A stretch of DNA of 64,000 nucleotides from Aggregatilinea lenta (GTDB lineage: Bacteria; Chloroflexota; Anaerolineae; Aggregatilineales; Aggregatilineaceae). Each line of letters starts with the position of its first letter. Position 1 is the stretch's first letter. Location: positions 2,666,001-2,730,000 of the forward strand of contig NZ_BFCB01000003.1 of assembly GCF_003569045.1 (NCBI RefSeq), in the 5' to 3' direction. A program made the position numbers and the translations under genes. This document shows, piece after piece, positions 1 through 64,000 of the stretch. The notes beneath the pieces are model-generated. The model was not told the DNA's origin, searched no databases, and worked only from the letters and a program-made list of their open reading frames with translations.

Positions 1-386
1 GGCGCAATAAGCACGATATCCACGAACGGCGGCGGCTCGATAAAGCCGAAGGTGATGTTGTAGCCGGAGGCAAAGACGAGCGTGTCGCCGGGTTTGAGGT
101 AGGGGGCGATCTCAACGAGATAGATCTGCGGGGCCAGCTCGTCGGGCACCATGACCAGGATCAGGTTCGAGCGCGCGGTCGCGTCGGCGATGGAGACTAC
201 TTCGAACCCGTCGCGGTAGGCGTGCACGGCGTAGGTATCCTGCGGATTGCCGATCAGCACCGGGAACGCGCTGTCGCGCAGATTGAGTGCCATCGGCCTG
301 CCGAGGTTGCCATAGCCCAACACGGTGATTTGCTTGTCGGTCAGCAGACCGAGGTTGGCGTCTGCGTCGCGGTAGATGACGGCCAT
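1..386 (-). CDS. Ketol-acid reductoisomerase-like protein, N-terminal part (runs off left edge)
   Basis: The first 128 residues are visible; the rest lies left of the window. The fold is the NADP-binding Rossmann domain of IlvC, which makes dihydroxy acids in branched-chain amino acid synthesis. Visible landmarks are the nucleotide loop GYGNLGRP (24-31), MVPDELAPQIY (79-89) and FASGYNITFG (105-114). In ordinary IlvC the last motif carries the catalytic His (AHGFNIHF type); here that position is Ser107. The first loop also departs from the usual GYGSQGHA. It may therefore be a divergent or non-catalytic IlvC paralogue. The ATG at 386 is the first start in frame. The gene is divergent from the sigma factor operon across about 250 bp. 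Confidence 0.75.
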   Translation of the reverse strand, partial: MAVIYRDADANLGLLTDKQITVLGYGNLGRPMALNLRDSAFPVLIGNPQDTYAVHAYRDGFEVVSIADATARSNLILVMVPDELAPQIYLVEIAPYLKPGDTLVFASGYNITFGFIEPPPFVDIVLIA

Positions 387-640
387 AGTGTAATTTGTCC
401 TTCCGGTGGTCGGGTTACGGGCGGGAGCCGGTTGCACTGCGCGGATCGTACGCGCATTCTAGCCCGTCCGCGCTTTCCCGACCAGTACGGATTACGACAA
501 GTTACAACAAGTTGCTACGGGGACGGCTGCAAGAGAAAGGGGGCATGGTGAGTTTCTCCATACTGCGCAACAACAGACGGCGGTTTGCGTATATCATAGT
601 GGGTAGGGTCCAACTAACGCAGCTTCACCAGGTAGGGTAA

Positions 641-1237
641 GTGACTGTGAGCGAGCAAAACGAGCCCCTGTTGGTGCAGCGGACGCTTGCAGGCGATCAG
701 CAAGCCTTCGGGGAGCTTGTGCAACGGTACGAGCGCGATGTGTTTAACCTGGCATATCGCATGTTGAACGAGCGGACCGAGGCGGAGGATGCCGCGCAGG
801 AAGCGTTTTTGCGCGCCTATGCAAATCTGGAGCGCTACGATCCTGACCGGTCGTTCAAGACGTGGATTCTGTCGATCACGTCCAATCACTGTATCGACCG
901 GCTGCGGCGGCGAAGACTGGTTTGGCTTTCGTTGGAAGAAGAGCCGATGATGCCGCACCCGGCCCTGACCAGTGACATTCCCGGACCCGAAGAAGCGGCG
1001 CTGACGAATGAACGTAACGTGTTGGTCCAGGGACTGCTGGACGACTTGAATCCCGATTATCGGCTTGCCGTGGTACTGCGCTACTGGTATGACCTGTCCT
1101 ATGCGGAAATTGCCGAAATGCTCGACACGACCGAAAGTGCGGTCAAAAGCCGGTTATTCCGTGCGCGGCAAGCCCTCGCCGAACATCTCGACGCGCAGCC
1201 CGCGTCGGCGCTCAATGTGGCAGTGGAAGGCTCTTAA
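641..1237 (+). CDS. ECF-type RNA polymerase sigma factor
   Basis: A 198-residue sigma-70 family factor of the ECF (group 4) kind, which would direct RNA polymerase to a stress or envelope regulon. Region 2 is near residues 20-90 (FGELVQRYERDVFNLAYRM, then EDAAQEAFLRAY, then FKTWILSI) and region 4 near 130-180 (YRLAVVLRYWYDLSYAEIAE, then ESAVKSRLFRAR). The GTG at 641 follows a GGTAGGG ribosome site; a second in-frame GTG lies two codons later. The stop TAA shares its last A with the ATG of the next gene, so the putative anti-sigma factor is probably translationally coupled. The cognate promoter was not identified. Confidence 0.9.
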   Translation: MTVSEQNEPLLVQRTLAGDQQAFGELVQRYERDVFNLAYRMLNERTEAEDAAQEAFLRAYANLERYDPDRSFKTWILSITSNHCIDRLRRRRLVWLSLEEEPMMPHPALTSDIPGPEEAALTNERNVLVQGLLDDLNPDYRLAVVLRYWYDLSYAEIAEMLDTTESAVKSRLFRARQALAEHLDAQPASALNVAVEGS

Positions 1238-1797
1238 TGGTGAACGATCCGTCGAACTTGCAACACCGGATGAATCAGGCGCTCGATCAGGCGTTGCCCG
1301 AAGAGGAAGTCGAACGGCTTCGGGAACAGCTCGCCGCGTCAAGCGGCAACTCCGAGCAGTGGCAGCGTATGCAGCAGGTGGACCAGCTGATGCGCACCAC
1401 GCCGCTCGTAAGGCCGTCGCAGGGTTTCGCGGCGCGTGTAATGGCGGCCATCGAGCGCTTGCGGCTCGACGAGTTAGCCGACCGGCAGATCAGCGTTGGC
1501 GTGGCCCTGGGTCTGATGGCCGCGGCGCTGCTGACCATCCCGTTTCTATCGGTGGTGCTGATCATGCTGGTCAGTACGTTGAGCAGCCCCGCGACGGTCA
1601 CGGCGCTGTTCCAGGGCGTTACGTCCGGCACGAGCTACGCGATCGATCTGGTGGCCGATCTGCTGAAGGTGATGCGCGATCTGGTCACCGATACGCCCAT
1701 GGTACCCGCGTTGCTGACGACGATGATTCCACTGGGCATGGTATGGGCGTGGCTGTTGTGGTATCTGTCCGGGCGTCCGGGCATGAAAACGGATTAG
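1237..1797 (+). CDS. Putative membrane anti-sigma factor
   Basis: A 186-residue protein with an acidic, helical cytoplasmic N-terminal half (about 1-80) and two or more hydrophobic segments (about 86-115 and 150-178, the latter ending LLWYLSGRPGMKTD). The overlap with the sigma gene (TAATG) and this architecture fit an anti-sigma factor that holds the sigma at the membrane. No HxxxCxxC zinc motif of the classic ZAS type is visible; the protein has no obvious Cys pair. The function is therefore inferred from context, and it could be another regulator of the same operon. Confidence 0.7.
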   Translation: MVNDPSNLQHRMNQALDQALPEEEVERLREQLAASSGNSEQWQRMQQVDQLMRTTPLVRPSQGFAARVMAAIERLRLDELADRQISVGVALGLMAAALLTIPFLSVVLIMLVSTLSSPATVTALFQGVTSGTSYAIDLVADLLKVMRDLVTDTPMVPALLTTMIPLGMVWAWLLWYLSGRPGMKTD

Positions 1798-1855
1798 CGG
1801 CGCGCCGGGGGCGGAGTTTGTGCGTGCTTACGGGTGGAAATGAGCTGGTAACGAC

Positions 1856-2848
1856 ATGATAGGGCGGAAACGACATATCTACGTGCTGGCCGGAGCAGCC
1901 ATCGGCGTCTTCGTGCTCATGGCGCTCACAGCGCTGGGCGCGGTGGTCGCCGCGACGAGCCTGGACGGGTTCAGCCTGCACGGAACGTTCACGCTGGACG
2001 GCGATGAGCAGCGCGACGGCGATCAGGTCATCTTTGCCAACAACGCCTACCTGCGTCCCGGCAGCGCCATCGACGGCGACGCAACGCTGATCGCCAACCA
2101 CGCGGAGATGGCAGGCGCGGTCAGCGGGGATCTGGTCGTGATCGCCAACGAATTTATCCTGGCTGGCTCGGCGCGGATCGACGGCGATCTGTCCGTTTGC
2201 GCCAAGACGTTCGACCAAGCGCCAGACGCACAGATCGGCGGCAGCCTCAAGCGCGAATGCAGCGAAGGCGACCGGGTGACGGTCAGCAGCGCGGTGGAGT
2301 CGGGCAGGTCCGGGTGGCAGGGCAGCATCCTGTTCCGGTTGGGCAGTTTCGTCACCAATACGCTGTTCTTCGGCGGGCTGGCGGCGCTGGCGACGGCGGT
2401 CTTCCCACAGCGCCTGGGACGCATTGCGGCCTCGATCCGGCGCTCGCCGGGGTTGATGGGTGGCATCGGCTGCCTCACGGTTGTGGTGGCCATCGGCCTG
2501 AGCGTGACTTACGTGATCTCGCTGTTCCTCATCCTGCCGGTGCTGCTGCTGCCGTTCGCGATGTTGGGCTGGCTGGCCCTGGGCCTGCTGGTGATCATCG
2601 GCTGGTTCGCGCTGGCCTCGCTGACCGGTGAAACGGTTCTGCGCCGCCTGGGCATTACCGAAGGTACGCCGTTGGTCGTCGCGGCAGTGGGCGGCGTCGC
2701 GCTGGGGCTGGCGGTCAACGTCTGGAGCCTGTTCTGGTTCACCGGCTGGATCGGCGCGCTGGTGTCGGCTGTGCTCGGCTCGGTGGGGCTGGGCGCGGTG
2801 GTGCTGACCCGCCTAGGCACGCAGTCATACCCACGCGCGAGCGCCTGA
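1856..2848 (+). CDS. Membrane protein with bactofilin-like beta-helix domain
   Basis: 330 residues. An N-terminal signal-anchor (about 8-33) is followed by a repetitive beta-rich stretch (about 45-125) with bactofilin-style turns such as AIDGDATLIANHAEMAG and AVSGDLVVIANEF. A linker and several C-terminal membrane segments (about 155-320) follow. Bactofilins polymerise into cytoskeletal scaffolds; here the same kind of helix seems to be placed outside or at the membrane. The gene follows the anti-sigma gene by 58 bp in the same direction and is probably the third gene of the operon. It converges with priA, with 19 bp between their stop codons. Confidence 0.65.
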   Translation: MIGRKRHIYVLAGAAIGVFVLMALTALGAVVAATSLDGFSLHGTFTLDGDEQRDGDQVIFANNAYLRPGSAIDGDATLIANHAEMAGAVSGDLVVIANEFILAGSARIDGDLSVCAKTFDQAPDAQIGGSLKRECSEGDRVTVSSAVESGRSGWQGSILFRLGSFVTNTLFFGGLAALATAVFPQRLGRIAASIRRSPGLMGGIGCLTVVVAIGLSVTYVISLFLILPVLLLPFAMLGWLALGLLVIIGWFALASLTGETVLRRLGITEGTPLVVAAVGGVALGLAVNVWSLFWFTGWIGALVSAVLGSVGLGAVVLTRLGTQSYPRASA

Positions 2849-2867
2849 TTTCCCCTTGATTTACCCT

Positions 2868-5801
2868 CTAGAGCATATCGACCGGGTCGATATCGATGAT
2901 CCACTCATCGGCCCGGTCGATGCCGCGCAGCACGTCGGCGGGGTCGGGGCTGCGCAGGACGAGATGCCAGCGATACAGGTTATTGCGTTTGGCGAAAAAA
3001 CACGGCGTGGGGCCGATCAACTCGGTTGCAGTGAACTGCATGCCCGTGATGTGATTTTGCAGCACCTGCGCCGCGTATCGGGCCTCTTTTTCCGCGCGCT
3101 GCGGCGAGTCGTACTGGAAGACGAGCCGCGCCAGTCGCCGGAACGGCGGGTACATCTGCTCGCGGCGGAACTCAATCTCCTGCTTGAAAAACGTATCGTA
3201 ATCGTGCCCGGCAGCTGCCCGGATGGCGTAGTGCTCCGGCAGGTAGCTTTGCAGAATCACGCGTCCGCCGAGCGCGCCGCGTCCCGCGCGTCCCGCGACC
3301 TGGGTCAGTAGCTGGAAGGTGCGCTCCCCGGCGCGGTAGTCCGGCAACCCCAGGGCGGTGTCCGCCGAGATGATGCCCACCAGGGTGACATGGGGTAGGT
3401 CCAGCCCTTTGGCGACCATCTGCGTGCCGATCAGAATATCGGCGTGGCGCTCACTGAACGACTTCAGGATCAGCTCGTGCGCGTCGCGCCCGGTGGCCGT
3501 GTCGCGATCCCAACGGATAGTGCGGGCGTGCGGGAACGCGGTCTGCACGGCTGTCTCGATCAGCTCCGTGCCCTGGCCGAAATGCTTGATCTTGGTGCTG
3601 TGGCATTCTGGGCAGACGGTGATGTGATCGCGCGTGTAGCCGCAGTAGTGGCAGACCAGCGCCTGCTGCGGACCGTGGTAGGTGAGGGGAGTGTTGCAGC
3701 GCGGGCAGCTCGCGATATAGCCGCAGTTGCGGCACATGACGAAAGTCGCCGTGCCGCGCCGGTTGAGGAACAGGATCGCCTGCTCGTGGCGCGACACCAC
3801 CTCGTTGATGGCCGTGTGCAGCGGGCGGCTGAAGATGCTGCGGTTGCCCGCGCGCAGTTCCTGGCGCATATCGACCACGCGCACGCCCGGCAGGGCGGCG
3901 CTCATGGCGTCCGAGGCGCTGGTGGGCTGGTAGCGCGCGACCGGGGCGTTCAGACGGCGCGTCTGCTCGGCGAGCCGTTCGCGGTGCGCGATGACGCGGT
4001 CGGGCAGGTGCAGCAGGGTATATTGGCGCCGCGTCGCCCGGTAATACGTGACCACGTCCGGCGTCGCGCTGCCGAGCAGCACCGTGCCGTGCGTGATCTG
4101 CATCATCTTGATCGCCGTGTCGCGTGCGTGGTAAAACGGCGGCGTGATCGGCGGCGAGCTTTTGTAGCTGTCGTCGTGCTCCTCGTCGAGGATGACCAGG
4201 CCCACGTCTGGCAGGGGGGTGAACAGGGCCGAGCGCGCGCCGACGATCACGTGCAGATCGCCCGCACGGGCGCGCCGCCACGTGTCGTAGCGCTCGCCTG
4301 CGCTGAGACCGCTGTGGACCACCGACACGCGCCCCGGAAAGCGCGCCGCGAAGCGCCGGATGGTCTGCGGCGTGAGCGAAATTTCGGGCACGAGCACGAT
4401 CGCCTGGCGGCCCTGCGCCAGCACGTGCTCCACCGCGCGCAGGTAAATTTCCGTCTTGCCGGACCCGGTCACGCCGTGCAGCAGGAACACGCCGGATGTC
4501 TCCGCGCGCGGCGAAATCTTGCCCCAATGTACCGTGTCCATGTACCGCTGAATAGTGTGCCACGCCAGCGCCTGCTCCTCGGTGAGTGGCGGGGCCAGGA
4601 CGGGGACGAACTCCTGGTCCACGAGCGGGTCGCGCCACGACTCGGCTTCGCCGAGCATAACCAGTCCATCGTCCGCGAGACGCTGGAGCCGGGCGAGCGT
4701 CGTGCCCGTGCTTGCGTAGATCTCACTGACGTTGACCGGCTCAGTTTCGTGCGCGAGCGCGTTCAGGACGTCCAGGTAGGGCTGGCTGCCGCGCAGCTCG
4801 ATGATGCGCCGCAGTGCGACGTCCGGGTCGATCGCCAGCTCGACCCACGCGGGTTCGACCACACGGCGAATGGTGGTGACATCTTCGAGCGGTTTGACGG
4901 CGTACTTGTTCAGGATCTCGATCGGCACGGAGCCGCCTGCTTCGAGCAGGATCTCCAGCGCTTCTTTTTGGGCGGGGGCCTGCGCATAGTCGCCGTTTGC
5001 CAGCCGGGACGCGATCTCGTCATTGGGGACGGCCAGCTCGATCCACGTCTGCTTCGAGTCGATCGCGACCTCGTGCTCCTGGGCCAGCGCTTTGACCGGC
5101 GCTTCGGTGCAGCCCACGGCGCGGCACAGCGCGCTGAGCTGCATGCGGTGGTCGCGCGCGGTGAGCAGCGCTTCGAGAATGTTCGCGCGGCGCGATTCGC
5201 GACCCAGGCGCGGCGCGACGTCCGCCACGCGCGCGGCGGGGATTGCCAACTGCACGGTGCGCACGAACTTGGGCTTAACGTCGGGCGAATCGAGCACCGG
5301 CTCCTGCTCGATCACGCCGCGCTTGACCAGGCCGCTCATCGAGCTTTGCCAGCGGGTCTGGGGCAGGGAATGTGTGAGCTGCCGCCCGCGCAGCGGCCCG
5401 CGCCGCTTGAGCAGGCTCAGGATACGCTCCTGGACGGACGAGTGCGCTTCAGTGTCTTCCTTGATGAGCGTGTAGAGCAGATCGCCGCGTTTGGCAAGGC
5501 CTGGCGGCAGCATCAGCCAGAGACACGCACCCAGCGGCGTCAGCGTTTCCTCGGACAGCCACCGCGCCAGCGCGATTTGCGCCGGGGTGACGACCGGCAG
5601 CGGATCGACACGCTCCAGAATGGGCTTGGTTTCGGGGATGTCCACGCTGTCCGCCAGCGAAACGACAATGCCGGTGGTATGCGCCGTGCCAAAGGCGACT
5701 TTGACCAGATGGCCGGGCGCGATCTTGCCTGCCAGTTCCGGCGGGATGTGGTAAGAGAACGTGCCGCTTACGCGGCGGTTGACGGCGACTTCGGCAAACA
5801 T
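2868..5801 (-). CDS. priA: Primosomal protein N' (replication restart helicase PriA), enlarged
   Basis: A 977-residue 3'-5' helicase that reloads the replisome at stalled forks. The N-terminal 3'BD domain (1-100) begins MFAEVAVNRRVSGTFSYHIP. Walker A is GVTGSGKT (443-450), the Walker B box is DEEH (539-542), and eight zinc-binding Cys follow in the order CRNC, CPRC, CHYC and CPEC, with the HFGQGTE helicase motif after them. The family is usually about 730-830 residues with Walker A near 230; here roughly 210 extra residues lie between 3'BD and the helicase core and look like further winged-helix modules. The start at 5801 is chosen because homology begins there; the frame stays open 44 codons further upstream, into the neighbouring gene. 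Confidence 0.95.
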   Translation of the reverse strand: MFAEVAVNRRVSGTFSYHIPPELAGKIAPGHLVKVAFGTAHTTGIVVSLADSVDIPETKPILERVDPLPVVTPAQIALARWLSEETLTPLGACLWLMLPPGLAKRGDLLYTLIKEDTEAHSSVQERILSLLKRRGPLRGRQLTHSLPQTRWQSSMSGLVKRGVIEQEPVLDSPDVKPKFVRTVQLAIPAARVADVAPRLGRESRRANILEALLTARDHRMQLSALCRAVGCTEAPVKALAQEHEVAIDSKQTWIELAVPNDEIASRLANGDYAQAPAQKEALEILLEAGGSVPIEILNKYAVKPLEDVTTIRRVVEPAWVELAIDPDVALRRIIELRGSQPYLDVLNALAHETEPVNVSEIYASTGTTLARLQRLADDGLVMLGEAESWRDPLVDQEFVPVLAPPLTEEQALAWHTIQRYMDTVHWGKISPRAETSGVFLLHGVTGSGKTEIYLRAVEHVLAQGRQAIVLVPEISLTPQTIRRFAARFPGRVSVVHSGLSAGERYDTWRRARAGDLHVIVGARSALFTPLPDVGLVILDEEHDDSYKSSPPITPPFYHARDTAIKMMQITHGTVLLGSATPDVVTYYRATRRQYTLLHLPDRVIAHRERLAEQTRRLNAPVARYQPTSASDAMSAALPGVRVVDMRQELRAGNRSIFSRPLHTAINEVVSRHEQAILFLNRRGTATFVMCRNCGYIASCPRCNTPLTYHGPQQALVCHYCGYTRDHITVCPECHSTKIKHFGQGTELIETAVQTAFPHARTIRWDRDTATGRDAHELILKSFSERHADILIGTQMVAKGLDLPHVTLVGIISADTALGLPDYRAGERTFQLLTQVAGRAGRGALGGRVILQSYLPEHYAIRAAAGHDYDTFFKQEIEFRREQMYPPFRRLARLVFQYDSPQRAEKEARYAAQVLQNHITGMQFTATELIGPTPCFFAKRNNLYRWHLVLRSPDPADVLRGIDRADEWIIDIDPVDML

Positions 5802-5832
5802 AGCGGCTGATCCGTCTATACCGATGGCGGTT

Positions 5833-6690
5833 TTACTCGGATTCCGGCTGCGCGGCGCGGGTGTCGCTGAACACTGCCGCCCCGTAGCCGACGACCTGCC
5901 GCATGTCGCCGGTCGCATCGCCAGAGGTGGCATAGCCGACGACCTGCGCGGTGTCCGCGCCGAGCGCGCGCGCCGCGACCATCACGGCGGCGATCGCGCC
6001 GTGTCCACAGGCAAAGCCCGTGCCCGTGCGCTCCGCTTCCAACACGGCGGCGGGATCGAACGCGTCCACTGTGTCGAGCAGAGTGTGGTCCAGCGAGTGC
6101 GCCGTCGCCTGCGGGTAAAAGTGCGACAGGTCGGAGCTGGCGACCAGCAGAGCTTTGCGCCCGGTCAATACCTGTGCCAGCGCCTCCCCGATCTGCTGAG
6201 CGGCATCCAGCGACTGGTCGATCAAGGCCAGCGGCAGCAGCGCGAAGCCGGGTTGCAGGGCGCGCTGCAAAAACGGCAGTTCGATCTCGATGGCGTGCTC
6301 CGGATCGTCTCGCACGGCCTGGGCGGGCACACGCGCGGTGAACGCAGCCAATGCAACCCGGTCAATGGGCACTGCGCCGAGCGGCGTCTGGAAGGCGTCG
6401 TGCGCGCTGGTCAGCAAGAGCGCAGCGTAGGGGTAGTGCGACGGGCCGAGCACGGCCACCACGTCGAACGCCATGCCCTGCACCGCGCGGAACGCACAGC
6501 CCGCCACCGGGCCGGAATAGCGGTGCCCGGCGTGCGGCGCGAGCAGCCCGATCGGGCGGCCCGGCACGGCGTCGTCCGGCGCGGCGCTCATGAAGCGATC
6601 GACGGACTGCGCCAGTTGTTCGGGGTTGGCCGGATACCAGCGGCCTGCCAGTGGCGACGGGCGAATGTCTTGAAATGCAGCGGCTGTCAT
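5833..6690 (-). CDS. amrB: AmmeMemoRadiSam system protein B / Memo-family protein
   Basis: 285 residues of the MEMO1 family, structurally related to extradiol dioxygenases. Family metal-site motifs are present: APHAGHRYSG (His53), LGPSHYPY (His85) and FACGHGAI with the conserved Cys. Other landmarks are PEHAIEIELPFLQ and SSDLSHFYP. The biochemical role of bacterial Memo proteins is not settled. They often sit beside AMMECR1 and radical SAM genes, neither of which is seen here. The gene lies 31 bp upstream of priA in the same direction, so the two may be co-transcribed. The ribosome site at the ATG is weak. Confidence 0.88.
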   Translation of the reverse strand: MTAAAFQDIRPSPLAGRWYPANPEQLAQSVDRFMSAAPDDAVPGRPIGLLAPHAGHRYSGPVAGCAFRAVQGMAFDVVAVLGPSHYPYAALLLTSAHDAFQTPLGAVPIDRVALAAFTARVPAQAVRDDPEHAIEIELPFLQRALQPGFALLPLALIDQSLDAAQQIGEALAQVLTGRKALLVASSDLSHFYPQATAHSLDHTLLDTVDAFDPAAVLEAERTGTGFACGHGAIAAVMVAARALGADTAQVVGYATSGDATGDMRQVVGYGAAVFSDTRAAQPESE

Positions 6691-6803
6691 AGCGACTCGC
6701 TATAGGACATATGTGCAATAGTTAGTCTTATTTTACCGCGCCCCAAGCGGAATATCCAGCAACTGCCTATAATCCAGGTCAAAGACTCCGGGAGGATACG
6801 TCT

Positions 6804-7809
6804 ATGCTGAAAAGAGTCTTTGGCTTCGCGCGATCGTCGCTGGCGGCGCTGCCTTGGCCGTCGATCCTGGCGGTGTTGGTGCTGTTGGCCCTGGCAGCGG
6901 TGTTTGGACTGCCATTTGTGCTACCGCTGGGCGGACCGGAGCTGCACGCCGCGGCGGACCTGGCGGACGCAAACGGCATGTTTGCGACGGTGGATAACAC
7001 GACGCTGTATTACACGCATCTGCCGGGCAGCCAAGGACCGGTGGTGCTGGTGCATGGCTTCGGTGGCTCGACGGTGACGTGGACGGGCACCATGGCGGTA
7101 CTCGCCAGAGCGGGCTATGAGGTCTACGCGGTCGATCTGGCCGGATATGGGCTGAGCGAAAAGGGCTGGGACATCGACTATCGCGATTCGGCGCAGGCGG
7201 CGCGCATCCTGGGGCTGATTGGATCAGCTTGGGATCGAGCGGGCCGTGCTGGCCGGGCATTCGATGGGTGGGCGGGTCGTGACGCTGATTGCGTCGAATC
7301 ACCCTGAGCGCGTCACCGGCTTGATCCTGGCTGCGCCCGCGCTAGCGGGGCAGAGCGAGCGCGGAATTCCGATCCCGATCTGGCTGCTGGATGTGTCCGT
7401 GGTGCGACGCTGGGCGCAGATCGCGCTGCGACAGATTGCGCCGGGACTTGTGACCGATCTTCTGCGAGATGCGGCGCACAACGACGCGGCCATCACGCCG
7501 GATCTGGTGGCGGACTATCGCCGCGTCCTGGAGACGCCGGGCTGGGACCTGTCGTTGTTGGGCATCACGCGCGATGCGGAGGCGTCCGAGCTGCCGCGTT
7601 CCTTGAGCAGCCTCGCGCTGCCGGTGCTGCTGGTGTGGGGCGCGCAGGATGCGTGGGTCTCGCCGCATGCCGGTGATACCCTGGCGGCGATACTGCCGGA
7701 TGTCGAACGTGTCGTGTTAGGGGGAGTGGGGCACCTGCCCATGCACGAAACACCGGAAACATTCAACGGGGCGGTACTGGACTTCTTGGAGAGGCGACTG
7801 GCGGAGTAA
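6804..7809 (+). pseudogene. Alpha/beta hydrolase, interrupted by a frameshift near 7210-7220
   Basis: Two overlapping reading frames together make one alpha/beta hydrolase of about 335 residues. Frame 1 (from the ATG at 6804, after a GGGAGG ribosome site) gives a membrane anchor (about 16-44) and the oxyanion motif VHGFGGS. Frame 2 (open from 7219) gives the nucleophile elbow GHSMGG, the acid in WGAQDAW and the histidine in GGVGHLPMHE. The register changes by one base near CTGATTGGATCAG: removing one base would join GL to LDQLGIERAV. Either one base was inserted and the gene is broken, or this is an assembly error; programmed shifting is unlikely. As written, frame 1 stops at 7307 and lacks the whole catalytic triad. 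Confidence 0.8.
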
Positions 7810-7868
7810 ACACAAGCAGCCAGGATTGGCCCGGCTGCTCGTGACGGTGCGGTTGATGAGGCGTGCGG

Positions 7869-8153
7869 CTAGCTGTTGAAGCGGGCGAGCACGTCGCTTT
7901 CATCCATTAGCAGGTACGTCTTGCCGTTGAGTTTGATCTCGGTCCCGGTATACTTGGGGAACAGCACGCGGTCTCCCACCTTGAGATCGGTCACCATTTC
8001 TTCCGAGCTGCCGACCGCTTCGATCGTGCCCTGCTGGGGCTTTTCTTTTGCGGTTTCCGGCAGCAGGACGCCGCCCGGTGTCTGCGACTCGCCCTCCACT
8101 GGCAGGACGAGCACGCGCGCCCCCAGGGGTTCGATCTTCATCGTATCAGCCAT
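7869..8153 (-). CDS. groS: 10 kDa co-chaperonin GroES
   Basis: 94 residues forming the GroES lid that caps the GroEL folding chamber. Typical landmarks are IEPLGARVLVLPVEGESQTP, the mobile-loop region TPGGVLLPE, QQGTIEAVG, VGDRVLFPKYTGTEI and YLLMDESDVLA. The start at 8153 (MADTMKIEP) follows GGAG at proper spacing; the frame extends 13 codons further but has no ribosome site there. No groEL is next to it. It is monocistronic in this window and converges with the hydrolase gene. Confidence 0.95.
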   Translation of the reverse strand: MADTMKIEPLGARVLVLPVEGESQTPGGVLLPETAKEKPQQGTIEAVGSSEEMVTDLKVGDRVLFPKYTGTEIKLNGKTYLLMDESDVLARFNS

Positions 8154-8206
8154 TCTTGCGTCTCCTTCTTTCGCGTTTCTGAATGCAACCAACCGACTGT
8201 AACAGC

Positions 8207-8430
8207 CGCCTAGAGCGTGTTATGCACTCGTGTGCCATTACCGGCCAAAACAGCGCTGTGTCAAGCGCACCTCACCCGCTGGCCCTCTCTCCAATCTGAT
8301 TGGAGGGAGGGGAATCCACCCCGCGCAAGATGGTTGCGTGGGGACCTCGGAAATGAGTGTCGGCGAGTGGGGATGAGGTTTCTCTTTCCACGCTCCGGTT
8401 CGGTCAAAAAGTGCATAACAGCCTCTAGGG
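8207..8430 (+). mobile_element. MITE-like non-coding element with terminal inverted repeats
   Basis: The left end reads CCTAGAGCGTGTTATGCACT (from 8209) and the right end, read on the other strand, CCTAGAGGCTGTTATGCACT (from 8428): 18 of 20 bases match. Both ends can be read with a flanking CTAG, which would be a 4-bp target duplication. The interior has no open frame of note but carries a strong hairpin at about 8284-8313 (CCTCTCTCCAAT, loop, ATTGGAGGGAGG). A short element with inverted ends and no transposase suggests a MITE mobilised in trans. CTAG-type targets are known for some IS701/IS4-related elements, but the parent family is inference. Confidence 0.65.
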
Positions 8431-8443
8431 GCCGTAGCAAGCG

Positions 8444-9094
8444 TTAAACCCGCTGCACGGCAGCCTTGAGCTTATCCAGAAGCATTTGCTCCGGCACGGC
8501 CCCTTCGACGTAGACTTCCTCGCCGATGACCGTGCGCGGCACGCCCATCACCTGATAGCGGTTGCCCAGGTGCGGAAACTCCGTGACCTCGACCATGTCG
8601 GCGGTTATCTTACTTGACGCGTAGGCCAGGTTGTGCGCGAGGGTCACCGCGCGCGGGCAGTACGGGCAGGTGGGCGTCACGAAGACCTGCAGATGCAGCG
8701 GTTCTTCGAGCGTGTCGAGGAACGCAATCGTCGTTTGGTCCAGCTCGACGGTGCCCGTGCCTACCAGTAGAATCGCTTCGAGGAACGAGGTGAACTCATA
8801 CCCGGACGGGATGCCGTAGAAGCGGATGCCATAATCCTTTTCGCCTTCAAGCACGGCGATGGCCGGGATCTTGTCGACGTTGAGCGACGCGGCGAAGTCA
8901 CTGTCCGCCTGGAAGTCGTGCACCTCGACGGTGACGAGATCGGACAGGGCCGCGACTTCTTCCGCGATCTGGCGCGTCTCTTTGCAGTAGCCGCACTCAA
9001 ATTCCTGGGTGAACAGGTGCAACATCACCGGGGACTGCACGGTCGAGAGCAGGTCACGTACCTGATTCTGGGTGTCGGTATCCATTAAACTCAT
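8444..9094 (-). CDS. Protein disulfide oxidoreductase with two thioredoxin-fold units (PDO)
   Basis: 216 residues containing two fused thioredoxin/glutaredoxin-like domains, as in PDO proteins of thermophiles and many Chloroflexota. Unit 1 has the redox motif CGYC (34-37) and a cis-Pro loop around IPAIAV; unit 2 has CPYC (143-146) and VPRTV. It would form, reduce or shuffle disulfides in cytoplasmic proteins. No signal peptide is visible. The ATG at 9094 has GAGGA about 9 bases upstream; a second ATG three codons later is possible. It stands alone and is divergent from the small membrane protein gene at 9292. Confidence 0.87.
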   Translation of the reverse strand: MSLMDTDTQNQVRDLLSTVQSPVMLHLFTQEFECGYCKETRQIAEEVAALSDLVTVEVHDFQADSDFAASLNVDKIPAIAVLEGEKDYGIRFYGIPSGYEFTSFLEAILLVGTGTVELDQTTIAFLDTLEEPLHLQVFVTPTCPYCPRAVTLAHNLAYASSKITADMVEVTEFPHLGNRYQVMGVPRTVIGEEVYVEGAVPEQMLLDKLKAAVQRV

Positions 9095-9291
9095 GGGAGC
9101 CGTTTCCTCGCTTGTCTAGTGAATAAGGTTCACCCGATTAGATGCAGTCGCATGGAATTGGTTGTGTCATTTCATCCATCATAACGAACCTGGACGCGCC
9201 TGACTAACAGAATCGCGTTAGAGGTCCCCACGGGTTACAGGTATAATGGACGGCATGATGCCGGACGACACGGCAGATAGGGGAGACACTC

Positions 9292-9534
9292 TTGGACTTA
9301 CTCGAAACGCTGCTAGGTCGCGATCGCCCGCGCGACGGCGGGCTTCTCGACCGGCTTGGGAACTTTTCGCGCTGGATCATGGGGTGCGGCTGCATTCTCG
9401 TGCTGGCTATCGCCGCAGGTGTGGCGCTGCTGGTCGCGGGCGTCGTGCAGTTGGGCGATGAGGTCGTCCCGCTGCTGCTGGTGGTCGGAGTGGTGATCGT
9501 CGCGGTGATTTCGCTGGTACGCTCGCAGATTTAG
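9292..9534 (+). CDS. Small membrane protein
   Basis: 80 residues. A charged N-terminus (LGRDRPRDGGLLDRL) is followed by two hydrophobic helices (about 29-54 and 58-77). The TTG start is preceded by GGGGAGA at good spacing, and TATAAT lies at 9242-9247. Family not recognised. A short hydrophobic gene with a clear ribosome site, alone between divergent and convergent neighbours, is likely real, but no function can be stated. Confidence 0.6.
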   Translation: MDLLETLLGRDRPRDGGLLDRLGNFSRWIMGCGCILVLAIAAGVALLVAGVVQLGDEVVPLLLVVGVVIVAVISLVRSQI

Positions 9535-9549
9535 GATCGGCGCTCGCAG

Positions 9550-9582
9550 AAACAAAAAACGGAGGCCGCTCAGGAGCGGCCC
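9550..9582 (-). terminator. Rho-independent terminator (minus strand)
   Basis: On the minus strand GGCCGCTCCTGAGCGGCC forms a stem that is followed within a few bases by TTTTTTGTTT. It overlaps the stop codon of the small HTH gene and would end the three-gene operon that starts at 12669. Confidence 0.75.
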
Positions 9583-9827
9583 CCGTGCGTTTTACGTTTG
9601 TCCGGCGCGGGATCGGGTGGCGATTCGGATGAGGCCAGCAGATCGAGAATCGCCTGCCCGGTGATGAAAACCCGGCGCAGCCCCTCGGGCTGGCTGGACC
9701 GCAGTTGGCCGGAGGCCAACAGCCGCTTGACCGTGCTCAGACTGACGTTGAGGATCTCGGCCACTTCCTCGCGCGAATAGATGCGCAGCGGCTCGACGGG
9801 TGGGCGTTCGGTGTGGTGCTTCGGCAT
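9570..9827 (-). CDS. Small helix-turn-helix DNA-binding protein (MerR/excisionase type)
   Basis: 85 residues. The core YSREEVAEILNVSLSTVKRL (17-36) is a winged helix of the excisionase/MerR N-terminal type, followed by GQLRSSQPEG and RRVFITGQAI, the usual wing region. It lacks any effector domain. The ATG at 9827 follows GGAGGA. It lies 18 bp downstream of the LysM-M23 gene in the same direction, so it is the last gene of that operon. It could regulate the operon or another target; no integrase is nearby, so a role in excision is not supported. Confidence 0.8.
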   Translation of the reverse strand: MPKHHTERPPVEPLRIYSREEVAEILNVSLSTVKRLLASGQLRSSQPEGLRRVFITGQAILDLLASSESPPDPAPDKRKTHGGRS

Positions 9828-9845
9828 GATCTGGTTCCTCCGCCC

Positions 9846-11294
9846 CTACGGGAAGCTCTGGCGGACCCACTGCATCGGGTCCACCTGTACGCCGCTAACC
9901 CACAGCTCCCAGTGTAAGTGCGGCCCGGTGACTCGGCCTGTTGAGCCGATGGTGCCGATGACCTGCCCCGCCGCGACGACATCCCCCGGCTTGACGAAAA
10001 TTTCGCTCTGGTGCCAGTACCCGGTGTAGATGCCCCAGCCGTGGTCGATGATGGTTGCGTTGCCGCGCACCGTGAGTAGCTCGGCCAGCATGACGATTCC
10101 AGCAGCGGGCGCGACGATGGGCGAGCCGGGCGCACCGCCGAAGTCGGTTCCGCTGTGGAAGGTGTTCAGCGCGCCGCTGTTGTAGTCGCGCTGGGTGCCG
10201 TACTGCGATGTGATCGCGCCTGACGAGGGTAGGCCCATCACGCCGCTGAAGTTGCGCTGCGACGTGTAGGCGCTGGTGACCTGGACCAGCCGTTGCCATT
10301 CCGGCTCGGTGATGGTTGGGTTGAGCAGGTCCATCAGCGCCGGTTCGAGCACGATCGATTCTGAGCTATAGCCGCCGGAGTCGATTTTGACGCGCAGCGT
10401 CAGTGTGCTCTGCGTGCCATCGGCGGCGGCGCTGAGCACCAGCGCGTAGATGCCCGGCGTGGTGAAGCGGTCGATGCCGACCAGCGCGTAAAAGTTGGTC
10501 GCATCCTGCGCCATGATCGTGAGCGGATCGCCCAAAAAGGTCCCGCTGACGGTGCCGGAGCCGGTCGTCGTGACGTGGATCTCGACCGTCTGCCCCTGGA
10601 CCGGCGGCGTGGGCAGCACCGACAGCGCCGCGAACGGCAGTGGTAGATCCGCGACGACGGCGGACGCGCTGCTGCCGGGGATCCACAGGCGCTGGCCGGG
10701 GAAGACGGCGGCGGGCAGGGTCAGGTCGTTGGCTTCGAGCAGTGTGTTCAGCGTGATGCCGCGATCCAGCGCGATGCGGTAGAGATTTTCGCCGGGGGCT
10801 ACACGGTAGGGCACGCCGGATTCGGATGCGTCGGCGGTGACGGTGCCCTGGCGGATGGTCAGCGGCTGGCCGACGTAAAGCTGCGCGGGGTTGGTGATGG
10901 CGTTGTCGGCGGCCAGATCGGCGGCGCTGGTCTGGTAGAGGCGGGTCAGCGTGTCGAGCGTGTCGCCTGGCTGGACGACGTGTGCGACCTGCGCCCCGGT
11001 TGCATCCACCTGGGCGTTGGGGATCAGCAGCCGCTGCCCGACCGCGATCGTGCGCGGGTCGGTGATACCATTTGCCGCGCTGATGGCGTCCACGGTTGTG
11101 CCGTACTGCATCGCAATGCGGAACAGGTTCTCGCCGCGCTGCACGATGTGAATCGTCATGCCGCCAGCGGGCTGGTTGTAGGGGTCCCCACTTTGGGCTG
11201 CGGTGTAGGACGTGCTCCCGAAGAACGTTGTGATGGCGATGATGAAGGCGATGATGATAGCAATGGCGCGCGAGCGCCAGCTCTTCGGGTTCAT
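9846..11294 (-). CDS. LysM-repeat M23 family metallopeptidase (cell-wall hydrolase)
   Basis: 482 residues. A signal peptide or anchor (about 10-33) is followed by three LysM units: TIHIVQRGENLFRIA, AHVVQPGDTLDTLTRLY and PYRVAPGENLYRIALDRG. A linker domain (about 220-320) and a C-terminal M23 (LytM) peptidase follow, with metal ligands in FHSGTDFGG and GPHLHWEL. It would bind peptidoglycan and cut its peptide cross-links outside the membrane. The ATG at 11294 is chosen; the upstream gene stops at 11296-11298 (TAAC then ATG), so the two are tightly coupled. An in-frame GTG at 11309 would add five residues. Confidence 0.92.
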   Translation of the reverse strand: MNPKSWRSRAIAIIIAFIIAITTFFGSTSYTAAQSGDPYNQPAGGMTIHIVQRGENLFRIAMQYGTTVDAISAANGITDPRTIAVGQRLLIPNAQVDATGAQVAHVVQPGDTLDTLTRLYQTSAADLAADNAITNPAQLYVGQPLTIRQGTVTADASESGVPYRVAPGENLYRIALDRGITLNTLLEANDLTLPAAVFPGQRLWIPGSSASAVVADLPLPFAALSVLPTPPVQGQTVEIHVTTTGSGTVSGTFLGDPLTIMAQDATNFYALVGIDRFTTPGIYALVLSAAADGTQSTLTLRVKIDSGGYSSESIVLEPALMDLLNPTITEPEWQRLVQVTSAYTSQRNFSGVMGLPSSGAITSQYGTQRDYNSGALNTFHSGTDFGGAPGSPIVAPAAGIVMLAELLTVRGNATIIDHGWGIYTGYWHQSEIFVKPGDVVAAGQVIGTIGSTGRVTGPHLHWELWVSGVQVDPMQWVRQSFP

Positions 11295-11295
11295 G

Positions 11296-12669
11296 TTAGC
11301 GACGCCCACGGATTTGTTCGATCAACTGCTGTGCCTCGGTGAAATCGGATACGGCCTGTTCCGCCAGGGGCAGACCTTGCGTGGCGGTCGTGGCCAGCGT
11401 TTGCGCCCGGCACGACGATTCGAATAGCTCGCGCGCGGGCAGGGCATTGTCCAGCCCGGAATTGATAAGCGCGACCGCCTGCGCCAGTTCGGGATCGGCG
11501 GCGTCGGGCCGTTCAAGCTCGGCGCGCTGCGCGTCGTTCCAGAAGAAATAGGTCGGCCATGCGGGCAGTGAGCAAAACGTCGTGCTGACGGCCTGACCCG
11601 CTTGGGCCTTGTTCCAATAGTCGATCATGCCCGTCTCATATGTGTTTTGCAAATCGCCGAGAATGACCAGCCGGTCGGAAAGCTGTCGCAGGATCGTGTC
11701 GTAGTCCAGGTTGGGGTAGGGCAGCGGCGTCTGTGTCGGTGTGGGCGTAATCGTCGGCGTGTCAGTCGGTTCCGACGTCGGCGTGATGGTCAACGTCGCG
11801 GTGGGGGGCGCGGCAGTCGGCGTAACGCCTGGCTCCAGCGTGGCAAGTTCCGCAGGGATTGGTGTGTCGGCGGCGGTTTCCACCGTTGCCTCGGCCTGGG
11901 TCGCGGTAGCGCTTGGATGCGCCGTCGCAGTGGCGGTTGGCTCGCGCAGAGCCTCGTCCAGCGCGTCGCGGATCGCGTCGAGCGACATGCTGACGTGGTC
12001 GAGCTGCTTGAGCGCTTCCAGCCCCTGAATCAGATCGGCGGACTGCTGCTGGCAGATGGTGTCCCAGATGGTTTGCGCCCGCTGTAGGTCGGTCAGCGCC
12101 GGGGTGAGCAGGTCTTCGATGTCCGCCAGATCAGGATAGGCGCTGCGATCGGCGGCAGCCAGTGCGTACGGCTGCGGGCGGTGGTACGTCGCTTCGCAGC
12201 GCACCTCGTCGGTTTCGTTATGGTGCTCGATTTCCTCGCGCAGGGCCTTCAAATCTTCACCTGCCTGAGTCGTGCGCTCCGCGAGCGCGCTGATCAGGGC
12301 GGCGCGGTCGGTGGTGGGTCCGCTATCGTCATCATCGTCGCCCAATCCGTTGATGCCCACCCACGCGATGTTGGCGACCAGCGACACTACGAACAGGATC
12401 AGCAGGATGCGCAGCACGCGGCTGAGCGCCGTTTCGCTCACCGGCAGCGGGCGGCGTCCGCCGTTCAGCTCCATCGCCTTGAACATCGCCAGCGCCTTGC
12501 GCGCGTCTTCGCGCACGCTGGGGTCTTCATCGCCCAGGTATGCGGTTCGCAGCAGCGGCACCACGGCTGGATCGTGCGTGACGGCTAGCTGGCGGACTGC
12601 CTTGCGGCGAATCTTGGGCTTGGAATCGTGGAGTCGTTCGACTAACTCCTCACGTGCGGGTGCTGCCAT
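11296..12669 (-). CDS. HEAT-repeat single-pass membrane protein with Thr/Pro-rich stalk
   Basis: 457 residues. The cytoplasmic N-terminus (1-70) holds two HEAT-like repeats (LVERLHDSKPKIRRKAVRQL, then DPSVREDARKALAMF). A membrane helix lies at about 84-108, followed by a helical region and then a disordered Thr/Pro stalk (about 245-325, with many TPT motifs). The C-terminal helical domain (about 330-457) has three or more Cys. The layout suggests an exported domain held off the membrane by the stalk and coupled to a cytosolic protein-binding region. It is the first gene of the operon with the LysM-M23 peptidase, which hints at a role in wall remodelling. Not recognised as a named family. Confidence 0.75.
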   Translation of the reverse strand: MAAPAREELVERLHDSKPKIRRKAVRQLAVTHDPAVVPLLRTAYLGDEDPSVREDARKALAMFKAMELNGGRRPLPVSETALSRVLRILLILFVVSLVANIAWVGINGLGDDDDDSGPTTDRAALISALAERTTQAGEDLKALREEIEHHNETDEVRCEATYHRPQPYALAAADRSAYPDLADIEDLLTPALTDLQRAQTIWDTICQQQSADLIQGLEALKQLDHVSMSLDAIRDALDEALREPTATATAHPSATATQAEATVETAADTPIPAELATLEPGVTPTAAPPTATLTITPTSEPTDTPTITPTPTQTPLPYPNLDYDTILRQLSDRLVILGDLQNTYETGMIDYWNKAQAGQAVSTTFCSLPAWPTYFFWNDAQRAELERPDAADPELAQAVALINSGLDNALPARELFESSCRAQTLATTATQGLPLAEQAVSDFTEAQQLIEQIRGRR

Positions 12670-12773
12670 AACCTCACATCCTCATCCTCTCCACCTCAGC
12701 GCAGCATAATGATATGTTAAGATTTTGTTGGGCGAAAGTGTGCTTTGTTCGGCGAAGGCATGACAGCCGGGAC

Positions 12774-12804
12774 AAAAAACAGGCTCCGGACGGAGCCTGT
12801 TCTG
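12774..12804 (-). terminator. Rho-independent terminator (minus strand)
   Basis: On the minus strand AACAGGCTCCG-TC-CGGAGCCTGTT forms a near-perfect stem that runs into TTTTTTG. It lies about 30 bp past the stop of the SH3 lipoprotein gene and would end that transcript. Confidence 0.88.
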
Positions 12805-12830
12805 CACGCGTTGGCGGTGCGGCACGAGAT

Positions 12831-13856
12831 TTACTGTTCCGCTTCCGTGACGGTGAACATACAGCTGCCGTCGTTGGCCGTGGTTCCTGTGCCGGGGCCA
12901 AAGTCGCCGTAGCCGTCCGTGATGGCTTCGTTCCAGGTCAGGTGATAGGTGATGGTGTGCTCCCCGGCTTCCAGGTGCCCGACCGGGTAGTACCAGTACA
13001 CAATCCAGCGACCTGCCTCGCGCCGGATTTCGGTCGCGTATTGGTCCCAGTCCAGAAGCGGTTTATCGTCGAGCGTGACCTCATAGTTCGCATTGTCGAG
13101 GTGCTGCTGCATGAGATCCTCGTTGGCGACGTACCAGCTCCACTCGATGACCACGTCGTCGTTGGTGGTCGGCGTGGGGGGGCGGACCGCCTTCTGCGTG
13201 CAGTAGGCCAGGACGTTCACTGCGCCGGGGACAGGAGTCGCGCCCGGCGTGCGGGTCGGTCCGCTGGGCGTCGAGGGCGTCGTGTCGTCATCTTCCGCGA
13301 CCTGCGTGTCACTCACTTCGGCAGCGAATGCCTCGCCGGAGACGATCTCGTCGTAGTTCGTGTCGATCAGGCTGCCGTGAACCCACAGGCGCTGTTCGTT
13401 ACCGTCGTCGTCTTCCACTGCGACCTCGTACCACGTGGCGCCACTGTCATCCTCCTTGCTGCGCAGCACGGCGACATCCGTGCCTGGCGCAACGGCGGTG
13501 ACGACCGGCTGGTCCGAACCGGGGCCGTCACGCAGGTTCACACTCTGGTTGGAGCGAATGATGCCGGAAGCGGTTGGCGTGGGCGAGGGCGTAGGGCTGA
13601 GCGTGGGCGTTGGCGGGGCGAGCGTTTCGGTCGCGCGCGGCGTGCTGGACGGGAAGGGCGTGGTGCTGGGTAGGGGCGTCGCCGTAAAACGCGGCGTGAA
13701 GCTGACGATCGGCTTCACCGTTCGGGTTGGCTGATTCAGCGCTGCATCACTCTGCGCCTGCGGCGACGGCGTTTGCGTCTCGTCCGATTCGCAGGCCGTC
13801 ACAAGCACGATCAGGCAGATGAGTAGTAACAGGGTCCACCAAGGACGCTTCTGCAT
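12831..13856 (-). CDS. Lipoprotein with SH3-like domain
   Basis: 341 residues. The signal peptide ends in the lipobox LVTAC (Cys22). A Thr/Pro-rich spacer (about 25-97) leads to a bacterial SH3-like domain (about 100-170: SVNLRDGPGSDQPVVTAVAPG, and later WYEVAVEDDDG and LWVHGSLI). The C-terminal region (about 220-341) is beta-rich and resembles an Ig-like exported domain (VYWYYPVGHLEAGEHTITYH). It would sit on the outer face of the membrane; SH3b domains often bind wall peptides. It is a single gene with its own terminator. Confidence 0.85.
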   Translation of the reverse strand: MQKRPWWTLLLLICLIVLVTACESDETQTPSPQAQSDAALNQPTRTVKPIVSFTPRFTATPLPSTTPFPSSTPRATETLAPPTPTLSPTPSPTPTASGIIRSNQSVNLRDGPGSDQPVVTAVAPGTDVAVLRSKEDDSGATWYEVAVEDDDGNEQRLWVHGSLIDTNYDEIVSGEAFAAEVSDTQVAEDDDTTPSTPSGPTRTPGATPVPGAVNVLAYCTQKAVRPPTPTTNDDVVIEWSWYVANEDLMQQHLDNANYEVTLDDKPLLDWDQYATEIRREAGRWIVYWYYPVGHLEAGEHTITYHLTWNEAITDGYGDFGPGTGTTANDGSCMFTVTEAEQ

Positions 13857-13952
13857 ACCGCACGTTCTCCCCTCACCGCATCAACAGTAAATAGGACTCT
13901 CCTTGCATATCATAACGTTCCTGCAAAAACCCGGCAATCGGTGCCTATGCGG

Positions 13953-14465
13953 CTAGAGGACTTCGTCGGGGTGGGGCGGGGGAACGGACTTCGACGGACG
14001 GTGACCCACGTTCAACAGCAGACGCACGTGCTCGATGAGACTGTTCGCCAGATAGGGCTTGGTGACGTAGCTGTCCGCGCCATATTGCATGGCCTGCCGC
14101 ACGAAGTCGGGATCGGCGTAGGCGGTCAGGATCAGCACCGGCGTCCAGTTGAGATGCTCCATCCGGCGCAAAATACGCAAGACATCCAGCCCGTTGATAT
14201 CCGGCAGCATCAGGTCGAGAATAATCAGGTGAGGTGTGTTATCCTTGAGGTAGTCCAATGCGGTAATGCCGTCCGGAAACAGGACGGGTTTGGTGCCGAT
14301 GTGCTCCAGCAGCATCCCCATGAGCTTGAGCAGGCTGGGATCGTCATCGACGACTAGGATCGTAGGTGAGGACCTGATAGAATCCGTATTCACACGACGG
14401 CTAACCTGTTCTACATTGTCGGCGGTTGAGGAGGAAGAAAACTGCTGCCCCGTGCAGCGGCGCAC
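13953..14465 (-). CDS. Receiver-only response regulator (CheY-like)
   Basis: 170 residues. A CheY-like receiver occupies about 33-152: the acidic pocket VVDDDPS, phospho-acceptor Asp84 in LIILDLMLPDINGLD, Thr in LILTAYADP, and Lys in SYVTKPYLA. There is no output domain, so it probably relays phosphate or acts by protein contact. The start is uncertain: the GTG at 14465 gives a Ser/Thr-rich leader of about 30 residues, and another GTG at 14393 would give a shorter form; neither has a clear ribosome site. No histidine kinase is adjacent. Confidence 0.85.
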   Translation of the reverse strand: MRRCTGQQFSSSSTADNVEQVSRRVNTDSIRSSPTILVVDDDPSLLKLMGMLLEHIGTKPVLFPDGITALDYLKDNTPHLIILDLMLPDINGLDVLRILRRMEHLNWTPVLILTAYADPDFVRQAMQYGADSYVTKPYLANSLIEHVRLLLNVGHRPSKSVPPPHPDEVL

Positions 14466-14623
14466 TGCGCCTTGAACCTATTGTTTTACCGTTGTGTTTA
14501 CGTAGAAGCAAGTTTTTTCATAATCTTCAGATTGCGGTGATGGATGCCAGACCGAGTATCGTATCTAGAACTGCGATTGTGTGTTTCTTAGAGTGGACCC
14601 CACAGCTATTGGGAGAGATGGGC

Positions 14624-15253
14624 ATGGATCTGGCAGTCATCGTGGCAATTATTGTGGTCGGCTATCTCGTCGGCTCATTCCCTACAGCCTATGTTGTGGG
14701 GCGGGCCAAAGGCGTTGACATCTTCAAAGTAGGCAGCGGCAACATGGGCGCGACCAACGTCGCGCGGGCGTGTGGCGTTCAATATGGCGCGCTGGTGTGG
14801 CTGTGGGATGGACTGAAGGGCGCGCTGGCGGTACTGGTGGCCCGGATGCTGATGCCCGACAACGCGGCGGCGGCCAGCGTTCTGGCGGCAGTCGCGGTGG
14901 TGGCCGGGCACAACTGGTCGTTCCTGGCGACGATCATCACGGGCAGCATCAAGGGCGGCAAGGGCGCGGCGACGGCCAGTGGCACATTCCTGCTGCTTGC
15001 GCCGACCTTCCTGGTGGTGATCGTGCTCGCGCTGGCGGCGGCGGTCGTGCTGCTGACACGCTACGTCTCGTTGGCCGTGCTGACCTCGGTCGCGGCGGCA
15101 GCGCTGGCGATTCTGGTGCTCATCGGTCTGAATGTGCTGGAACCCGTCTACAGCCTCTATCTGTTCGTGGCGTGGATGATCTTCATCCGCCATCGCAGCA
15201 ATATCTACAATCTGCTGGCGGGCAAAGAACGCCGCCTCGGTGACCGCGTTTAG
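14624..15253 (+). CDS. plsY: Glycerol-3-phosphate acyltransferase PlsY
   Basis: A 209-residue polytopic membrane enzyme that acylates glycerol 3-phosphate using acyl-phosphate, the first step of phospholipid synthesis. Landmarks are VGSFPTAYVVGR, the motif GSGNMGATN (37-45), WDGLKGALAVL, AVVAGHNWSF and KGGKGAATASG. The ATG at 14624 follows GGGAGA at 7-base spacing; the frame is open further upstream without a ribosome site. No plsX is adjacent. The gene ends at a strong shared terminator. Confidence 0.95.
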   Translation: MDLAVIVAIIVVGYLVGSFPTAYVVGRAKGVDIFKVGSGNMGATNVARACGVQYGALVWLWDGLKGALAVLVARMLMPDNAAAASVLAAVAVVAGHNWSFLATIITGSIKGGKGAATASGTFLLLAPTFLVVIVLALAAAVVLLTRYVSLAVLTSVAAAALAILVLIGLNVLEPVYSLYLFVAWMIFIRHRSNIYNLLAGKERRLGDRV

Positions 15254-15271
15254 CACGCTTCCACCACTCCG

Positions 15272-15315
15272 CACACGAAAAAAGCCCGGCACAGCGCCGG
15301 GCTTTTTTCGTGTGC
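15272..15315. terminator. Bidirectional terminator between plsY and the DnaC-like gene
   Basis: CACACGAAAAAAGCCCGGC-ACAGC-GCCGGGCTTTTTTCGTGTG is an almost perfect palindrome with an A-run on one side and a T-run on the other. It would stop both convergent transcripts. Confidence 0.95.
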
Positions 15316-15327
15316 GTAAACTGTGAC

Positions 15328-16716
15328 TCAGGGGGCGTATTGGCCTGGATAACGCTTGGCTGCTGGGCCGCCACCCTTGAAGTCGGGCACGGTGATCAGG
15401 AAGATACGGTTGCGGCGCACATCTGCCATGCGGCTGCGGATCACCGGGTCGAGTGTGTTAAATTCCTGCGCGGTGGTGAAGACGGTTGGTTGGTGCGCCA
15501 CATAGCGGTGATTCACGATCTGGCGGAGCTTTTCCAGCGCCCACGACGACGGGTTGGCGAGGTCGAGCTGGTCGATGACCAACATCGGGATCGTCTTCAG
15601 CTCGGTGAAGCGCTTGTCGTAGGAGGCGTTGGAGGATGGCCCGAACGCTGCGCGCAGGTAATCGAGCAGGTCAGAGGCGGTGACCAGAATTGCCGCTTCG
15701 CCCATGCGCGCCCGGTAGTTGGCGATGGCGGCGGCGAGGTGCGTCTTGCCGGTGCCCGGCCCACCCATCAACGTCAGCCAACCCTGCGGATCTTTCGCGT
15801 AGGCCAGCGCGATGTCATAGACTTCCTGCAGGTTGTGCCGGTCTTTTGGCACGAGGTCGTTCTGGCGCAGGTGGAACGTCTCGAACACCATGTCAGCGTA
15901 TAGCTCCAGGCTGGAAATCGAGCTTTGTTCCGGCAGCGGCTCCCCACGCCGGAAGTCCGGCAGGCTGAGGTTGATCAGGCGTGTGAGGTGCCAGTCCATC
16001 AAGCGGCTGCGCACACGCGGATCGAGGTTGGCCGGGTCGATGTTGGTGGTGACGACCGTGTTCAGCCGGTTCAGGTAGCGATGATTGATCAGCTGGTACA
16101 GTTTTTCCTGCGCCCAGGCGGTCGGGCTTTCCGCGCCGAGATCGTCCAGAATCAGCAGGCGTGTCGTGCGGACCTGCTCGAACAGGTCGTCGTACTCGAC
16201 GTTCGAATCTGGGCCGAAGGTGGAGCGCAGATGATCGAGCAGGTCGGGCGCGGTCATGAAGATCACGTCCTGGCCGCGCGCGAGGCAATCGTTGGCGATG
16301 GCGGCGGCGAGGTGCGTCTTGCCGCTGCCATACGTGCCCTGAAACAGCAGCCAGCCCTGCGGGTCCCGCGCGTAGTCTGCGGCGAGGCTGTGCGCCGTGC
16401 GCAGCGTCAGCAACTGCGTGTCGTTAAGGCCGGGCAGTTCGAGCAAAAAGGACTCGAACGTCTTGTCGGTCACGGCGCTGAGGTTGCTCAGCTCGCGCAG
16501 GCGGGTGCCGCGCCGCGCCGCGATGACCTCGCGCTGGCACACGCACGGGAACGCCTTGCCGAAATCGGGGTGGTCGAGCGGCACGTCACGTGTGACGAAG
16601 CCCATACCGCCGCAGATCGGGCATGTATCGCCACCATCAGTAGTCGATGATGTCCGAGTATTCCCCACGGATATACCGGTAGTGATCCGCCTCAGTTGGT
16701 TGTGTAGGCTGTCCAC
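15328..16716 (-). CDS. Tandem DnaC/DnaI-like helicase-loader ATPase with two AAA+ units
   Basis: 462 residues. The N-terminus has a zinc-like Cys set (CPIC 32-35, CVC 58-60) as in DnaI. Two AAA+ units of the DnaC/IstB kind follow. Unit 1 has Walker A QGTYGSGKT (126-134), Walker B LLILDD (187-192) and RVRSRL (234-239). Unit 2 has Walker A GGPGTGKT (318-325), Walker B MLVIDQ (378-383) and VIRSRM (425-430). The units align closely (GWLLFQG with GWLTLMG; HLAAAIAN in both), so this is an internal duplication. Unit 2 carries Gln where unit 1 has the second acidic Walker B residue. The GTG at 16716 follows GGAAGG and overlaps the dnaD-like gene by 80 bp. It probably loads the DnaB encoded upstream. 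Confidence 0.88.
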   Translation of the reverse strand: MDSLHNQLRRITTGISVGNTRTSSTTDGGDTCPICGGMGFVTRDVPLDHPDFGKAFPCVCQREVIAARRGTRLRELSNLSAVTDKTFESFLLELPGLNDTQLLTLRTAHSLAADYARDPQGWLLFQGTYGSGKTHLAAAIANDCLARGQDVIFMTAPDLLDHLRSTFGPDSNVEYDDLFEQVRTTRLLILDDLGAESPTAWAQEKLYQLINHRYLNRLNTVVTTNIDPANLDPRVRSRLMDWHLTRLINLSLPDFRRGEPLPEQSSISSLELYADMVFETFHLRQNDLVPKDRHNLQEVYDIALAYAKDPQGWLTLMGGPGTGKTHLAAAIANYRARMGEAAILVTASDLLDYLRAAFGPSSNASYDKRFTELKTIPMLVIDQLDLANPSSWALEKLRQIVNHRYVAHQPTVFTTAQEFNTLDPVIRSRMADVRRNRIFLITVPDFKGGGPAAKRYPGQYAP

Positions 16717-17341
16717 CGTCTTTTCCTTCCGTCTGCCAGCGGTTGAGGATGGCTGAGATATAGCGCCAGCTGCGCGCGTTACGCTCGACTGCCAGCCGGA
16801 TCGCTTCCTCGATCCACTCCGCCGGATATTCGTCTTCGGCCTGCTTGAGTTGCCCGCTGATCATGGGCGTCAGCGGACCAATGTTTTGTTCGTACAGCGA
16901 AAAAATGTTGGGACGCTCCACGACCAGCGCGACCGGGCAGTCCCGCCCACCGTAGGTGAAGTGACCCTGTTCGATGGCGCGGATGGCGTTGCGCCCGCGT
17001 GTCGTGTTCAAGAAGTAGAGGTCTTCCGGCCCGGCGACGCCTTCGACCGTGACGTGCAGCAGCGTGCCACGCGCGGTCGCACGCTCAAAGGCGTCGATGG
17101 CGCGCTCCCGCGCGGTGCCGGCGTCCGCGTCGATGCCACTCAGAAACAGCGCGTCGTCCAGCACCTCGCGTCGAATTACGTAGCGGTACTCGCCGTCCTG
17201 TTGGTGCAGCGCCCAGAAGCAGTAGAGCGTCAGTTTTAACTCAATCAGATCGTCGATGCTTTGCAACAGCTCGGTAAAAAACTGGTTGGGCAGCGCCACC
17301 GTGAGCGTCTTGCCTGGCGGAAATCCGCTGAATCCTCGCAT
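16637..17341 (-). CDS. DnaD-domain primosomal protein
   Basis: 234 residues. The N-terminal part (1-120) looks like a winged helix (FFTELLQSIDDLIELKLTLY). The C-terminal DnaD/DnaB2 domain (about 150-212) reads IFSLYEQNIGPLTPMISGQL, then EWIEEAIRLAVERNARSW and YISAILNRW, the last being the usual YxxxIL-xW signature. Such proteins remodel origin or fork DNA during helicase loading in Firmicutes. The gene lies between dnaB (32 bp gap) and the DnaC/DnaI-like loader (80 bp overlap), which supports a helicase-loading role. Confidence 0.87.
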   Translation of the reverse strand: MRGFSGFPPGKTLTVALPNQFFTELLQSIDDLIELKLTLYCFWALHQQDGEYRYVIRREVLDDALFLSGIDADAGTARERAIDAFERATARGTLLHVTVEGVAGPEDLYFLNTTRGRNAIRAIEQGHFTYGGRDCPVALVVERPNIFSLYEQNIGPLTPMISGQLKQAEDEYPAEWIEEAIRLAVERNARSWRYISAILNRWQTEGKDGGQPTQPTEADHYRYIRGEYSDIIDY

Positions 17342-17373
17342 CGTGCTGCTTTCCCCTCACCCCGACCGGCAGA

Positions 17374-18744
17374 CTAGAATCCGGCCAGATCCATATCGGT
17401 TTTCTTCAAGTTGGCGAACTGTGTCAGCTCCTTGCGGAAAAAGAGCGTCACCGTGCCGGTTGGGCCGTTGCGGTGCTTGGACACGATGATGTCCGCTTGG
17501 TTGGGACGCTCGGTGTTTTCGTTATAGACCTCATCGCGGTAAATGAACAGCACGATGTCCGCGTCCTGCTCGATGCTGCCCGATTCACGCAGGTCCGAAA
17601 GCTGCGGGCGCTTGTCCTGGCGCTGCTCGACCGCACGCGAGAGCTGTGCGGCAGCCAGCACCGGCACGTTCAGCTCGCGGGCGATCTGTTTCAGATTACG
17701 CGAGATGTAGCTGATCTCCTGCACGCGGTTCTCGCTGCGCCCCGCGCCGCCTGTCATGAGCTGCAAATAATCGACCATCACCAGATCGAGGCCGTGCTCG
17801 CTGTACAGGCGGCGGCACTTGGTCCGCATTTGCAGCGGCGAGAGGGCAGGGGTGTCGTCCAGGAAGATCTGCACGCTGCTCAGGTTGGCCGTCGCCTCGA
17901 CGAACAGTGCCCATTCGCGCTCGTCCAACTCGCCCAGGCGCAGCTTGTGCGTGTTGATGCCCGTCTCCGACGAGACGAGGCGCTGCACGATTTGCTCGTT
18001 GCTCATTTCCAGGCTGAAGATCGCCACTCGTGCCCGGCCCAGCCGCGCCGCGTTGAGCGCGGTGGTCAACAGCCACGACGTCTTGCCCATGCCGGGCCGC
18101 CCTGCGACGATGGCGAGGTCCGATTTTTGCAGCCCGCCCAGCAGGTGATCCAGGTCGGTGAAGCCGGTCGGTACACCCAGCGGCTCACCGCGCCGCTCGT
18201 ACAGGTTCTCGATGCGGTCGTAGTAGTCGCTGATGGCGATGCGCATGGGGACCAGTTCGCGCAGCAGCCGCCGTTCCGTGACGGCGAACAGCGACGCCTC
18301 GGCGCGGTCCACGACCTCGTTGATGTCGGCGCTTTCTTCGTGCGCGAGCTGCGCGATCTCGCTGGCAGAGTTCAGCAGGCGGCGGCGCAGGGCTGCGCGC
18401 TCGACGATGCGCCCGTAGGCCTCGGCGTAAATAGAGGAGGGTGTGTGATTGATCAGGTAGGTGATGTAGGCCGCGCCGCCGACTTCTTCCAGGCGTTCCT
18501 GCTGGCGCAGCTCCTCGATCACCGTGACATAGTCGATCTCGTCGCTGCGTTCGTGGAGGCGTTGGATCGTCTCCCAGACCCATCCGTTGCGCACGATGAA
18601 AAAGTCGTCGGCCTGCAAAAACGCCGCGACGTCGTTCAGCGCATTCGGGTTGATCAGGATGGACCCCAGCAGCGCTTCTTCGGCTTCTACGCTGTGGGGA
18701 GCCAGACGATCGGGCTGCGCGAAGATCGGATCTTGTTGGCTCAT
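17374..18744 (-). CDS. dnaB: Replicative DNA helicase DnaB
   Basis: 456 residues. The N-terminal helical domain (about 10-110: PHSVEAEEALLGSILINP) is followed by a linker and the RecA-like motor (about 170-450). Motor landmarks are Walker A AGRPGMGKTSW, SLEMSNEQIVQRL, LVMVDYLQLM, QLSRAVEQR and DIVLFIYRDEVY. It is the hexameric 5'-3' helicase at the fork. It is the first gene of the dnaB, dnaD-like, dnaC-like operon. The start ATG has an AAGG-type site upstream. No intein or insertion is seen. Confidence 0.97.
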   Translation of the reverse strand: MSQQDPIFAQPDRLAPHSVEAEEALLGSILINPNALNDVAAFLQADDFFIVRNGWVWETIQRLHERSDEIDYVTVIEELRQQERLEEVGGAAYITYLINHTPSSIYAEAYGRIVERAALRRRLLNSASEIAQLAHEESADINEVVDRAEASLFAVTERRLLRELVPMRIAISDYYDRIENLYERRGEPLGVPTGFTDLDHLLGGLQKSDLAIVAGRPGMGKTSWLLTTALNAARLGRARVAIFSLEMSNEQIVQRLVSSETGINTHKLRLGELDEREWALFVEATANLSSVQIFLDDTPALSPLQMRTKCRRLYSEHGLDLVMVDYLQLMTGGAGRSENRVQEISYISRNLKQIARELNVPVLAAAQLSRAVEQRQDKRPQLSDLRESGSIEQDADIVLFIYRDEVYNENTERPNQADIIVSKHRNGPTGTVTLFFRKELTQFANLKKTDMDLAGF

Positions 18745-18794
18745 GCTGCCTTTTGCCGGATGAGTGAGACGTGATGATTAAGGCACGCTGATGC

Positions 18795-18838
18795 TAAAAC
18801 GGGGCGGCTCAACCGGAGCAGCCCCGTTTCTTCCCGGA
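18795..18838 (-). terminator. Hairpin terminator after the BFN gene
   Basis: On the minus strand AAACGGGGC and GCCCCGTTT pair around a loop and run into GTTTTAGC. The T-run is short. It lies 15 bp past the stop of the gene at 18854-19381 and before dnaB. Confidence 0.65.
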
Positions 18839-18853
18839 AGACCGACCTAAACT

Positions 18854-19381
18854 TTACTCTTCGTCGTCTTCCGAATCAAGATCATCGAGATCCAGCGATT
18901 CGACAAAGTCCTCGAAGATACTCAACTGGCCAGAACCTTCGCCATCTTCGCCGTTGGCAGCGCCTTCCCCGTCGATCTCTTCGTCGGGCATGATGCCCGC
19001 GCGCTCCATGACGGAGTCCTCGACGTAGATGGGGACCTCCAGGCGCACAGCCAGCGCGATGGCGTCGCTGGGCCGCGAGTCGATTTCACGCAGTTCGCCG
19101 TTGAGGTCCAACACGATTTGGGCAAAAAAGGTATCTTGCCGGAGGTCATTCACGACAATGTGCTTCACCTGGCCGCCCAGCTCGCTGATCATCGCCTTCA
19201 ACAGGTCGTGAGTGAGTGGGCGTTCCACAGCCATACCCTGAAGCTTGACGGCAATGGCTTCGGCTTCGCACGGGCCGATGAAGATCGGCAGGTATTTGCT
19301 GCTGATTGGGTCTTTGAGGATCACGACGCGAAGCTGTGACATCAAGCTTACGCGGATGCTATCAATATTGACTTTAATCAT
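18854..19381 (-). CDS. Bifunctional nuclease (BFN/DUF151) domain protein
   Basis: 175 residues. The BFN core (about 1-130) shows KDPISSKYLPIFIGPCEAEA, THDLLKAMISELGG and the hallmark REIDSRPSDAIALAVRLEVP. Plant members have DNase/RNase activity; the role in bacteria is unclear. The C-terminal 45 residues are very acidic and end SLDLDDLDSEDDEE, so they are probably disordered. It is downstream of the bactofilin gene in the same direction with a 150-bp gap, and has its own terminator. Confidence 0.87.
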   Translation of the reverse strand: MIKVNIDSIRVSLMSQLRVVILKDPISSKYLPIFIGPCEAEAIAVKLQGMAVERPLTHDLLKAMISELGGQVKHIVVNDLRQDTFFAQIVLDLNGELREIDSRPSDAIALAVRLEVPIYVEDSVMERAGIMPDEEIDGEGAANGEDGEGSGQLSIFEDFVESLDLDDLDSEDDEE

Positions 19382-19531
19382 GAACGGATTTCCTGGAATG
19401 TCTGCAGTTCCGGCTGGGTGATGACGGTGGCCGCCAACTACACCTGATTATACCATCGAGTTCACAGCGCCAGCAAAGCGATCTGGGAGACGATGTTTTC
19501 GGGACGGTCCAATGACCGGTGACGGAACCCG

Positions 19532-20047
19532 TCACCGGGTTTCGTGTGTTTCTGCTTGCGTTTCGGACGGGTCTTGTTCGATCTCGTCGGGCAGCGGCAG
19601 GGCGGACAGATCGTACTCCTGCCCGGCTTCGTGGCTGAGCATCTTGATCTTACCGTCGATGAACGCGCCCTCTTCGGTGGTGATGGCCGTCGCGCTGATG
19701 TCGCCCCAGACACGACCCGTCCTTAGAAGCTGGACGCGCCGCCCGCTGACGTTGCCGCGCACCGCGCCCGCGATGGAGACGTTTTTGCCGTGAATATCCG
19801 CCGTGATCTTGGCCGTTTCGCCCACCAGGACGTTGCCATCGATCTCCAGCGTGCCTTCAAAAATGCCGTCGAGACGAATATTCGCCTGGCATTTCAGGTC
19901 GCCAAAGAGGGTTGTGCTTGGCCCCAGGACGGTTTCAAAGCCGCTGAAGTGGCTGGCGTTGGCGTGTGTCGCAGGCGCCGCCGACGGCTTTGGTTCCGGT
20001 CGAGATGCCGGCGGCTCATCCTGCTTGCGCCCACCAAAGATCGACAT
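19532..20047 (-). CDS. Bactofilin (polymer-forming cytoskeletal protein)
   Basis: 171 residues. A disordered Pro-rich N-terminus (1-40) precedes the bactofilin beta-helix (about 43-140). This begins ETVLGPSTTLFGDLKCQANI and continues with turns such as RLDGIFEGTLEIDGNVLVGE, AKITADIHGKNVSIAGAVRG and RVWGDISATAITTEEGAFIDG. It would polymerise without nucleotide into membrane-associated filaments. The ATG at 20047 follows GGAGAG. It lies between the dedA-like and BFN genes. A GC-rich hairpin without a T-run overlaps its stop codon. Confidence 0.92.
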   Translation of the reverse strand: MSIFGGRKQDEPPASRPEPKPSAAPATHANASHFSGFETVLGPSTTLFGDLKCQANIRLDGIFEGTLEIDGNVLVGETAKITADIHGKNVSIAGAVRGNVSGRRVQLLRTGRVWGDISATAITTEEGAFIDGKIKMLSHEAGQEYDLSALPLPDEIEQDPSETQAETHETR

Positions 20048-20137
20048 GACGTGCTCTCCACGTAGCTGCCTCACGCTGCTCGAACTATAGTCGATTGTCC
20101 CCGCGTTCGCAATGCCGTGCCTGTGTGTCGGCCCGAT

Positions 20138-20809
20138 TCAGTCGATTTTGGACTGGGCGGTCGTCGTGACGGAGGAAGCCCTGCGCGAGCGGATTTCACG
20201 CACGCGCATGACGATGAAGCCCGCCGCAACCAGCACGAGGACGACCAGCGTGGCCTTCTGGTACTGGTCGACGTAACCGATGATGTCTTCCCAGTTCTCG
20301 CCCAGAATCAGCCCAGCTACGGCCAGGAAGGTGGTCCAGATGCCAGAGCCGAGCGTGGTGAAGACCAGGAAACGCGGCAGCGGCATGCGATTCATCCCGG
20401 CAGGCAGCGAGATCAGGCTGCGGATGATGGGGATCAGGCGGCCAAAGAAGACGATCGCGTTGCCATAACGCTCGAAGAGGCCCAGCACGCGGTTGAGGTC
20501 GTCTTCGGACACCATGACGTAGCGCCCGTAGCGCCGCAGGAACCGCCGGATGACCGGCTCGTCAGCCCACACGCCAATGTAATAGATCACGACTGCACCC
20601 AACACTGAGCCGAGCGTGCCCGCCAGCACGATCCCGAACAAGTTGAGCTTATCGTCAGCGACGAGGAATCCCGCAAAGGGCATCACCAATTCGGAGGGGA
20701 TCGGCGTAAAGATGTTTTCGGCAAACATGACGAAGGTGATACCGGGGTAGCCGAGAGTCTCGACGATGCCCTTGATGAAATCGCTGAGCCAGATGAGTAT
20801 GTCTGCCAT
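20138..20809 (-). CDS. DedA family (SNARE-associated type) membrane protein
   Basis: A 223-residue polytopic protein of the DedA/VTT family, implicated in lipid-carrier recycling and membrane homeostasis. Landmarks are ENIFTPIPSELVMPFAGFL, the re-entrant loop GSVLGAVVIYYIG, FFGRLIPIIRSLISLPAGM with the conserved F-x-R-x-x-P-x-x-R, and GSGIWTTFLAVAGLILGENW. The start at 20809 (MADILIWLSDF) follows AGGGATGG; the frame is open far upstream but that part lies antisense to the parA-like gene and is not coding. Confidence 0.9.
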   Translation of the reverse strand: MADILIWLSDFIKGIVETLGYPGITFVMFAENIFTPIPSELVMPFAGFLVADDKLNLFGIVLAGTLGSVLGAVVIYYIGVWADEPVIRRFLRRYGRYVMVSEDDLNRVLGLFERYGNAIVFFGRLIPIIRSLISLPAGMNRMPLPRFLVFTTLGSGIWTTFLAVAGLILGENWEDIIGYVDQYQKATLVVLVLVAAGFIVMRVREIRSRRASSVTTTAQSKID

Positions 20810-20973
20810 TGTCCATCCCTGAATACGATGACTGATGAAGTCGGCCAAACGCCTACACGTCTCGGCAACGGGGGGCCAGTGTACCATAAGTATACGGTGC
20901 AGACTAGAAGCGAGTTGTAAAGGGACGGGCGGGCGCGCCGACAAAACTCGCCTGGAGAGGCTGCGAACGCCCA

Positions 20974-20982
20974 TGCTATAAT
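20974..20982 (+). promoter_or_regulatory. Extended -10 promoter for the parA-like gene
   Basis: TGCTATAAT is a perfect extended -10 element (TGn plus TATAAT), about 30 bp upstream of the parA-like ATG. The -35 region is not clear. Promoter calls rest on sequence match only. Confidence 0.55.
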
Positions 20983-21013
20983 GCATCAGCACGGCACAGG
21001 CAGGCAGGGGAAT

Positions 21014-21769
21014 ATGGCGCGAACGCTGGTGATCGCAAACCAGAAGGGCGGGGTCGGCAAGTCGACGTCGGTGCTGAACCTGGGCGTGGCCCTCGCACGG
21101 CGCGGCCAGCGCGTGCTGCTGATCGATCTCGATCCGCAGGCGGGGCTGACTGCCGGGCTGGGCCTGGACCCTTACACCCTGCGGCGGACCGTCTATTCGC
21201 TGCTCTCCACGCCGGGTACATCGCTGGCGCGGGTGCTGTGCACGATCGAGGATGGGCTGGCGCTGGTCCCGGCTAACATCGATCTGGCCGTGGCGGATAT
21301 CCGGCTGAGCGCCGCCGCCGACCCGGCGACCCGGCTGCGTGATGTGCTGGATCGCAGCCGCATCCCCTTCGACGTGATCCTGATCGATACGCCCCCGGGT
21401 CTGGGTGTGCTGACCGCCAACGGACTGGTCGCCGCCGACGCAGTGATCGTGCCGGTCCAGTGCCAATACCTGGCGATGCGCGGCGTGCGCGGCTTGTTGG
21501 ACAGCGTCGAGCGTATCGGGCAATCGCTCAATCGCGATCTGGTGGTCGGCGGGCTGTTCGGTACGCTGTACCGCGTGGAGTCCGAGCACGCGCGCGAAGT
21601 AATGGGCGAGCTGCGCGACGTGTTTGGCCCACAGGTATTCGAGTCGGTCATTCCCTACGACGAGGCAGCGGCGGAAGCCCCGTTGGCGGGCCAGGCCGTG
21701 CTGGACTACGCGCCTGACAGCCCGGCGGCGCTGGCATATCGCGCGCTGGCCGAGGAGATTGTCCCGTGA
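21014..21769 (+). CDS. ParA/MinD-family ATPase
   Basis: 251 residues. The deviant Walker A KGGVGKST (11-18) carries the signature lysine, followed by LIDLDPQAGLTAGLG, VILIDTPPGLGVLTANGLVA and VPVQCQYLAMRGVRGLL. Such ATPases position plasmids, chromosomes or other cargo. There is no parB or parS nearby. Instead the stop overlaps the start of an acidic membrane protein gene (GTGA), so the ATPase may position or sense that protein. The ATG at 21014 follows CAGGGG and removes an 11-residue leader with no ribosome site. Confidence 0.9.
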   Translation: MARTLVIANQKGGVGKSTSVLNLGVALARRGQRVLLIDLDPQAGLTAGLGLDPYTLRRTVYSLLSTPGTSLARVLCTIEDGLALVPANIDLAVADIRLSAAADPATRLRDVLDRSRIPFDVILIDTPPGLGVLTANGLVAADAVIVPVQCQYLAMRGVRGLLDSVERIGQSLNRDLVVGGLFGTLYRVESEHAREVMGELRDVFGPQVFESVIPYDEAAAEAPLAGQAVLDYAPDSPAALAYRALAEEIVP

Positions 21770-23082
21770 GCGAGCAGGAGGGCGGCAAGCGAGCGCGGGT
21801 ATCGCTGCGTGGACGGGGGCGCGAGATCCTCACGGGTCAGCCGCGCGATGACGTACCCTCCGGCGAGATCGATGCGCAGTCGCTGCAACTCACGCCTCAC
21901 GAAGCTGACTCCCTGCTGGCGCTGGACGCCGTGCCTCCGAACGCTCCTGCGCTGGCCGACGACGCGGATCTCGATGTGGCCGCCGTACCGCCAGAGTCTG
22001 AATCGCCGGACGAAATGCACGCTGCCGAGGATGATTGCTCGGAGCAGGACAGTGCCGCTGCTGATCTGCTATCCGAGCTGATTGAGGTAGATGCACCGCC
22101 GGAGCCGCTAGAAGACCTGTACGACGTGGGCGAGCCGCTGCCGGAAGATCTGACCGCGCTGCTCGGTGCGCTAGAGGATGCAGACTCCCTCGACGAGCCG
22201 CCACCCGAACCGGACACCGAGGACTCCAGGCCGTACGTCTTGCCGGAATTCGATCGCGTTGAATGGGATACGGCAGCCTGGGATGACGCCGAAGACCCAG
22301 CACCGCGCGCCGACTCGCTGCCCAGCCCGGAGATCAGCGGACCGCCGCCCGGCGAACGGTTGCCAGTGGCCCACAGCTATGGGGAGCTGGCGGCGGTTGT
22401 TAACGACGACACGCTGCGGCGGCTCGTGGCGCAGATCGAAGCGCTGCAAGAAGACCTGGCTGGGGCGCTGGAGTTCGAGCCAGACGCGGTCGAAGCGTGG
22501 CAGCGCCAGTTGTTTGAGGCACACCTTTACCTGATGCGGTCGCGCGTGAACTACGAGGCCGCGCGCATGGCGGTGATCGGCATCCAGACCGAGATGAGTC
22601 GCCAGCGCCGCGTGCGCGCCGACGTGATGCGCTACCGGCCCCTGCTACTGAATTATCTCGTGGGGTGGGGCATCGCGTGGATCGTGTTGATGGCGCTCAA
22701 GGGCATGGTCATCGGCGTCGCGGACACGATCGGCCTGACGCTGGTCGCAGCTGCGTATTACCCGGCGCTGTTCGGCATATTGGGCGCGCTGGTCGGTAGC
22801 TATCTGGCATTGGAACGGCACGCTGTGCGCCAACGCGATTTCGATCCGCTCTACATCACCGGCTATCTGGCGAATCCGCTGCTGGGCGGCGCTGCCGGAC
22901 TGCTGACCTTCCTCGCGTTCGGGCTGGCGAATCATAACATGCTCGACGGCAGCGCCACCGATTTGGAGCGGATCGTGTTGTGGATTGCGGCGGCAGTGGT
23001 GGGGCTGAACCAATCTGCGATCCTGCAGCGTGTGGTGGGGCTGTTCAGCCGCAGTGCGTCCGATCCCGATCAGTCCACGTAA
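21766..23082 (+). CDS. Membrane protein with long acidic N-terminal region
   Basis: 438 residues. Residues 1-200 are rich in Asp, Glu and Pro and look disordered. A helical region (about 205-285: DDTLRRLVAQIEALQEDLAG) may form a coiled coil. Four or more hydrophobic helices (about 295-425) form the membrane part. The GTG start overlaps the parA-like stop by four bases, which makes the pair an obvious functional unit. No named family recognised. The basic first 30 residues (KRARVSLRGRGREIL) contrast with the acidic tract and could be an ATPase-stimulating patch of the kind used by ParA partners (inference). It overlaps the cupin gene by 13 bp at the stops. Confidence 0.75.
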   Translation: MSEQEGGKRARVSLRGRGREILTGQPRDDVPSGEIDAQSLQLTPHEADSLLALDAVPPNAPALADDADLDVAAVPPESESPDEMHAAEDDCSEQDSAAADLLSELIEVDAPPEPLEDLYDVGEPLPEDLTALLGALEDADSLDEPPPEPDTEDSRPYVLPEFDRVEWDTAAWDDAEDPAPRADSLPSPEISGPPPGERLPVAHSYGELAAVVNDDTLRRLVAQIEALQEDLAGALEFEPDAVEAWQRQLFEAHLYLMRSRVNYEAARMAVIGIQTEMSRQRRVRADVMRYRPLLLNYLVGWGIAWIVLMALKGMVIGVADTIGLTLVAAAYYPALFGILGALVGSYLALERHAVRQRDFDPLYITGYLANPLLGGAAGLLTFLAFGLANHNMLDGSATDLERIVLWIAAAVVGLNQSAILQRVVGLFSRSASDPDQST

Positions 23083-23432
23083 ACGCTGTTGTTCGGCTCC
23101 CACGCAGGCACACAGACCGCCAGAAACACCAGATTTTCGTCATCGGCGCTGAAGATCTGGTGCACCTGCTGCGGCAGGATGGCGATCGCGTCGCCGGGGC
23201 GTAGCGTCGCGGTCTGGCCATCGACCGTGATCTGCCCTGTGCCGGACAGGATGTAGTAGCTTTCTTCGGCCACCGGGTGGAAGTGCTTCAGCGACGCCTT
23301 GCCGGGCGGCAGCACGATCTGCGCGAGGCTGTACGCCTCGGTTTCACCGCCTGCCTTGCCGAGCATCTCGTGCACAATTTCGCCGTGCTCAGCCTGAATC
23401 CCCGGAATGTTGCGTGCGTTGGTGACGTGCAT
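23070..23432 (-). CDS. Cupin-domain protein
   Basis: 120 residues, one cupin barrel. Motif 1 is LKHFHPVAEESYYILSGTGQ (metal ligands H, H, E) and motif 2 is PGDAIAILPQQVHQIFS (final His). Single-domain cupins of this type are often mannose-6-phosphate isomerase-like or small-molecule binding proteins; the substrate cannot be told. AAGGAG precedes the ATG. It is 18 bp downstream of the solute-binding protein gene start region's partner operon on the same strand side and converges with the membrane protein gene. Confidence 0.88.
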   Translation of the reverse strand: MHVTNARNIPGIQAEHGEIVHEMLGKAGGETEAYSLAQIVLPPGKASLKHFHPVAEESYYILSGTGQITVDGQTATLRPGDAIAILPQQVHQIFSADDENLVFLAVCVPAWEPNNSVYVD

Positions 23433-23450
23433 GGTCGCGCTCCTTAAGCG

Positions 23451-24281
23451 TCAAAGCCAGCGGTTGATGATCGAATCAAGCGTGCCGTCGGCCTTCATAT
23501 CGGCCAGGGCACGCTCGACGGCGTCAATCAGCCGGTAGTTCGCGTCGCGTATGGCGATCACGTATTCCTCCGGCACGCTGGGTTGGGATGCCATTCTGAG
23601 ACCAGGATGCGCCTGGGTGTACAACCGCGCGCTGACCGTATCGACCAGCGCGGCCTCTGCGTCACCGTCTAGCACGGCCTGCATGGCGTCGTCGGGCAGC
23701 ATGAAGCGGCTGACGGTAAGGGAGTGCAGGCGGCGCTGCCAGCGCTGCGCGGCGATGTCGCCCGCCGAGGCCAGCTCGACCGCCAGCGTTCTGCCGTCGA
23801 GCTGCGACATGCGTTCCAGCGGCGCGTCGAGCGGCGTGACCAGAATCTGCCCCGCATCATAGTACGGCGCAGAGTAGTGCACCCAGTCGGCCTGGGAGGC
23901 GGAATAGCTTAGCCCGGCGATCACGAAATCCACGTAGCCGGTATACAGCGAGTCGTACAACCCATCGTAGCCCATGATCAGGATCTGCGGCTCCACGTCC
24001 AGCCGACGCGCGATCTCGCGGGCAATGTCCGCCTCGATGCCCTCGATGCGCTCCGGTGTCCATTCTGCGAAGGGCGGGTAGCTGGGGTCGATGCCCACGT
24101 ACAGGTCGCGGTTGACCTGGATGCGGTGCCACGTCAGGTCGATTGGGCCGAAGCGTGCGCCAGGGCGGGTGAGCAGATAGAGCGCCAGCGCCGCCAGCGC
24201 GATCAGCACGGCCAGCGCCGCGCCTGCCAGTCGCCAGTGCGCCCAGATCCAGCGCCCGCCCGCAATCAGTCGCTCTCGCAC
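23451..24281 (-). CDS. Membrane-anchored solute-binding protein (SBP family 3)
   Basis: About 276 residues. An N-terminal membrane anchor (about 15-40) is followed by a type-2 periplasmic binding fold: LYVGIDPSYPPFAEWTPERI, EGIEADIAREIARRL, YDSLYTGYVDFVIAGLS and DAMQAVLDGDAEAALVD. Family 3 proteins bind polar amino acids or feed chemosensory systems. No permease or ATPase gene is adjacent, so it may be an orphan sensor. The GTG at 24281 is preferred because GAGGG lies 7 bases upstream, overlapping the stop of the GH-like gene; ATGs at 24302 and 24326 would give longer N-termini. Confidence 0.83.
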   Translation of the reverse strand: MRERLIAGGRWIWAHWRLAGAALAVLIALAALALYLLTRPGARFGPIDLTWHRIQVNRDLYVGIDPSYPPFAEWTPERIEGIEADIAREIARRLDVEPQILIMGYDGLYDSLYTGYVDFVIAGLSYSASQADWVHYSAPYYDAGQILVTPLDAPLERMSQLDGRTLAVELASAGDIAAQRWQRRLHSLTVSRFMLPDDAMQAVLDGDAEAALVDTVSARLYTQAHPGLRMASQPSVPEEYVIAIRDANYRLIDAVERALADMKADGTLDSIINRWL

Positions 24282-24291
24282 GGGGTTACCC

Positions 24292-25446
24292 TCACGGCGC
24301 ATACGGATTCGGCCAGTCGCGCGCATACGCCTGCACGGCTTCGTAAAGCGGCTTCAGGTAGAAATCGGACGAGACGAGCGCGAAGTAGGCGTCGCGACGG
24401 TTGGTGTCGTCCGGCTGGCGGAAGATCCACAGGCACAGGCGCTGCGCCCACGGCCAGTCCTCGACCATCTGGTACGCCTGCAGCGTGTAAGTGATGCGTT
24501 CGCCGGGATGCACGCCGTTGACCCACAGCGGGTCGCCGCTCCAGCCGCTTTCGGTAATGTAGATTGGCGTGTCCGCGTCGCCGTGCTGCACCATGATCTC
24601 GCGGATTAGCTCCACCCGGCGGAAGTTGATCGTGTCAGGGTTGGGTGGATCGTCGGGAGGCCGCGTGAAGCCGTAGGTGTGCACCGCCAACGCGTCGAAC
24701 GCGCCTATCGCACCCGCCTCATACATGCGCTCCAAATAGCGCAGGTCGCTCATGCCCGATCCGCTGCCTTCCGGCTCGATGGTGGGGGCCAGCGCGCCGC
24801 CCAATACCAGCACGCCCGGCGCGTTGGCGTGGATCGCGTCCGACGACAGGCGCAGCAGCTCGATATAACTTTCCGGGTCCACCGGGCGGCTTCCCCATTC
24901 GAAGCTGAGGTTCGGCTCGTTCCAGACGATCACGCCGAGCAGGTCATCCTGGTAGCGGGCCGCGAACGCCCCTGCGAAGTTCGCAAACTCGTCGTAATAG
25001 TCTGCGGTGAGGTAGGTGAGCGTGGTGACCTTTTCCTCAACGGGCGGGCGCGTCCAGGCGGGCGCAAGGCCGAGCCGCGCGATCACCCGGATGCCCTGGT
25101 TGGCGGCGTGTTGCATGATGCGGTCGGGGTGAGTCCAGTCGTACGTGCCGCGCCGCCCCTCGACGTACGGCCAGGGGAAGTACTCGACGATCGTGCCCGC
25201 GCCCATCTCGCGCACGAGGCTCAGCGTGCGCTGGATCTTCCACTCGTCGACTTCGTCTGTGAGCCGAGTGTGTACGCAGACGACCGGATGCTGCGTTTCG
25301 ACAGTCTGCGACGGGCCGAGCGTTACCCGCACCGGGGCCGGGGCCAGCCCGCGCAGCAAGGTCCCCAGGATCAGCAGGCGGACGATCCAGGTGGCGGAGC
25401 GGATGAGGGGTGTCAGGCGAGCGCGGTTCAGGCTGAGCGTGCACAT
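24292..25446 (-). CDS. Secreted or anchored glycoside hydrolase of clan GH-A (GH39/cellulase-like)
   Basis: 384 residues. A hydrophobic N-terminal segment (about 16-36) is followed by a TIM-barrel domain. The acid/base motif is GVIVWNEPN (Glu177) and the nucleophile motif is IYITESGWS (Glu299); FDALAVHTYGF and LCLWIFRQPDD are also typical. It would cleave or bind an extracellular beta-linked polysaccharide. Family assignment within clan GH-A and the substrate are not resolved. It is followed after 10 bp by the solute-binding protein gene, whose ribosome site overlaps this stop. Confidence 0.8.
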   Translation of the reverse strand: MCTLSLNRARLTPLIRSATWIVRLLILGTLLRGLAPAPVRVTLGPSQTVETQHPVVCVHTRLTDEVDEWKIQRTLSLVREMGAGTIVEYFPWPYVEGRRGTYDWTHPDRIMQHAANQGIRVIARLGLAPAWTRPPVEEKVTTLTYLTADYYDEFANFAGAFAARYQDDLLGVIVWNEPNLSFEWGSRPVDPESYIELLRLSSDAIHANAPGVLVLGGALAPTIEPEGSGSGMSDLRYLERMYEAGAIGAFDALAVHTYGFTRPPDDPPNPDTINFRRVELIREIMVQHGDADTPIYITESGWSGDPLWVNGVHPGERITYTLQAYQMVEDWPWAQRLCLWIFRQPDDTNRRDAYFALVSSDFYLKPLYEAVQAYARDWPNPYAP

Positions 25447-25521
25447 TACGAAATGGGCGTGCTACCAAGCGAACGATACGCCGGATGGTAACACGCCCAG
25501 AGCATCCGTGACAGGGGGCGC

Positions 25522-25749
25522 TTAATCGTCGGAGGCGAGATCCGCAATCTGGCGGATGATCGCCAGCAGCGCTACGCCGAGGCGCACGAAGTCCATCGTG
25601 CCGATGCGGTTCGGCTCTGGCTTGCCCTTGTCCTCGGTTGCGCGCACGAACAAATAGGCGGAAAGGATGCCGAGCGCGAGGCCGCCGATGGCCCCTAACA
25701 GATAGCTGCGACCCTTCCAGCTCGAAACTACGGGTAAATTATCAGTCAT
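25522..25749 (-). CDS. Small membrane protein (third of a three-gene set)
   Basis: 75 residues with a hydrophobic helix (about 15-36), a short charged linker (TEDKGKPEPNRIGTM) and a second weakly hydrophobic helix (about 52-70). The ATG overlaps the stop of the gene before it (ATGA). Family not recognised. Tight coupling with two other membrane proteins suggests a complex. Confidence 0.7.
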   Translation of the reverse strand: MTDNLPVVSSWKGRSYLLGAIGGLALGILSAYLFVRATEDKGKPEPNRIGTMDFVRLGVALLAIIRQIADLASDD

Positions 25750-25994
25750 CGATTCAACCCCTCGCGGACGGCTTGCTTGACCTTTTCAAGCGTGCTCTTG
25801 CGCCGCTCGCGGACGGACTGGGCGTAGTAGTAGGCGGCGATCAGACCGACCAGCAGCGCGACCACACCACCGATCAAATAGGCCCAAACCTGGGCGTCTT
25901 GCTCTTCCAGGGTGTCGATGACATCCGACACTTGCTGTTCCACACTCTTAAGGACGCCCTGGTTTTCCTGTGTGTTGTTCTTTGCTTCGCTCAT
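25746..25994 (-). CDS. Small membrane protein (second of the set)
   Basis: 82 residues. A polar helix (about 1-35, SVEQQVSDVIDTLEEQDAQV) precedes one membrane helix (about 36-60) and a basic tail (RERRKSTLEKVKQAVREGL). The ATG at 25994 shares its A with the TGA of the upstream gene (TGATG) and follows AAAGGG. Not recognised; it resembles YtxH-like small proteins in layout only. Confidence 0.72.
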   Translation of the reverse strand: MSEAKNNTQENQGVLKSVEQQVSDVIDTLEEQDAQVWAYLIGGVVALLVGLIAAYYYAQSVRERRKSTLEKVKQAVREGLNR

Positions 25995-26434
25995 CACGAC
26001 TGCCCTTTCTTCAGATCGGATTCAGGCGTTTGCCAACCGCGCGCCGTCGATTCTAACCGTGCGATCCGCGCGTTCATGGCGATCAGCGGCTGTACGGTGC
26101 GGGGCGCGATGCTGTGTGTCTTCTGCGCGATCTGCGCGGTGATGCGGCGCACAAAGCGCAGCGGGATCTGGACCTTTGCATAGGCCATGCCTGCGCCAGC
26201 GGCCATCACCGCAGCCAGCACATAGGGAATGATACACAGCAGCACCATGGGCAGCAGAATGAACGCTGACGCGAGCATGCTCATGGTGACGGTGATCTGC
26301 TTGCTGATCATGCTGCCTGCGGCCACCGCCACGATCAGCACCACGGCCAGCACAATCAGGGCCAGCGCAGGGATCGCGATCGGGGCGACGATGCGCAGCC
26401 AGAATTCACGGCGATGCTTACGAATTGGGTCCAT
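25994..26434 (-). CDS. Membrane protein (first of the set)
   Basis: 146 residues. A basic start (MDPIRKHRREFW) is followed by two long hydrophobic segments (about 14-42 and 48-83), then an amphipathic helical tail (ITAQIAQKTHSIAPRTVQPL). It is the first of three genes that overlap by 1-4 bases. No family recognised and no catalytic motif seen. Confidence 0.7.
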   Translation of the reverse strand: MDPIRKHRREFWLRIVAPIAIPALALIVLAVVLIVAVAAGSMISKQITVTMSMLASAFILLPMVLLCIIPYVLAAVMAAGAGMAYAKVQIPLRFVRRITAQIAQKTHSIAPRTVQPLIAMNARIARLESTARGWQTPESDLKKGQS

Positions 26435-26525
26435 AACCTCTCACACTGTTTGCTCCGGTTGCGCGTACCCAAATTCTAGCACAGCCGGGGGGCAGACCCG
26501 CAACCCGGGTTTCCCGCCGCGCCTG

Positions 26526-28247
26526 CTAGTCCAGGACTGAAACGCGGAAGAAGTACGACGCGTCCTGCTGCTGCTCTTCCCACACGGCCTGGACGATCAT
26601 GATGTAGTCGCCCGGTTCCGGCGAGATGAGGAGGTTCAGCATATCCTCGGCGTTCTCGTGCGTTTCCGGCGTGCCGGTCGGCTCGCCCTGATCGCTGCGA
26701 TATTCGATCGTGAGGCTGGACGGCAGCTCGCCCATCAGGTTGAACTCAATAGTCAGCCCGCGTAGGAACAAAATGCGCTGCGGCACCGTTTCGGATGCGG
26801 GCACGTTCACGCAGACGTGCTCGCCCCAGGAGACAATCTCGCAGAACTGGTAGCCAACGGGCATGTATTCCTGGCCCGCGTAGGTCAGCGTCAGCAGCGG
26901 GACCTGCACATCGGTGGTGCTGCCGGGCTGCGTGGGCAGGATAATCGTCGCAGTCGGCGTGACGCCCGGCACGGCGGTTTCCGGCGTGCGGGTCGGGCGT
27001 TCGGGCACCGAAATCGTCGGCGTCACCAGCAGAACTGCGTCAGTGGCCTCCGCTGTGGGCAGCACCTCTTCGGTCGCCAGCTCGGTGGCTTCGGCAGTTG
27101 GCGGCAGGTCTTCGGTCGCTTCAACCGTCAGCACGGGTAGGATTTCCGCCGTCAGTTCCAGTGTCGGCTCCGGGGTAATCTCGGCCATCTCGGTCGCCTG
27201 GGCGGCTTCCAGCGTCTGGACCAGCCCACCTGCGAGGTCCTCGGTTGGCATCGTCGCCGGAACGGCTTCAGTCATGGCGGGTTCGGTGACTTCGGGGAGC
27301 ATCTCGACGGCTTCGGTCGGTTCCACGGTCAGTTCGCCCAGCGGCATCGCCTCAACCGGGGCTTCTGTCGCTTCGGCAGTGAGCGCGGCAACGGGCGCCT
27401 CCTCGGTCAGCATGGCGACTGCTTCCGCTGTGGCAGCCGGTTCGGTTTCGACGGGCAGCAGCGCCTCTTCGGTCATGGGTAGGGCAGCTTCCGTCACCAT
27501 CGCTTCGACGGTGGCGGCCCCGGCGACCTCAACCATCTCGGTCGCCTCAGCCATTTCCGTGACCGCGACCATCTCCGTCGCGGCGGCGATTTCGGTTGCC
27601 AGCGGGGCTTCTTCGGTCATGAGCGGCGCGGCTTCCGTCATCGCGGCGGTCGCCATCGGCTCGGCGGGAAGCGGCGTGAGCGTCGGCGCGGGGGTGACCT
27701 CGATCGTGGGTGCTTCGGTTGCGGCTTCGGTCGCTTCCATCGTGCCGGTCGGCGCGGCGGCAACCGCCTGTCCGCCGACGTTCAGGCCGAAGATGTACGA
27801 GACGTACGCTTGTTGGCCTTCCACGTCGTCGTACTGCACGTCTACCTGAACGCGATACAGACCGGGATCGAGCACCGGCGAGTAGGCAGCTTCGGTCGAG
27901 ACGCCGAGATCCTGCACGCCGCCCGGCCCATCCAGCAGGGTGGCCGTCATGGACGTGGGTGTGCTGGCATCGCCGACGATCTGGAAGAGAATCTCCTGGC
28001 CAGGCTCGATGTCGGCAATGGCGGACGGCTGCGTCAGTTGGCTGTCGTTGATCGCGCAGTCGAGGTTGTCGTCGGATTCCGGCCAGCAGTAGCTGTAGAC
28101 CGGCTCTTCGTAGGTCTGGTCACCGGCTTTGAGCACCACACTGGGGCGCTCCGGCACGCTGCTCTGGCCGATCTGGTCGCAGGCTGTCACTAACAGCGCG
28201 ACCACGGCCATCAGAGCGAACAACCGCAGGATGTGTTTGTGCGTCAT
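26526..28247 (-). CDS. Lipoprotein with long Thr/Glu/Met/Ala-rich low-complexity stalk
   Basis: 573 residues. The signal peptide ends with the lipobox LVTAC (Cys23). An N-terminal beta domain (about 30-155) and a C-terminal beta domain (about 465-573) resemble each other in outline: each has a YxxCW or FCEIVSWGEH segment and ends in the YRVQVDVQYDD or YIMIVQAVWEE style. Between them lies about 300 residues of ATE, TEE and EAM tracts. The stalk probably spaces the second domain away from the membrane. No catalytic motif. Transcribed alone, upstream of the small membrane protein genes by about 90 bp. Confidence 0.8.
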   Translation of the reverse strand: MTHKHILRLFALMAVVALLVTACDQIGQSSVPERPSVVLKAGDQTYEEPVYSYCWPESDDNLDCAINDSQLTQPSAIADIEPGQEILFQIVGDASTPTSMTATLLDGPGGVQDLGVSTEAAYSPVLDPGLYRVQVDVQYDDVEGQQAYVSYIFGLNVGGQAVAAAPTGTMEATEAATEAPTIEVTPAPTLTPLPAEPMATAAMTEAAPLMTEEAPLATEIAAATEMVAVTEMAEATEMVEVAGAATVEAMVTEAALPMTEEALLPVETEPAATAEAVAMLTEEAPVAALTAEATEAPVEAMPLGELTVEPTEAVEMLPEVTEPAMTEAVPATMPTEDLAGGLVQTLEAAQATEMAEITPEPTLELTAEILPVLTVEATEDLPPTAEATELATEEVLPTAEATDAVLLVTPTISVPERPTRTPETAVPGVTPTATIILPTQPGSTTDVQVPLLTLTYAGQEYMPVGYQFCEIVSWGEHVCVNVPASETVPQRILFLRGLTIEFNLMGELPSSLTIEYRSDQGEPTGTPETHENAEDMLNLLISPEPGDYIMIVQAVWEEQQQDASYFFRVSVLD

Positions 28248-28482
28248 AATTTCTACTTCCCCCCGATTGGTGGCGTGCCTACCGGTTCAGATAGATTGTC
28301 GCAAGGCTCTTTGGGTGCCGCAGGGTGCGCGCGTGGTGGCCCGCGGGCCACGGGTAGATGTGGGGTGCAGCGTTCACGGGCGCAGGACGTCCTCCGGCGA
28401 CTTGTTCGCATTCTAGCATCGGCCCGGTAAAATGACCAACTGACCTTTAGGCTAGCGATTCCCGTTTAGAAGGTATGAACCG

Positions 28483-30180
28483 ATGTATTTTGACGCCGTG
28501 ACGATTATGGCCCTGGTGGACGAGCTGAACGACCGTATTGTGGGCGGACGTGTCCAGGATTCGGTCGAGATCGACGATGAGTCGTTTGGGCTGGAGGTGT
28601 ACGCGCACCACGTGCGCCACTATCTCGTCATCAGCGCGAACCAGCAGTTCGCGCGGGTGCACCTGAGCAGCGAAAAACTGCGTCGCGGCGTGCAGAAGCC
28701 GTCGCCGCTGGGCCTGCTGCTGCGACGCTATGTGGAGGGCGCGCGCGTCGAAGCGGTGCGCCAACCGGCCTGGGAACGCATGGTGATCTTCGAGATGGAC
28801 GGGCCTGAGGGCATGTTCGAGCTGGTTGCGGAGCCGATGGAGCGCCGCGCCAACCTGCTGCTGGTGCGCGACGACGGGATCGTCGTGGACTGCGCGCGGC
28901 GCGTCGGGCCGCAGGAGAACCGGGTGCGGATCAGTCTGCCGAATCACCCCTATGAGCCGCCGCCGCCCCAGAAGATGAAGCGCGACCCGGATTCACTGAC
29001 CCTGACCCTACTTGGCGACATGTTAGATGGTGCACCGGGCGATCAGGCGCGGCAAGTGCTCACGCGGCACCTGCTCGGCTTCAGCCCGATTGTCGCGCGG
29101 GAGGCCGTGTTCCGGGCGACCGGATCGGCTACAGCGCGCGCGGCGGATACCAGCGCGCGCGCGCTGCTGAACGTGATCGAGGACCTGTTTGGCGCGTTTG
29201 GTGCGGGACAATGGGATCCGGGCAGCGTGATCTCGGACGAGCAGGTTGAGGCGTACGCCGCTTACCCGCTGACGCACCTGGACGGCTGGACCCCGGCGGC
29301 GTCAATCAGCGCGGCACTGGAGCGCTTCTACGGGCCGCTGGTGGGCGAGGGCGCGTACGCGGCGGCCAAGCAGCCGGTTCAGGACGCGATAACGGAAGCC
29401 AAGGGTCGCGTGGCCAAGAAGCTGGAGTCGCTGCGGCGCGGTTTGCAGGACGATGCCGCGCTGGAACACCTGCGGCAGAGCGGTGAGCTGCTGCTGGCTT
29501 ACCAGTACACCTTGAAGCGCGGGCAAACCGAGCTGCGCGCGCAGTACGAGGTGGACGGGCCGGAACTGGTGATCGAGATCGACCCGTCGCTGTCGCCGCT
29601 AGAAAACGCGCAGCGCTATTTCGAGAAGTACGACAAGGCCAAGCGGGCGCGTGAAGGCGTGCCGCAACTGGTCGATGCCGCCGAACAGGAGCTGGGGTAC
29701 CTTTCCCAACTGGAATCGGATCTGGCGCTGGCGTCCAACTGGCCGGAGATCGGGGAAGTGCAGGAGGCGCTGCAAGCGGGCGGTTACTGGCGCGGCAAGC
29801 GCATCGCGCAGCCCGGCGGCGGCAAATCCGGCCCGCTCAAAGTGGCCGGGGACGACGGCTTCGTGATTTGGGTGGGGCGCAATTCGCGCCAGAACGACGC
29901 GGTGACCTTCGACAAGGGCACATCCGAAGACGTGTGGCTGCATGCGCGCGGCGTGCCAGGTGCGCACGTCATCATCAAATCCGCTGGGCGCGACGTGCCG
30001 GATGCCGTGCTGCGCCGCGCCGCTGCGCTAGCGGCGTATTACAGTCAGGCGCGGACCGAGGCGCGCGTGCTGGTAGACGTGACACAGCGCAGGTACGTGC
30101 GTAAAATCAAGGGCGGCAAGCCGGGCATGGTCACCTACCGTAACGAGTCGCCGATCGAGGTCGTGCCCTCGGCGGAATAG
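28483..30180 (+). CDS. rqcH: RqcH/NFACT-family ribosome quality control factor
   Basis: 565 residues. NFACT-N (about 1-270; begins FDAVTIMALVDELN), a coiled-coil middle (about 290-430), and NFACT-R (about 445-560; FVIWVGRNSRQNDAVTF, DVWLHARGVPGAHVII, YVRKIKGGKPGMVTYRNE). RqcH binds stalled 50S subunits with peptidyl-tRNA and adds C-terminal alanine tails. The catalytically important Asp-Arg of the NFACT-N domain appears as Glu98-Arg99 (QPAWERMVI), a conservative change. The ATG at 28483 follows AGAAGG; a nearer ATG at 28476 is out of frame. A terminator follows. Confidence 0.92.
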   Translation: MYFDAVTIMALVDELNDRIVGGRVQDSVEIDDESFGLEVYAHHVRHYLVISANQQFARVHLSSEKLRRGVQKPSPLGLLLRRYVEGARVEAVRQPAWERMVIFEMDGPEGMFELVAEPMERRANLLLVRDDGIVVDCARRVGPQENRVRISLPNHPYEPPPPQKMKRDPDSLTLTLLGDMLDGAPGDQARQVLTRHLLGFSPIVAREAVFRATGSATARAADTSARALLNVIEDLFGAFGAGQWDPGSVISDEQVEAYAAYPLTHLDGWTPAASISAALERFYGPLVGEGAYAAAKQPVQDAITEAKGRVAKKLESLRRGLQDDAALEHLRQSGELLLAYQYTLKRGQTELRAQYEVDGPELVIEIDPSLSPLENAQRYFEKYDKAKRAREGVPQLVDAAEQELGYLSQLESDLALASNWPEIGEVQEALQAGGYWRGKRIAQPGGGKSGPLKVAGDDGFVIWVGRNSRQNDAVTFDKGTSEDVWLHARGVPGAHVIIKSAGRDVPDAVLRRAAALAAYYSQARTEARVLVDVTQRRYVRKIKGGKPGMVTYRNESPIEVVPSAE

Positions 30181-30222
30181 GGAATAGGGATCAGGGATAG
30201 GGAACTAGGGAAAAGCAGAAGG

Positions 30223-30257
30223 CGGGGCGGGTCACACAGGCCCGCCCGTTTTTTTGG
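30223..30257 (+). terminator. Rho-independent terminator after rqcH
   Basis: CGGGGCGGGT and GCCCGCCCG pair around ACACAG, followed by a run of seven T. A G-rich tract of repeated AGGGA units (30178-30212) lies just before it. Confidence 0.88.
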
Positions 30258-30279
30258 GGAGTGTGTCTGGAACAGGCAC

Positions 30280-31089
30280 TTAGTCGGGGATCTTCACCTT
30301 GTCCAGGTCCGGCTCCGGCGCAGGATACTCCATGTGCAGTGATTCGAGCGCGCGCACGATCGCGTCGGAGATGACCAGATCGCGGTACCACTTGTGGTTG
30401 GCCGGGACGATGTACCACGGTGCCCAGGCGGTGTTGCAGCGCGTGAGGGCGTCTTCGTAGGCGGCCATGTAGTCGTCCCAGCGCTTGCGCACGGGCAGAT
30501 CCCCGCGTGAGAACTTCCAATGCTTATCCGGCTCTTTGAGGCGATCCTCAAAGCGTTCTTTCTGTTCGGCTTTCGAGATGTGCAGGTAGAACTTGAGAAT
30601 CGTCACGCCGCTGTCCGCGATCAGGCGCTCGAAGGCGTTGATGTGATCGTAGCGCGCCTGCCAGACGTCGTCGGGCACCAGCTTGTTCACCCGCACGACG
30701 AGCACGTCCTCGTAATGGGAGCGATTGAAGATGCCGATCATGCCCTTGGCGGGCACGTGCTGGTGAATGCGCCACAAAAAATCGTGGTCGAGTTCTTCCG
30801 GCGTCGGCTGCTTGAAGCTCCACACATGTACGCCTTGCGGATTGATCCCCTCCATCACCTTGCGGATGGTGCTGTCCTTGCCGCCCGCGTCCATCGCCTG
30901 CAGTACGATCAGCAGCGCGTGCTTGTGCTCGGCATAGAGCACGTTTTGCAGCGCGTCCATGCGTTCCTGGTTGTCTTTGAACTGACGGCGGGCCAGGTCT
31001 TTTTCCCAATCACCAGTGTAGTCGGGATCGTAGCCGGCGAGGTTAATCTGCTGGCCGGGCTGGGGCTGGATCGTTTGCTGGTGCTGCAT
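30280..31089 (-). CDS. ppk2: Polyphosphate kinase 2 (PPK2) family
   Basis: 269 residues. Walker A QAMDAGGKDST, Walker B-like IFNRSHYEDVLV, lid region KHWKFSRGDLPVRKRWDDY, and the closing motif APWYIVPANHKWYRDL. PPK2 enzymes phosphorylate nucleoside mono- or diphosphates with polyphosphate. The class (I, II or III) cannot be fixed by eye. The ATG at 31089 has GGGAGG upstream. It is the last gene of a probable operon with two glycosyltransferases (18 bp gap). Confidence 0.95.
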   Translation of the reverse strand: MQHQQTIQPQPGQQINLAGYDPDYTGDWEKDLARRQFKDNQERMDALQNVLYAEHKHALLIVLQAMDAGGKDSTIRKVMEGINPQGVHVWSFKQPTPEELDHDFLWRIHQHVPAKGMIGIFNRSHYEDVLVVRVNKLVPDDVWQARYDHINAFERLIADSGVTILKFYLHISKAEQKERFEDRLKEPDKHWKFSRGDLPVRKRWDDYMAAYEDALTRCNTAWAPWYIVPANHKWYRDLVISDAIVRALESLHMEYPAPEPDLDKVKIPD

Positions 31090-31107
31090 AATGCCTCCCG
31101 AATCGGT

Positions 31108-32328
31108 CTAGCGGGCCACGATTTGTGCGTAGAGCGCGAGCAAATCGGGCACGATGGTGGACCAGTCGTGGTGCGATTGCACGTAGGCGGTGCCCGCTTC
31201 GCCGAGCGCGCAGCGGCAGGCAGGATCGCGCAGCAGGGTGATGGCGGCGGTGGCGAAGTCGTCCGTGCTATCGGCCAGACGAAGTTCGCGCCCATCCCGT
31301 ACCTCAAGTCCCGCCGCGCCCAGCCGGGTCGAGACGATCGCCTGGCCTGCGGCCATTGCTTGCAGCAGCTTCAGGCGCGTGCCGCTGCCCATGCGCAGGG
31401 GCACGACCGTCACCGCCGCCGCGTGCAGGAACGGGTTCACATCCGGTACCCAGCCGGTGATTTCCACGTCGTCGCGCTCGCGCAGGCTGTCCAGACGCGG
31501 GTGTGGTTGGCTGCCCACCACGAACAAGCGCGCGTCCGGCACGGCGGCACGGATCGTGTCCAGCACGTTTTCGGCGAACCACAGCACTGCGTCCACGTTG
31601 GGCCGGTAGCTCATCGACCCGGTGAACAGCAGCGCATGCTCGCCCAGGTCCAGGGGTGAGGTGCTGCGTGCGTAGGCCGCTGTGTCGATGCCATTGGGGA
31701 TCACCGTCACGTTGCAATTGGGTAGCAGGCGGCTGAACGCTTCCGCGTCTTCGTCGGAGACGGCGATCACGTGTGACACGTCCCGGCAAACTTCGCCCTC
31801 GAAGTGAATCAGGCGCTGCCACTGGATTCGTGAGTACAGCCAGCCGGGCAGGTGCCTGAGCGAGCCTTTTTCCGCTTCGTAAATAGAATGCTGCAACTCA
31901 AACTCGGCGTTGAACGAGTCGTAGATCACGGGCGTGCCGGGCTGTGTGGCGCGGATGGTGGGCAGATACGTCGCCATTTCCAGGCTTTCGATTTGGATCA
32001 GGTCGAAGCGCTCGCGCGTGAGCATGTCGCGGAGGTGCGCGTCGTACTGCGGTGAGTAGAAGCGGCGCTGCATGTCGGCGGCGTGCGTCAGCGCGAGGTC
32101 GCGCAGGCGGTTGCGCAGGCTGCGCTGCGGCGGCTCGACGGTGATCACGCTCGCGCAGTAGCTGCTGAGCGTGTTCTCGGCGGCGGCACGCTGCGCCGGG
32201 GTCGCAAAGGCCAGCAGGTGCACTTCGTGCCCGGCGGCGTGCACGCCGCGTGTCAGGCCGCTGACGCGAATCGCGCCGCCTGCGTGGGGCGGTTCGGGAA
32301 GTTGTGCGGTCAGAAAAAGGATGCGCAT
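31108..32328 (-). CDS. Family 4-type glycosyltransferase
   Basis: 406 residues, GT-B fold. The N-terminal half begins MRILFLTAQLPEPPHAGGAI, with HVIAVSDEDAEAF and VTVIPNGIDTAAY at the hinge. The C-terminal nucleotide-sugar half has LLFTGSMSYRPNVDAVLWFA and the donor-site region PLRMGSGTRLKLLQAMAAG. It would add a sugar to a lipid carrier, glycan or protein; donor and acceptor are unknown. It is 34 bp downstream of a second glycosyltransferase gene on the same strand. Confidence 0.9.
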   Translation of the reverse strand: MRILFLTAQLPEPPHAGGAIRVSGLTRGVHAAGHEVHLLAFATPAQRAAAENTLSSYCASVITVEPPQRSLRNRLRDLALTHAADMQRRFYSPQYDAHLRDMLTRERFDLIQIESLEMATYLPTIRATQPGTPVIYDSFNAEFELQHSIYEAEKGSLRHLPGWLYSRIQWQRLIHFEGEVCRDVSHVIAVSDEDAEAFSRLLPNCNVTVIPNGIDTAAYARSTSPLDLGEHALLFTGSMSYRPNVDAVLWFAENVLDTIRAAVPDARLFVVGSQPHPRLDSLRERDDVEITGWVPDVNPFLHAAAVTVVPLRMGSGTRLKLLQAMAAGQAIVSTRLGAAGLEVRDGRELRLADSTDDFATAAITLLRDPACRCALGEAGTAYVQSHHDWSTIVPDLLALYAQIVAR

Positions 32329-32362
32329 GGAATAGTCCGTCAGGTCGTGAGTGGTCAGTGCG

Positions 32363-33472
32363 TTAGGCTGTGCCGACCATGCGATAGACGCGCAGGGCGA
32401 TCTCCGCTGTGCGCTGCCATGTGAAGCCCGCCGCGCGCGCCGGACCCTCTATACGGAGGCGGTCGCGCAGGGTGCTGTCGGTCAGGGCGCGGCTCAGCCC
32501 CGCCGCGATGTCCGCCGGATCGCCGGGATCGACCAGCACGCCCGCATCTCCGACGACTTCCGGCACGGAGCTGCGATTCGCCGCGACGACCGGCGTGCCG
32601 CAAGCCATCGCTTCCAGCGCGGTCAGCCCGAAGCCCTCGTAGTGCGAGGGCAGCGCCAGCAGGCTCGCGCCGTTGTAGATCGGTGGTAGGTCGGCATCAT
32701 CTATATCATCGCGCCAAATGACGCGGCCCGCCATTGTAAGCTGCTCCAGACGTGTCAGCAGGTCGTCCGCCTGCCATCCCCGGTGGCCCACCATCAGCAG
32801 CGGCGGCAGATCGGGTAGATCCGCGTGCAGCAGATCGAGCGCGTCGAGCAGGCCGCCCAGGTTCTTGCGCGGCTCCAGGGTGCCGACGAACAGCAGGTAC
32901 TCGGCGGGCAGGGCGAGCCGGTCGAGTGTGGCGCGCACGGTGGTTGAGTCGAGCGGGCGATACTGCGCGCCCACACCGAGCGGGTGCACGGTCATTTTGT
33001 CCGGCGATACGCCCAGCACCGTGATGAGATCGGCGCGCGTTGCTTCCGAATCGACCAGAATATGGTCGGCGGCACGCACGGCCCATTCGATCTGGTCGTT
33101 GTAGGTGCGGCGGCTGTCCGCCGTCAGGAACTGCGGGTAATGCAGGAAATGTAGGTCGTGCACGGTGATCACGCGGCGGCCTACAGCGCCCGCCGGGGGG
33201 ATGAAGTCCGGGCTGTGCAGCACGTCCAGGCGCAGCCGCGCCAGCTCTGCCGCCAGCGCCCAGCGTTCCAGGCGGTGATGGCTGGGCGTGAAGGCATTCA
33301 TGCGCCAGAAGTTGACGCCGGGGGTGATCGTCTCGGCAGCGCGGCGGTGGTGAATGACGTAGTACGCATTCACCGGGTCAAGCGCAGCCAGCGCGCCGAT
33401 CAGGTGGCGTGTGTACGCGGCGATCCCGCCGGTCCGGTAATGGGTGAGTCGTGCATCAATGCCTATCCGCAT
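32363..33472 (-). CDS. Family 4-type glycosyltransferase (mannosyltransferase-like)
   Basis: 369 residues, GT-B fold. It begins MRIGIDARLTHYRTGGIAAY, a start typical of GT4 mannosyl/glucosyltransferases, with RVITVHDLHFLHYPQF, EYLLFVGTLEPRKNLGGLLD and the donor-binding PSHYEGFGLTALEAMACGTP. The start at 33472 is chosen because homology begins there; 24 extra upstream codons are open but lack a ribosome site. First gene of the GT, GT, ppk2 operon and divergent from the coiled-coil gene. Confidence 0.92.
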   Translation of the reverse strand: MRIGIDARLTHYRTGGIAAYTRHLIGALAALDPVNAYYVIHHRRAAETITPGVNFWRMNAFTPSHHRLERWALAAELARLRLDVLHSPDFIPPAGAVGRRVITVHDLHFLHYPQFLTADSRRTYNDQIEWAVRAADHILVDSEATRADLITVLGVSPDKMTVHPLGVGAQYRPLDSTTVRATLDRLALPAEYLLFVGTLEPRKNLGGLLDALDLLHADLPDLPPLLMVGHRGWQADDLLTRLEQLTMAGRVIWRDDIDDADLPPIYNGASLLALPSHYEGFGLTALEAMACGTPVVAANRSSVPEVVGDAGVLVDPGDPADIAAGLSRALTDSTLRDRLRIEGPARAAGFTWQRTAEIALRVYRMVGTA

Positions 33473-33567
33473 GCGGGCAAGTATAGCCGAGGCACGGGGG
33501 CCGTCCAAGGGCGGTTTGTGGGACTGCACGCGGCGCGCGGGCAAATGCAGATCTCGTCAAAACTCTA

Positions 33568-33576
33568 TGTTATAAT
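33568..33576 (+). promoter_or_regulatory. Extended -10 promoter for the coiled-coil gene
   Basis: TGTTATAAT is a perfect extended -10 (TGn TATAAT) 40 bp before the ATG at 33617. No strong -35 is seen, as expected for extended -10 promoters. Confidence 0.6.
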
Positions 33577-33616
33577 GCCCACCGAAACGACACCCTGTAG
33601 TGGTAGGAGCATCACC

Positions 33617-34831
33617 ATGGACCTAGCGCAAGCAGCCCGCATGATCGAATGGTTGGATGAAGAGCGGCGACGCGACCGGGCGACCATCGCGCAGCTTACC
33701 GAGCGTATCGAGCAGCAGAACGAGACGTTCACGCAAATGATGCGCCGCTTCGATGGGCTGGAAAGCGATCAGTCCGCCATGCGCGCGGTATTTATGCCTG
33801 CCGGACGCGAAATGGAAGTGAGCGAGCAGCTTCGCGGCGAGTTCCAGCAGTTGATCGAAAACACCGAGAGCAAGCGGCTGGTGGCCGAGCGAGAAGCCGA
33901 GCGCCGGGCCGAGATCGCACGGGAGAGCGTGGCGCGGCTGGTGCGCGACCTGGCCGACCGCACCGACAAGCTTGAACGGGCGCTGGACGAGCTGCCCGCT
34001 GCGCGCGTCGAGCGCGACCGCGTGGCGTCGGCTTTGGCGGCGGTCCAGCAGCGTGTCGAGGACCTCGCCAAGAAGATGGAAGAGCCGGAGCGCCGCATTA
34101 CCTTCCTAGAAGAACAACGCCGTCAGGACTCGCGCCGCCTGTCGGACGTGCAGTCCGAAATGCCGGAAATGCAGAAGCAGATCGATGGCATCCGGCCCAA
34201 GATGGACAGCATGGAAGCGATGCTGCTGCGCAACGAAAAGCGTGTGTTGGAACTGCAAGGGGCCGAGCGCGATCGCCGCGAGGAGGTCCAGCAGTTCATC
34301 GACCAGCAGCTTCTTCAGCTTCAGCAGCGCGACCAGAAGGTCGAGGAGCTGACCAAGAGCTTCGGCGCGTACGACGAAAACATGAAACGCTACATGGAAC
34401 GCTTCGAGTCCTGGTCGGAGACGCACCGTCAGATGAAGAAAAGCGTCGAAGACTTCGAGCGTATCGGCGAACGTCTGGGCCGCCGAATCAACGAAGTGGC
34501 CGAGATGCAGCGCCTGTCAGAGGAACGCTTCCGCCAGGAGTGGAACGACTGGATCGCGGACGACCAGAAGCGCTGGAAGCAATTCACGCTGACCAACGAT
34601 GAGGCGTGGCGCAACCACGACAAGCAGCTCGACCAGTACCGGCACACGGTCGAGGCAGTGCAGATGGCGCTCGATCCGCTCAAGGCCAGCCTGGATCGGA
34701 TGTGGCAGTTGGAGCGCGCCAAAGGCCAGCTTTACCGCGAGCGTTATCAGGCGCTGCTGCTCGAATACGATCAGCCTGCGAGCGCGAGTACGCCTGCTCC
34801 CGCTGCCACCCCGTCGAGTAACGGCGGGTAG
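33617..34831 (+). CDS. Long coiled-coil protein
   Basis: 404 residues, almost entirely helical with heptad-like patterns from about 10 to 380 (RIEQQNETFTQMMRRFDGLE, VQQRVEDLAKKMEEPERR, MQKQIDGIRPKMDSMEAML). The last 25 residues are a Pro/Ala/Ser tail. No membrane segment, signal peptide or enzymatic motif. It may be a structural or cargo-tethering protein; no named family is recognised. The ATG at 33617 follows TAGGAG. Strong start signals and a terminator suggest an actively expressed single gene. Confidence 0.8.
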   Translation: MDLAQAARMIEWLDEERRRDRATIAQLTERIEQQNETFTQMMRRFDGLESDQSAMRAVFMPAGREMEVSEQLRGEFQQLIENTESKRLVAEREAERRAEIARESVARLVRDLADRTDKLERALDELPAARVERDRVASALAAVQQRVEDLAKKMEEPERRITFLEEQRRQDSRRLSDVQSEMPEMQKQIDGIRPKMDSMEAMLLRNEKRVLELQGAERDRREEVQQFIDQQLLQLQQRDQKVEELTKSFGAYDENMKRYMERFESWSETHRQMKKSVEDFERIGERLGRRINEVAEMQRLSEERFRQEWNDWIADDQKRWKQFTLTNDEAWRNHDKQLDQYRHTVEAVQMALDPLKASLDRMWQLERAKGQLYRERYQALLLEYDQPASASTPAPAATPSSNGG

Positions 34832-34871
34832 GGGCAGTAGGGACTGGGGATTAGGAATCTGGGGAAATGAT

Positions 34872-34905
34872 AAACGGGCGAGTCCGCAAACTCGCCCGTT
34901 TTTGT
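34872..34905. terminator. Terminator between the coiled-coil gene and murA
   Basis: AAACGGGCGAG-TCCGCAAA-CTCGCCCGTTTTTG: an 11-bp stem with a T-run on the plus strand and a shorter one on the minus strand, so it may serve both convergent genes. A G-rich tract precedes it, as in front of the terminator at 30223. Confidence 0.9.
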
Positions 34906-34924
34906 GCGCGGAAGGGGTGTGATT

Positions 34925-36223
34925 TCAGGCGGTGGTCAGGACCGCTTCGCGGTGGATGTGTGCGCCCAGCCCCTGCAGCTTTTCTTCGACGCGCTCGTAG
35001 CCCCGGTCGATCTGGCCGATGTTGCGGATGACCGTTGTGCCGCGCGCGCACAGCGCTGCGATGATCAGCGACATGCCCGCGCGGATGTCTGGGCTGCTGA
35101 TATCCGGCGCACCCCGCAGCACGGTCGGGCCGTGCACCACGGCGCGGTGCGGATCGCACAGGATGATGCGCGCGCCCATCTGTGTGAGCTTGTCGGTGAA
35201 GAAGAAGCGGCTGTTGTACATCCACTCGTGGAACAGCACCGCGCCCGCCGACTGCGTGGCAACCGTCAGCGCGATGCTCATCAGGTCGGAGGGGAAGGCG
35301 GGCCAGGGCTGCGCCTTGATCTCCGGGATCTGGTTGCCCAGGTCGCGCTCGACGACCAGCGCCTGACCGCGCGGCACGCGGATGTCATTACCCTCGGCTG
35401 CCCACTCCACGCCCAGACGCCGGAAGACCAGCGCTGCCATGTCGAGATAGTGCGGATCGGCTTCGCGGATGCGGATCTCGCTGTCGGTGACGACCGCTGC
35501 CCCGATAAAGCTAACGACTTCGAGGTAGTCCGCGCCGACGCGGAACTCGCCGCCGTGCAGCCGCTCGACGCCCTGGATCACCAAACAGTTCGTGCCGATG
35601 CCATCGATTTGTGCGCCCATGCCGTTCAGCATGTTGCACAGGTCCTGCACGTGCGGCTCTGACGCGGCGTTGCGGATACGGGTCGTGCCTTGCGCGCGGA
35701 CAGCGACCATCAACGCGTTTTCGGTTGCGGTGACGCTGGCTTCGTCGAGCAGGATATCCGCGCCGTGCAGCGATGGCGCGCGCATGTGGAACACGCCGTC
35801 GAACTCGACCTCCGTGCCCAGCTTGCGCAGCGCCAGAATATGTGTGTCCAGCCGCCGCCGCCCGATCACATCGCCGCCCGGCGGGGGCATTTCCAGCGCA
35901 CCCGTGCGCGCCAGGACCGGCCCGGCGAACACGACCGAAGCACGCGTTTGCAGGCACAGATCGGTGGGCAGAGTGGACGTGGTGATGTCTTTTGCATGCA
36001 CATGCACGCGATGGTCACCTAATAATTCGACCTCCGCGCCGAGGCTGCGCATCAGGTCGTAAGTGACGCGCACGTCCGCGATGTCTGGCATGTTAGTCAG
36101 GATGACCGGCTCGTCGGTGAGCAGGCAGGCGGGCAGCATCTTCAGCGCGGCGTTCTTGTTACCGCTGACCGTGACCTCGCCGTGCAGCCGGTGATTGCCT
36201 TCGATCACAAATTGCTCGCGCAT
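34925..36223 (-). CDS. murA: UDP-N-acetylglucosamine 1-carboxyvinyltransferase MurA with Asp in the fosfomycin-Cys position
   Basis: 432 residues, the first committed enzyme of peptidoglycan synthesis, which transfers enolpyruvate from PEP to UDP-GlcNAc. Landmarks: SGNKNAALK with the conserved Lys23, ASVVFAGPVLARTG, PPPGGDVIGRRRLDTH, SDLMSIALTVATQSAG with its Asp, and DRGYERVEEKLQGLGAHI. The loop residue that is Cys115 in E. coli is Asp118 here (GGD instead of GGC). Natural Cys-to-Asp MurAs are known to be active and insensitive to fosfomycin. The gene is 21 bp downstream of the SAM hydrolase gene on the same strand. Confidence 0.96.
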   Translation of the reverse strand: MREQFVIEGNHRLHGEVTVSGNKNAALKMLPACLLTDEPVILTNMPDIADVRVTYDLMRSLGAEVELLGDHRVHVHAKDITTSTLPTDLCLQTRASVVFAGPVLARTGALEMPPPGGDVIGRRRLDTHILALRKLGTEVEFDGVFHMRAPSLHGADILLDEASVTATENALMVAVRAQGTTRIRNAASEPHVQDLCNMLNGMGAQIDGIGTNCLVIQGVERLHGGEFRVGADYLEVVSFIGAAVVTDSEIRIREADPHYLDMAALVFRRLGVEWAAEGNDIRVPRGQALVVERDLGNQIPEIKAQPWPAFPSDLMSIALTVATQSAGAVLFHEWMYNSRFFFTDKLTQMGARIILCDPHRAVVHGPTVLRGAPDISSPDIRAGMSLIIAALCARGTTVIRNIGQIDRGYERVEEKLQGLGAHIHREAVLTTA

Positions 36224-36244
36224 GATGATCGCCTCGCGGAGAGG

Positions 36245-37096
36245 CTAGCCTCCCAGCTCCAAAATGACCGGATCGCCCAGCGTCACGCCCAACTGCTGTG
36301 CCGCGCTGCCCTGATTGATGCCGATTTCCAGTTGGCCGGAGCTGCCGACGAGGGCTGTCATCGTGCCCGGCGGCACCGCGCTGTAGGTGCGGTGAATGGC
36401 ATCGACTGTGCGTGACCCAGTGGTGACCCGGCTGCGGGCCGCATCCACGGCGCGCACGGCGTCGCGGTCCGCGCCGAACTGCGGCGTCAACTCCAGCGCG
36501 TCCGGGTCGGTCCACAGCATCTGGCCGATGCTGGTGATCACATTGCCGAAGTGGTCGATGTGCAGCACTTCGCCCGTGACGCGCGCCGGTTCGACTGTGA
36601 GCGTCGGGTCGGGCAGCTCGATCAGTTCCGGCACGGCAGGGCCGAACTCCGTGACCGGTACGCCAGCCGCCAGATGCGCTGCTGCTGGGCTGAAGATGTC
36701 GCGCCCGTGGAACGTCGCGCTGAGGCCCGGCTGATAGTACGCGTCGTTTTGCAGCACGCTCGCATGCTGCACCTGGAGCAGAGGCAGTACGTAGCTGAGC
36801 ACGCCGTTGTTGGGAGCGACGAAGCTGCCACGATCGGTCACCACCGCGATCGGCTCGCGGTCGGTGCCCACGCCGGGATCGACCACGATCAGGAAGACGG
36901 TGTGCGGCGGGAAATGACGGAAGGCGGTCAACAGCACGTAGGCGGCCTGCCGCACGTTTTGCGGCTGGATCGCGTGCGTAAGGTCAACCAGTTGGGCGGA
37001 CGGGCAGATCGACAGGGCGACGCCCTTCATCGTGCCGACATAGGCATCGGACGTGCCAAAATCGGTCAAAATCGCGATTATAGGTGTTGTATTCAT
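36245..37096 (-). CDS. SAM hydrolase / adenosyl-fluoride-synthase-like protein (DUF62)
   Basis: 283 residues. The N-terminal domain starts IIAILTDFGTSDAYVGTMKG and has DPGVGTDREP and FHGRDIFSPAAAHLA; the C-terminal barrel has VLHIDHFGNVITSI and ALVGSSGQLEIGIN. The family hydrolyses S-adenosylmethionine to adenosine and methionine, with a few members being halogenases; no feature argues for a halogenase here. The start at 37096 is the homology start; longer in-frame starts run into the gyrB promoter region. It shares a strand with murA. Confidence 0.92.
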   Translation of the reverse strand: MNTTPIIAILTDFGTSDAYVGTMKGVALSICPSAQLVDLTHAIQPQNVRQAAYVLLTAFRHFPPHTVFLIVVDPGVGTDREPIAVVTDRGSFVAPNNGVLSYVLPLLQVQHASVLQNDAYYQPGLSATFHGRDIFSPAAAHLAAGVPVTEFGPAVPELIELPDPTLTVEPARVTGEVLHIDHFGNVITSIGQMLWTDPDALELTPQFGADRDAVRAVDAARSRVTTGSRTVDAIHRTYSAVPPGTMTALVGSSGQLEIGINQGSAAQQLGVTLGDPVILELGG

Positions 37097-37141
37097 GACG
37101 CAGATTGTACCAGCGAACCTCGCTTGAGCAAGCGGATTTCT

Positions 37142-37170
37142 TTGCTTGTGCGGACAGCACGAGGTATAAT
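37142..37170 (+). promoter_or_regulatory. Putative sigma-70-type promoter of gyrB
   Basis: TTGCTT, 17 bp, TATAAT: a good match to the vegetative consensus. A second TATAAT at 37204-37209 lacks a convincing -35. Confidence 0.6.
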
Positions 37171-37221
37171 TGAGCCTTAACTGGCCAGTGTCAAGAAAAG
37201 CTGTATAATAGGGCAATAAGA

Positions 37222-37234
37222 GAACAGGCGTTCG
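37222..37234. promoter_or_regulatory. LexA/DinR-type box upstream of gyrB
   Basis: GAACAGGCGTTCG fits GAAC-N4-GTTC and the inner pattern RNRY of the Bacillus-type SOS box CGAACRNRYGTTYG; only the first C differs (A here). It lies 12 bp after the second TATAAT, where a bound repressor would block RNA polymerase. No lexA gene is in the window, so the call is tentative. Confidence 0.4.
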
Positions 37235-37410
37235 ATTGACCTGTCTCAAAGAATCGGAACGTGAAGGGCCAGCAGACCTCTATTTCCCGGCAAACAAGAC
37301 GATGGCATAGACTGAAACTCCGATCATCCCGCTGGATCGATCCTTTGGGGTTATGCGTGAATCAGCCGTTTGGAATGGCGTGTGGGATGACAAGGCTTCA
37401 GGAGGCTTAA

Positions 37411-39381
<1,971 letters not shown>

Positions 39382-39412
39382 GCGCGTGCACTGAGAGTGC
39401 GACAGGAAACAC

Positions 39413-39444
39413 AACGGGCCTGCTCATATCAGGCCCGTTTTTAT
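39413..39444 (+). terminator. Rho-independent terminator after gyrB
   Basis: AACGGGCCTG-CTCATAT-CAGGCCCGTTTTTATT: a 10-bp GC-rich stem and a T-run, 30 bp past the gyrB stop. Confidence 0.95.
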
Positions 39445-39465
39445 TCGGGTAGCGGGTGCTGGCAC

Positions 39466-40545
39466 TTACGACAGCTGGACGAGGCTGTTTTCGGCCAGGA
39501 CGAAGCGGTGCGTGTTGGGCTTCTTGGGCTCGTGGATGACCGTCGCATTGTCCGCGATCAGGCTGGCGTCGATGCGCCCGGCGATATTCTTGATGGTGCA
39601 GAACGACATCACGATACTGTGTTCGATCTCGCTGTGCTCGATGATCACGTTGTTGCCAATGGCGGTGTACGGGCCGATGTAGGCGTTGGAAATGGTCACG
39701 TTGTCGCCGATGATCACCGGGCCACGTATGACACTGTCGATGATCTCAGAATCTTCGCCAATGATGACCCGGTGTGAGACATGCGAATCGCCCTTAATAC
39801 GCGGGTCCTGAAGATCGACCGGCGTGAACGGCAGTTGTTCCAGAATAAGCTGGTTGGCGAGCATAATCGCGTCTGGCTTGCCCGCGTCGATCCACCAGCC
39901 GTTGACCACGTAGGGGATCACACCTTTGCCCTGGTCGAGCAGGTACTGGATCGCGTCGGTGATTTCCAGTTCGTTGCGCCACGAGGGTTTGATATGATCG
40001 ATGGCATCGAAGATGTCGGGCTTGAAGACGTAGACGCCCGCAACGGCGAGATTGGTTGGCGGATCCTTCGGCTTTTCGACCAGCCGCACGATCTGCCCGT
40101 TTTCCAGCTCCGCGATGCCGAACGCGCTGGGGTTCGGCACCTCGGTCAGGGCCAGCGCGGCGCTAGCGCCAGTTTCTTCGAACTGCCGGTAGAGTACGTC
40201 CATGCGGTCTTGAAACACGTTGTCGCCCAGGTAGACGATAAACGGCTCGTCGCCGACGAACGGTTGGCAGAGCTTCACGGCGTGGGCGAGGCCCTTCGGG
40301 TTGGTCTGGGCGATGTACGTCAGTGGCACGCCGACGGTCTGCAGGCCGTCGCCCAATCGCTCCCGGATCGGAGAATCCAGGCTGTCCACGACCAGGCCAA
40401 TTTCGGTCGCGCCCATGTTCGTCAGGGTATCGATAGCGTACCGGAGCAGGGGCTTGTTGGCGACGGGCACCAGCGGCTTGGGCATCGTCAGCGTGACAGG
40501 GTATAACCGTGTGCCCTTGCCAGCGCACAAGATAACAGCTTTCAT
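39466..40545 (-). CDS. Glucose-1-phosphate thymidylyltransferase-like nucleotidyltransferase (long form)
   Basis: 359 residues. The N-terminal nucleotidyltransferase domain (1-235) has MKAVILCAGKGTRLYPVT, MPKPLVPVANKPLLRY, VYLGDNVFQDRM and WRNELEITDAIQYLL. The C-terminal left-handed beta-helix (about 255-345) has hexapeptide turns such as VIIGDNVTISNAYIGPY. It would make dTDP-glucose or a related activated sugar and could supply the two glycosyltransferases of this window. The start at 40545 is the homology start; the open frame reaches much further upstream but without a ribosome site. Convergent with gyrB. Confidence 0.9.
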   Translation of the reverse strand: MKAVILCAGKGTRLYPVTLTMPKPLVPVANKPLLRYAIDTLTNMGATEIGLVVDSLDSPIRERLGDGLQTVGVPLTYIAQTNPKGLAHAVKLCQPFVGDEPFIVYLGDNVFQDRMDVLYRQFEETGASAALALTEVPNPSAFGIAELENGQIVRLVEKPKDPPTNLAVAGVYVFKPDIFDAIDHIKPSWRNELEITDAIQYLLDQGKGVIPYVVNGWWIDAGKPDAIMLANQLILEQLPFTPVDLQDPRIKGDSHVSHRVIIGEDSEIIDSVIRGPVIIGDNVTISNAYIGPYTAIGNNVIIEHSEIEHSIVMSFCTIKNIAGRIDASLIADNATVIHEPKKPNTHRFVLAENSLVQLS

Positions 40546-40804
40546 TGACTTGCTTACCTGCTTTCTCGTCCAGATTGTGACGCGAAGGTGGAATATTTCG
40601 CACGCAGAGATGCTAGCGCAGCGCGCGGAGTGCCGCAACTTGGTAGCGGGTCGCGAAAGCTGATGGCAGGCTGACATTTGCCGGATGTTTTGCCCTGAAC
40701 TACAACTTCCGGCGAAATATATGCGTAAATAGAGGTGGAGGCCGCTGAGGTTCAACGCGGCGGTCGTTACGTGGTATGATCGGGCAAGTTCAAGGGTGGA
40801 AAGC

Positions 40805-41581
40805 ATGTTTCAGCACAGCTCTCGTGGAACAGCCGTCTGGCTGATAATCGTCGGTCTTGCGCTGGCGCTCACACTCATCGCCGGGGAAATCCCCGCTGCT
40901 GCGGCTGCGCTGCTGCTGGCTGCCTACCTGGCGCTGGCGTACGTGGTGACGCGCCGCGTGGAGGTTGGCTCGATTATCGAGTCGCTGCCCCGTCCACCCG
41001 CACGCCAGGCCCAGGCGACCGAGGTCGCCCGAGAGGCCAGCGGACGTGCGAGTAACCATCCCCGCTTTGACCCGCTGGTGCACCTGCTGGACATCGGCCT
41101 GATCGTGGACGAACAGCGGCCCGATGGCCTATCGCTGCGGCGCGGGCGCTTCATTTCGCTGGACGACGACGGCGTCCGCCCGTTCGCGATCGTGGACGTG
41201 CCGGAAGGCATCGGGGATCGCATGGCGCGCATCCGGTTTGAGATCCGCGACGAAGACGGCAAGCCGCGCTATGTCTACGAGGACGACAAGTGGCTGCGCG
41301 CGGGCGAAAACGCCCTGCTGCCGGATTACCGGCTTCCGATCAGTGGCAACGAGTCGCAGCTGGGAGCGGGAATGTGGATCATGCGCGTCCAGGTGGACGG
41401 CGGCATGCTGGGCATTCACAACTTCAACCTGTCCCCCTCGCTGAGTGAGCGCCGCCGCCAGTTATCACCAGATGGCGAGCTGCGCGAGCGGGTATGGCGC
41501 AGCGAGGAAGAAGACGTCGCGCTGCCGCTGAGCCTTGAGGAACTGCTGCGGCAGCAGAGTCAGCAGCACCGGGCGAGGTAA
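40805..41581 (+). CDS. Membrane-anchored beta-domain protein 1 of the E1-E2-JAB locus
   Basis: 258 residues. Two close hydrophobic segments (about 9-48) anchor it, followed by a mainly beta soluble domain (about 85-215). Its core pattern LLDIGLIV, RIRFEIRDEDGKPRY, WLRAGENALLPDYRLPI and WIMRVQVDGGMLGIHNF resembles an Ig-like sandwich. The C-terminus (about 216-258) is charged and helical. The next two genes encode proteins of the same plan. The ATG at 40805 follows AAGGGTGG; a GTG three codons upstream is an alternative. First gene of an eight-gene operon; TATGAT at 40775 may be its -10. No known family recognised. Confidence 0.72.
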   Translation: MFQHSSRGTAVWLIIVGLALALTLIAGEIPAAAAALLLAAYLALAYVVTRRVEVGSIIESLPRPPARQAQATEVAREASGRASNHPRFDPLVHLLDIGLIVDEQRPDGLSLRRGRFISLDDDGVRPFAIVDVPEGIGDRMARIRFEIRDEDGKPRYVYEDDKWLRAGENALLPDYRLPISGNESQLGAGMWIMRVQVDGGMLGIHNFNLSPSLSERRRQLSPDGELRERVWRSEEEDVALPLSLEELLRQQSQQHRAR

Positions 41582-41591
41582 CCGTACTCAT

Positions 41592-42269
41592 ATGAACGGC
41601 GTGATCTTTATCCTCCTCATTTTGGCTGTCCTGGCAGTTCTGTTTCTCGTGACCTCTTCGGGCCAGACCCAACCGGCGTCGCGCCAGGGGTACAGCCAGA
41701 AACGCAAGATGCAGGCAATTGATCAGGACCTGCACCCGGTGGCGCGGGAAGCGATGCGTCGCGCGGGTTACGGCGCGGACGCGTCGTACGTGCAGGTGGC
41801 TGACATCGGGCTGCTGGCCTATCGCAACACGTCCGACGGCAAAGTGATCCGTGCAGGCGACGTGCTGGTGGACTCGCGCTATCTGCGGCCCTTTGCCGAG
41901 CTGTGGCTGCCCTACGCGGCGGCGGGCAGCGTCCGGTTTGAGATTGCGGACGGGGGCGGGCGGCTGCGGTATGCCGACGAGGCGCAGTATGAGCTTCAGC
42001 GCGGGGTCAATACCGTGCTGCCGGGCACGTGGCTGCCGCTGGAAGGAAAGGCGATTGAGCCGGGCGAAGACTGGACGCTGCGACTGATGGCGAGCGGTAC
42101 GCTGCTGGCCTCGCACCTCTTTGGCTGGGAACCGGTCGGCGGCGGCACGATTCAGCAGTACGTGGCCGGGGACGGTGAACTCAGCCCGGCGCTGCGAGAA
42201 GCGGTGCTGCGTGCCGAGTCGCGCAGTGCGGTGAGCCTTTCGGAGTTGCTGTCGGATCAGGGCGAGTAA
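41592..42269 (+). CDS. Membrane-anchored beta-domain protein 2 of the E1-E2-JAB locus
   Basis: 225 residues. One N-terminal membrane helix (about 3-22), a short basic linker, and a beta domain (about 60-190) that shares order and motifs with protein 1: VADIGLLAYR, SVRFEIADGGGRLRY, LQRGVNTVLPGTWLPL and WTLRLMASGTLLASHLFGW. It begins 10 bp after the previous stop with GAGG about 13 bases upstream. The C-terminal helix ends SLSELLSDQGE, parallel to LSLEELLRQQ in protein 1. It does not end in a Gly-Gly tail. Confidence 0.72.
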   Translation: MNGVIFILLILAVLAVLFLVTSSGQTQPASRQGYSQKRKMQAIDQDLHPVAREAMRRAGYGADASYVQVADIGLLAYRNTSDGKVIRAGDVLVDSRYLRPFAELWLPYAAAGSVRFEIADGGGRLRYADEAQYELQRGVNTVLPGTWLPLEGKAIEPGEDWTLRLMASGTLLASHLFGWEPVGGGTIQQYVAGDGELSPALREAVLRAESRSAVSLSELLSDQGE

Positions 42270-42312
42270 TGGAAGCGCATTGAAGTAGACGTAGCGGAAT
42301 GGCTGATCTGGT

Positions 42313-43092
42313 ATGACTTACAAGGAAAAGCGGAAGCGCAGCCCCTGGCAGCCGCCTCAGTTGGCGCGACCGTCCGGTGCGGCGATCGTCGGCAGCTCGG
42401 CTATTGGGGCGCTGGCGCTGTACGCTCTCCTGTCCGGCGACGTCTGGGTCGCGGCGGGATGGGGCATGGCCGCCATGCTGATTTTCCTCGTGGTGCTGGC
42501 GGTGTACTTCTGGGGATCGCTGGTGTTTGGCGGCACGCTGAGCGCGTTCGGCAGCAGCAGGCCCGTGCCGTGGACGTTCGGCGCAGTCGAGGATGCCACG
42601 CACGACATCGATCCGGGCATCGAAATTCTGTCCGCCGGGGTGCTGGCCTACTACGATGATGTGGCGGAAGCCGTGCCGTGTTTCCGTACGGTTCCGGCGC
42701 GTGGACTGCGTGCGGTGCGACCCTTCCTTGTCGCGCGTAGCGGCATGGACGAGATGCGCGACTTTGAATTTGAGCTGGTGGATGCGCACGATCGCGCCCG
42801 GTTCCGGCGGCGGATCGAGCAGGCGCTGAGCAGCACGCCGGGCCTCGTTATCCTGCCCCTGCCGCTGGCGCTGGCGTCTGCGAGACCGGAGCTGGTATGG
42901 GGCTGGCGCGTGCGATCCGGGATCACGGTGCTGGCGACGTTTCACATCGACCTGACTGACGAAACGCTGCGACACAGTGGGATGTTGGAAGACGCAGGTG
43001 GCGATCACGGTCCGTTGGGTGTCTTGCTGCACGAGCTGGCCACACGTGAACCGGCTGACCTGCCCGTTGAAAGGCTTCAGGAGGGGGTATGA
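42313..43092 (+). CDS. Membrane-anchored beta-domain protein 3 of the E1-E2-JAB locus
   Basis: 259 residues. A basic N-terminus (MTYKEKRKRSPW), two membrane helices (about 24-75), then a beta domain (about 95-220) with the same order as proteins 1 and 2 though more diverged: IEILSAGVLAYYDD, DFEFELVDAHDRARF, EQALSSTPGLVILPLPL and WGWRVRSGITVLATFHIDL. The stop overlaps the ATG of the E2-like gene (ATGA), which ties the membrane proteins to the conjugation genes. Confidence 0.72.
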   Translation: MTYKEKRKRSPWQPPQLARPSGAAIVGSSAIGALALYALLSGDVWVAAGWGMAAMLIFLVVLAVYFWGSLVFGGTLSAFGSSRPVPWTFGAVEDATHDIDPGIEILSAGVLAYYDDVAEAVPCFRTVPARGLRAVRPFLVARSGMDEMRDFEFELVDAHDRARFRRRIEQALSSTPGLVILPLPLALASARPELVWGWRVRSGITVLATFHIDLTDETLRHSGMLEDAGGDHGPLGVLLHELATREPADLPVERLQEGV

Positions 43093-43568
43093 GCAGAGGA
43101 AGCTGGTGGGGAAGCCCCGATCAGGTTTCGACCCGGCTGCGGCTGGAGGTCGAGCTGATGCGGGCGACTTTCGCCGATACGTTTCGCCTGATTGTGCCAA
43201 AGCGCGAGCTGCTGTACTGGCAGGGCGATGTCGAGATTAATATGCACGGCATCCCGCAGCGGCTGCATACGCTGAAGATCATCTATCCGGTGGAGTATCC
43301 AAACCGCCCGGCAGAGGCGTATGTGATCAAGCCGACGGTTTACAGCGAAAAGCATCAGTTTGAAGACGGGCAGTTGTGCCTGTTTAACCCGAAGGACGGG
43401 GTGACGTACGGCTGGAATCCGAGCACCTCGACTGCCGTCACAGTGGCGGGCTGGGCGGTCGAGTGGCTGTACTCGTACTACACCTGGCGGTCCACGGGGG
43501 TGTGGCCGGGCGTCGAGGAGCAAATGCCGCCCAGCAAGGCGCCGCGCAATAAAAGGAGACGGTCGTGA
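43089..43568 (+). CDS. E2 (ubiquitin-conjugating enzyme)-like protein
   Basis: 159 residues with a UBC fold. After an N-terminal helix (TRLRLEVELMRATF) come strands with YWQGDVEINMHG, the hallmark IIYPVEYPNRPAEAYVI (YPxxYPxxP), and the active-site stretch KHQFEDGQLCLFNPKDG with His89 and Cys97. A C-terminal WAVEWLYSYYTWRSTGVWPG matches the W-rich end common in bacterial E2s. It should take a modifier from the E1-like protein onto Cys97 as a thioester. The ATG overlaps the previous stop and the stop overlaps the next start (GTGA). A basic tail (PRNKRRRS) may contact the membrane. Confidence 0.85.
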   Translation: MSRGSWWGSPDQVSTRLRLEVELMRATFADTFRLIVPKRELLYWQGDVEINMHGIPQRLHTLKIIYPVEYPNRPAEAYVIKPTVYSEKHQFEDGQLCLFNPKDGVTYGWNPSTSTAVTVAGWAVEWLYSYYTWRSTGVWPGVEEQMPPSKAPRNKRRRS

Positions 43569-44770
43569 GCGAGGTCAAACAGGAGAATCCGAGGTACGAC
43601 ATGCCACGCGTCGTCGTGGCGCAGCGCGTGATCGACAAGATCACACGGGGCGCGCTGCTGTACCCTGAGCCGGAAACCGGCGAGGCGATGATCGGGTTGG
43701 TCGTGTCGCGTCCGGGGCAGTCGGAGCCGGAGATTTACATCCTCGACACGATCAGTCCCGGCGAACGTGCCGTGCGCGAGTGGGGCATGTTCGAGCAGGG
43801 CGACGATTGGCAGGGCGACGTCTTCCACTGGCTGTACATCAACTGGGAGACCTACCGCGCCCAGCGGCGCGGCTCCTATGGGAATGCGGTCGCGGCCAAG
43901 TGGGACGTGCCACTGGCGCACGTGGGCGACTGGCACAAACAGCCGGACGACATGATCGAGCCGTCCGGCGGCGACCTGATGCAGGCGCGGCGCATGATCA
44001 ACGACGCGGAAACGCCGATTGCGCAGGTCGTCGCTCCGATCGTGACGATGTACTCGCTGAAGCACGCGAAGCCAGTCGAGGTTGCCGTCGAATCCGCTGC
44101 CGAATCCGGAGCGTCGAGTGAGGCCGCGTCGGAACCAGATGGTGACGACCCAGCGCCGGAAACAGAAGTGGCTGAAGCGTCCACGCCCGCGCCGGAGCGG
44201 GTTCAGGTGACCGAATACCTGATGGGCGTGCAGCCGCCGCCCCCTGCGCCGGGCATGGTGACCGTCGAAAGGCCGGGCGAAGGCTGGCTGATCCGCATCG
44301 ACTTTTGGTACACCAGCCGCCGCCTCAAGCGGTTCGCGCGGCTCGTGCCGGAAGTGTGGCCGGATGACCGTTTGCCGGGACTGCCACCGCTGGCGTGGCA
44401 TCTGGCGCATCCGCGCCGCTTCGACCAGGAGTACAGCCTGCTGGCGCAGGCGGGTTATACCGTGGACGTGGTGCGCTGGGACGCGGACGGCAAACCGCCA
44501 TACGAGATTTGTTTCTCGGTGTACAAGCCTGGCAATCGCTACGCGATCCTGCTGGTGACGTCCATCGATTACCCGACTTCGATGCCTGCCGCGCGCGTCG
44601 CGCCGATGGTCACGGCAACCGAAGACGAAGATCTGTTCGAGAAGCTGTATGATGCGTCGTCGCCGCTGCTGATCACGCAAATGCCGGAGTGGCCGTGGGA
44701 TTCCAAGCGGACGCTGCTGGAGCTGATGTGGCACTTCGAAAAGACGCTGAAAGAGGATAGTGTGGTATGA
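43565..44770 (+). CDS. JAB/JAMM-like protein fused to a second UBC/RWD-like domain
   Basis: 401 residues. Domain 1 (about 10-165) is JAB-like: EPETGEAMIGLVVS supplies the Glu (E37), and GDWHKQPDDMIEPSGGD supplies His124, Ser134 and Asp137, but the second His of the JAMM motif (HxH) is Gln126. A Pro/Ala/Glu linker (about 168-230) follows. Domain 2 (about 235-400) looks like an E2/RWD fold: YEICFSVYKPG, then AILLVTSIDYPTSMPAARV with the YPxxxP turn, and a final helical WDSKRTLLELMWHFEK; no catalytic Cys is present. It may remove or process the modifier, or bind it without cleavage. GTG start overlaps the E2 stop. Confidence 0.78.
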   Translation: MSEVKQENPRYDMPRVVVAQRVIDKITRGALLYPEPETGEAMIGLVVSRPGQSEPEIYILDTISPGERAVREWGMFEQGDDWQGDVFHWLYINWETYRAQRRGSYGNAVAAKWDVPLAHVGDWHKQPDDMIEPSGGDLMQARRMINDAETPIAQVVAPIVTMYSLKHAKPVEVAVESAAESGASSEAASEPDGDDPAPETEVAEASTPAPERVQVTEYLMGVQPPPPAPGMVTVERPGEGWLIRIDFWYTSRRLKRFARLVPEVWPDDRLPGLPPLAWHLAHPRRFDQEYSLLAQAGYTVDVVRWDADGKPPYEICFSVYKPGNRYAILLVTSIDYPTSMPAARVAPMVTATEDEDLFEKLYDASSPLLITQMPEWPWDSKRTLLELMWHFEKTLKEDSVV

Positions 44771-45663
44771 CGTGGGATCGGGTGGAACGGCTGCTGGGCG
44801 AGGACGTGCTCGGCTTCTTGCGCACGCAGACGGTGGGCATTATCGGCCTGGGATCGGGCGGCAGCTTTGCGGCGGTCAGTCTGGCGATGAGCGGCGTGGG
44901 GCGCTTCATCCTGGTTGACGACGACGCGCTGGAAGCGACCAACATCGTGCGGCATGCAGCGGACCGGCGCTACCTGGGCCAGACCAAAGTGGAGGCTGTG
45001 GCGGACCTGATCCGCCAGCGTAACCCGTCTGCCGAGGTGAAGGTTGTCGTGGGGCGCATCGAGGCTCACGCCGACCTGTTTGACGAGATGGATCTGGTGA
45101 TCTCCGGCGTAGACGGCGAAGGTCCCAAGTACCTGATCAATCAGGCATGCCTGGACCGTGGACGCACCGCCGTATACGCAGGCGTGTACGAGCGCGGTGA
45201 GGGCGGTGACGTGTGCGTCATTGTGCCGGGGCAGGGGCCGTGCTACGCCTGCTGGGCCGAGCATCTGCGCGAAGGGCTGGCCGATCCCGGCGCGGAGCCT
45301 GAGCTGGATTACGGCATGATCGGGCCGGAAGGCACGCTGTCCGCCGAGCCGGGGCTGTGGCTGCACGTGGTCCGCATCGCGTCGTCGCAGGCCGATATGG
45401 CATTAAACGAACTGGTGCAAGGCTTTGACGTGCACCGCGAGATGCCTGGCAACACGGTCGTGCTGGCGAATACGTGGCTGGAAATCTATGAGGGCCGGAC
45501 GACGCTCCCGTACGGCGCAGAGTGGCTGACCATTCCGCGCAATCCGGACTGTCTGGTGTGCGGCTCGATGTACCGGGAGCAGGACAGCGCCCAGGTCTCG
45601 CTGGACGATCTGATCAACCTGGGTCAGGTGTCGTACGAACAGGATGAAAGCGAAAGCAGCTAG
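44767..45663 (+). CDS. E1/ThiF/MoeB-like activating enzyme
   Basis: 298 residues. The adenylation domain shows the P-loop-like GLGSGGS (27-33), ILVDDDALEATNIVRH (48-63) with Asp, Asn and Arg of the ATP site, GQTKVEAV (71-78) and LVISGVDG (110-117). Two CxxC pairs (C159/C162 in GPCYACW, C262/C265 in PDCLVCGS) form the usual structural zinc site. It would adenylate the C-terminus of a modifier and pass it on. The region between about 170 and 250 is unlike MoeB and no transfer Cys is evident, so transfer to the E2 Cys may be direct. The ATG overlaps the JAB stop. Confidence 0.87.
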   Translation: MTWDRVERLLGEDVLGFLRTQTVGIIGLGSGGSFAAVSLAMSGVGRFILVDDDALEATNIVRHAADRRYLGQTKVEAVADLIRQRNPSAEVKVVVGRIEAHADLFDEMDLVISGVDGEGPKYLINQACLDRGRTAVYAGVYERGEGGDVCVIVPGQGPCYACWAEHLREGLADPGAEPELDYGMIGPEGTLSAEPGLWLHVVRIASSQADMALNELVQGFDVHREMPGNTVVLANTWLEIYEGRTTLPYGAEWLTIPRNPDCLVCGSMYREQDSAQVSLDDLINLGQVSYEQDESESS

Positions 45664-45693
45664 TGCAAGCGGGTGACGCAAGAGGATAACGCG

Positions 45694-45990
45694 ATGAGTG
45701 AAGACAGAATTCCGCCTGTTGAAGATGAAATTCCAGGGACGCCAACCGGGGAGCCAGCCGCGCCGCTGCCGGATGACGGCGTGCAAGGCCCGTCGACCGA
45801 AGATCTGGGTCCGCGCCTGGAGCGGTTGGGTGGGGAACCCGCGCCGGACATCACGCCGGAGGAGTTCGCCCGGCTGCAGGAAGCGGGACAGATCCACATC
45901 GACCCGCGCGGGCGGGTCCGCACGACACGCCGCGACGAAACCGACGCCGGTATCTCGCTGCGTAAGCGCCGCGCCTGGTATGCCGCATGA
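45694..45990 (+). CDS. Small charged protein of the E1-E2-JAB locus
   Basis: 98 residues. The first half is acidic and Pro-rich, the middle has a short helix (ITPEEFARLQEAGQ), and the tail is basic and ends LRKRRAWYAA. No beta-grasp fold or terminal Gly-Gly is visible. It could be a substrate, an adaptor or an unusual modifier; all three are guesses from position. The ATG at 45694 follows AGAGGA at good spacing and the stop overlaps the Nudix ATG (ATGA). Confidence 0.7.
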   Translation: MSEDRIPPVEDEIPGTPTGEPAAPLPDDGVQGPSTEDLGPRLERLGGEPAPDITPEEFARLQEAGQIHIDPRGRVRTTRRDETDAGISLRKRRAWYAA

Positions 45991-46652
45991 TTGGCGCGCC
46001 AACGGTCGAGGCGATCCGTGCGGCGATGGCACTGCCTGACTTCGACGCGGTTGCGGCCCAGGAACTGATGGCGCCGCAGCCGCGTCCGCTGCGCCGGTCG
46101 CCGTCCACGCCGGGCCAGCCGCGTCTGGCGAGCACGCTGATCCTGCTGTATCCCGGTGAGGAGGGGCTGTCGCTGGTCTTGACCCGCCGTGCGGAACATC
46201 CGCACGATGTACATAGCGGCCAGATCAGCCTGCCAGGCGGATCGCAGGAACCGGGCGAGACGCCGCTGCAAACCGCCTTACGCGAGGCGAACGAAGAGGT
46301 CGGTTTTGCGGACGACGCGGAGATTCTCGGAACGCTGACGCCGATCTACATCCCGCCCAGCGACTTCCGCGTGGTGCCGGTGGTGGTATACGCGGCGGCG
46401 CATCCGGCCTGGACGATTGATCCGGTCGAGGTGGCGGCGGTGATCGAGTGCCCCGTCACGGACCTGCTGGATGACCGACTGAAGGTGGTCGAGGACTGGG
46501 ATCTGCGCGGCTACCGGATGCGCGTGCCGTGGTACAACATTCAGGGGAATCGGGTGTGGGGCGCGACGGCAATCATACTCAGCGAGCTGGAACAGCGCCT
46601 GCGCGCCGCGCTTGAGGTGCCGCATGCGGTCTCGCGGCAGGCCGGGGATTAG
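45987..46652 (+). CDS. Nudix hydrolase, CoA pyrophosphatase type
   Basis: 221 residues. The CoA-specific motif precedes the Nudix box: LTRRAEHPHDVHSGQISLPG, then GETPLQTALREANEEVGF with the REANEEVG catalytic core. PPSDFRVVPVVVY is typical of the NudL/YeaB group, which cuts CoA into 3',5'-ADP and phosphopantetheine. Four-base overlap with the preceding gene puts it in the operon; it might clear CoA-type or adenylylated by-products, or be a passenger. Confidence 0.92.
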   Translation: MIGAPTVEAIRAAMALPDFDAVAAQELMAPQPRPLRRSPSTPGQPRLASTLILLYPGEEGLSLVLTRRAEHPHDVHSGQISLPGGSQEPGETPLQTALREANEEVGFADDAEILGTLTPIYIPPSDFRVVPVVVYAAAHPAWTIDPVEVAAVIECPVTDLLDDRLKVVEDWDLRGYRMRVPWYNIQGNRVWGATAIILSELEQRLRAALEVPHAVSRQAGD

Positions 46653-46789
46653 CGAGCAGGGTACATCGCCCGCAGATGCTCACTTGCGCCTCAAACTTAC
46701 ACATGGTACAGTGCGGTAACTCTACAAGTTAATTCCCTCGACGAGGGCTGTTACGCGTGAACTGATGGGTGGGAGACCGCGCAAGATCC

Positions 46790-47479
46790 ATGCCTGCCGA
46801 TAAAATTCTTATCATTGACGACGAGGAGCTGCCGGTCAAGCTGCTGCAGATGCTGCTTGAGCGGAGAGGGTACGACGTGGTGGTGGCCTACCGGGCGGAA
46901 GAGGGCCTGCGCAAAGCCTACAGCCACCAACCCGACCTGATCCTGTTGGATATCATGATGCCGGACATGGACGGGTGGGAAGCCTGCCGCCGTCTGCGCG
47001 AACTTTCGGACGTGCCGATCGTCTTTTTGACGGCCAAGTCAGATACGCGGGATGTTGTGCGCGGGTTGGAAATGGGAGCGGACGACTACATCGTCAAGCC
47101 CTACGAGAGCGACGAACTCGTCGCGCGCATCAAGGTGCACCTGCGCCGCACGCCGAAGCCCCCGCTGGCCGAAGAACTGATGTTTGATACCGGCCAGTTC
47201 GAGATCAACTTCATCAGCCGCGAAGTCCGCGTACGCGGCAAGACGGTTCACCTGACCCCGAAAGAGTTCAATCTGTTGGGTGTGTTGGCCCGCAATGCCG
47301 GACGTGTGATTACACGGGCAGATCTGGTGCGGGATGCGTGGGGGCCGGAATATGGCGACGCGACCGACAGCCTCAAGCTGTACATCCACTATCTGCGGCA
47401 AAAAGTCGAGCCCGATCCGCAGCACCCCGTCTACATTTTGACGTCGCGGGGGATCGGCTATCGCTTCGCGGACGTCTGA
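46790..47479 (+). CDS. OmpR/PhoB-family response regulator
   Basis: 229 residues. Receiver domain 1-118 with IIDDEEL, phospho-acceptor Asp54 in LILLDIMMPDMDGW, Thr81 and Lys103 in YIVKPYE. Winged-helix DNA-binding domain about 130-229: VHLTPKEFNLLGVLARNAG, SLKLYIHYLRQKVEPDP and the closing YILTSRGIGYRFA. No sensor kinase is adjacent. The ATG at 46790 is chosen for homology; a GTG at 46769 is in frame and GGGAG lies between. It is 137 bp past the Nudix gene and may have its own promoter. Confidence 0.95.
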   Translation: MPADKILIIDDEELPVKLLQMLLERRGYDVVVAYRAEEGLRKAYSHQPDLILLDIMMPDMDGWEACRRLRELSDVPIVFLTAKSDTRDVVRGLEMGADDYIVKPYESDELVARIKVHLRRTPKPPLAEELMFDTGQFEINFISREVRVRGKTVHLTPKEFNLLGVLARNAGRVITRADLVRDAWGPEYGDATDSLKLYIHYLRQKVEPDPQHPVYILTSRGIGYRFADV

Positions 47480-47488
47480 AATACCTCG

Positions 47489-47935
47489 CTAGAGCAGCAC
47501 GTTGAGCGCCACAATCGCCACGACGGTCACCGCAGACAACGTGACGACCAGCATCACGCGCCGGGTCCAGCGCCACAGGCGTGACGACTGGCGAACGGGA
47601 GCGTCGTCTGTGGATAGGGGGGGAGCAATCATGCGCCGCCGGACTTCGGCGACGGCTTCTTTCTCTTCGATCCGCTGAAGGTGCTGCCGCGCGGTGGGAT
47701 TTGACGGATTGAGCTGAAGCACGTTCTCAAAACACACGCGCTTGTCCTCGTCGTTGTCTACCACACTCGCCAACCACAGCCAGACCTGTTCGTGGTAGGG
47801 ATCAAGCTCAATCGCCCGCCGGAACAAGTCGTGCGCTTCTTCCCGGTTCCCCTGGCGAGCCGCCGACTTCCCGGCCTTATAAAGATCCAAGAATTCCTTC
47901 GAGGCGCTGAGCAGATCTGTGGTCGAAAGACCCAT
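47489..47935 (-). CDS. TPR membrane protein, short form
   Basis: 148 residues. Two TPR-like units (about 10-80: AARQGNREEAHDLFRRAIEL, VWLWLASVVDNDEDKRVCFE, LQLNPSNPTARQHL), a linker and a C-terminal membrane helix (about 123-147). It belongs to a paralogous set with the genes at 48104, 49611 and 51286. The ATG at 47935 follows GAAGGGG; an ATG 12 codons upstream is possible. TPRs bind proteins; the partner is unknown. A 16-bp palindrome lies in its promoter region. Confidence 0.78.
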   Translation of the reverse strand: MGLSTTDLLSASKEFLDLYKAGKSAARQGNREEAHDLFRRAIELDPYHEQVWLWLASVVDNDEDKRVCFENVLQLNPSNPTARQHLQRIEEKEAVAEVRRRMIAPPLSTDDAPVRQSSRLWRWTRRVMLVVTLSAVTVVAIVALNVLL

Positions 47936-48006
47936 TGCGCCGAACCCCTTCGTACCAGTTCCCAACCGCATGTGTGTTCATTTTAACATACTATACCTGC
48001 TAAAGG

Positions 48007-48022
48007 TAGGACTATAGTCCTA
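48007..48022. promoter_or_regulatory. 16-bp perfect palindrome, candidate operator
   Basis: TAGGACTATAGTCCTA is perfectly self-complementary. It lies about 75 bp upstream of the ATG at 47935, next to a minus-strand TATAGT box at about 47990. It could be a regulator site; no second copy was noticed. Confidence 0.4.
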
Positions 48023-48049
48023 TATTACGCCCGGCAAAAGCTACAAAAA

Positions 48050-48071
48050 GCCGGGGTTATTATCCCCGGCT
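48050..48071 (-). terminator. Terminator after the TPR-propeller gene
   Basis: On the minus strand GCCGGGG-ATAATAA-CCCCGGC is followed by TTTTTG. It lies about 33 bp past the stop of the gene at 48104-49570. Confidence 0.85.
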
Positions 48072-48103
48072 TCGTGGAGTCTATTCGGGCTGCGAAGGAA
48101 ACC

Positions 48104-49570
48104 TCACGCGCTCCAGTCATTGGCGATGTCGGTTTGCTGGCCGGACGTCACCTGATAGGTCGTGCCGGTGGCGAACTCGTATATGAACACGTCCCAGTTG
48201 CCGGTCCGGTTAGACGAGAACACGATGTACTGGCCATTGGGCGAATAGCGGGGCCGGATATCGGATGCTCCGGAGTCAAACAGCTTCTCCGGCTCGCCGG
48301 AACCGTTCGCTGCCGTGCGATAGATGCTGCTCTGGCCGCTGCCCGCTTCGCGTCCCTCGAACACGATGAACTGGCCGTCCGGCGACCAGTCCGGCGCTGA
48401 CTCGACGAGATCGGTGCCGTTGGTGGTCAGGTCACGGATAAAGCCGTCCGCCACGTTATAGACGCGCAGCTCAGATACGTCCTGGCCGCCGCGTACGTAC
48501 TCGGCGGCGTACACAATCGACTGGGTGTCGGGCGAAAACGCGGGCCAGCTTTCGGCAGCGTCGTCGGAGGTGAGCTGTTCCAACGCATCGGGGCTCGGCT
48601 CGGTGACCAACGTCGAGAGGCGGTACAGATCGGGCGCAATTGCACCGGGTCCGACGGCGGTGAACGTGATCCACGCCCCGTCAGAGGACCATGCGGGCAT
48701 GTTCTGCTGGATCAGGATCGGCACGCCGCCCCACAGCGTCGTCGCCCACCGTGTATTCGTGCCGGACATGTTGTCGATGATCAGCACGACTTCGCGTGTG
48801 CCGGTCGCGAACATGATGTAGGCGTATTCCGCGCTGCCGGGGCCGAGCACCGGGGTGTGGCCCCGGTTGTTGTCGGGGCTGATCTGGCGCTGCGTGCCGC
48901 CGTCCGGGCTGGTGATCCAGATCGGCTGGTTTTCCTCGTCGCCGACCACCTGGCCGGATTGCAGAATGATGGTTCCTCCAGCGCTGGCCGCAATCGACGC
49001 GAGCGGGGTGGACGTCAACACGGCACGCGGCGTCGGTGAGGGGACCGGGGTCCAGGTGGGCGGCAGACGGGTTGGCGTGATCGATGGCGTCACCTCGACG
49101 GCGGCCTCCGTGCCTAGATTGGCGCTCTGTGCGCTGGGCTGACCCGCGATGGCGGTCGGTCCTGCGCCTGATTCGTCGTCCCCGCCGCCCAGCAACACGA
49201 CCAGGACCACGACCAGCAGCACCAATGCCAGCGCTCCTAACAGGATCGCGGCGTAAACTGTGGTGCGGCTTGGTCCGCTGCCCTGGCTGGTCGCGGCCTG
49301 CGGAATTTCCTCTTCGTCCAGACGGTTGAGCAGGTTTTGCGCGCGGCGGTTGTTGGGGTTGATGACGATCACGTTCCCCAGGCACACGCGCTTTTCCTCG
49401 ACCGTATCGACCACGGCGGCCAGCCAGAACCAGCCTTTTTCGTTGTACTGGTCCAGCTTGACCACTTCTTCCAATGCCTGCCGGGCGGCTGCGTTGTCCC
49501 CCGCACGCGCCGCCTTGATTCCTTTTTCGAGCAGGTCATTGACCTGTGGATTTGTCCCTGACTCGCTCAT
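48104..49570 (-). CDS. TPR, membrane and TolB-like propeller protein
   Basis: 488 residues. Cytosolic TPR-like part (about 10-85: AARAGDNAAARQALEEVVKL, GWFWLAAVVDTVEEKRVCLG), membrane helix (about 105-127), Thr/Pro stalk (about 135-190), then a C-terminal beta-propeller of WD40/PD40 type (about 195-488) with repeats such as PAWSSDGAWITFTA, PAFSPDTQSIVYAAE, PDWSPDGQFIVFEG and PRYSPNGQYIVFSSN. The propeller should be outside, the TPR inside. A signal across the membrane is possible. It is one of four TPR paralogues here. Confidence 0.87.
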   Translation of the reverse strand: MSESGTNPQVNDLLEKGIKAARAGDNAAARQALEEVVKLDQYNEKGWFWLAAVVDTVEEKRVCLGNVIVINPNNRRAQNLLNRLDEEEIPQAATSQGSGPSRTTVYAAILLGALALVLLVVVLVVLLGGGDDESGAGPTAIAGQPSAQSANLGTEAAVEVTPSITPTRLPPTWTPVPSPTPRAVLTSTPLASIAASAGGTIILQSGQVVGDEENQPIWITSPDGGTQRQISPDNNRGHTPVLGPGSAEYAYIMFATGTREVVLIIDNMSGTNTRWATTLWGGVPILIQQNMPAWSSDGAWITFTAVGPGAIAPDLYRLSTLVTEPSPDALEQLTSDDAAESWPAFSPDTQSIVYAAEYVRGGQDVSELRVYNVADGFIRDLTTNGTDLVESAPDWSPDGQFIVFEGREAGSGQSSIYRTAANGSGEPEKLFDSGASDIRPRYSPNGQYIVFSSNRTGNWDVFIYEFATGTTYQVTSGQQTDIANDWSA

Positions 49571-49610
49571 GCTCCCCCTTGCACAAAACTGATTTCCATC
49601 CCAATCCTGT

Positions 49611-51110
49611 TCATTGTACGGGCGACCACGCTGTGTAGCGATAGCCGGTTGTCTCTTCCGTTAGCGTTTCAAGTCCCGTGCCATCGGGATGAATGACGGC
49701 CAGTTGGTAACCTTCGCCGTCGGTGGTCGCGCTGTAGCTGATCCACTCGCTGTCGGGTGACCACGCCGGATCGAAGGCGTCGGCGTCGTCATTCGTGGTC
49801 AGGATGCGCTCGCCGGTGCCGTCGGCGTTCATCACGTAGAGATCGTTATCGCCGCCCCGGTCGGAGATGAACGCGATCCTGTTCCCATCCGGTGAAAAGG
49901 CGGGCGCAAAGCTGCTGTTGCCCGACTCGGTAAGCTGGACCGGATCGCCGCCCGCTGCGGGCATCTGCCAGACCTCAAGCGCACCCGGTCCCGCCAGATC
50001 GGATGCGAAGACGATCTGTGCGCCATCCGGCGACCATGTTGGGCTGCGATCCTCGCCGCTGTTGCCGGTGAGCACGCGCGGCTCGCCGCCTTCAGTGTCA
50101 ACGGCATAAATGTCGAAGTCGCCTTCGGCATTGGACGCGAAGGCGATCTGGGTACCGTCCGGCGACCACGTCGGATCGCTGACCTCGGCGCGCAGCGACG
50201 TGAGCTGTCGCAGATCGCCGCCGTCCGCCGGAGCGGTGAACAACTCCGTAAATTCGACCGGGTCCTCCCCGCTGTCCTCCGCGGGTCGCTCACGCAGCGA
50301 CACGACCGCCACGATTTGCTGGCCGTCCGGGGAATAGTCCGCGTCGTAAATGCCGGTCCATTCGAGGTTGGCGCGGGTCGTCAGGTCATTGGGCAGGTTG
50401 AAGCTCACCGCCTCGATGCCGGTCGTGTCGGCGCGCATTGTGATGAGGTGCCATATATCGTCCTCGTACTGGGAGACGAGCAGCGTGTAACTGTCCAGGT
50501 CGGGCACTTGGGTCGGCTGCGCTTCGGGGGAGGGCGTCCATGTAGGCGTCGGCGTCCAGGTGGGCGGCAGCGGTTCCGCCGTGCGGTCGGCTGATTGCGA
50601 TGTGGGTCGCGGCGTCCCGCTTGGAGTGGCAATCGCGGCGGTGCTGGTTGCCTCGCTCGGGGCAGTGGCCACGGCGGCTGCCGTTGATGGCGTTGGTTCC
50701 GGCTCATCGTCCTCGTTGAGCGTGTTGTAAAGCAGCAGCACGCCGACCGCGATCATCAGAAGGGCCAGAATGAAGACCAGCACGTACAACGGCGAAATGC
50801 GACGGCGCGACGTCTCGGCGCGTGGACGCGGTGGTTGTGCGGCGGCTCGCCGGGGCGTACTCGCGGACGATTGCAGTTTGGCGAGTGCCTGCTGGGCGCG
50901 GGCATTGTTCGGGTTGATTTCGAGGACGCGTGTCAGGTAGGTCTTGCGCTGTGCATTCGTCTCCGCGACGGTCGCCAGCCAGATCCATGCCAGCTCGTTT
51001 TCAGGCTCGATGCCGATCACCTGTTCGAGCATGAGGCGCGCCGCGGTTGGATTGCCGTGCTGGGCGGCCTGAATCGCTTCGCGTAGGAGAGATTGCGGGT
51101 CTTGGGCCAC
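49611..51110 (-). CDS. TPR, membrane and TolB-like propeller protein (paralogue)
   Basis: 499 residues with the same plan as its neighbour: TPR-like part (about 8-75: AAQHGNPTAARLMLEQVIGI, AWIWLATVAETNAQRKTYLT), membrane helix (about 107-130), Thr/Pro stalk (about 140-205), and PD40 propeller with repeats DADYSPDGQQIVAVVS, PTWSPDGTQIAFASN, PTWSPDGAQIVFASD, PAFSPDGNRIAFISD and PAWSPDSEWISYSA. The repeats are more regular than in the paralogue. 40 bp separate the two genes, so they may be co-transcribed. Confidence 0.87.
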   Translation of the reverse strand: MAQDPQSLLREAIQAAQHGNPTAARLMLEQVIGIEPENELAWIWLATVAETNAQRKTYLTRVLEINPNNARAQQALAKLQSSASTPRRAAAQPPRPRAETSRRRISPLYVLVFILALLMIAVGVLLLYNTLNEDDEPEPTPSTAAAVATAPSEATSTAAIATPSGTPRPTSQSADRTAEPLPPTWTPTPTWTPSPEAQPTQVPDLDSYTLLVSQYEDDIWHLITMRADTTGIEAVSFNLPNDLTTRANLEWTGIYDADYSPDGQQIVAVVSLRERPAEDSGEDPVEFTELFTAPADGGDLRQLTSLRAEVSDPTWSPDGTQIAFASNAEGDFDIYAVDTEGGEPRVLTGNSGEDRSPTWSPDGAQIVFASDLAGPGALEVWQMPAAGGDPVQLTESGNSSFAPAFSPDGNRIAFISDRGGDNDLYVMNADGTGERILTTNDDADAFDPAWSPDSEWISYSATTDGEGYQLAVIHPDGTGLETLTEETTGYRYTAWSPVQ

Positions 51111-51285
51111 TGGTTTGTTCCTTAAGCAGACAGGTAATCTACCCCAGGGAGTTGCATGGGTGCGATCCGGGCGGGTCTATCAGGTGCGCAAAAGGATAAG
51201 GTCTTATTGACAACCGGCGTTCAACCTCGAACGTCCTGCGCCCGCACGTTAGTGTAGCATGACGGCAACCGCGTCAAAAATGGCA

Positions 51286-51663
51286 CTAGAGTACGACGAG
51301 CGCGATGACGGCGACGGCGATGAGGATCAGGCTGACGGCCAGCGCAATGCTGCCATAGGCCAGCACCCGGCTGTTGTTGGACCTCGTGCGCGACTCGACC
51401 TTTTTCAGTTCGCGCTGCGCCGTGCGATTGTCCGGGTTGATGGTCAGCACGGTGCGCAGATAGCGAATCCGGTCGGCGGAGGACTCGGCCACAGAAGCCA
51501 TCCACAGCCACCCGCGTTCGTTGTTCTTGTCGGCGTCGAGGATTTGCTGAAAAATGACGCGGGCATTTTCCGCGTTGCCCTGCCGCGCGGATTGAATGCC
51601 GATCTGCATCAGCTGTTCGAGGTTGGGCGAGCTGGCATCCTGCTGGTCAAAGTCGTCTAACAT
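51286..51663 (-). CDS. TPR membrane protein, short form (paralogue)
   Basis: 125 residues. TPR-like part (about 17-85: SARQGNAENARVIFQQILDA, GWLWMASVAESSADRIRYLR, LTINPDNRTAQREL) and a C-terminal membrane helix (about 99-124). Fourth member of the local TPR family and nearly the same length as the gene at 47489. Overlapping signals were not found; the gene is 176 bp upstream of the propeller gene. Confidence 0.78.
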   Translation of the reverse strand: MLDDFDQQDASSPNLEQLMQIGIQSARQGNAENARVIFQQILDADKNNERGWLWMASVAESSADRIRYLRTVLTINPDNRTAQRELKKVESRTRSNNSRVLAYGSIALAVSLILIAVAVIALVVL

Positions 51664-51930
51664 CCCGTTCGCTCCCGATTTCCGATGGACGTCTCACCGT
51701 GCGTGCGGCGATCGCGGAGAGACTCTAATGTATAGTCTGTTCCGGCTTGGTTGGCAAGTCGCAGTCTCCCGCGAATCCGCTGTAATAGGACAATGATACG
51801 CGTTTGGCGCAAAATCTTTGACGCTGGGCGGGGTTTGGTGCACAATTCAGACTGTCAGGGTCGTTCGATCCGGCGGCCATTGGCGGGATGCGCGCCACGA
51901 AGAGCACATTTGAGCGAAGGAGCAGCGAGC

Positions 51931-52869
51931 ATGGAGGCCGACCAGCCGGTCCTGGTTATCGGGGCATCCGGCATCGACATTAAGGGACGCCCGCTTGAGC
52001 CGCTCCAGATGGGCCGCTCAAATCAGGGCGCGGTCCGCACCACTGTCGGCGGCGTGGCGCGGAATATCGCGGAGAACCTCGCTCGCCTGGAAGTTCCCAC
52101 GGTGTTGCTGTCCGCCGTCGGCGATGATCACAGCGGCGAGATTTTGCTCAAGCGCACGCAGGACACCGGCGTAGACACCAGCTATGTGCTGCGCCTGCCG
52201 GACAAACCCACCGGCTCGTACCTGGCACTAGTGGACAGTGACGGGCAGCTGATTGTCTCTCTCAGCGACTACGACATCGTGTCCGCGATCTCGTCCTCCT
52301 ACTTGCTCCAGCAGCGGGAATTGTTCGAGCAGGCGTCAATGATCGCCATTGACGCGAACCTGTCGGTGAAGGCGATGGCGACGGTGTTCCGGCTGGCCAA
52401 GCGCTACGATGTGCCGGTCTGCGTCGATCCCACGTCGCCGACGCTGGCTGCCAAGCTGCTGGCCCATTTACCGCAAATTAACATGATCGCCCCGGACATA
52501 TACGAGGCGGCGACCCTGCTGCGTGCGGATATCACGCCGCTGCCAGATCGCGACGCGGCGGTCGGTCTGGCGCAGCGCATCATCAACACCGGCGTTAATA
52601 TCGCCATCGTGACGCTGGCCGAGTACGGTCTGGCCTATGCGGATGGCAGCGGGGCAGGGCACATCCCGGCGCTGCGTACGCCTGTGGTGGACAAGACCGG
52701 CGCGGGCGACGCACTCACGGCAGCGGTGATCTTCGGGCTGTTGAATGAGATGCCGCTGGACGAGGCGATGCGGTTGGGGATCGCGGCGGCCTCGCTCACG
52801 CTGCGCACGCGCGAGACGGTCGCCGTCGATCTCAGCCTGGACCAGTTGTATGATGCACTGGTCGTGTAG
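51931..52869 (+). CDS. PfkB-family sugar/nucleoside kinase (pseudouridine kinase-like)
   Basis: 312 residues, ribokinase fold. VLVIGASGIDIKGRPLEPL at the start and GGVARNIAENLARLEVP (31-47) resemble PsuK/YeiC-type kinases; the active-site PfkB signature is DKTGAGDALTAAVIFGLL near 255-272. It would phosphorylate a sugar or nucleoside at a hydroxymethyl group; pseudouridine is a guess from the GGVARNIAENLARL stretch. No psuG glycosidase is adjacent. The ATG at 51931 follows GAAGGAG; the frame is open 60 codons further without support. Confidence 0.85.
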   Translation: MEADQPVLVIGASGIDIKGRPLEPLQMGRSNQGAVRTTVGGVARNIAENLARLEVPTVLLSAVGDDHSGEILLKRTQDTGVDTSYVLRLPDKPTGSYLALVDSDGQLIVSLSDYDIVSAISSSYLLQQRELFEQASMIAIDANLSVKAMATVFRLAKRYDVPVCVDPTSPTLAAKLLAHLPQINMIAPDIYEAATLLRADITPLPDRDAAVGLAQRIINTGVNIAIVTLAEYGLAYADGSGAGHIPALRTPVVDKTGAGDALTAAVIFGLLNEMPLDEAMRLGIAAASLTLRTRETVAVDLSLDQLYDALVV

Positions 52870-52920
52870 GGTTTGGTAAAGGGGCGTTCTGCTCCTGGCA
52901 CAAGTGGGTGAAAGTCTATC

Positions 52921-53637
52921 ATGGGACAGCAGGCACAGAGCGGCTCGCTCGACGCCGAGACGCTGGCATACAAGCAGCGCCATTACCGCGAGATCGCGTA
53001 TATCCTCGAAGCGACCTATGGCTACCCGGAGTGGCGGCCATTTTTGCCCCCGGTTGACGAACTGGTCAGCACAATCCTCAGCCAGAGCACGTCTGACACG
53101 AACCGCGACAAGGGCTTCGATGCGCTTAAGGCGCGCTATGCCAACTGGGAAGAGGTTCGCGACGCGCCGCTGGTCGACATCGTCGAGACGATCCGGCCCG
53201 CGGGGCTGGCAAACCAGAAAGCGCCGCGCATTCAGGAGGCGCTGAATACCATCACACAGGACGATGGCAGCATCACGCTCGACTTCCTCAACGACCTGAG
53301 CGTGCCGGAAGCGAAAGCGTGGCTGACCGGGCTGCACGGCATCGGCCCGAAGACGGCGGCGATCATCCTGCTGTTCGCGTTCGGGCGTCCGGCCTTCCCG
53401 GTCGATACGCACGTGCACCGCGTCACGCGGCGGCTGGGCTTGATCGGCGCGAAGACGAGCGCGGATCAAGCGCATGTCATTCTGGAGGCGATCATCCCGC
53501 CGGAGGAATACTTCCCGGCGCACCTCAACATCATCCAGCATGGGCGGCGCATCTGCCACGCGCGCGGCCCGGAGTGCGGGCAGTGCCCACTGACGATGCA
53601 GTGCGAGTACTTCCTGGTGCAGGATCGGCTAGAATAG
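52921..53637 (+). CDS. nth: Endonuclease III (DNA glycosylase/AP lyase)
   Basis: 238 residues. Helix-hairpin-helix LHGIGPKTAA with catalytic Lys144, catalytic Asp162 in FPVDTHVHRVTRRLG, and the 4Fe-4S loop with spacing C-x6-C-x2-C-x5-C (CHARGPECGQCPLTMQC). It removes oxidised pyrimidines in base excision repair. The start MGQQAQSGSL has no strong ribosome site. It is 51 bp past the kinase gene on the same strand. Confidence 0.94.
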   Translation: MGQQAQSGSLDAETLAYKQRHYREIAYILEATYGYPEWRPFLPPVDELVSTILSQSTSDTNRDKGFDALKARYANWEEVRDAPLVDIVETIRPAGLANQKAPRIQEALNTITQDDGSITLDFLNDLSVPEAKAWLTGLHGIGPKTAAIILLFAFGRPAFPVDTHVHRVTRRLGLIGAKTSADQAHVILEAIIPPEEYFPAHLNIIQHGRRICHARGPECGQCPLTMQCEYFLVQDRLE

Positions 53638-53952
53638 AGGAATTCACTTAACTTTATTTATTTAAAGTTGGGGCTGGTAAAGAGGGGGCGGCTCCAGGTA
53701 TAATCGCACAACGCAGGTCTCTTAGCTCACACGCGAGGCAAGTTCGCGATCGTGAGCATTTAGGTGTTGACTCTCGCTGATCTCGTGTTATACTATTCGT
53801 TCTTGTAAACCCCAATTTGTCCAATACAATATGACCCTCAGGCGAACTGAAAGCTGAAAGACGGACGAGGAACGTACTCTCCTACTTCCTCACATTGGTC
53901 AATATCCGGGCTTCGTTGGCGGTACGTATTGAGTAACCTCGAGGAGTGGTGA
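53638..53952 (+). other. Intergenic region and leader upstream of rpoB
   Basis: A 315-bp stretch with no gene. It contains a TATAAT at 53699-53704 without a partner -35, an imperfect hairpin at about 53725-53758 (GCTCAC and GTGAGC ends), the promoter at 53767-53794 and about 150 bp of leader ending in the GAGGAG ribosome site. No rplJ/rplL-like gene is present, which is unusual upstream of rpoB. Confidence 0.6.
53767..53794 (+). promoter_or_regulatory. Strong sigma-70-type promoter of rpoB
   Basis: TTGACT, 16 bp, TATACT, with TGT immediately before the -10 (extended -10). This is the best promoter match in the window and supports rpoB being transcribed on its own. Confidence 0.7.
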
Positions 53953-56900
53953 ATGCAGCGGCGGCTTGATGAGAAGAACTATGCACGCACGTTGGAAGTG
54001 CATGACCTGCCTTCACTGATCGAAATTCAGCTCGAGTCTTTCCAGCGCTTCTACCAGGAAGGGCTGAACGAGCTGTTCGACGAGATCAGCCCCATTGAAA
54101 GTTTCAACGGTAATCTACGGCTCTTCTTCCCCGGCAGCTCGCGCGAAGCGGCTGAATTTGGCTTGACTTACTGGTTCGACGAGCCGAAATATCCGGAGGA
54201 AACCTGCCTGGAGCGCGACATCACCTTTGCCGCGCCCCTCTATGTGAAGGTGGCATTGGTCAACCGCGCGGCGGGTGACGAAGTGGTCATCTCCGACATT
54301 TTCATGGGCGATTTCCCGCTCATGACCGAAAAAGGCACGTTTATTATCAACGGCTCCGAGCGTGTCGTTGTCAGCCAGTTGATCCGGTCGCCCGGCGTTT
54401 ACTTCGACGCCGAAGAAGACCGTACCACGGGGCGTCGCCTTTCGACGGCGAAGATGATCCCCGATCGCGGCGCGTGGATGGAGTTCGAAACGCGCAAGAG
54501 CGACTATCTGGCGATCAAGTTCAACCGCAAGCGCACCATCCCGGTGACGATCCTGCTGCGCGCGCTGGCCGCCGTAACCGACGGCTTCGACGAGCACTCG
54601 CCGATCAAGGAAGGCACCGACGAAGAACTGCTGGAGATCTACAAGGAGGTCGATAACAACCCCGACCACCGGTACATCGAAGGCACGATCCGCATGGAGC
54701 CGCAGTGGGACCTGCGCGACGGCGTTTCTGTCGCCCAGGCGGCGCTGCTTGAGTTCTACAAGCGCATGCGCCCTGGCGACCCGCCGACGCTCGACAATGC
54801 GCGCGAATACTTGGAAAGCCAGTTGTTCGACCAGCGCCGGTACGACCTGGAGCGGGTAGGGCGTTACAAGCTCAATCAGCGCTTGCGTATCGACGACATC
54901 GTGCCGCGCTCGCGCCGCACGATTACCAAGTTCGACCTGATGAAGCTGATCGAGCGGATGATCCTGATCGACAACGGACTCGAAGAGCCGGATGACATTG
55001 ACCACCTGGGCAACCGCCGTGTGAAGACCGTCGGCGAGCTGATCCAGAACTCGCTGCGCATCGGCCTGCGTCGCATGGAGCGGGTGATCCGCGAGCGTAT
55101 GTCCATTCGTGAGTCCGATAACCTGTCCCCAATGTCGCTGATCAATATTCGCCCGGTGGTGGCGGCAGTTCGCGAGTTCTTTGGGTCCAGCCAGCTTTCA
55201 CAGTTCATGGACCAGACCAACCCCCTGGCCGAGCTGACGCACAAGCGTACACTCTCCGCGCTGGGGCCGGGCGGTCTGCGGCGCGAGCGCGCAGGCTTCG
55301 ACGTGCGCGACGTGCACCACAGCCACTATGGCCGCATCTGCCCGATCGAGACCCCTGAAGGCCCGAACATCGGCCTGATCGGTCGCCTGGCGAGTTATGG
55401 CCGCGTAAACGAATACGGCTTCATCGAGACGCCGTACCGCAAGGTATACCGCGAGCTGGCTCTGGACGACGAGCGTCTGCTGGGCCGCGCGCTGCGCGAT
55501 GATCTTGCTCTGCCCAAGGGCAACAAGGTGATCGAGACCGGGACGGTAGTCGATGCTGCGCTGGTCAAGCAGCTCGTTAAGGCCGGTGTGGAACGCGTGC
55601 CGGTGATGCCGTTCGTCAGCGAAGAGATCCAGTACCTGTCGGCGGACACCGAAGACCGCTTCACCATCGCACAGGCGAATGCCAAGCTCGGCGACGCGAA
55701 CGAATTCGTCAACGAGCGTGTATCGGCTCGCCAGCACCAGCGGTTCCTGGTGGCGTCGCGCAGCCGTATCGACTACATGGACGTTGCCCCGCGCCAGATC
55801 GTGGGTATCTCGGCGGCGCTTATTCCGTTCCTGGAGCACGATGACGCGAACCGCGCGCTGATGGGCTCCAACATGCAGCGTCAGGCCGTGCCGCTGCTTC
55901 AGCCGGACGTGCCGATCGTCAGCACGGGCGTAGAGCGTCAGTCGGCGTACGACTCCGGCCAGGTGCTTGTGTCGGATGTGTCCGGCGAGGTCATTTCGGT
56001 TCAGGGCGACCAGATCGTCATTCGGACCGAGGAAGGCGTGCGGACCTACCGCCTGCGCAAGTACAACCGCTCGAACCAGTCGACGTGCATCGACCAGCGT
56101 CCGGTGGTCAAGAAGGGCCAGTTTGTCGAGGCCGGTCAGGTCATCGCGGACAGCTCCTCGACCGTCCTGGGTGAGCTTGCCCTCGGTCATGACGTGCTGT
56201 GTGCCTTCCTGTCATGGGAAGGTGGCAACTACGAAGACGCGCTGCTCATCAGCGAAGAGTTGGTGCGGCAGGACAAATTCACGTCGATCCACATCGAAAA
56301 GCACGAAGTTGAAGCGCGCGATACCAAGCTCGGCCCGGAAGAGATCACCTACGACATTCCGAACGTGGGCGAGGACGCGCTGAAGGACCTGGACGAGCAC
56401 GGCATCATCCGCGTGGGTGCGGATGTTGGCCCGAACGACATCCTGGTCGGTAAGATCACCCCGAAGGGCGAGAAGGAACTCAGCCCGGAGGAAAAGCTGC
56501 TGCGCGCGATCTTCGGTGAGAAGGCCCGCGAGGTGAAGGACTCGTCGCTGCGCCTGCCGCACGGCGAGAAGGGCAAGGTCGTGGACGTCAAGATCTTCAC
56601 GCGTGAAGAGCACCGCGATCTGCCTGCCGGGGTGGACCAGATGGTCCGCGTCAGCGTGGCGCAAAAGCGTAAACTGACTCAGGGCGACAAGATGGCTGGT
56701 CGTCACGGGAACAAGGGTGTCATCTCGAAGGTTGTGTCGATTGAGGACATGCCATTCCTGGAAGATGGGACGCCGATTGACATCATCCTCAACCCGCTGG
56801 GTGTGCCGGGCCGTATGAACATCGGTCAGGTGCTCGAAACGCACCTCGGCTGGGCCGCCGACCGCCTGGGCTTCCGCGCGATTACACCCGTCTTCGATGG

Positions 56901-57870
56901 CGCGGATGAGCTGGAAATCGAGGCGGAGCTGGGCCGCGCCTGGCTGATCGACCGCGCGTGGAATGCCATCACGGCCCGCGCGTGGGAGTGGCTAGCCGAA
57001 GAAGAGTACGACACCGAGTATCTGGAGGATGACGCCGAAGTGCGCCGCCTCTACATCGACCACTGGCTGGGCCAGACGGGCGCTTATGACATGGAGCGCC
57101 TCGCGCTGAACGAAGTGTACGCCCGGCGTGTAGTGCTGGCCGAATGGCTGCGCGAACTGGGGTACGATCCGGCGGACGTACTGCTGTTTGGCGATGAAAC
57201 GGTTAACGTCGAAGAGCGCACCCGCCGCGACCTGAACGCCCGGCATGTGACGATGGTGCTCTGGGTGGATGGTGTGACTGGTGAGATGCCGCCCGACGGT
57301 CTGAGCGAAGACGAGCTGCGCGAGGTCGTGCGGCGCGTCGCGCTGCGTTACGCCGAGCCTGTGCCGGTGTTCGGCAAGCAGCGCCTGTACGACGGCAAGA
57401 CGGGAGAATCGTTCGATCAGTCGGTGACGGTCGGCATCATCCACATGCTCAAGCTGGCGCACCTCGTCGAAGACAAGGTTCACGCTCGCTCGACTGGCCC
57501 GTACAGTCTCGTCACGCAGCAGCCGCTCGGCGGTAAAGCCCAGTTCGGCGGCCAGCGCTTCGGTGAGATGGAAGTGTGGGCGCTGGAAGCTTACGGCGCG
57601 GCGCATACGCTGCAGGAAATGCTCACCGTCAAGTCCGACGACGTGCAGGGCCGCGTGAAGACGTACGAGGCCATCGTCAAGGGCGAGCCGATCGAGGAGC
57701 CGGGCGTCCCGGCGAGCTTCCGCGTGCTGGTCAAGGAGCTGCAAAGCCTGGGCCTCGCGGTGGAAGCCATCACCGATACGGGCGAAGTGCTCCGCTTCGG
57801 CAAGGACGAAGAAAAGGCGCGCCAGCCGCGCATCCAGATGGGCCTGCTGGGTCTTGCCGACGCTCAGTAG
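53953..57870 (+). CDS. rpoB: RNA polymerase beta subunit
   Basis: 1305 residues. Hallmarks are [36 protein letters not shown], the rifampicin region [71 protein letters not shown] and [20 protein letters not shown]. Two oddities: Thr433 occupies the E. coli Arg529 position (HKRTL), and about 130 extra residues (about 1000-1130) lie between [15 protein letters not shown] and [14 protein letters not shown]. The ATG follows GAGGAG. A terminator comes directly after, so rpoC is not downstream. Confidence 0.98.
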
Positions 57871-57892
57871 CCCGTGACCTGAAGCTGTTAGG

Positions 57893-57928
57893 AAAGGCGA
57901 GCAGACATCCGTTTGCTCGCCTTTTTTG
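57893..57928 (+). terminator. Rho-independent terminator after rpoB
   Basis: AAGGCGAGCA and TGCTCGCCTT pair around GACATCCGTT and run into TTTTTTG, about 25 bp past the rpoB stop. Confidence 0.93.
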
Positions 57929-58095
57929 TTGCCTGATGACCGCTAGCGTCGTGTGAAGGGTGGGCGACCGTGAGGTACGCGTCAGGCGGGCGCTTTGTCC
58001 GGCATCTCTATCCGGCGTACAATGGTGCCAGGGCGTACTCTCTCACCGGCTTGCGGTGAGCTTTACCGGATGGCAATGCGGGACGGAAGGCTATC

Positions 58096-61000
58096 ATGAC
58101 GCGGAAACGATTGACGCTGATCCTGTTGGGGGTGGCTGTGTTGGCGGTGATTCTGGCTGGCTGCGGCGGGAACGACCGCAAGAGCGAGCAGAATCCCACG
58201 CTGGGCGCGGCGACGATTACCCCGCCGCCAACGCGAACGCCGAGCGGCGCGAATGCGTTGGAGACGCCGACGACGTTGCCGACGTGGACCGCGATTGCCG
58301 CGCTGCCCACCTCGACGCCGCTGGTGGTGCCGCCGCCTGCCATCCCCAGCCCGCTGCCGACCTGGACGCCCGCCGCCTCGACGGCGACACCCTATCCCTA
58401 TGATGTGCGGATCGCATACCCGGTCAGTGGCAGCCAGATCGCGGGTTATGTCACGATCGTGGGCAGCGCCAGCCATCCACGCTTCGTGCAGTATGCGCTG
58501 GAGTGGGGGCCGGACCCGAACCCCAGCAACCTGTGGTATCCCTTCCTGACGCCGCCACAGCGCACCAACACCGTGCTCAACAGCGGGCTTGGCGCGTGGA
58601 ACACGACCCTGATGCCGGACGGTGTGTACCAGATCCGGGTGCACGCGTGGCTGAATGACGGTACGGACGTGGATTACCGCGTGACGGGCATCCGCATCTC
58701 GAATACGACGCCGACAGCCATGCCAACGCTGACGCCGACGGCTCGACCTAACCAGCTCCCGACCATCAACCCGATCCCCAGCCAGCAGCTCACCACCGGG
58801 CAGACCGTTGCCGTGCCGGTGACGGCCAATGACGCGGACGGTGATATGGTGAACCTGTTCGTGTCGTCCAGCAGCCCGGCAGTGGCCGCCGCGCAGGTGA
58901 CCGGCACGCGCGAGATCACGCTCTCCGGTTTGACGGCGGGACAGGCGACCGTCATCGTAACGGCGAACGACAACCGGGGGGGCACGGCCAGCACCGCGTT
59001 TGTGGTGACGGTCCAGGGCCAGAACCGCGCCCCGACCATCAGCCCCATCCCGAACCAGACGATTACCGTGGGTGACATCGTCGCACTGGCCGTAACGACC
59101 TCCGATCCAGATGGCGACGTGCTGACCCTGACGGCTACCTCCGACAATTTGGCTGTGGTGAATACCAGCGTGCCGGACGCGAGCACCGTTCGTATTGGCG
59201 GCAACAGCGCAGGCACGGCCAACGTGACGGTAACCGTCAGTGATGGCAAAGGCGGCGCGGTCAACGTGATCTTCCAGGTGACGGTGCAGCCGCAAAACGC
59301 GCCGCCAGTGATCAACGACCTCGCGCCACAGTCGCTCGAAGTGGGCGGCACGCTCGACGTGCCGTATACCGCGACCGATCCGAACAGTGATACCCTGACG
59401 GCGGTCGCCCAGTCGGACAACGAAGCTATCGTTGCGGTGACTATTCCGCAGCCGGGTACGATCCGGCTGACCGGGATCGGCGCAGGGCAGGCGACCGTGA
59501 CGCTGTCGGTCAGCGATGGCACAAATCCGGCGACGACTATGCCGTTCGTGGTGACGGTCGCGCAGGGCAACATCGCTCCGGCCATTGAACAGGTCGGCGC
59601 GCAAAGCCTGACGGCGGGCGACAGCCTGAACGTGGCGATCCCCGTGACCGACCCGAACGGCGATCCCGTGACGCTCGATGCGCAGTCGGATACGCCCGGT
59701 GTGGCGGTCGCGGCGGCCAGCGGCACGGACGTGGTCGTGGAGGGGCTGGCCGCCGGGCAGGCCAATATTACCGTCGATGCGGCGGACGGGCAGGGCGGCG
59801 AAGCCAGCATGACCTTCCAGGTCAGCGTGGGCGCGGCCAACACGCCGCCAGTCGTGGATCCCATCGCGGCGCAGACCCTGGCGGTGAGCGGCGTGCTCGA
59901 CGTAGCGTACAATGCCGTGGACGCGGACGGGGATACCCTGTCGGCGTCGGCATCCTCTGATAACGAAACCGTCGCCGTGGCGAACGTCACGACGCCGGGG
60001 CTGGTGACACTGGTTGCGCAGAACCCCGGCACCGCGACGGTGACGCTCAACGTGACAGATGGCGTGAATGCCGCCGTGCCGGTGTTGTTTACCGTGACGG
60101 TCACGGAACAGAACGCGCCGCCTGTGATCCAGCCGATCGATCCGCAGGCCATCAGCGTCGGGCAGTCGGTGACCGTGCCGGTCACGGCAACCGATCCGAA
60201 TGGCGATCCGGTCACGCTCGACGTCGTGTCGAGCGACCCGGCCATCGCGGCGGTGGTGCTCAACGGCGCGTCGGTGGACGTGAACGGTGCTGCGCCGGGC
60301 ATGGCGTCGATCACCGTAAGTGCCAGCGACGACAAGAGCGCGGTCGCCAGCGTCTCATTCCAGGTCGAGGTCCAGGCGCTGAACAGCGGCCCCATCGTGG
60401 ACGCAGTCCAGCCGCAGACCGTTGGCGTGGGTGCGCTGTTGGACGTGCCGTACAACGCCAGCGACCCGGACGGCGATCCGCTGACGGCGGAGGCTGTGTC
60501 GGATAACCCGGCGGTGGTGACGGCGAGTGTGCTGCAAGCCGGAGCGGTTCACCTGGAAGCGCAGGGGCCGGGGCAGGCGACGGTTACGCTGACGCTATCT
60601 GACGGGGTGAATTCGCCCGTCACGACAACCTTCACGGTGACCGTGCCGCAGCAGAACGCGGCCCCGGTGCTGGAGCCAATCGGGGATCAGACCGTGGTCG
60701 AGGGGCAGTTGCTCAACGTGCCCGTTCCGGTGACCGATCCCGAAGGCGACGTGGTGACGCTCAGCGCTGTGTCGGATAACCCGTCAATCGTGCTGGCCTC
60801 CGCCGACGGCGGGCAGATCGCGCTGACGGGTATCGCGCCGGGCACGGCGACGATCACGGTGGACGCGACCGACGCACAGGGCGCGATGGCCTCGGTGAGT
60901 TTTGTGGCGACTGTGACCGGATCCAACGCCGCGCCGGAGATCGCGCCTGTCGGTGCGCAGCAGATCCAGGTCGGCGAGCAGATCACCGTGCCGCTGGGTC

Positions 61001-62001
61001 TGAGTGACGCCAACGGCGACCCAATCGTGCTGACGGCGCTGCCGCAGGCGCAGGGTATCGTCCAGTCGACGGCCATCGACAACAACTCGGTGCTGCTGGA
61101 AGGCGTCGCGCCGGGCACGACCGTGATCGACCTGACGGCAGACGATGGGCGCGGCGGCGTGACCACCGGCTCGTTCGAAGTGACCGTGGTCGAAGGCGCT
61201 CCGGCCCCCTCCGGGCTGATGAATTACCCGATCGTGCCGGAGATGTCGCAGCAGGTCGCCAGCAATATCGGCCTGATCTACCAGGGCGGGCTTGGCATCG
61301 GCATCCAGCCAGGCGTGTTCGGCAAGATCGGTGACGGCCTGCTGGCGACGCCGAACTTCCTCGCTCCGTACGCCGCGGATGGCGCGGACCTGGGCGGGTA
61401 TGCGGATACACTTGGCCCGACGATCACGTTCTTCCGCGCAACGTCCATCGACCCGAACAATCCGGGGGTGAACAGCTTCAATGGGGACAGCGTGGCGGTC
61501 GGCGCGACGTACAGCCCGGATCAGCTCGCCCAGACGGCTCCTGCTGTACCGCCGTGCGACGCAGTCGGTGCGGCGACGATCCTCGACTGCGAGATGCTGT
61601 ACAAGCAGCCCAGCATCGCGTTCATTAGCTTTAGCGCGTCCAACGTGACGTTCATGGACCCGGCGCAGTTCCGGTCGGAGATTCAGAACATCGTGTTCCA
61701 GGTGATGAGCACGTACGGGTCAATCCCCGTGCTGGCGACCATCCCGGCGGACGCGAGCGCGACGACCGAGCAGCTTGCGGACTACAACGCGGCGATCGTG
61801 GAAGTGGCGACCCAGTCGCAGATCCCGCTGTGGAACGTGTGGCGCGCTATGCAGGAGCGCGGTATCGCCGACCCGACCAGCGTCTCGCCGTTGGGCGCGG
61901 GCGACCTGACGGACGCGTCGCTGAGCTACGGCGTGAACGTACGCAACCTGACGGCGCTGCAAACTCTGGCAGCCGTGCAGCAGGCGGCGGGCATCCAGTA
62001 G
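58096..62001 (+). CDS. Large repeat lipoprotein: nine Ig/cadherin-like repeats plus SGNH-like C-terminal domain
   Basis: 1301 residues. Lipobox ILAGC (Cys23), Thr/Pro spacer (about 35-95), an Ig-like domain (about 97-205: YPVSGSQIAGYVTIVGSASH), then nine repeats of about 90 residues (about 215-1035), each opening N-x-x-P-x-I and with TATDPNGD- or ASDPDGD-like acidic turns and closing FxVTV. Such acidic turns suggest calcium-binding cadherin-like or Ig folds. The last about 250 residues resemble an SGNH hydrolase fold (KIGDGLLATPNF near 1075; PVLATIPADASATTEQLADY; NAAIVEVATQSQIPLWNVWR) but have Gly in the place of the catalytic Ser of GDS. It is a surface protein, perhaps an adhesin. Confidence 0.85.
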   Translation: MTRKRLTLILLGVAVLAVILAGCGGNDRKSEQNPTLGAATITPPPTRTPSGANALETPTTLPTWTAIAALPTSTPLVVPPPAIPSPLPTWTPAASTATPYPYDVRIAYPVSGSQIAGYVTIVGSASHPRFVQYALEWGPDPNPSNLWYPFLTPPQRTNTVLNSGLGAWNTTLMPDGVYQIRVHAWLNDGTDVDYRVTGIRISNTTPTAMPTLTPTARPNQLPTINPIPSQQLTTGQTVAVPVTANDADGDMVNLFVSSSSPAVAAAQVTGTREITLSGLTAGQATVIVTANDNRGGTASTAFVVTVQGQNRAPTISPIPNQTITVGDIVALAVTTSDPDGDVLTLTATSDNLAVVNTSVPDASTVRIGGNSAGTANVTVTVSDGKGGAVNVIFQVTVQPQNAPPVINDLAPQSLEVGGTLDVPYTATDPNSDTLTAVAQSDNEAIVAVTIPQPGTIRLTGIGAGQATVTLSVSDGTNPATTMPFVVTVAQGNIAPAIEQVGAQSLTAGDSLNVAIPVTDPNGDPVTLDAQSDTPGVAVAAASGTDVVVEGLAAGQANITVDAADGQGGEASMTFQVSVGAANTPPVVDPIAAQTLAVSGVLDVAYNAVDADGDTLSASASSDNETVAVANVTTPGLVTLVAQNPGTATVTLNVTDGVNAAVPVLFTVTVTEQNAPPVIQPIDPQAISVGQSVTVPVTATDPNGDPVTLDVVSSDPAIAAVVLNGASVDVNGAAPGMASITVSASDDKSAVASVSFQVEVQALNSGPIVDAVQPQTVGVGALLDVPYNASDPDGDPLTAEAVSDNPAVVTASVLQAGAVHLEAQGPGQATVTLTLSDGVNSPVTTTFTVTVPQQNAAPVLEPIGDQTVVEGQLLNVPVPVTDPEGDVVTLSAVSDNPSIVLASADGGQIALTGIAPGTATITVDATDAQGAMASVSFVATVTGSNAAPEIAPVGAQQIQVGEQITVPLGLSDANGDPIVLTALPQAQGIVQSTAIDNNSVLLEGVAPGTTVIDLTADDGRGGVTTGSFEVTVVEGAPAPSGLMNYPIVPEMSQQVASNIGLIYQGGLGIGIQPGVFGKIGDGLLATPNFLAPYAADGADLGGYADTLGPTITFFRATSIDPNNPGVNSFNGDSVAVGATYSPDQLAQTAPAVPPCDAVGAATILDCEMLYKQPSIAFISFSASNVTFMDPAQFRSEIQNIVFQVMSTYGSIPVLATIPADASATTEQLADYNAAIVEVATQSQIPLWNVWRAMQERGIADPTSVSPLGAGDLTDASLSYGVNVRNLTALQTLAAVQQAAGIQ

Positions 62002-62016
62002 GCCCACCCAACGCGG

Positions 62017-62062
62017 TAAACAAAAAACCACCCCTGGCGTGATGCCGGGGGTGGTGTGTTTC
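62017..62062. terminator. Terminator between two convergent genes
   Basis: CCACCCCTGGC and GCCGGGGGTGG pair around GTGAT. The minus strand continues into TTTTTTG, so it mainly serves the gene at 62081; the plus strand side is GTGTGTTT. Confidence 0.82.
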
Positions 62063-62080
62063 AGTGAATTGTGGGCAAGA

Positions 62081-62767
62081 TTACGTGAGGTCGGGCGGAA
62101 TGTGCGGGACGGTGTCGCCACCCACGTCCGATAGATCCACGAGGCGCATCGAGGGCTGCGTCATATCCGCTGCGCCCGTCGATTCGGTCCAGGTGGCGAG
62201 CAGCCGCCAGCAGGGCGGCCCCTCCGTGTGCGAGCGCGGCACGAACGCGCGCGGCTGATCGCGCAAGCCGGACAGGTCTGCGGGCCAGCCATGCGCCGTC
62301 TGCCGGAAGTAGTACAGCCGGAAGATACGTGTGCCATCGGTGACGGCATAGGCGGCCTCGTGATCCTGGCTGCGCACATAAGCACCTGTGCTTTGCAGCA
62401 TCGCGGTGTCCAGGTAGGCCGCGTCGAGTGCGAGCGTCTCGGTGGGGAAGACGAAACACGCGGGGCGGTCGCCGTCGCAAAGCGCGGTCCGCGAGCGATA
62501 GACGGGCAGCACGTGCCCGTGCTGCACGACCGGCAGGTACTTTGAAGGCAGGGAGCCGGGGATCAGCGCAACATCGGTGCTTTCGCTTTGCCGCCACTCG
62601 CGCGCCTTGTGGAATCCCCCGGCACTGGCCTCGATCACCTGATAGATGCGGTCCTGCGCCAGGAACAGCGCATTTTTCGGCAGGCGCGCGGTGTCAACTT
62701 CTGGTAGACTGGCGATATATGCTCTCGCAACCGGGTCAAACACAATGCCCACCCTTTTCTTGATCAA
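62081..62767 (-). CDS. Hypothetical protein, unknown family
   Basis: 228 residues from a TTG at 62767; a GTG at 62743 after AGGGTGG would give a protein starting FDPVARAYIASLPEV and is about as likely. No signal peptide or membrane segment. Patches such as VIEASAGGFHKAREWRQSE and ACFVFPTETLALDAAYLDTA do not match a family that I know. It contains two Cys and several Trp. It has its own terminator and is divergent from the lipoprotein gene to its right. The reading frame is supported by uninterrupted length and codon use like its neighbours. Confidence 0.6.
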   Translation of the reverse strand: MIKKRVGIVFDPVARAYIASLPEVDTARLPKNALFLAQDRIYQVIEASAGGFHKAREWRQSESTDVALIPGSLPSKYLPVVQHGHVLPVYRSRTALCDGDRPACFVFPTETLALDAAYLDTAMLQSTGAYVRSQDHEAAYAVTDGTRIFRLYYFRQTAHGWPADLSGLRDQPRAFVPRSHTEGPPCWRLLATWTESTGAADMTQPSMRLVDLSDVGGDTVPHIPPDLT

Positions 62768-62876
62768 ACCAGCGCGTGTTGATTAATATGGTACAACAGC
62801 TTGGGGCGTGCTGCGTTACGCGCGATCCTGCGGGTGACCTGTGTTCTCCCGCTCATTCGGTGATGAACAACTGACG

Positions 62877-64000
62877 ATGAAACGAAAAACCGTTTTACTC
62901 CTGCTGATCCTCGCATTGGCAGCGGGACTGCTGGCCGCGTGTGACGACAAGGGCGGTTCGGGGTCCGGCGAGTACAGCGTGACCGTCAATGTGGACGGCA
63001 CGAACCGCGTGTACACCTACAGCCGCCAGATGTCGGTCGGGCAGTTCTTGCAGTCGATTGGCGTAACCGTCAACGACCTCGATCAGATCAATCCGCCGCT
63101 GTACACGCAGTTGGCGAACGGGATGCGTATCACCATCTCGCGCGTGGTGGAGCGCACCGAGTGTGAAGATCAGCCGGTGGCTCCTAACGTGATCGAGCAG
63201 AAGACGCACCAGCTCGCGCCTGGCGAGCGGCAGGTTATCCAGACCGGCGTCGAGGGCGTGGAGACGGTGTGTTACCGCATCGTCGAGCAGGACGGCCAGC
63301 AGATCGGGGAGCGGTCCGAATCCAGCCGCACACCGAAGGTGGCCACACGCGACGAGGTGATCGCGGTGGGTGTTGCGCCGCCGAACACGTCTGTACCGGT
63401 TGATGGGCGGTTGGCGTTCATCTCCGGCGGGCAGGCGATGATCATCGACAACAACACCAACCTGCTGCGCCCCATGACCAGCGGCGAACGGCTCGACAAG
63501 CGCGTGTTCGATTTGTCACCCGACGGCCTGCGTCTGGTGTACACCGTAAGCACCACCGACCCGAACGATCCCGAATTTTCCAACGAATTGTGGGCGGTGA
63601 TGAACACGGGGACCAGCGCGCCGGACCCGGTACAGCTCGTGCCGACGGACGTCATATACGCGCAGTGGGTGCCGGGGCGCGAAAACCCGGCGGTCAGCTA
63701 TTCGACCGCGTCTCCGGTGAATGATGTGCCGAACTGGCAGGCGTATAACGACTTGTACGTGATGGAGCTGGACCCCTCGACGGGTGAGACGGCGGCGGTG
63801 GACGACATCGTGTCGCAGAACAGCATCGGCGCGTATGCCTACTGGGGGCGGCGCTACCGCTGGTCGGAGGATGGCACGCAGGTCGCATGGGCGCTGGCGG
63901 ACAGCGTGGGGCTGGTCGACCTGGAGACGGGCGACTTTTTGACGCTGCTGACCTTCCCCGAATACGCGACGGCGCTGGTGAGCTACTGGGTGTGGGAGCC
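62877..64000 (+). CDS. Lipoprotein with DUF348 and G5 domains and propeller-like part (runs off right edge)
   Basis: 374 residues visible. Lipobox LLAAC (Cys22), then a DUF348-like unit (about 32-85: YSVTVNVDGTNRVYTYSRQM, VGQFLQSIGVTVNDLDQI), a G5 domain (about 90-150: VVERTECEDQPVAPN, KTHQLAPGERQVIQTG), and from about 170 a PD40-like beta-propeller (LAFISGGQAMIIDNN, FDLSPDGLRLVYTVS, RWSEDGTQVAWALAD). G5 domains bind wall sugars. The ATG at 62877 lies after a weak ribosome site. The frame is open to the window edge, so the 3' end is missing. Confidence 0.83.
   Translation, partial: MKRKTVLLLLILALAAGLLAACDDKGGSGSGEYSVTVNVDGTNRVYTYSRQMSVGQFLQSIGVTVNDLDQINPPLYTQLANGMRITISRVVERTECEDQPVAPNVIEQKTHQLAPGERQVIQTGVEGVETVCYRIVEQDGQQIGERSESSRTPKVATRDEVIAVGVAPPNTSVPVDGRLAFISGGQAMIIDNNTNLLRPMTSGERLDKRVFDLSPDGLRLVYTVSTTDPNDPEFSNELWAVMNTGTSAPDPVQLVPTDVIYAQWVPGRENPAVSYSTASPVNDVPNWQAYNDLYVMELDPSTGETAAVDDIVSQNSIGAYAYWGRRYRWSEDGTQVAWALADSVGLVDLETGDFLTLLTFPEYATALVSYWVWE

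What the first reader, a model, noticed from the sequence alone, without database searches (positions are those of the whole stretch)
40805..43092. Three tandem membrane-anchored paralogues ahead of the E2 gene
All three proteins have one or two N-terminal membrane helices, then a beta domain with parallel landmarks: a DIGL- or AGVL-like strand, RFEI/FEFE strand followed by a charged turn (EDGKPRY, GGGRLRY, HDRARF), an LxxGxNxxLP-like strand, a W-x-[MLR]-R-V final strand and an HxF-type end. They look like ancient duplicates of one Ig-like fold. Three of them in front of an E1-E2-JAB set suggests a membrane ring or trimeric receptor that is the target or the platform of conjugation.
Basis: partly seen in the sequence, partly recalled or inferred. 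Interest (0 to 1): 0.62.

Follow-up and report, generated by a model that had tools for sequence, protein, structure and literature searches.

The report
Membrane partners of bacterial ubiquitin-like conjugation
Three neighbouring bacterial genes are ancient copies of one membrane-anchored protein that is nearly always found with a ubiquitin-like tagging machine and ends in the same short tail as that machine's first enzyme, which suggests that it brings the tagging enzymes to the cell membrane.

Summary
A (40805-41581), B (41592-42269) and C (42313-43092) encode membrane-anchored paralogues: profile comparison gives A-B 7e-28, A-C 1.8e-7, B-C 1.5e-8, against 0.039 or worse in 15 controls. The model of B's domain is a confident Ig-like sandwich, inferred to face the cytosol. 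The trio is not the unit: in the window's order, 110 of 137 positive genomes (154 searched) carry two copies; in 11 of 11 fetched unlinked loci these are one A-like and one B-like gene. C was seen in 5 loci. A/B occur in exactly the 20 class-sample genomes that have the order's own E2. New here: A and B end in a short motif, Phi-S-L-[DES]-[DE]-L, that also ends the operon's unrelated E1 (strict form in 23 of 34 E1s, 25 of 28 A/B proteins at the E2 locus, 15 of 22 at unlinked loci, 1 of 686 other proteins). Best reading: A/B are membrane adaptors that recruit E2, E3-like. No ubiquitin-like protein was found; a conserved small protein, S, is the candidate modifier. The motif's partner and the function are inferred.

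The parts
40805..41581 (+). Gene A: two N-terminal membrane helices, inferred cytosolic Ig-like domain, C-terminal SLEELL tail
   Evidence: translation; hhalign; tree; topology; tail
41060..41443 (+). beta domain of A (aa 86-213), homologous to B and C
   Evidence: hhalign alignment of C to A; fold by homology to the B model
41528..41548 (+). C-tail motif of A, LSLEELL (aa 242-248)
41592..42269 (+). Gene B: one N-terminal membrane helix, Ig-like domain, C-terminal SLSELL tail
   Evidence: translation; AlphaFold2; fold search
41790..42131 (+). Ig-like domain of B (aa 67-180); pLDDT means of 88-98 per 10-residue block from residue 61 to 180
   Evidence: best PDB matches are Ig-like domains of GH2 enzymes and others, Z 9-10
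42231..42251 (+). C-tail motif of B, VSLSELL (aa 214-220)
42313..43092 (+). Gene C: third, divergent paralogue; two membrane helices, beta domain, no SL[DE][DE]L tail
   Evidence: translation
42601..42972 (+). beta domain of C (about aa 97-220)
   Evidence: hhalign to B and A; not folded
43089..43568 (+). E2 (UBC-fold) with invariant Cys97 in DGQLCLFNPKDG; overlaps C by 4 nt
   Evidence: PADLOC E2 5e-16; UBE2L3 about 3e-5 by profile; 23 of 23 keep Cys97
43565..44770 (+). JAB-domain protein; second half weakly E2/UEV-like; JAMM His replaced by Gln (GDWHKQP)
44767..45663 (+). E1 (ThiF/UBA5-like); four invariant zinc-type cysteines, no other invariant cysteine
   Evidence: Pfam ThiF 3e-33; UBA5 2e-15; alignment
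45595..45612 (+). C-tail motif of E1, VSLDDL (aa 277-282), same motif as A and B
45694..45990 (+). S: 98-aa protein, disordered N-terminus, conserved tail ...GISLRKRRAWY plus 0-6 variable residues; candidate modifier or adaptor

Best explanation
A and B are a conserved pair of membrane-anchored adaptors for a ubiquitin-like conjugation pathway that is nearly universal in five of the eight families of one Anaerolineae order. Their N-terminal helices hold an Ig-like domain on the cytosolic face. Their flexible C-terminal tails carry the same short motif (Phi-S-L-[DES]-[DE]-L) as the C-terminal tail of the pathway's E1. I propose that this motif docks the E2 (less likely the JAB protein), as the C-terminal UFC1-binding sequence of UBA5 docks its E2, so that a loaded E2 passes from E1 to A/B and conjugation is confined to the membrane, with the Ig domains choosing or presenting the target. 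Shown by computation: the homology, the Ig-like model of B, the shared tail motif, co-occurrence of unlinked genes, the conserved E2 cysteine. Inferred: topology, partner of the motif, E3-like role, targets. What is transferred is unknown; S is the best candidate, because no ubiquitin-like gene was found and CBASS shows (recalled) that these enzymes can use the tail of a non-ubiquitin protein.
For: Homology of A, B, C. Ig-like model with pLDDT up to 98, Z 9-10 to Ig-like domains. The same 20 genomes of the 298-genome class sample have the order's E2 and A/B. Of 154 order genomes, A/B in 137, E1 in 134, S in 135, 13 lacking all three, although in family f2 A/B lie elsewhere on the genome. Tail motif, strict form: E1 23 of 34, A 15 of 15 and B 10 of 13 at the E2 locus, A 4 of 11 and B 11 of 11 at unlinked loci, other proteins 1 of 686; the looser form is 26/34, 15/15, 12/13, 10/11, 11/11 against 1/686. 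Positive-inside pattern. UBA5 binds UFC1 by a C-terminal short linear sequence (PMC8481289, abstract and passages).
Against: No binding test of the motif. C lacks it (0 of 5), and 11 of 34 E1s and 7 of 11 unlinked A proteins miss the strict form. A and B are themselves related, so the motif unites two unrelated families (E1 and A/B), not three. Co-occurrence of the five families against f6, f60 and f61 may be one evolutionary event. No ubiquitin-like modifier was found, so conjugation itself is unproven; most JABs lack a JAMM histidine and E1 lacks an invariant cysteine besides the four zinc-type ones. Topology comes from charge counts and a hydropathy window only, and the C-flank counts in A are near balanced in several rows.
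Confidence: 0.4

Rival explanations
1. A and B are the main substrates: membrane sensors whose cytosolic domains are modified by the E1-E2 set; the tail motif brings the enzymes to their own target.
For: Co-occurrence and adjacency; cytosolic placement; the tail motif would recruit enzymes equally well.
Against: No acceptor site was examined; the motif copies E1, which fits docking rather than being a target, though both can be true.
Confidence: 0.25
2. A and B anchor and control the JAB protein (or S), making a membrane-bound deconjugase or reader rather than an E2 platform.
For: JAB is in the same operon with a weakly E2/UEV-like second half; UEV domains bind short peptides (recalled); in outgroup locus L067 the JAB and a UEV-like protein themselves carry membrane helices (my reading of the sequence).
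Against: The JAMM histidine is Gln in 32 of 36 JABs; UEV likeness is weak (E 0.0011, probability 20).
Confidence: 0.15
3. It is an anti-phage defence operon of the Bil or type II CBASS kind with a membrane effector.
For: E2 and E1 match PADLOC defence profiles; four of five distant E2s of the class sit beside a nucleotidyltransferase-like gene, as in CBASS (my reading).
Against: One E1 copy in each of 134 of 154 genomes of the order and one E2 in 20 of 21; the E2+E1 tree follows family labels with the least possible number of changes; no CD-NTase, two-Ubl protein or known effector among the eight operon proteins.
Confidence: 0.12
4. Three-subunit membrane ring or trimeric receptor.
For: Three paralogues in this window and a few close relatives.
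Against: Two copies in 110 and one in 11 of 137 genomes; C in 5 loci only; domains inferred to be cytosolic.
Confidence: 0.04

Closest known systems
UFM1 pathway: UBA5 (E1), UFC1 (E2)
   Same: UBA5 was the best PDB match by single-sequence search (2e-15), and UBA5 binds its E2 through a short C-terminal sequence (PMC8481289, passages).
   Different: No UFM1-like protein found; no invariant cysteine beyond the four zinc-type ones; the E2 profile matches UBE2L3-type UBC domains. By profile search ThiF, MccB and MoeB score as well as UBA5. The UFM1 E3 is a different protein (recalled).
Bil (BilABCD) bacterial ISG15-like system
   Same: E1, E2 and JAB genes in one operon.
   Different: No two-domain ubiquitin-like gene; E2 lacks the CEHH motif described for BilB (PMC11354881, passages); the membrane Ig-like pair and S are extra.
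Type II CBASS E1-E2/JAB and type II-short E2
   Same: E2s of CBASS-like loci in other Anaerolineae align with the same LCL cysteine motif; precedent (recalled) for conjugation without a ubiquitin fold.
   Different: No CD-NTase in the operon; near-universal single copy in the order instead of patchy.
Prokaryotic E1-E2-JAB gene clusters of Iyer et al. 2006 (types 6a-6e)
   Same: Same enzyme kinds; inactive RWD/E2-like partner domains are described there (PMC1779556, passages).
   Different: The clusters are called highly mobile there; Chloroflexus appears only with a ThiS/MoaD-type cluster in the passages I saw, and I saw no A/B-type membrane pair in them.

Membership tests
Immunoglobulin-like beta-sandwich (fold) | two-sheet sandwich matching solved Ig-like domains | tested here: met
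   Model of B residues 67-180; Z 9-10, rmsd mostly 2.2-3.3 over about 100 residues, to GH2 Ig-like, Wzt and factor XIII domains. A and C not folded.
Ubiquitin-like (beta-grasp) modifier | beta-grasp fold with activatable C-terminal Gly | tested here: not met
   B's domain is Ig-like; the S model is low-confidence (pLDDT 66, pTM 0.30) with short helices and a hairpin, and its end is variable. For S this is weak evidence.
Bil system | ubiquitin-like BilA gene in the operon | tested here: not met
   None of eight operon proteins matches a ubiquitin-like family. PF00240 over its cut-off in 0 of 6 whole genomes; other Ubl families were not searched genome-wide.
Bil system | E2 CEHH motif | tested here: not met
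   After Cys97 the positions +6, +8, +13 of the window E2 are D103, V105, N110 against E, H, H in BilB.
Type II CBASS | CD-NTase encoded with E2/E1/JAB | tested here: not met
   No cyclase among the eight proteins; the one PADLOC 'cyclase' hit, of the E2, covers only positions 459-539 of a 542-position profile.
JAMM/JAB isopeptidase | HxHP...D metal site | tested here: not met
   HxQP in 32 of 36, HKHP in 3, HSHP in the outgroup L067; Glu, first His, Ser and Asp are conserved. Activity not testable here.
Canonical UBA5-type E1 | catalytic cysteine besides the zinc cysteines | tested here: not met
   Invariant cysteines in 23 E1s are C159, C162, C262, C265 only; the alignment to UBA5 itself ends before its active cysteine.
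E2 ubiquitin-conjugating enzyme | UBC fold with conserved active cysteine | tested here: met
   Profile hits UBE2L3 at about 3e-5; Cys97 invariant in 23 of 23.
E3 ligase | binds E2 and stimulates transfer to a target | not testable with these tools
   Only the shared tail motif points to it.

The most novel reading that the evidence does not exclude
A housekeeping, membrane-localised conjugation pathway of a bacterial order in which a pair of Ig-fold membrane proteins act as E3-like adaptors by copying the E2-docking tail of the E1, and the modifier is not a ubiquitin fold but the conserved tail of a small disordered protein (S).
Probability: 0.2. Interest if true: 0.85.

Novelty: new variant of a known kind. 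Interest (0 to 1): 0.6.

Why it matters
Bacterial E1-E2-JAB sets are known mainly as mobile defence systems. Here one is nearly universal in most families of an order, fits vertical descent, and has a dedicated membrane pair that shares a tail motif with the E1. If the motif docks the E2, it would be a bacterial counterpart of an E3 adaptor without a RING or HECT domain, and would make membrane-directed ubiquitin-like conjugation in bacteria testable with three short peptides and one E2.

Tried and rejected
Pfam, PADLOC and PDB sequence searches named no family for A, B, C or S. The neighbours of unlinked A/B pairs in family f2 are a KsgA-like gene, an isocitrate/isopropylmalate-dehydrogenase-like gene and similar (my reading of sequences) and did not help. 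S as a ubiquitin fold: not supported. S tail as a general tag: rejected, one further match in the window's genome and none besides S in six others; four weaker matches in other order genomes lie in an RHS-like protein, a GIY-YIG-like protein and two phage-type proteins, the last two looking like a helix-turn-helix stretch. S in viral contigs: 28 pattern stretches, none confirmed. UEV nature of the JAB second half: suggestive only. Weak A/B hits outside the order, 1 of 277 class genomes and 3 of 398 phylum genomes, cover only about the first 90 profile positions, mostly the membrane part, and were not counted as relatives. Literature: I did not find the defining Bil and Bub papers in the listings; what I say of Bub-like systems and type II CBASS is recalled. 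One search for Anaerolineae with ubiquitin terms listed nothing relevant in the 10 shown of 14,709, which is a weak search; I make no claim that the set is unpublished.

Limits: gene calls are longest-ORF approximations made in scripts; family labels f1-f61 are the tool's anonymous ones; many genomes are MAGs, so single absences mean little.

Full report
The observation. C overlaps E2, E2 overlaps JAB, JAB overlaps E1 and S overlaps NUDIX by four bases, so this looks like one operon.

Are they paralogues? I collected relatives from 17 named contigs found with E1 and from the other 24 of the 25 genomes with an E2 hit in the class sample. Iterated profiles started from A, from B and from C all converged on 31 proteins. 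A tree separates A (16 rows), B (13) and C (5), window included. With each clade aligned alone, hhalign gives A-B 7.1e-28, A-C 1.8e-7, B-C 1.5e-8; 15 controls give 0.039 to 0.71. For the fold, one model was made, of B: the domain at residues 67-180 is very confident and matches Ig-like domains of GH2 enzymes, Wzt and factor XIII at Z 9-10. A and C were not folded.

Topology. Simple hydropathy finds two helices in all 16 A and 5 C rows and one helix in 12 of 13 B rows. The loop between the two helices is short, with at most one K/R except two in L007; B has an excess of K/R over D/E after its helix in 12 of 13 rows, L055 having equal numbers. By the positive-inside rule the Ig domains face the cytosol. 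In A the flank after the second helix is close to balanced in several rows, so this rests mainly on the loop and the N-terminus. It is an inference.

Always together? No, as a trio. In the whole order held (154 genomes) the family is found in 137, with two copies in 110, three in 14, one in 11 and four in 2 (my tally of the table). In the large family f2 the genes are not near E2 in the loci read. There and in one f5 locus, in 11 of 11 loci fetched, they form a tandem pair of which one matches the A profile best and the other the B profile. So the A/B duplication is old and C is a divergent extra.

Yes, with the enzymes. In the class sample of 298 genomes, E2 was found in 20 of 21 genomes of the order and, as weak matches, in 5 of 277 others. 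A/B were found in exactly the same 20, and in the other 277 only one match limited to the membrane part. In the order, E1 is in 134 of 154 and S in 135 of 154. Thirteen genomes lack A/B, E1 and S together: all nine of f6, both of f60, the one of f61 and one incomplete f1 genome. Seven have A/B without E1 and four E1 without A/B; four of these eleven are over 90% complete (G344, G351, G359, G411), so assembly gaps may not explain all of them. The presence pattern may reflect one gain or loss; the stronger point is that unlinked genes are kept together throughout five families. Within the order the E2+E1 tree follows the family labels with the least possible number of changes (f2 alone is not resolved as one branch). 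This fits vertical inheritance and speaks against a mobile defence island.

The shared tail. Reading the C-termini showed that A ends in PLSLEELLRQQ, B in VSLSELLSDQ and E1 in VSLDDLxxLG or close forms. In the last 50 residues the strict motif [AVLIM]SL[DES][DE]L occurs in 23 of 34 distinct orthologous E1s, 15 of 15 A and 10 of 13 B proteins at the E2 locus, 4 of 11 A and 11 of 11 B proteins at unlinked loci, 0 of 5 C, and 1 of 686 other proteins from the same loci (the outgroup L067 and the unrelated E1 of L019 were left out of the E1 count, and identical rows were counted once). A looser form raises these to 26, 15, 12, 10 and 11, again against 1 of 686. E1 and A/B are not related, so the motif unites two independent families in the same position. 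The motif was noticed first and then counted, so the counts are descriptive; still, the background is 0.15%. The nearest precedent is UBA5, which holds its E2 by a short C-terminal sequence (PMC8481289, abstract and passages). I therefore propose that the motif docks E2 and that A/B take E2 from E1 to the membrane. The partner is not shown.

The enzymes. E2 has the UBC fold by profile (UBE2L3, about 3e-5) and an invariant Cys97 (23 of 23). E1 is ThiF/UBA5-like with four invariant zinc-type cysteines and no other invariant one, so it may pass the adenylate straight to E2, an inference. The JAB has HxQP in place of HxHP in 32 of 36, so its metal site is altered in most; L007, L050 and L063 keep HKHP. 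Its second half is weakly like E2 (E 0.0011, probability 20; reversed control 0.4).

The missing modifier. None of the operon proteins is ubiquitin-like, and ubiquitin (PF00240) reached its cut-off in 0 of 6 genomes. S is as widely kept as E1, with a disordered start and a nearly invariant end, GISLRKRRAWY plus 0 to 6 variable residues. Its model is poor and shows no beta-grasp. It is the best candidate for what is conjugated, by analogy with CBASS (recalled), but its last residues are not conserved, which tells against it unless they are trimmed. In three f2 genomes checked (G262, G393, G201) S lies about 11 kb from E1 or on another contig.

Verdict. Real, ancient, and wider than the window: a membrane pair belonging to an order-wide conjugation set. 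The trimer idea is not supported. The E2-recruiting adaptor is the best reading at about 0.4.

Noticed in passing
window 43565-44770; 36 JAB proteins in held loci: The JAMM motif reads HxQP in 32 of 36, HKHP in 3 (L007, L050, L063) and HSHP in outgroup L067: a conserved but altered metal site.
   Followed up: partly
window 45694-45990 (S): A 98-aa protein with a nearly invariant end (GISLRKRRAWY) is found in 135 of 154 genomes of the order and in 0 of 398 phylum genomes outside it.
   Followed up: partly
L114:3937-5073, L115:4434-5078, L113:4201-4920, L116:4108-4866: Weak matches to the S tail inside an RHS-like protein, a GIY-YIG-like protein and two phage-type proteins (E 5e-6 to 5e-4).
   Followed up: partly
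L064, L065, L066, L068: Distant E2s of the class sit directly beside a nucleotidyltransferase-like gene, as in type II-short CBASS (my reading of the sequence).
   Followed up: no
L067:4505-8029: An outgroup set in another Anaerolineae family: JAB with a C-terminal membrane helix, a membrane-anchored protein with a UEV-like stretch, E2 and E1: membrane tethering may be a recurring theme.
   Followed up: no
window 45987-46652: A NUDIX gene overlaps S by four bases and follows S in many loci, more regularly in close relatives of the window.
   Followed up: no
G270:C1:116663-117355: A third, distant A/B relative far from the operon in one f5 genome (E 1.8e-21).
   Followed up: no

Follow-up and report, generated by a model that had tools for sequence, protein, structure and literature searches.

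Genes of the E2-JAB-E1 operon

The window, a stretch of 64,000 nucleotides from Aggregatilinea lenta (NZ_BFCB01000003.1, positions 2,666,001 to 2,730,000), contains an operon in which an active-type E2, a JAB fusion protein and an E1-like enzyme are encoded one after the other, with genes for membrane proteins upstream and a gene for a small protein downstream (Table 1). Overlaps of 4 nt join the last membrane protein gene to the E2 gene, the E2 gene to the JAB gene (GTGA, shared with the E2 stop) and the JAB gene to the E1 gene (ATGA, shared with the E1 start).

Table 1. Positions in the window of the operon genes and of the parts of the JAB fusion protein.
Feature	Position	Strand	Details and basis
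Membrane-anchored paralogue of the 41592..42269 protein, tail LPLSLEELL	40796..41581	+	Cross-matches
Membrane-anchored protein, C-terminal tail VSLSELL	41592..42269	+	ATG at 41592; the listed ORF, from 41535, starts at an upstream TTG
Membrane protein with N-terminal hydrophobic segments	42313..43092	+	4-nt overlap with E2 start
Active-type E2 (UBC), Cys97 in HQFEDGQLCLF	43089..43568	+	PADLOC E2 models to 5e-16
JAB/MPN and predicted pseudo-E2 fusion protein	43565..44770	+	401 amino acids, GTG start
First part of JAB/MPN fold, residues 13-165	43601..44059	+	AlphaFold; BRCC36/Rpn11 matches; motif conservation
Disordered, non-conserved insertion within the MPN fold at the Ins-2 position, residues 169-221	44069..44227	+	pLDDT < 50; gaps in most relatives
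Last MPN-fold strands, residues 231-265, including GWLIRIDFWYTSRRLKRF	44255..44359	+	AlphaFold strands; extent of MPN matches
Predicted pseudo-E2/UEV-like domain, residues 267-401	44363..44767	+	AlphaFold, VIA-align, Foldseek, hhalign
E1-like ThiF-family adenylating enzyme	44767..45663	+	Pfam ThiF 3e-33
Small protein, no known family	45673..45990	+	Travels with E2-JAB-E1

The E2 is a UBC domain with an invariant catalytic-type cysteine; Cys97, His89 and His60 were each conserved in 91 of 91 relatives, and the protein matched PDB entries for UBE2L3 at 6e-5 and the bacterial E2 8hsb at 5.3e-5. In the E1, Cys159, Cys162, Cys262 and Cys265 were found in all 85 relatives and form two CxxC pairs, which are presumably zinc ligands (cf. 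ThiF/MoeB). As no cysteine outside these pairs is invariant, an E1 thioester is not evident, and the E1 may hand an adenylated modifier directly to the E2. The small protein has a variable and probably disordered N-terminus and a strongly conserved tail, ERLGGEPAPDITPEEFARL...SLRKRRAWY, which with its GGEPAP and KRRAWY elements is among the best-conserved parts of the operon; it may be a substrate, an adaptor or the precursor of a modifier.

No ubiquitin-like protein was matched by Pfam or NCBIfam models among the operon proteins. The genome encodes two ThiS/MoaD proteins, both outside the operon and one of them in the moa cluster. A MoaD/ThiS-like protein encoded on its own at L141:1468-1740, outside the moa cluster, has SGG as its C-terminus and is a possible modifier for the E2-JAB-E1 system.

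The E1 ends in VSLDDL, and similar SLxxL tails close two of the membrane-anchored proteins (sites at 45594-45663 for the E1, and at 42230-42269 and 41540-41581 for the two membrane-anchored proteins). The motif [ILVMPT]SLx[DEQAN]L was present in 72 of 88 E1 tails and in 30/31 and 27/27 tails of the two membrane-anchored proteins, against one of 295 other ORFs, itself a further paralogue; as the motif was picked after viewing the tails and related sequences were counted several times, the background count is descriptive. The shared tail is likely to be a common docking site, putative as that assignment is.

Of the order's 154 genomes, 135 carry the E2, as do 87 of the 90 good genomes among them, and the JAB gene adjoined the E2 gene in all loci fetched. 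Twelve genomes from three families without the E2 also yielded neither the JAB nor the small protein, in searches run without a same-run positive control. More distant E2s occur in the class Anaerolineae. Outside the order, no JAB-pseudo-E2 protein was seen in samples of 400 and 350 Chloroflexota genomes, one weak partial match (E 0.002) aside. The E2-JAB-E1 set is a core-genome system of one Anaerolineae order of the Chloroflexota. That the operon forms part of a mobile defence island was considered and rejected, as the JAB was absent from phage and plasmid records, had no relative in IMG/VR and accompanies an E2 present in 135/154 genomes. A link to a proteasome was likewise rejected, because the genome of the window gave no match to PF00227 in a search whose control was positive.

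Architecture of the fusion protein and fold of its second domain

AlphaFold was run for the full-length fusion protein on 11 relatives and returned an MPN fold, a disordered stretch (residues 169-221), a set of strands within residues 231-265 (231-236, 241-251, 258-260 and 263-265) and a second domain. In VIA-align the MPN part matched BRCC36 and Rpn11 with Z of 13-14, the best match being the BRCC36 complex 5cw3 (Z 14.3), and these matches ran from about residue 11 to residues 263-280. The strands that follow the disordered stretch therefore complete the MPN fold, and residues 169-221 are thus an insertion at the position where Ins-2 sits in JAMM/MPN proteins (PMC9313428). The first-pass annotation, which had begun the second domain at 44257 (about residue 235), consequently set this border some 35 residues too early, residues 231-265 being MPN strands and the second domain starting at about residue 267 (44363). 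The sequence strings on which it relied were recovered in the 401-residue ORF, with YEICFSVYKPG at residues 313-323, AILLVTSIDYPTSMPAARV at 326-344 and WDSKRTLLELMWHFEK at 378-393.

Across 80 relatives the segment that the first-pass annotation gave to the second domain was conserved, R244, P271, W278, E289, T332 and P337 being present in every relative and P341 in 78 of the 80; the linker ahead of the domain was not conserved. Judged from these alignments, the conserved segment is more than a product of chance.

As a structure search with the full-length model probes the MPN part only, residues 267-401 were folded separately, with AlphaFold on 10 relatives. The resulting model (pLDDT 83.5, pTM 0.77) has a helix, four strands with the YPxxxP turn and two helices, an alpha-beta4-alpha order. 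Two Mediator rows aside, nearly all of the best 50 VIA-align rows for this model were UBC/UEV-type entries, headed by the TSG101 UEV with 105 aligned residues at 3.5 A and Z 9.2, a value of about 9 that lies only moderately over a background of 7 to 8. Other matches were Ube2w (Z 8.5), the bacterial BubCD (9eae_C, Z 8.1) and Mms2/Ube2V1 (Z 7.0-7.6). Foldseek placed the TSG101 UEV in ranks 1-8, although at E-values of 0.1-0.44 that are not significant.

Sequence profiles provided evidence that is independent of the AlphaFold model. An alignment of the domain from 80 relatives was compared by hhalign with one of the operon E2 from 91, which gave a score of 36.1, a probability of 79.8 and, for this one comparison, an E-value of 1.5e-5; 60 column shuffles of the E2 scored at most 21.3, and the other operon families (E1, JAB, membrane proteins, small protein) at most 20.7. 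The match began at helix 1, kept the YPxxxP turn in register and ended with strand 4, ahead of the E2 active site. Only deep alignments gave a signal, shallow ones of 11 sequences giving none (E 0.07). Among 52 domain members, one matched Pfam UQ_con (E 0.01, the best Pfam match of any member) and one a PADLOC E2 model (E 0.0044). With no curated Pfam E2-fold model reported over its cut-off for the domain of the window, we file the domain as UEV-like and not as a member of the Pfam UEV family.

On the structural model and these profiles, residues 267-401 very probably adopt an E2 fold. This agrees with the proposal of the first-pass annotation that the C-terminal domain resembles an inactive E2/RWD fold: the AlphaFold model and structure search that it had called for as a check gave a UBC/UEV-type protein as the top match, and the profiles tie the domain to the E2 of the same operon. 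Convergence of an alpha-beta fold with no kinship to E2s would accommodate the weak Foldseek E-values and the absence of any E2 when PDB sequences were searched with the profile of the domain, but is very improbable given an hhalign score against the protein's own E2 well over those of the 60 shuffles and the unrelated families, with helix 1 to strand 4 and the YPxxxP turn aligned in register.

The domain is also, as its sequence directly shows, without an E2-type catalytic cysteine. The sole cysteine of the fusion protein, C316, falls in strand 2, away from the position of the E2 active-site residue, and Cys97 of the E2 has no counterpart in residues 267-401, in keeping with the earlier remark that the active-site region holds no cysteine.

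The altered JAMM site

The metal site of the JAB domain reads E40 ... H124-K-Q126-x7-S134-x2-D137, with HxQ in place of HxH. By definition, a JAMM motif has the form ExnHxHx7Sx2D (PMC9313428); the complete motif is absent from the JAB of the window, the MPN fold being present. E40, H124, S134 and D137 were invariant in 80/80 relatives, and position 126 was occupied by Gln in 68 of the 80 and by His in the other 12, with no other residue found. His at this position characterizes one whole family and two separate single lineages. On a tree of E2 and E1 from 75 loci, which was rooted on its most divergent member and has weak support at several deep nodes, parsimony requires three changes, from Gln to His or the reverse. 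The codon concerned lies at 43940-43942, and the natural Gln/His exchange was noted at L108, L059 and L060-L062. Through such a natural swap, the role of this metal ligand of the JAMM site can be probed directly.

Because the second zinc-binding histidine is Gln in this protein and in most relatives, cleavage is doubtful. The earlier suggestion that the fusion would place cleavage beside the enzyme of conjugation is unsupported in that form, as it presumes an active JAB and yet the site is HxQ. A site in decay would not be expected to retain its remaining motif residues so strictly. Since all of these residues are invariant, we infer that the JAB may be a slow or altered isopeptidase, or else a module that binds the modifier.

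A different explanation is that the JAB simply works as an active isopeptidase in which Gln126 serves as a zinc ligand, the pseudo-E2 only aiding folding or dimerisation. We consider this rather unlikely: four motif residues are fixed at 80/80 and position 126 is always Gln or His, with His in one family and two single lineages, but the JAMM definition given above demands HxH, and Gln is an unusual zinc ligand.

Proposed role and comparison with known systems

By analogy with the behaviour of UEV and RWD domains elsewhere, we propose that the JAB/MPN domain is fused to a catalytically dead UEV-like domain acting as a docking arm within a core-genome E2-JAB-E1 operon, a reading that we favour with some reserve. 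The pseudo-E2 would hold the JAB on the conjugation machinery, and docking might take place via the active E2, via the modifier in its activated form or via the short tails of operon proteins, an arrangement that would be like that in BRISC, where UEV domains of BRE lie next to BRCC36, the JAMM enzyme.

Another possibility, the heterodimer suggested in the first-pass annotation, is that the pseudo-E2 pairs with the active E2 encoded upstream and positions the acceptor, as in the Ubc13-Mms2 pair, with the JAB as a passenger or editing domain. The two proteins are encoded in the same operon by overlapping genes and are present or absent jointly, and the structure search matched both Ube2V1 and Mms2. 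However, TSG101-type UEVs match better (Z 9.2 versus 7.0-7.6, where a gap of 2 is weak evidence), and are not known to pair with an E2 in the Ubc13-Mms2 manner; we hold such a pair to be improbable, about on a level with the active JAB discussed above.

The TSG101 UEV binds PTAP peptides, and the pseudo-E2 could in the same way be a peptide reader of the SLxxL tails of the E1 and membrane proteins, or of GGEPAP in the small protein, giving a membrane-linked complex. This would fit the tail common to the E1 and two membrane proteins and scarce among other ORFs, the strong conservation of GGEPAP and the best structural matches, which are to the TSG101 UEV and in several cases include peptide. 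The tails might instead bind another partner, however, and many loci of the largest family keep the pseudo-E2 although these two membrane proteins are not recognisable upstream of the E2, so that we give peptide reading somewhat less weight still than the Ubc13-Mms2-like pair.

Returning to the docking arm, one may tentatively go further and picture an order of bacteria that relies on a housekeeping, membrane-linked system of ubiquitin-like conjugation in which no classical ubiquitin-like protein takes part. The E2, the E1 and a single-chain JAB-UEV protein, acting as controller and having a non-canonical metal site, would run this system, and shared SLxxL tails would hold it together; we rate this wider scheme as possible rather than probable. 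Bacterial ubiquitin-like systems so far have mostly been of patchy distribution and often tied to defence. The near-universal presence of this system throughout an order, mostly as a single copy, suggests a role in cell physiology.

Among known systems, Bil/Bub shares bacterial ubiquitin-like conjugation, and BubCD (9eae_C) is itself one of the structural matches of the pseudo-E2 (Z 8.1); the operon described here differs in having a fused JAB-pseudo-E2 and no recognised ubiquitin-like protein of the BilA/BubA kind. Type II CBASS comprises Cap2 (E1-E2) and Cap3 (JAB) (PMC10097602), and E1, E2 and JAB functions there likewise stand for conjugation and its reversal; the E2 of the window is also related in sequence to the bacterial E2 8hsb. 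In contrast to CBASS, the E1 and E2 are separate proteins, the genes belong to the core genome and not to a defence island and the JAMM site is altered; Pfam, NCBIfam and PADLOC searches detected no CBASS CD-NTase or effector gene among the operon proteins.

Iyer et al. (2006) described bacterial operons 6a-6e, of which 6e encodes a polyUbl with an inactive E2/RWD-like domain and a JAB-E1 fusion, and proposed for bacterial operons other than the present one that such inactive domains bind the modifier (PMC1779556). There too an E1 and a JAB are encoded together with an inactive E2-like domain, but this domain stands alone or is attached to polyUbl, whereas that of the window is fused to the JAB, and the window operon additionally has an active-type E2 and lacks a recognised Ubl gene.

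In BRISC and BRCA1-A, BRE, with its UEV and RWD domains, adjoins BRCC36 and binds subunits and ubiquitin (PMC7692841), so that a JAMM/MPN domain is again found alongside catalytically dead E2-fold domains. The animal domains lie on separate subunits of one complex, whereas here they are joined in one polypeptide, which is bacterial, adjoins its own E2 and E1 genes and has an altered JAMM site. The predicted JAB-UEV fusion indicates that JAMM domains are paired with dead E2 folds in more than eukaryotic complexes and, if the wider scheme outlined above is correct, the system would be a bacterial one-chain analogue of BRISC logic that evolved outside phage defence.
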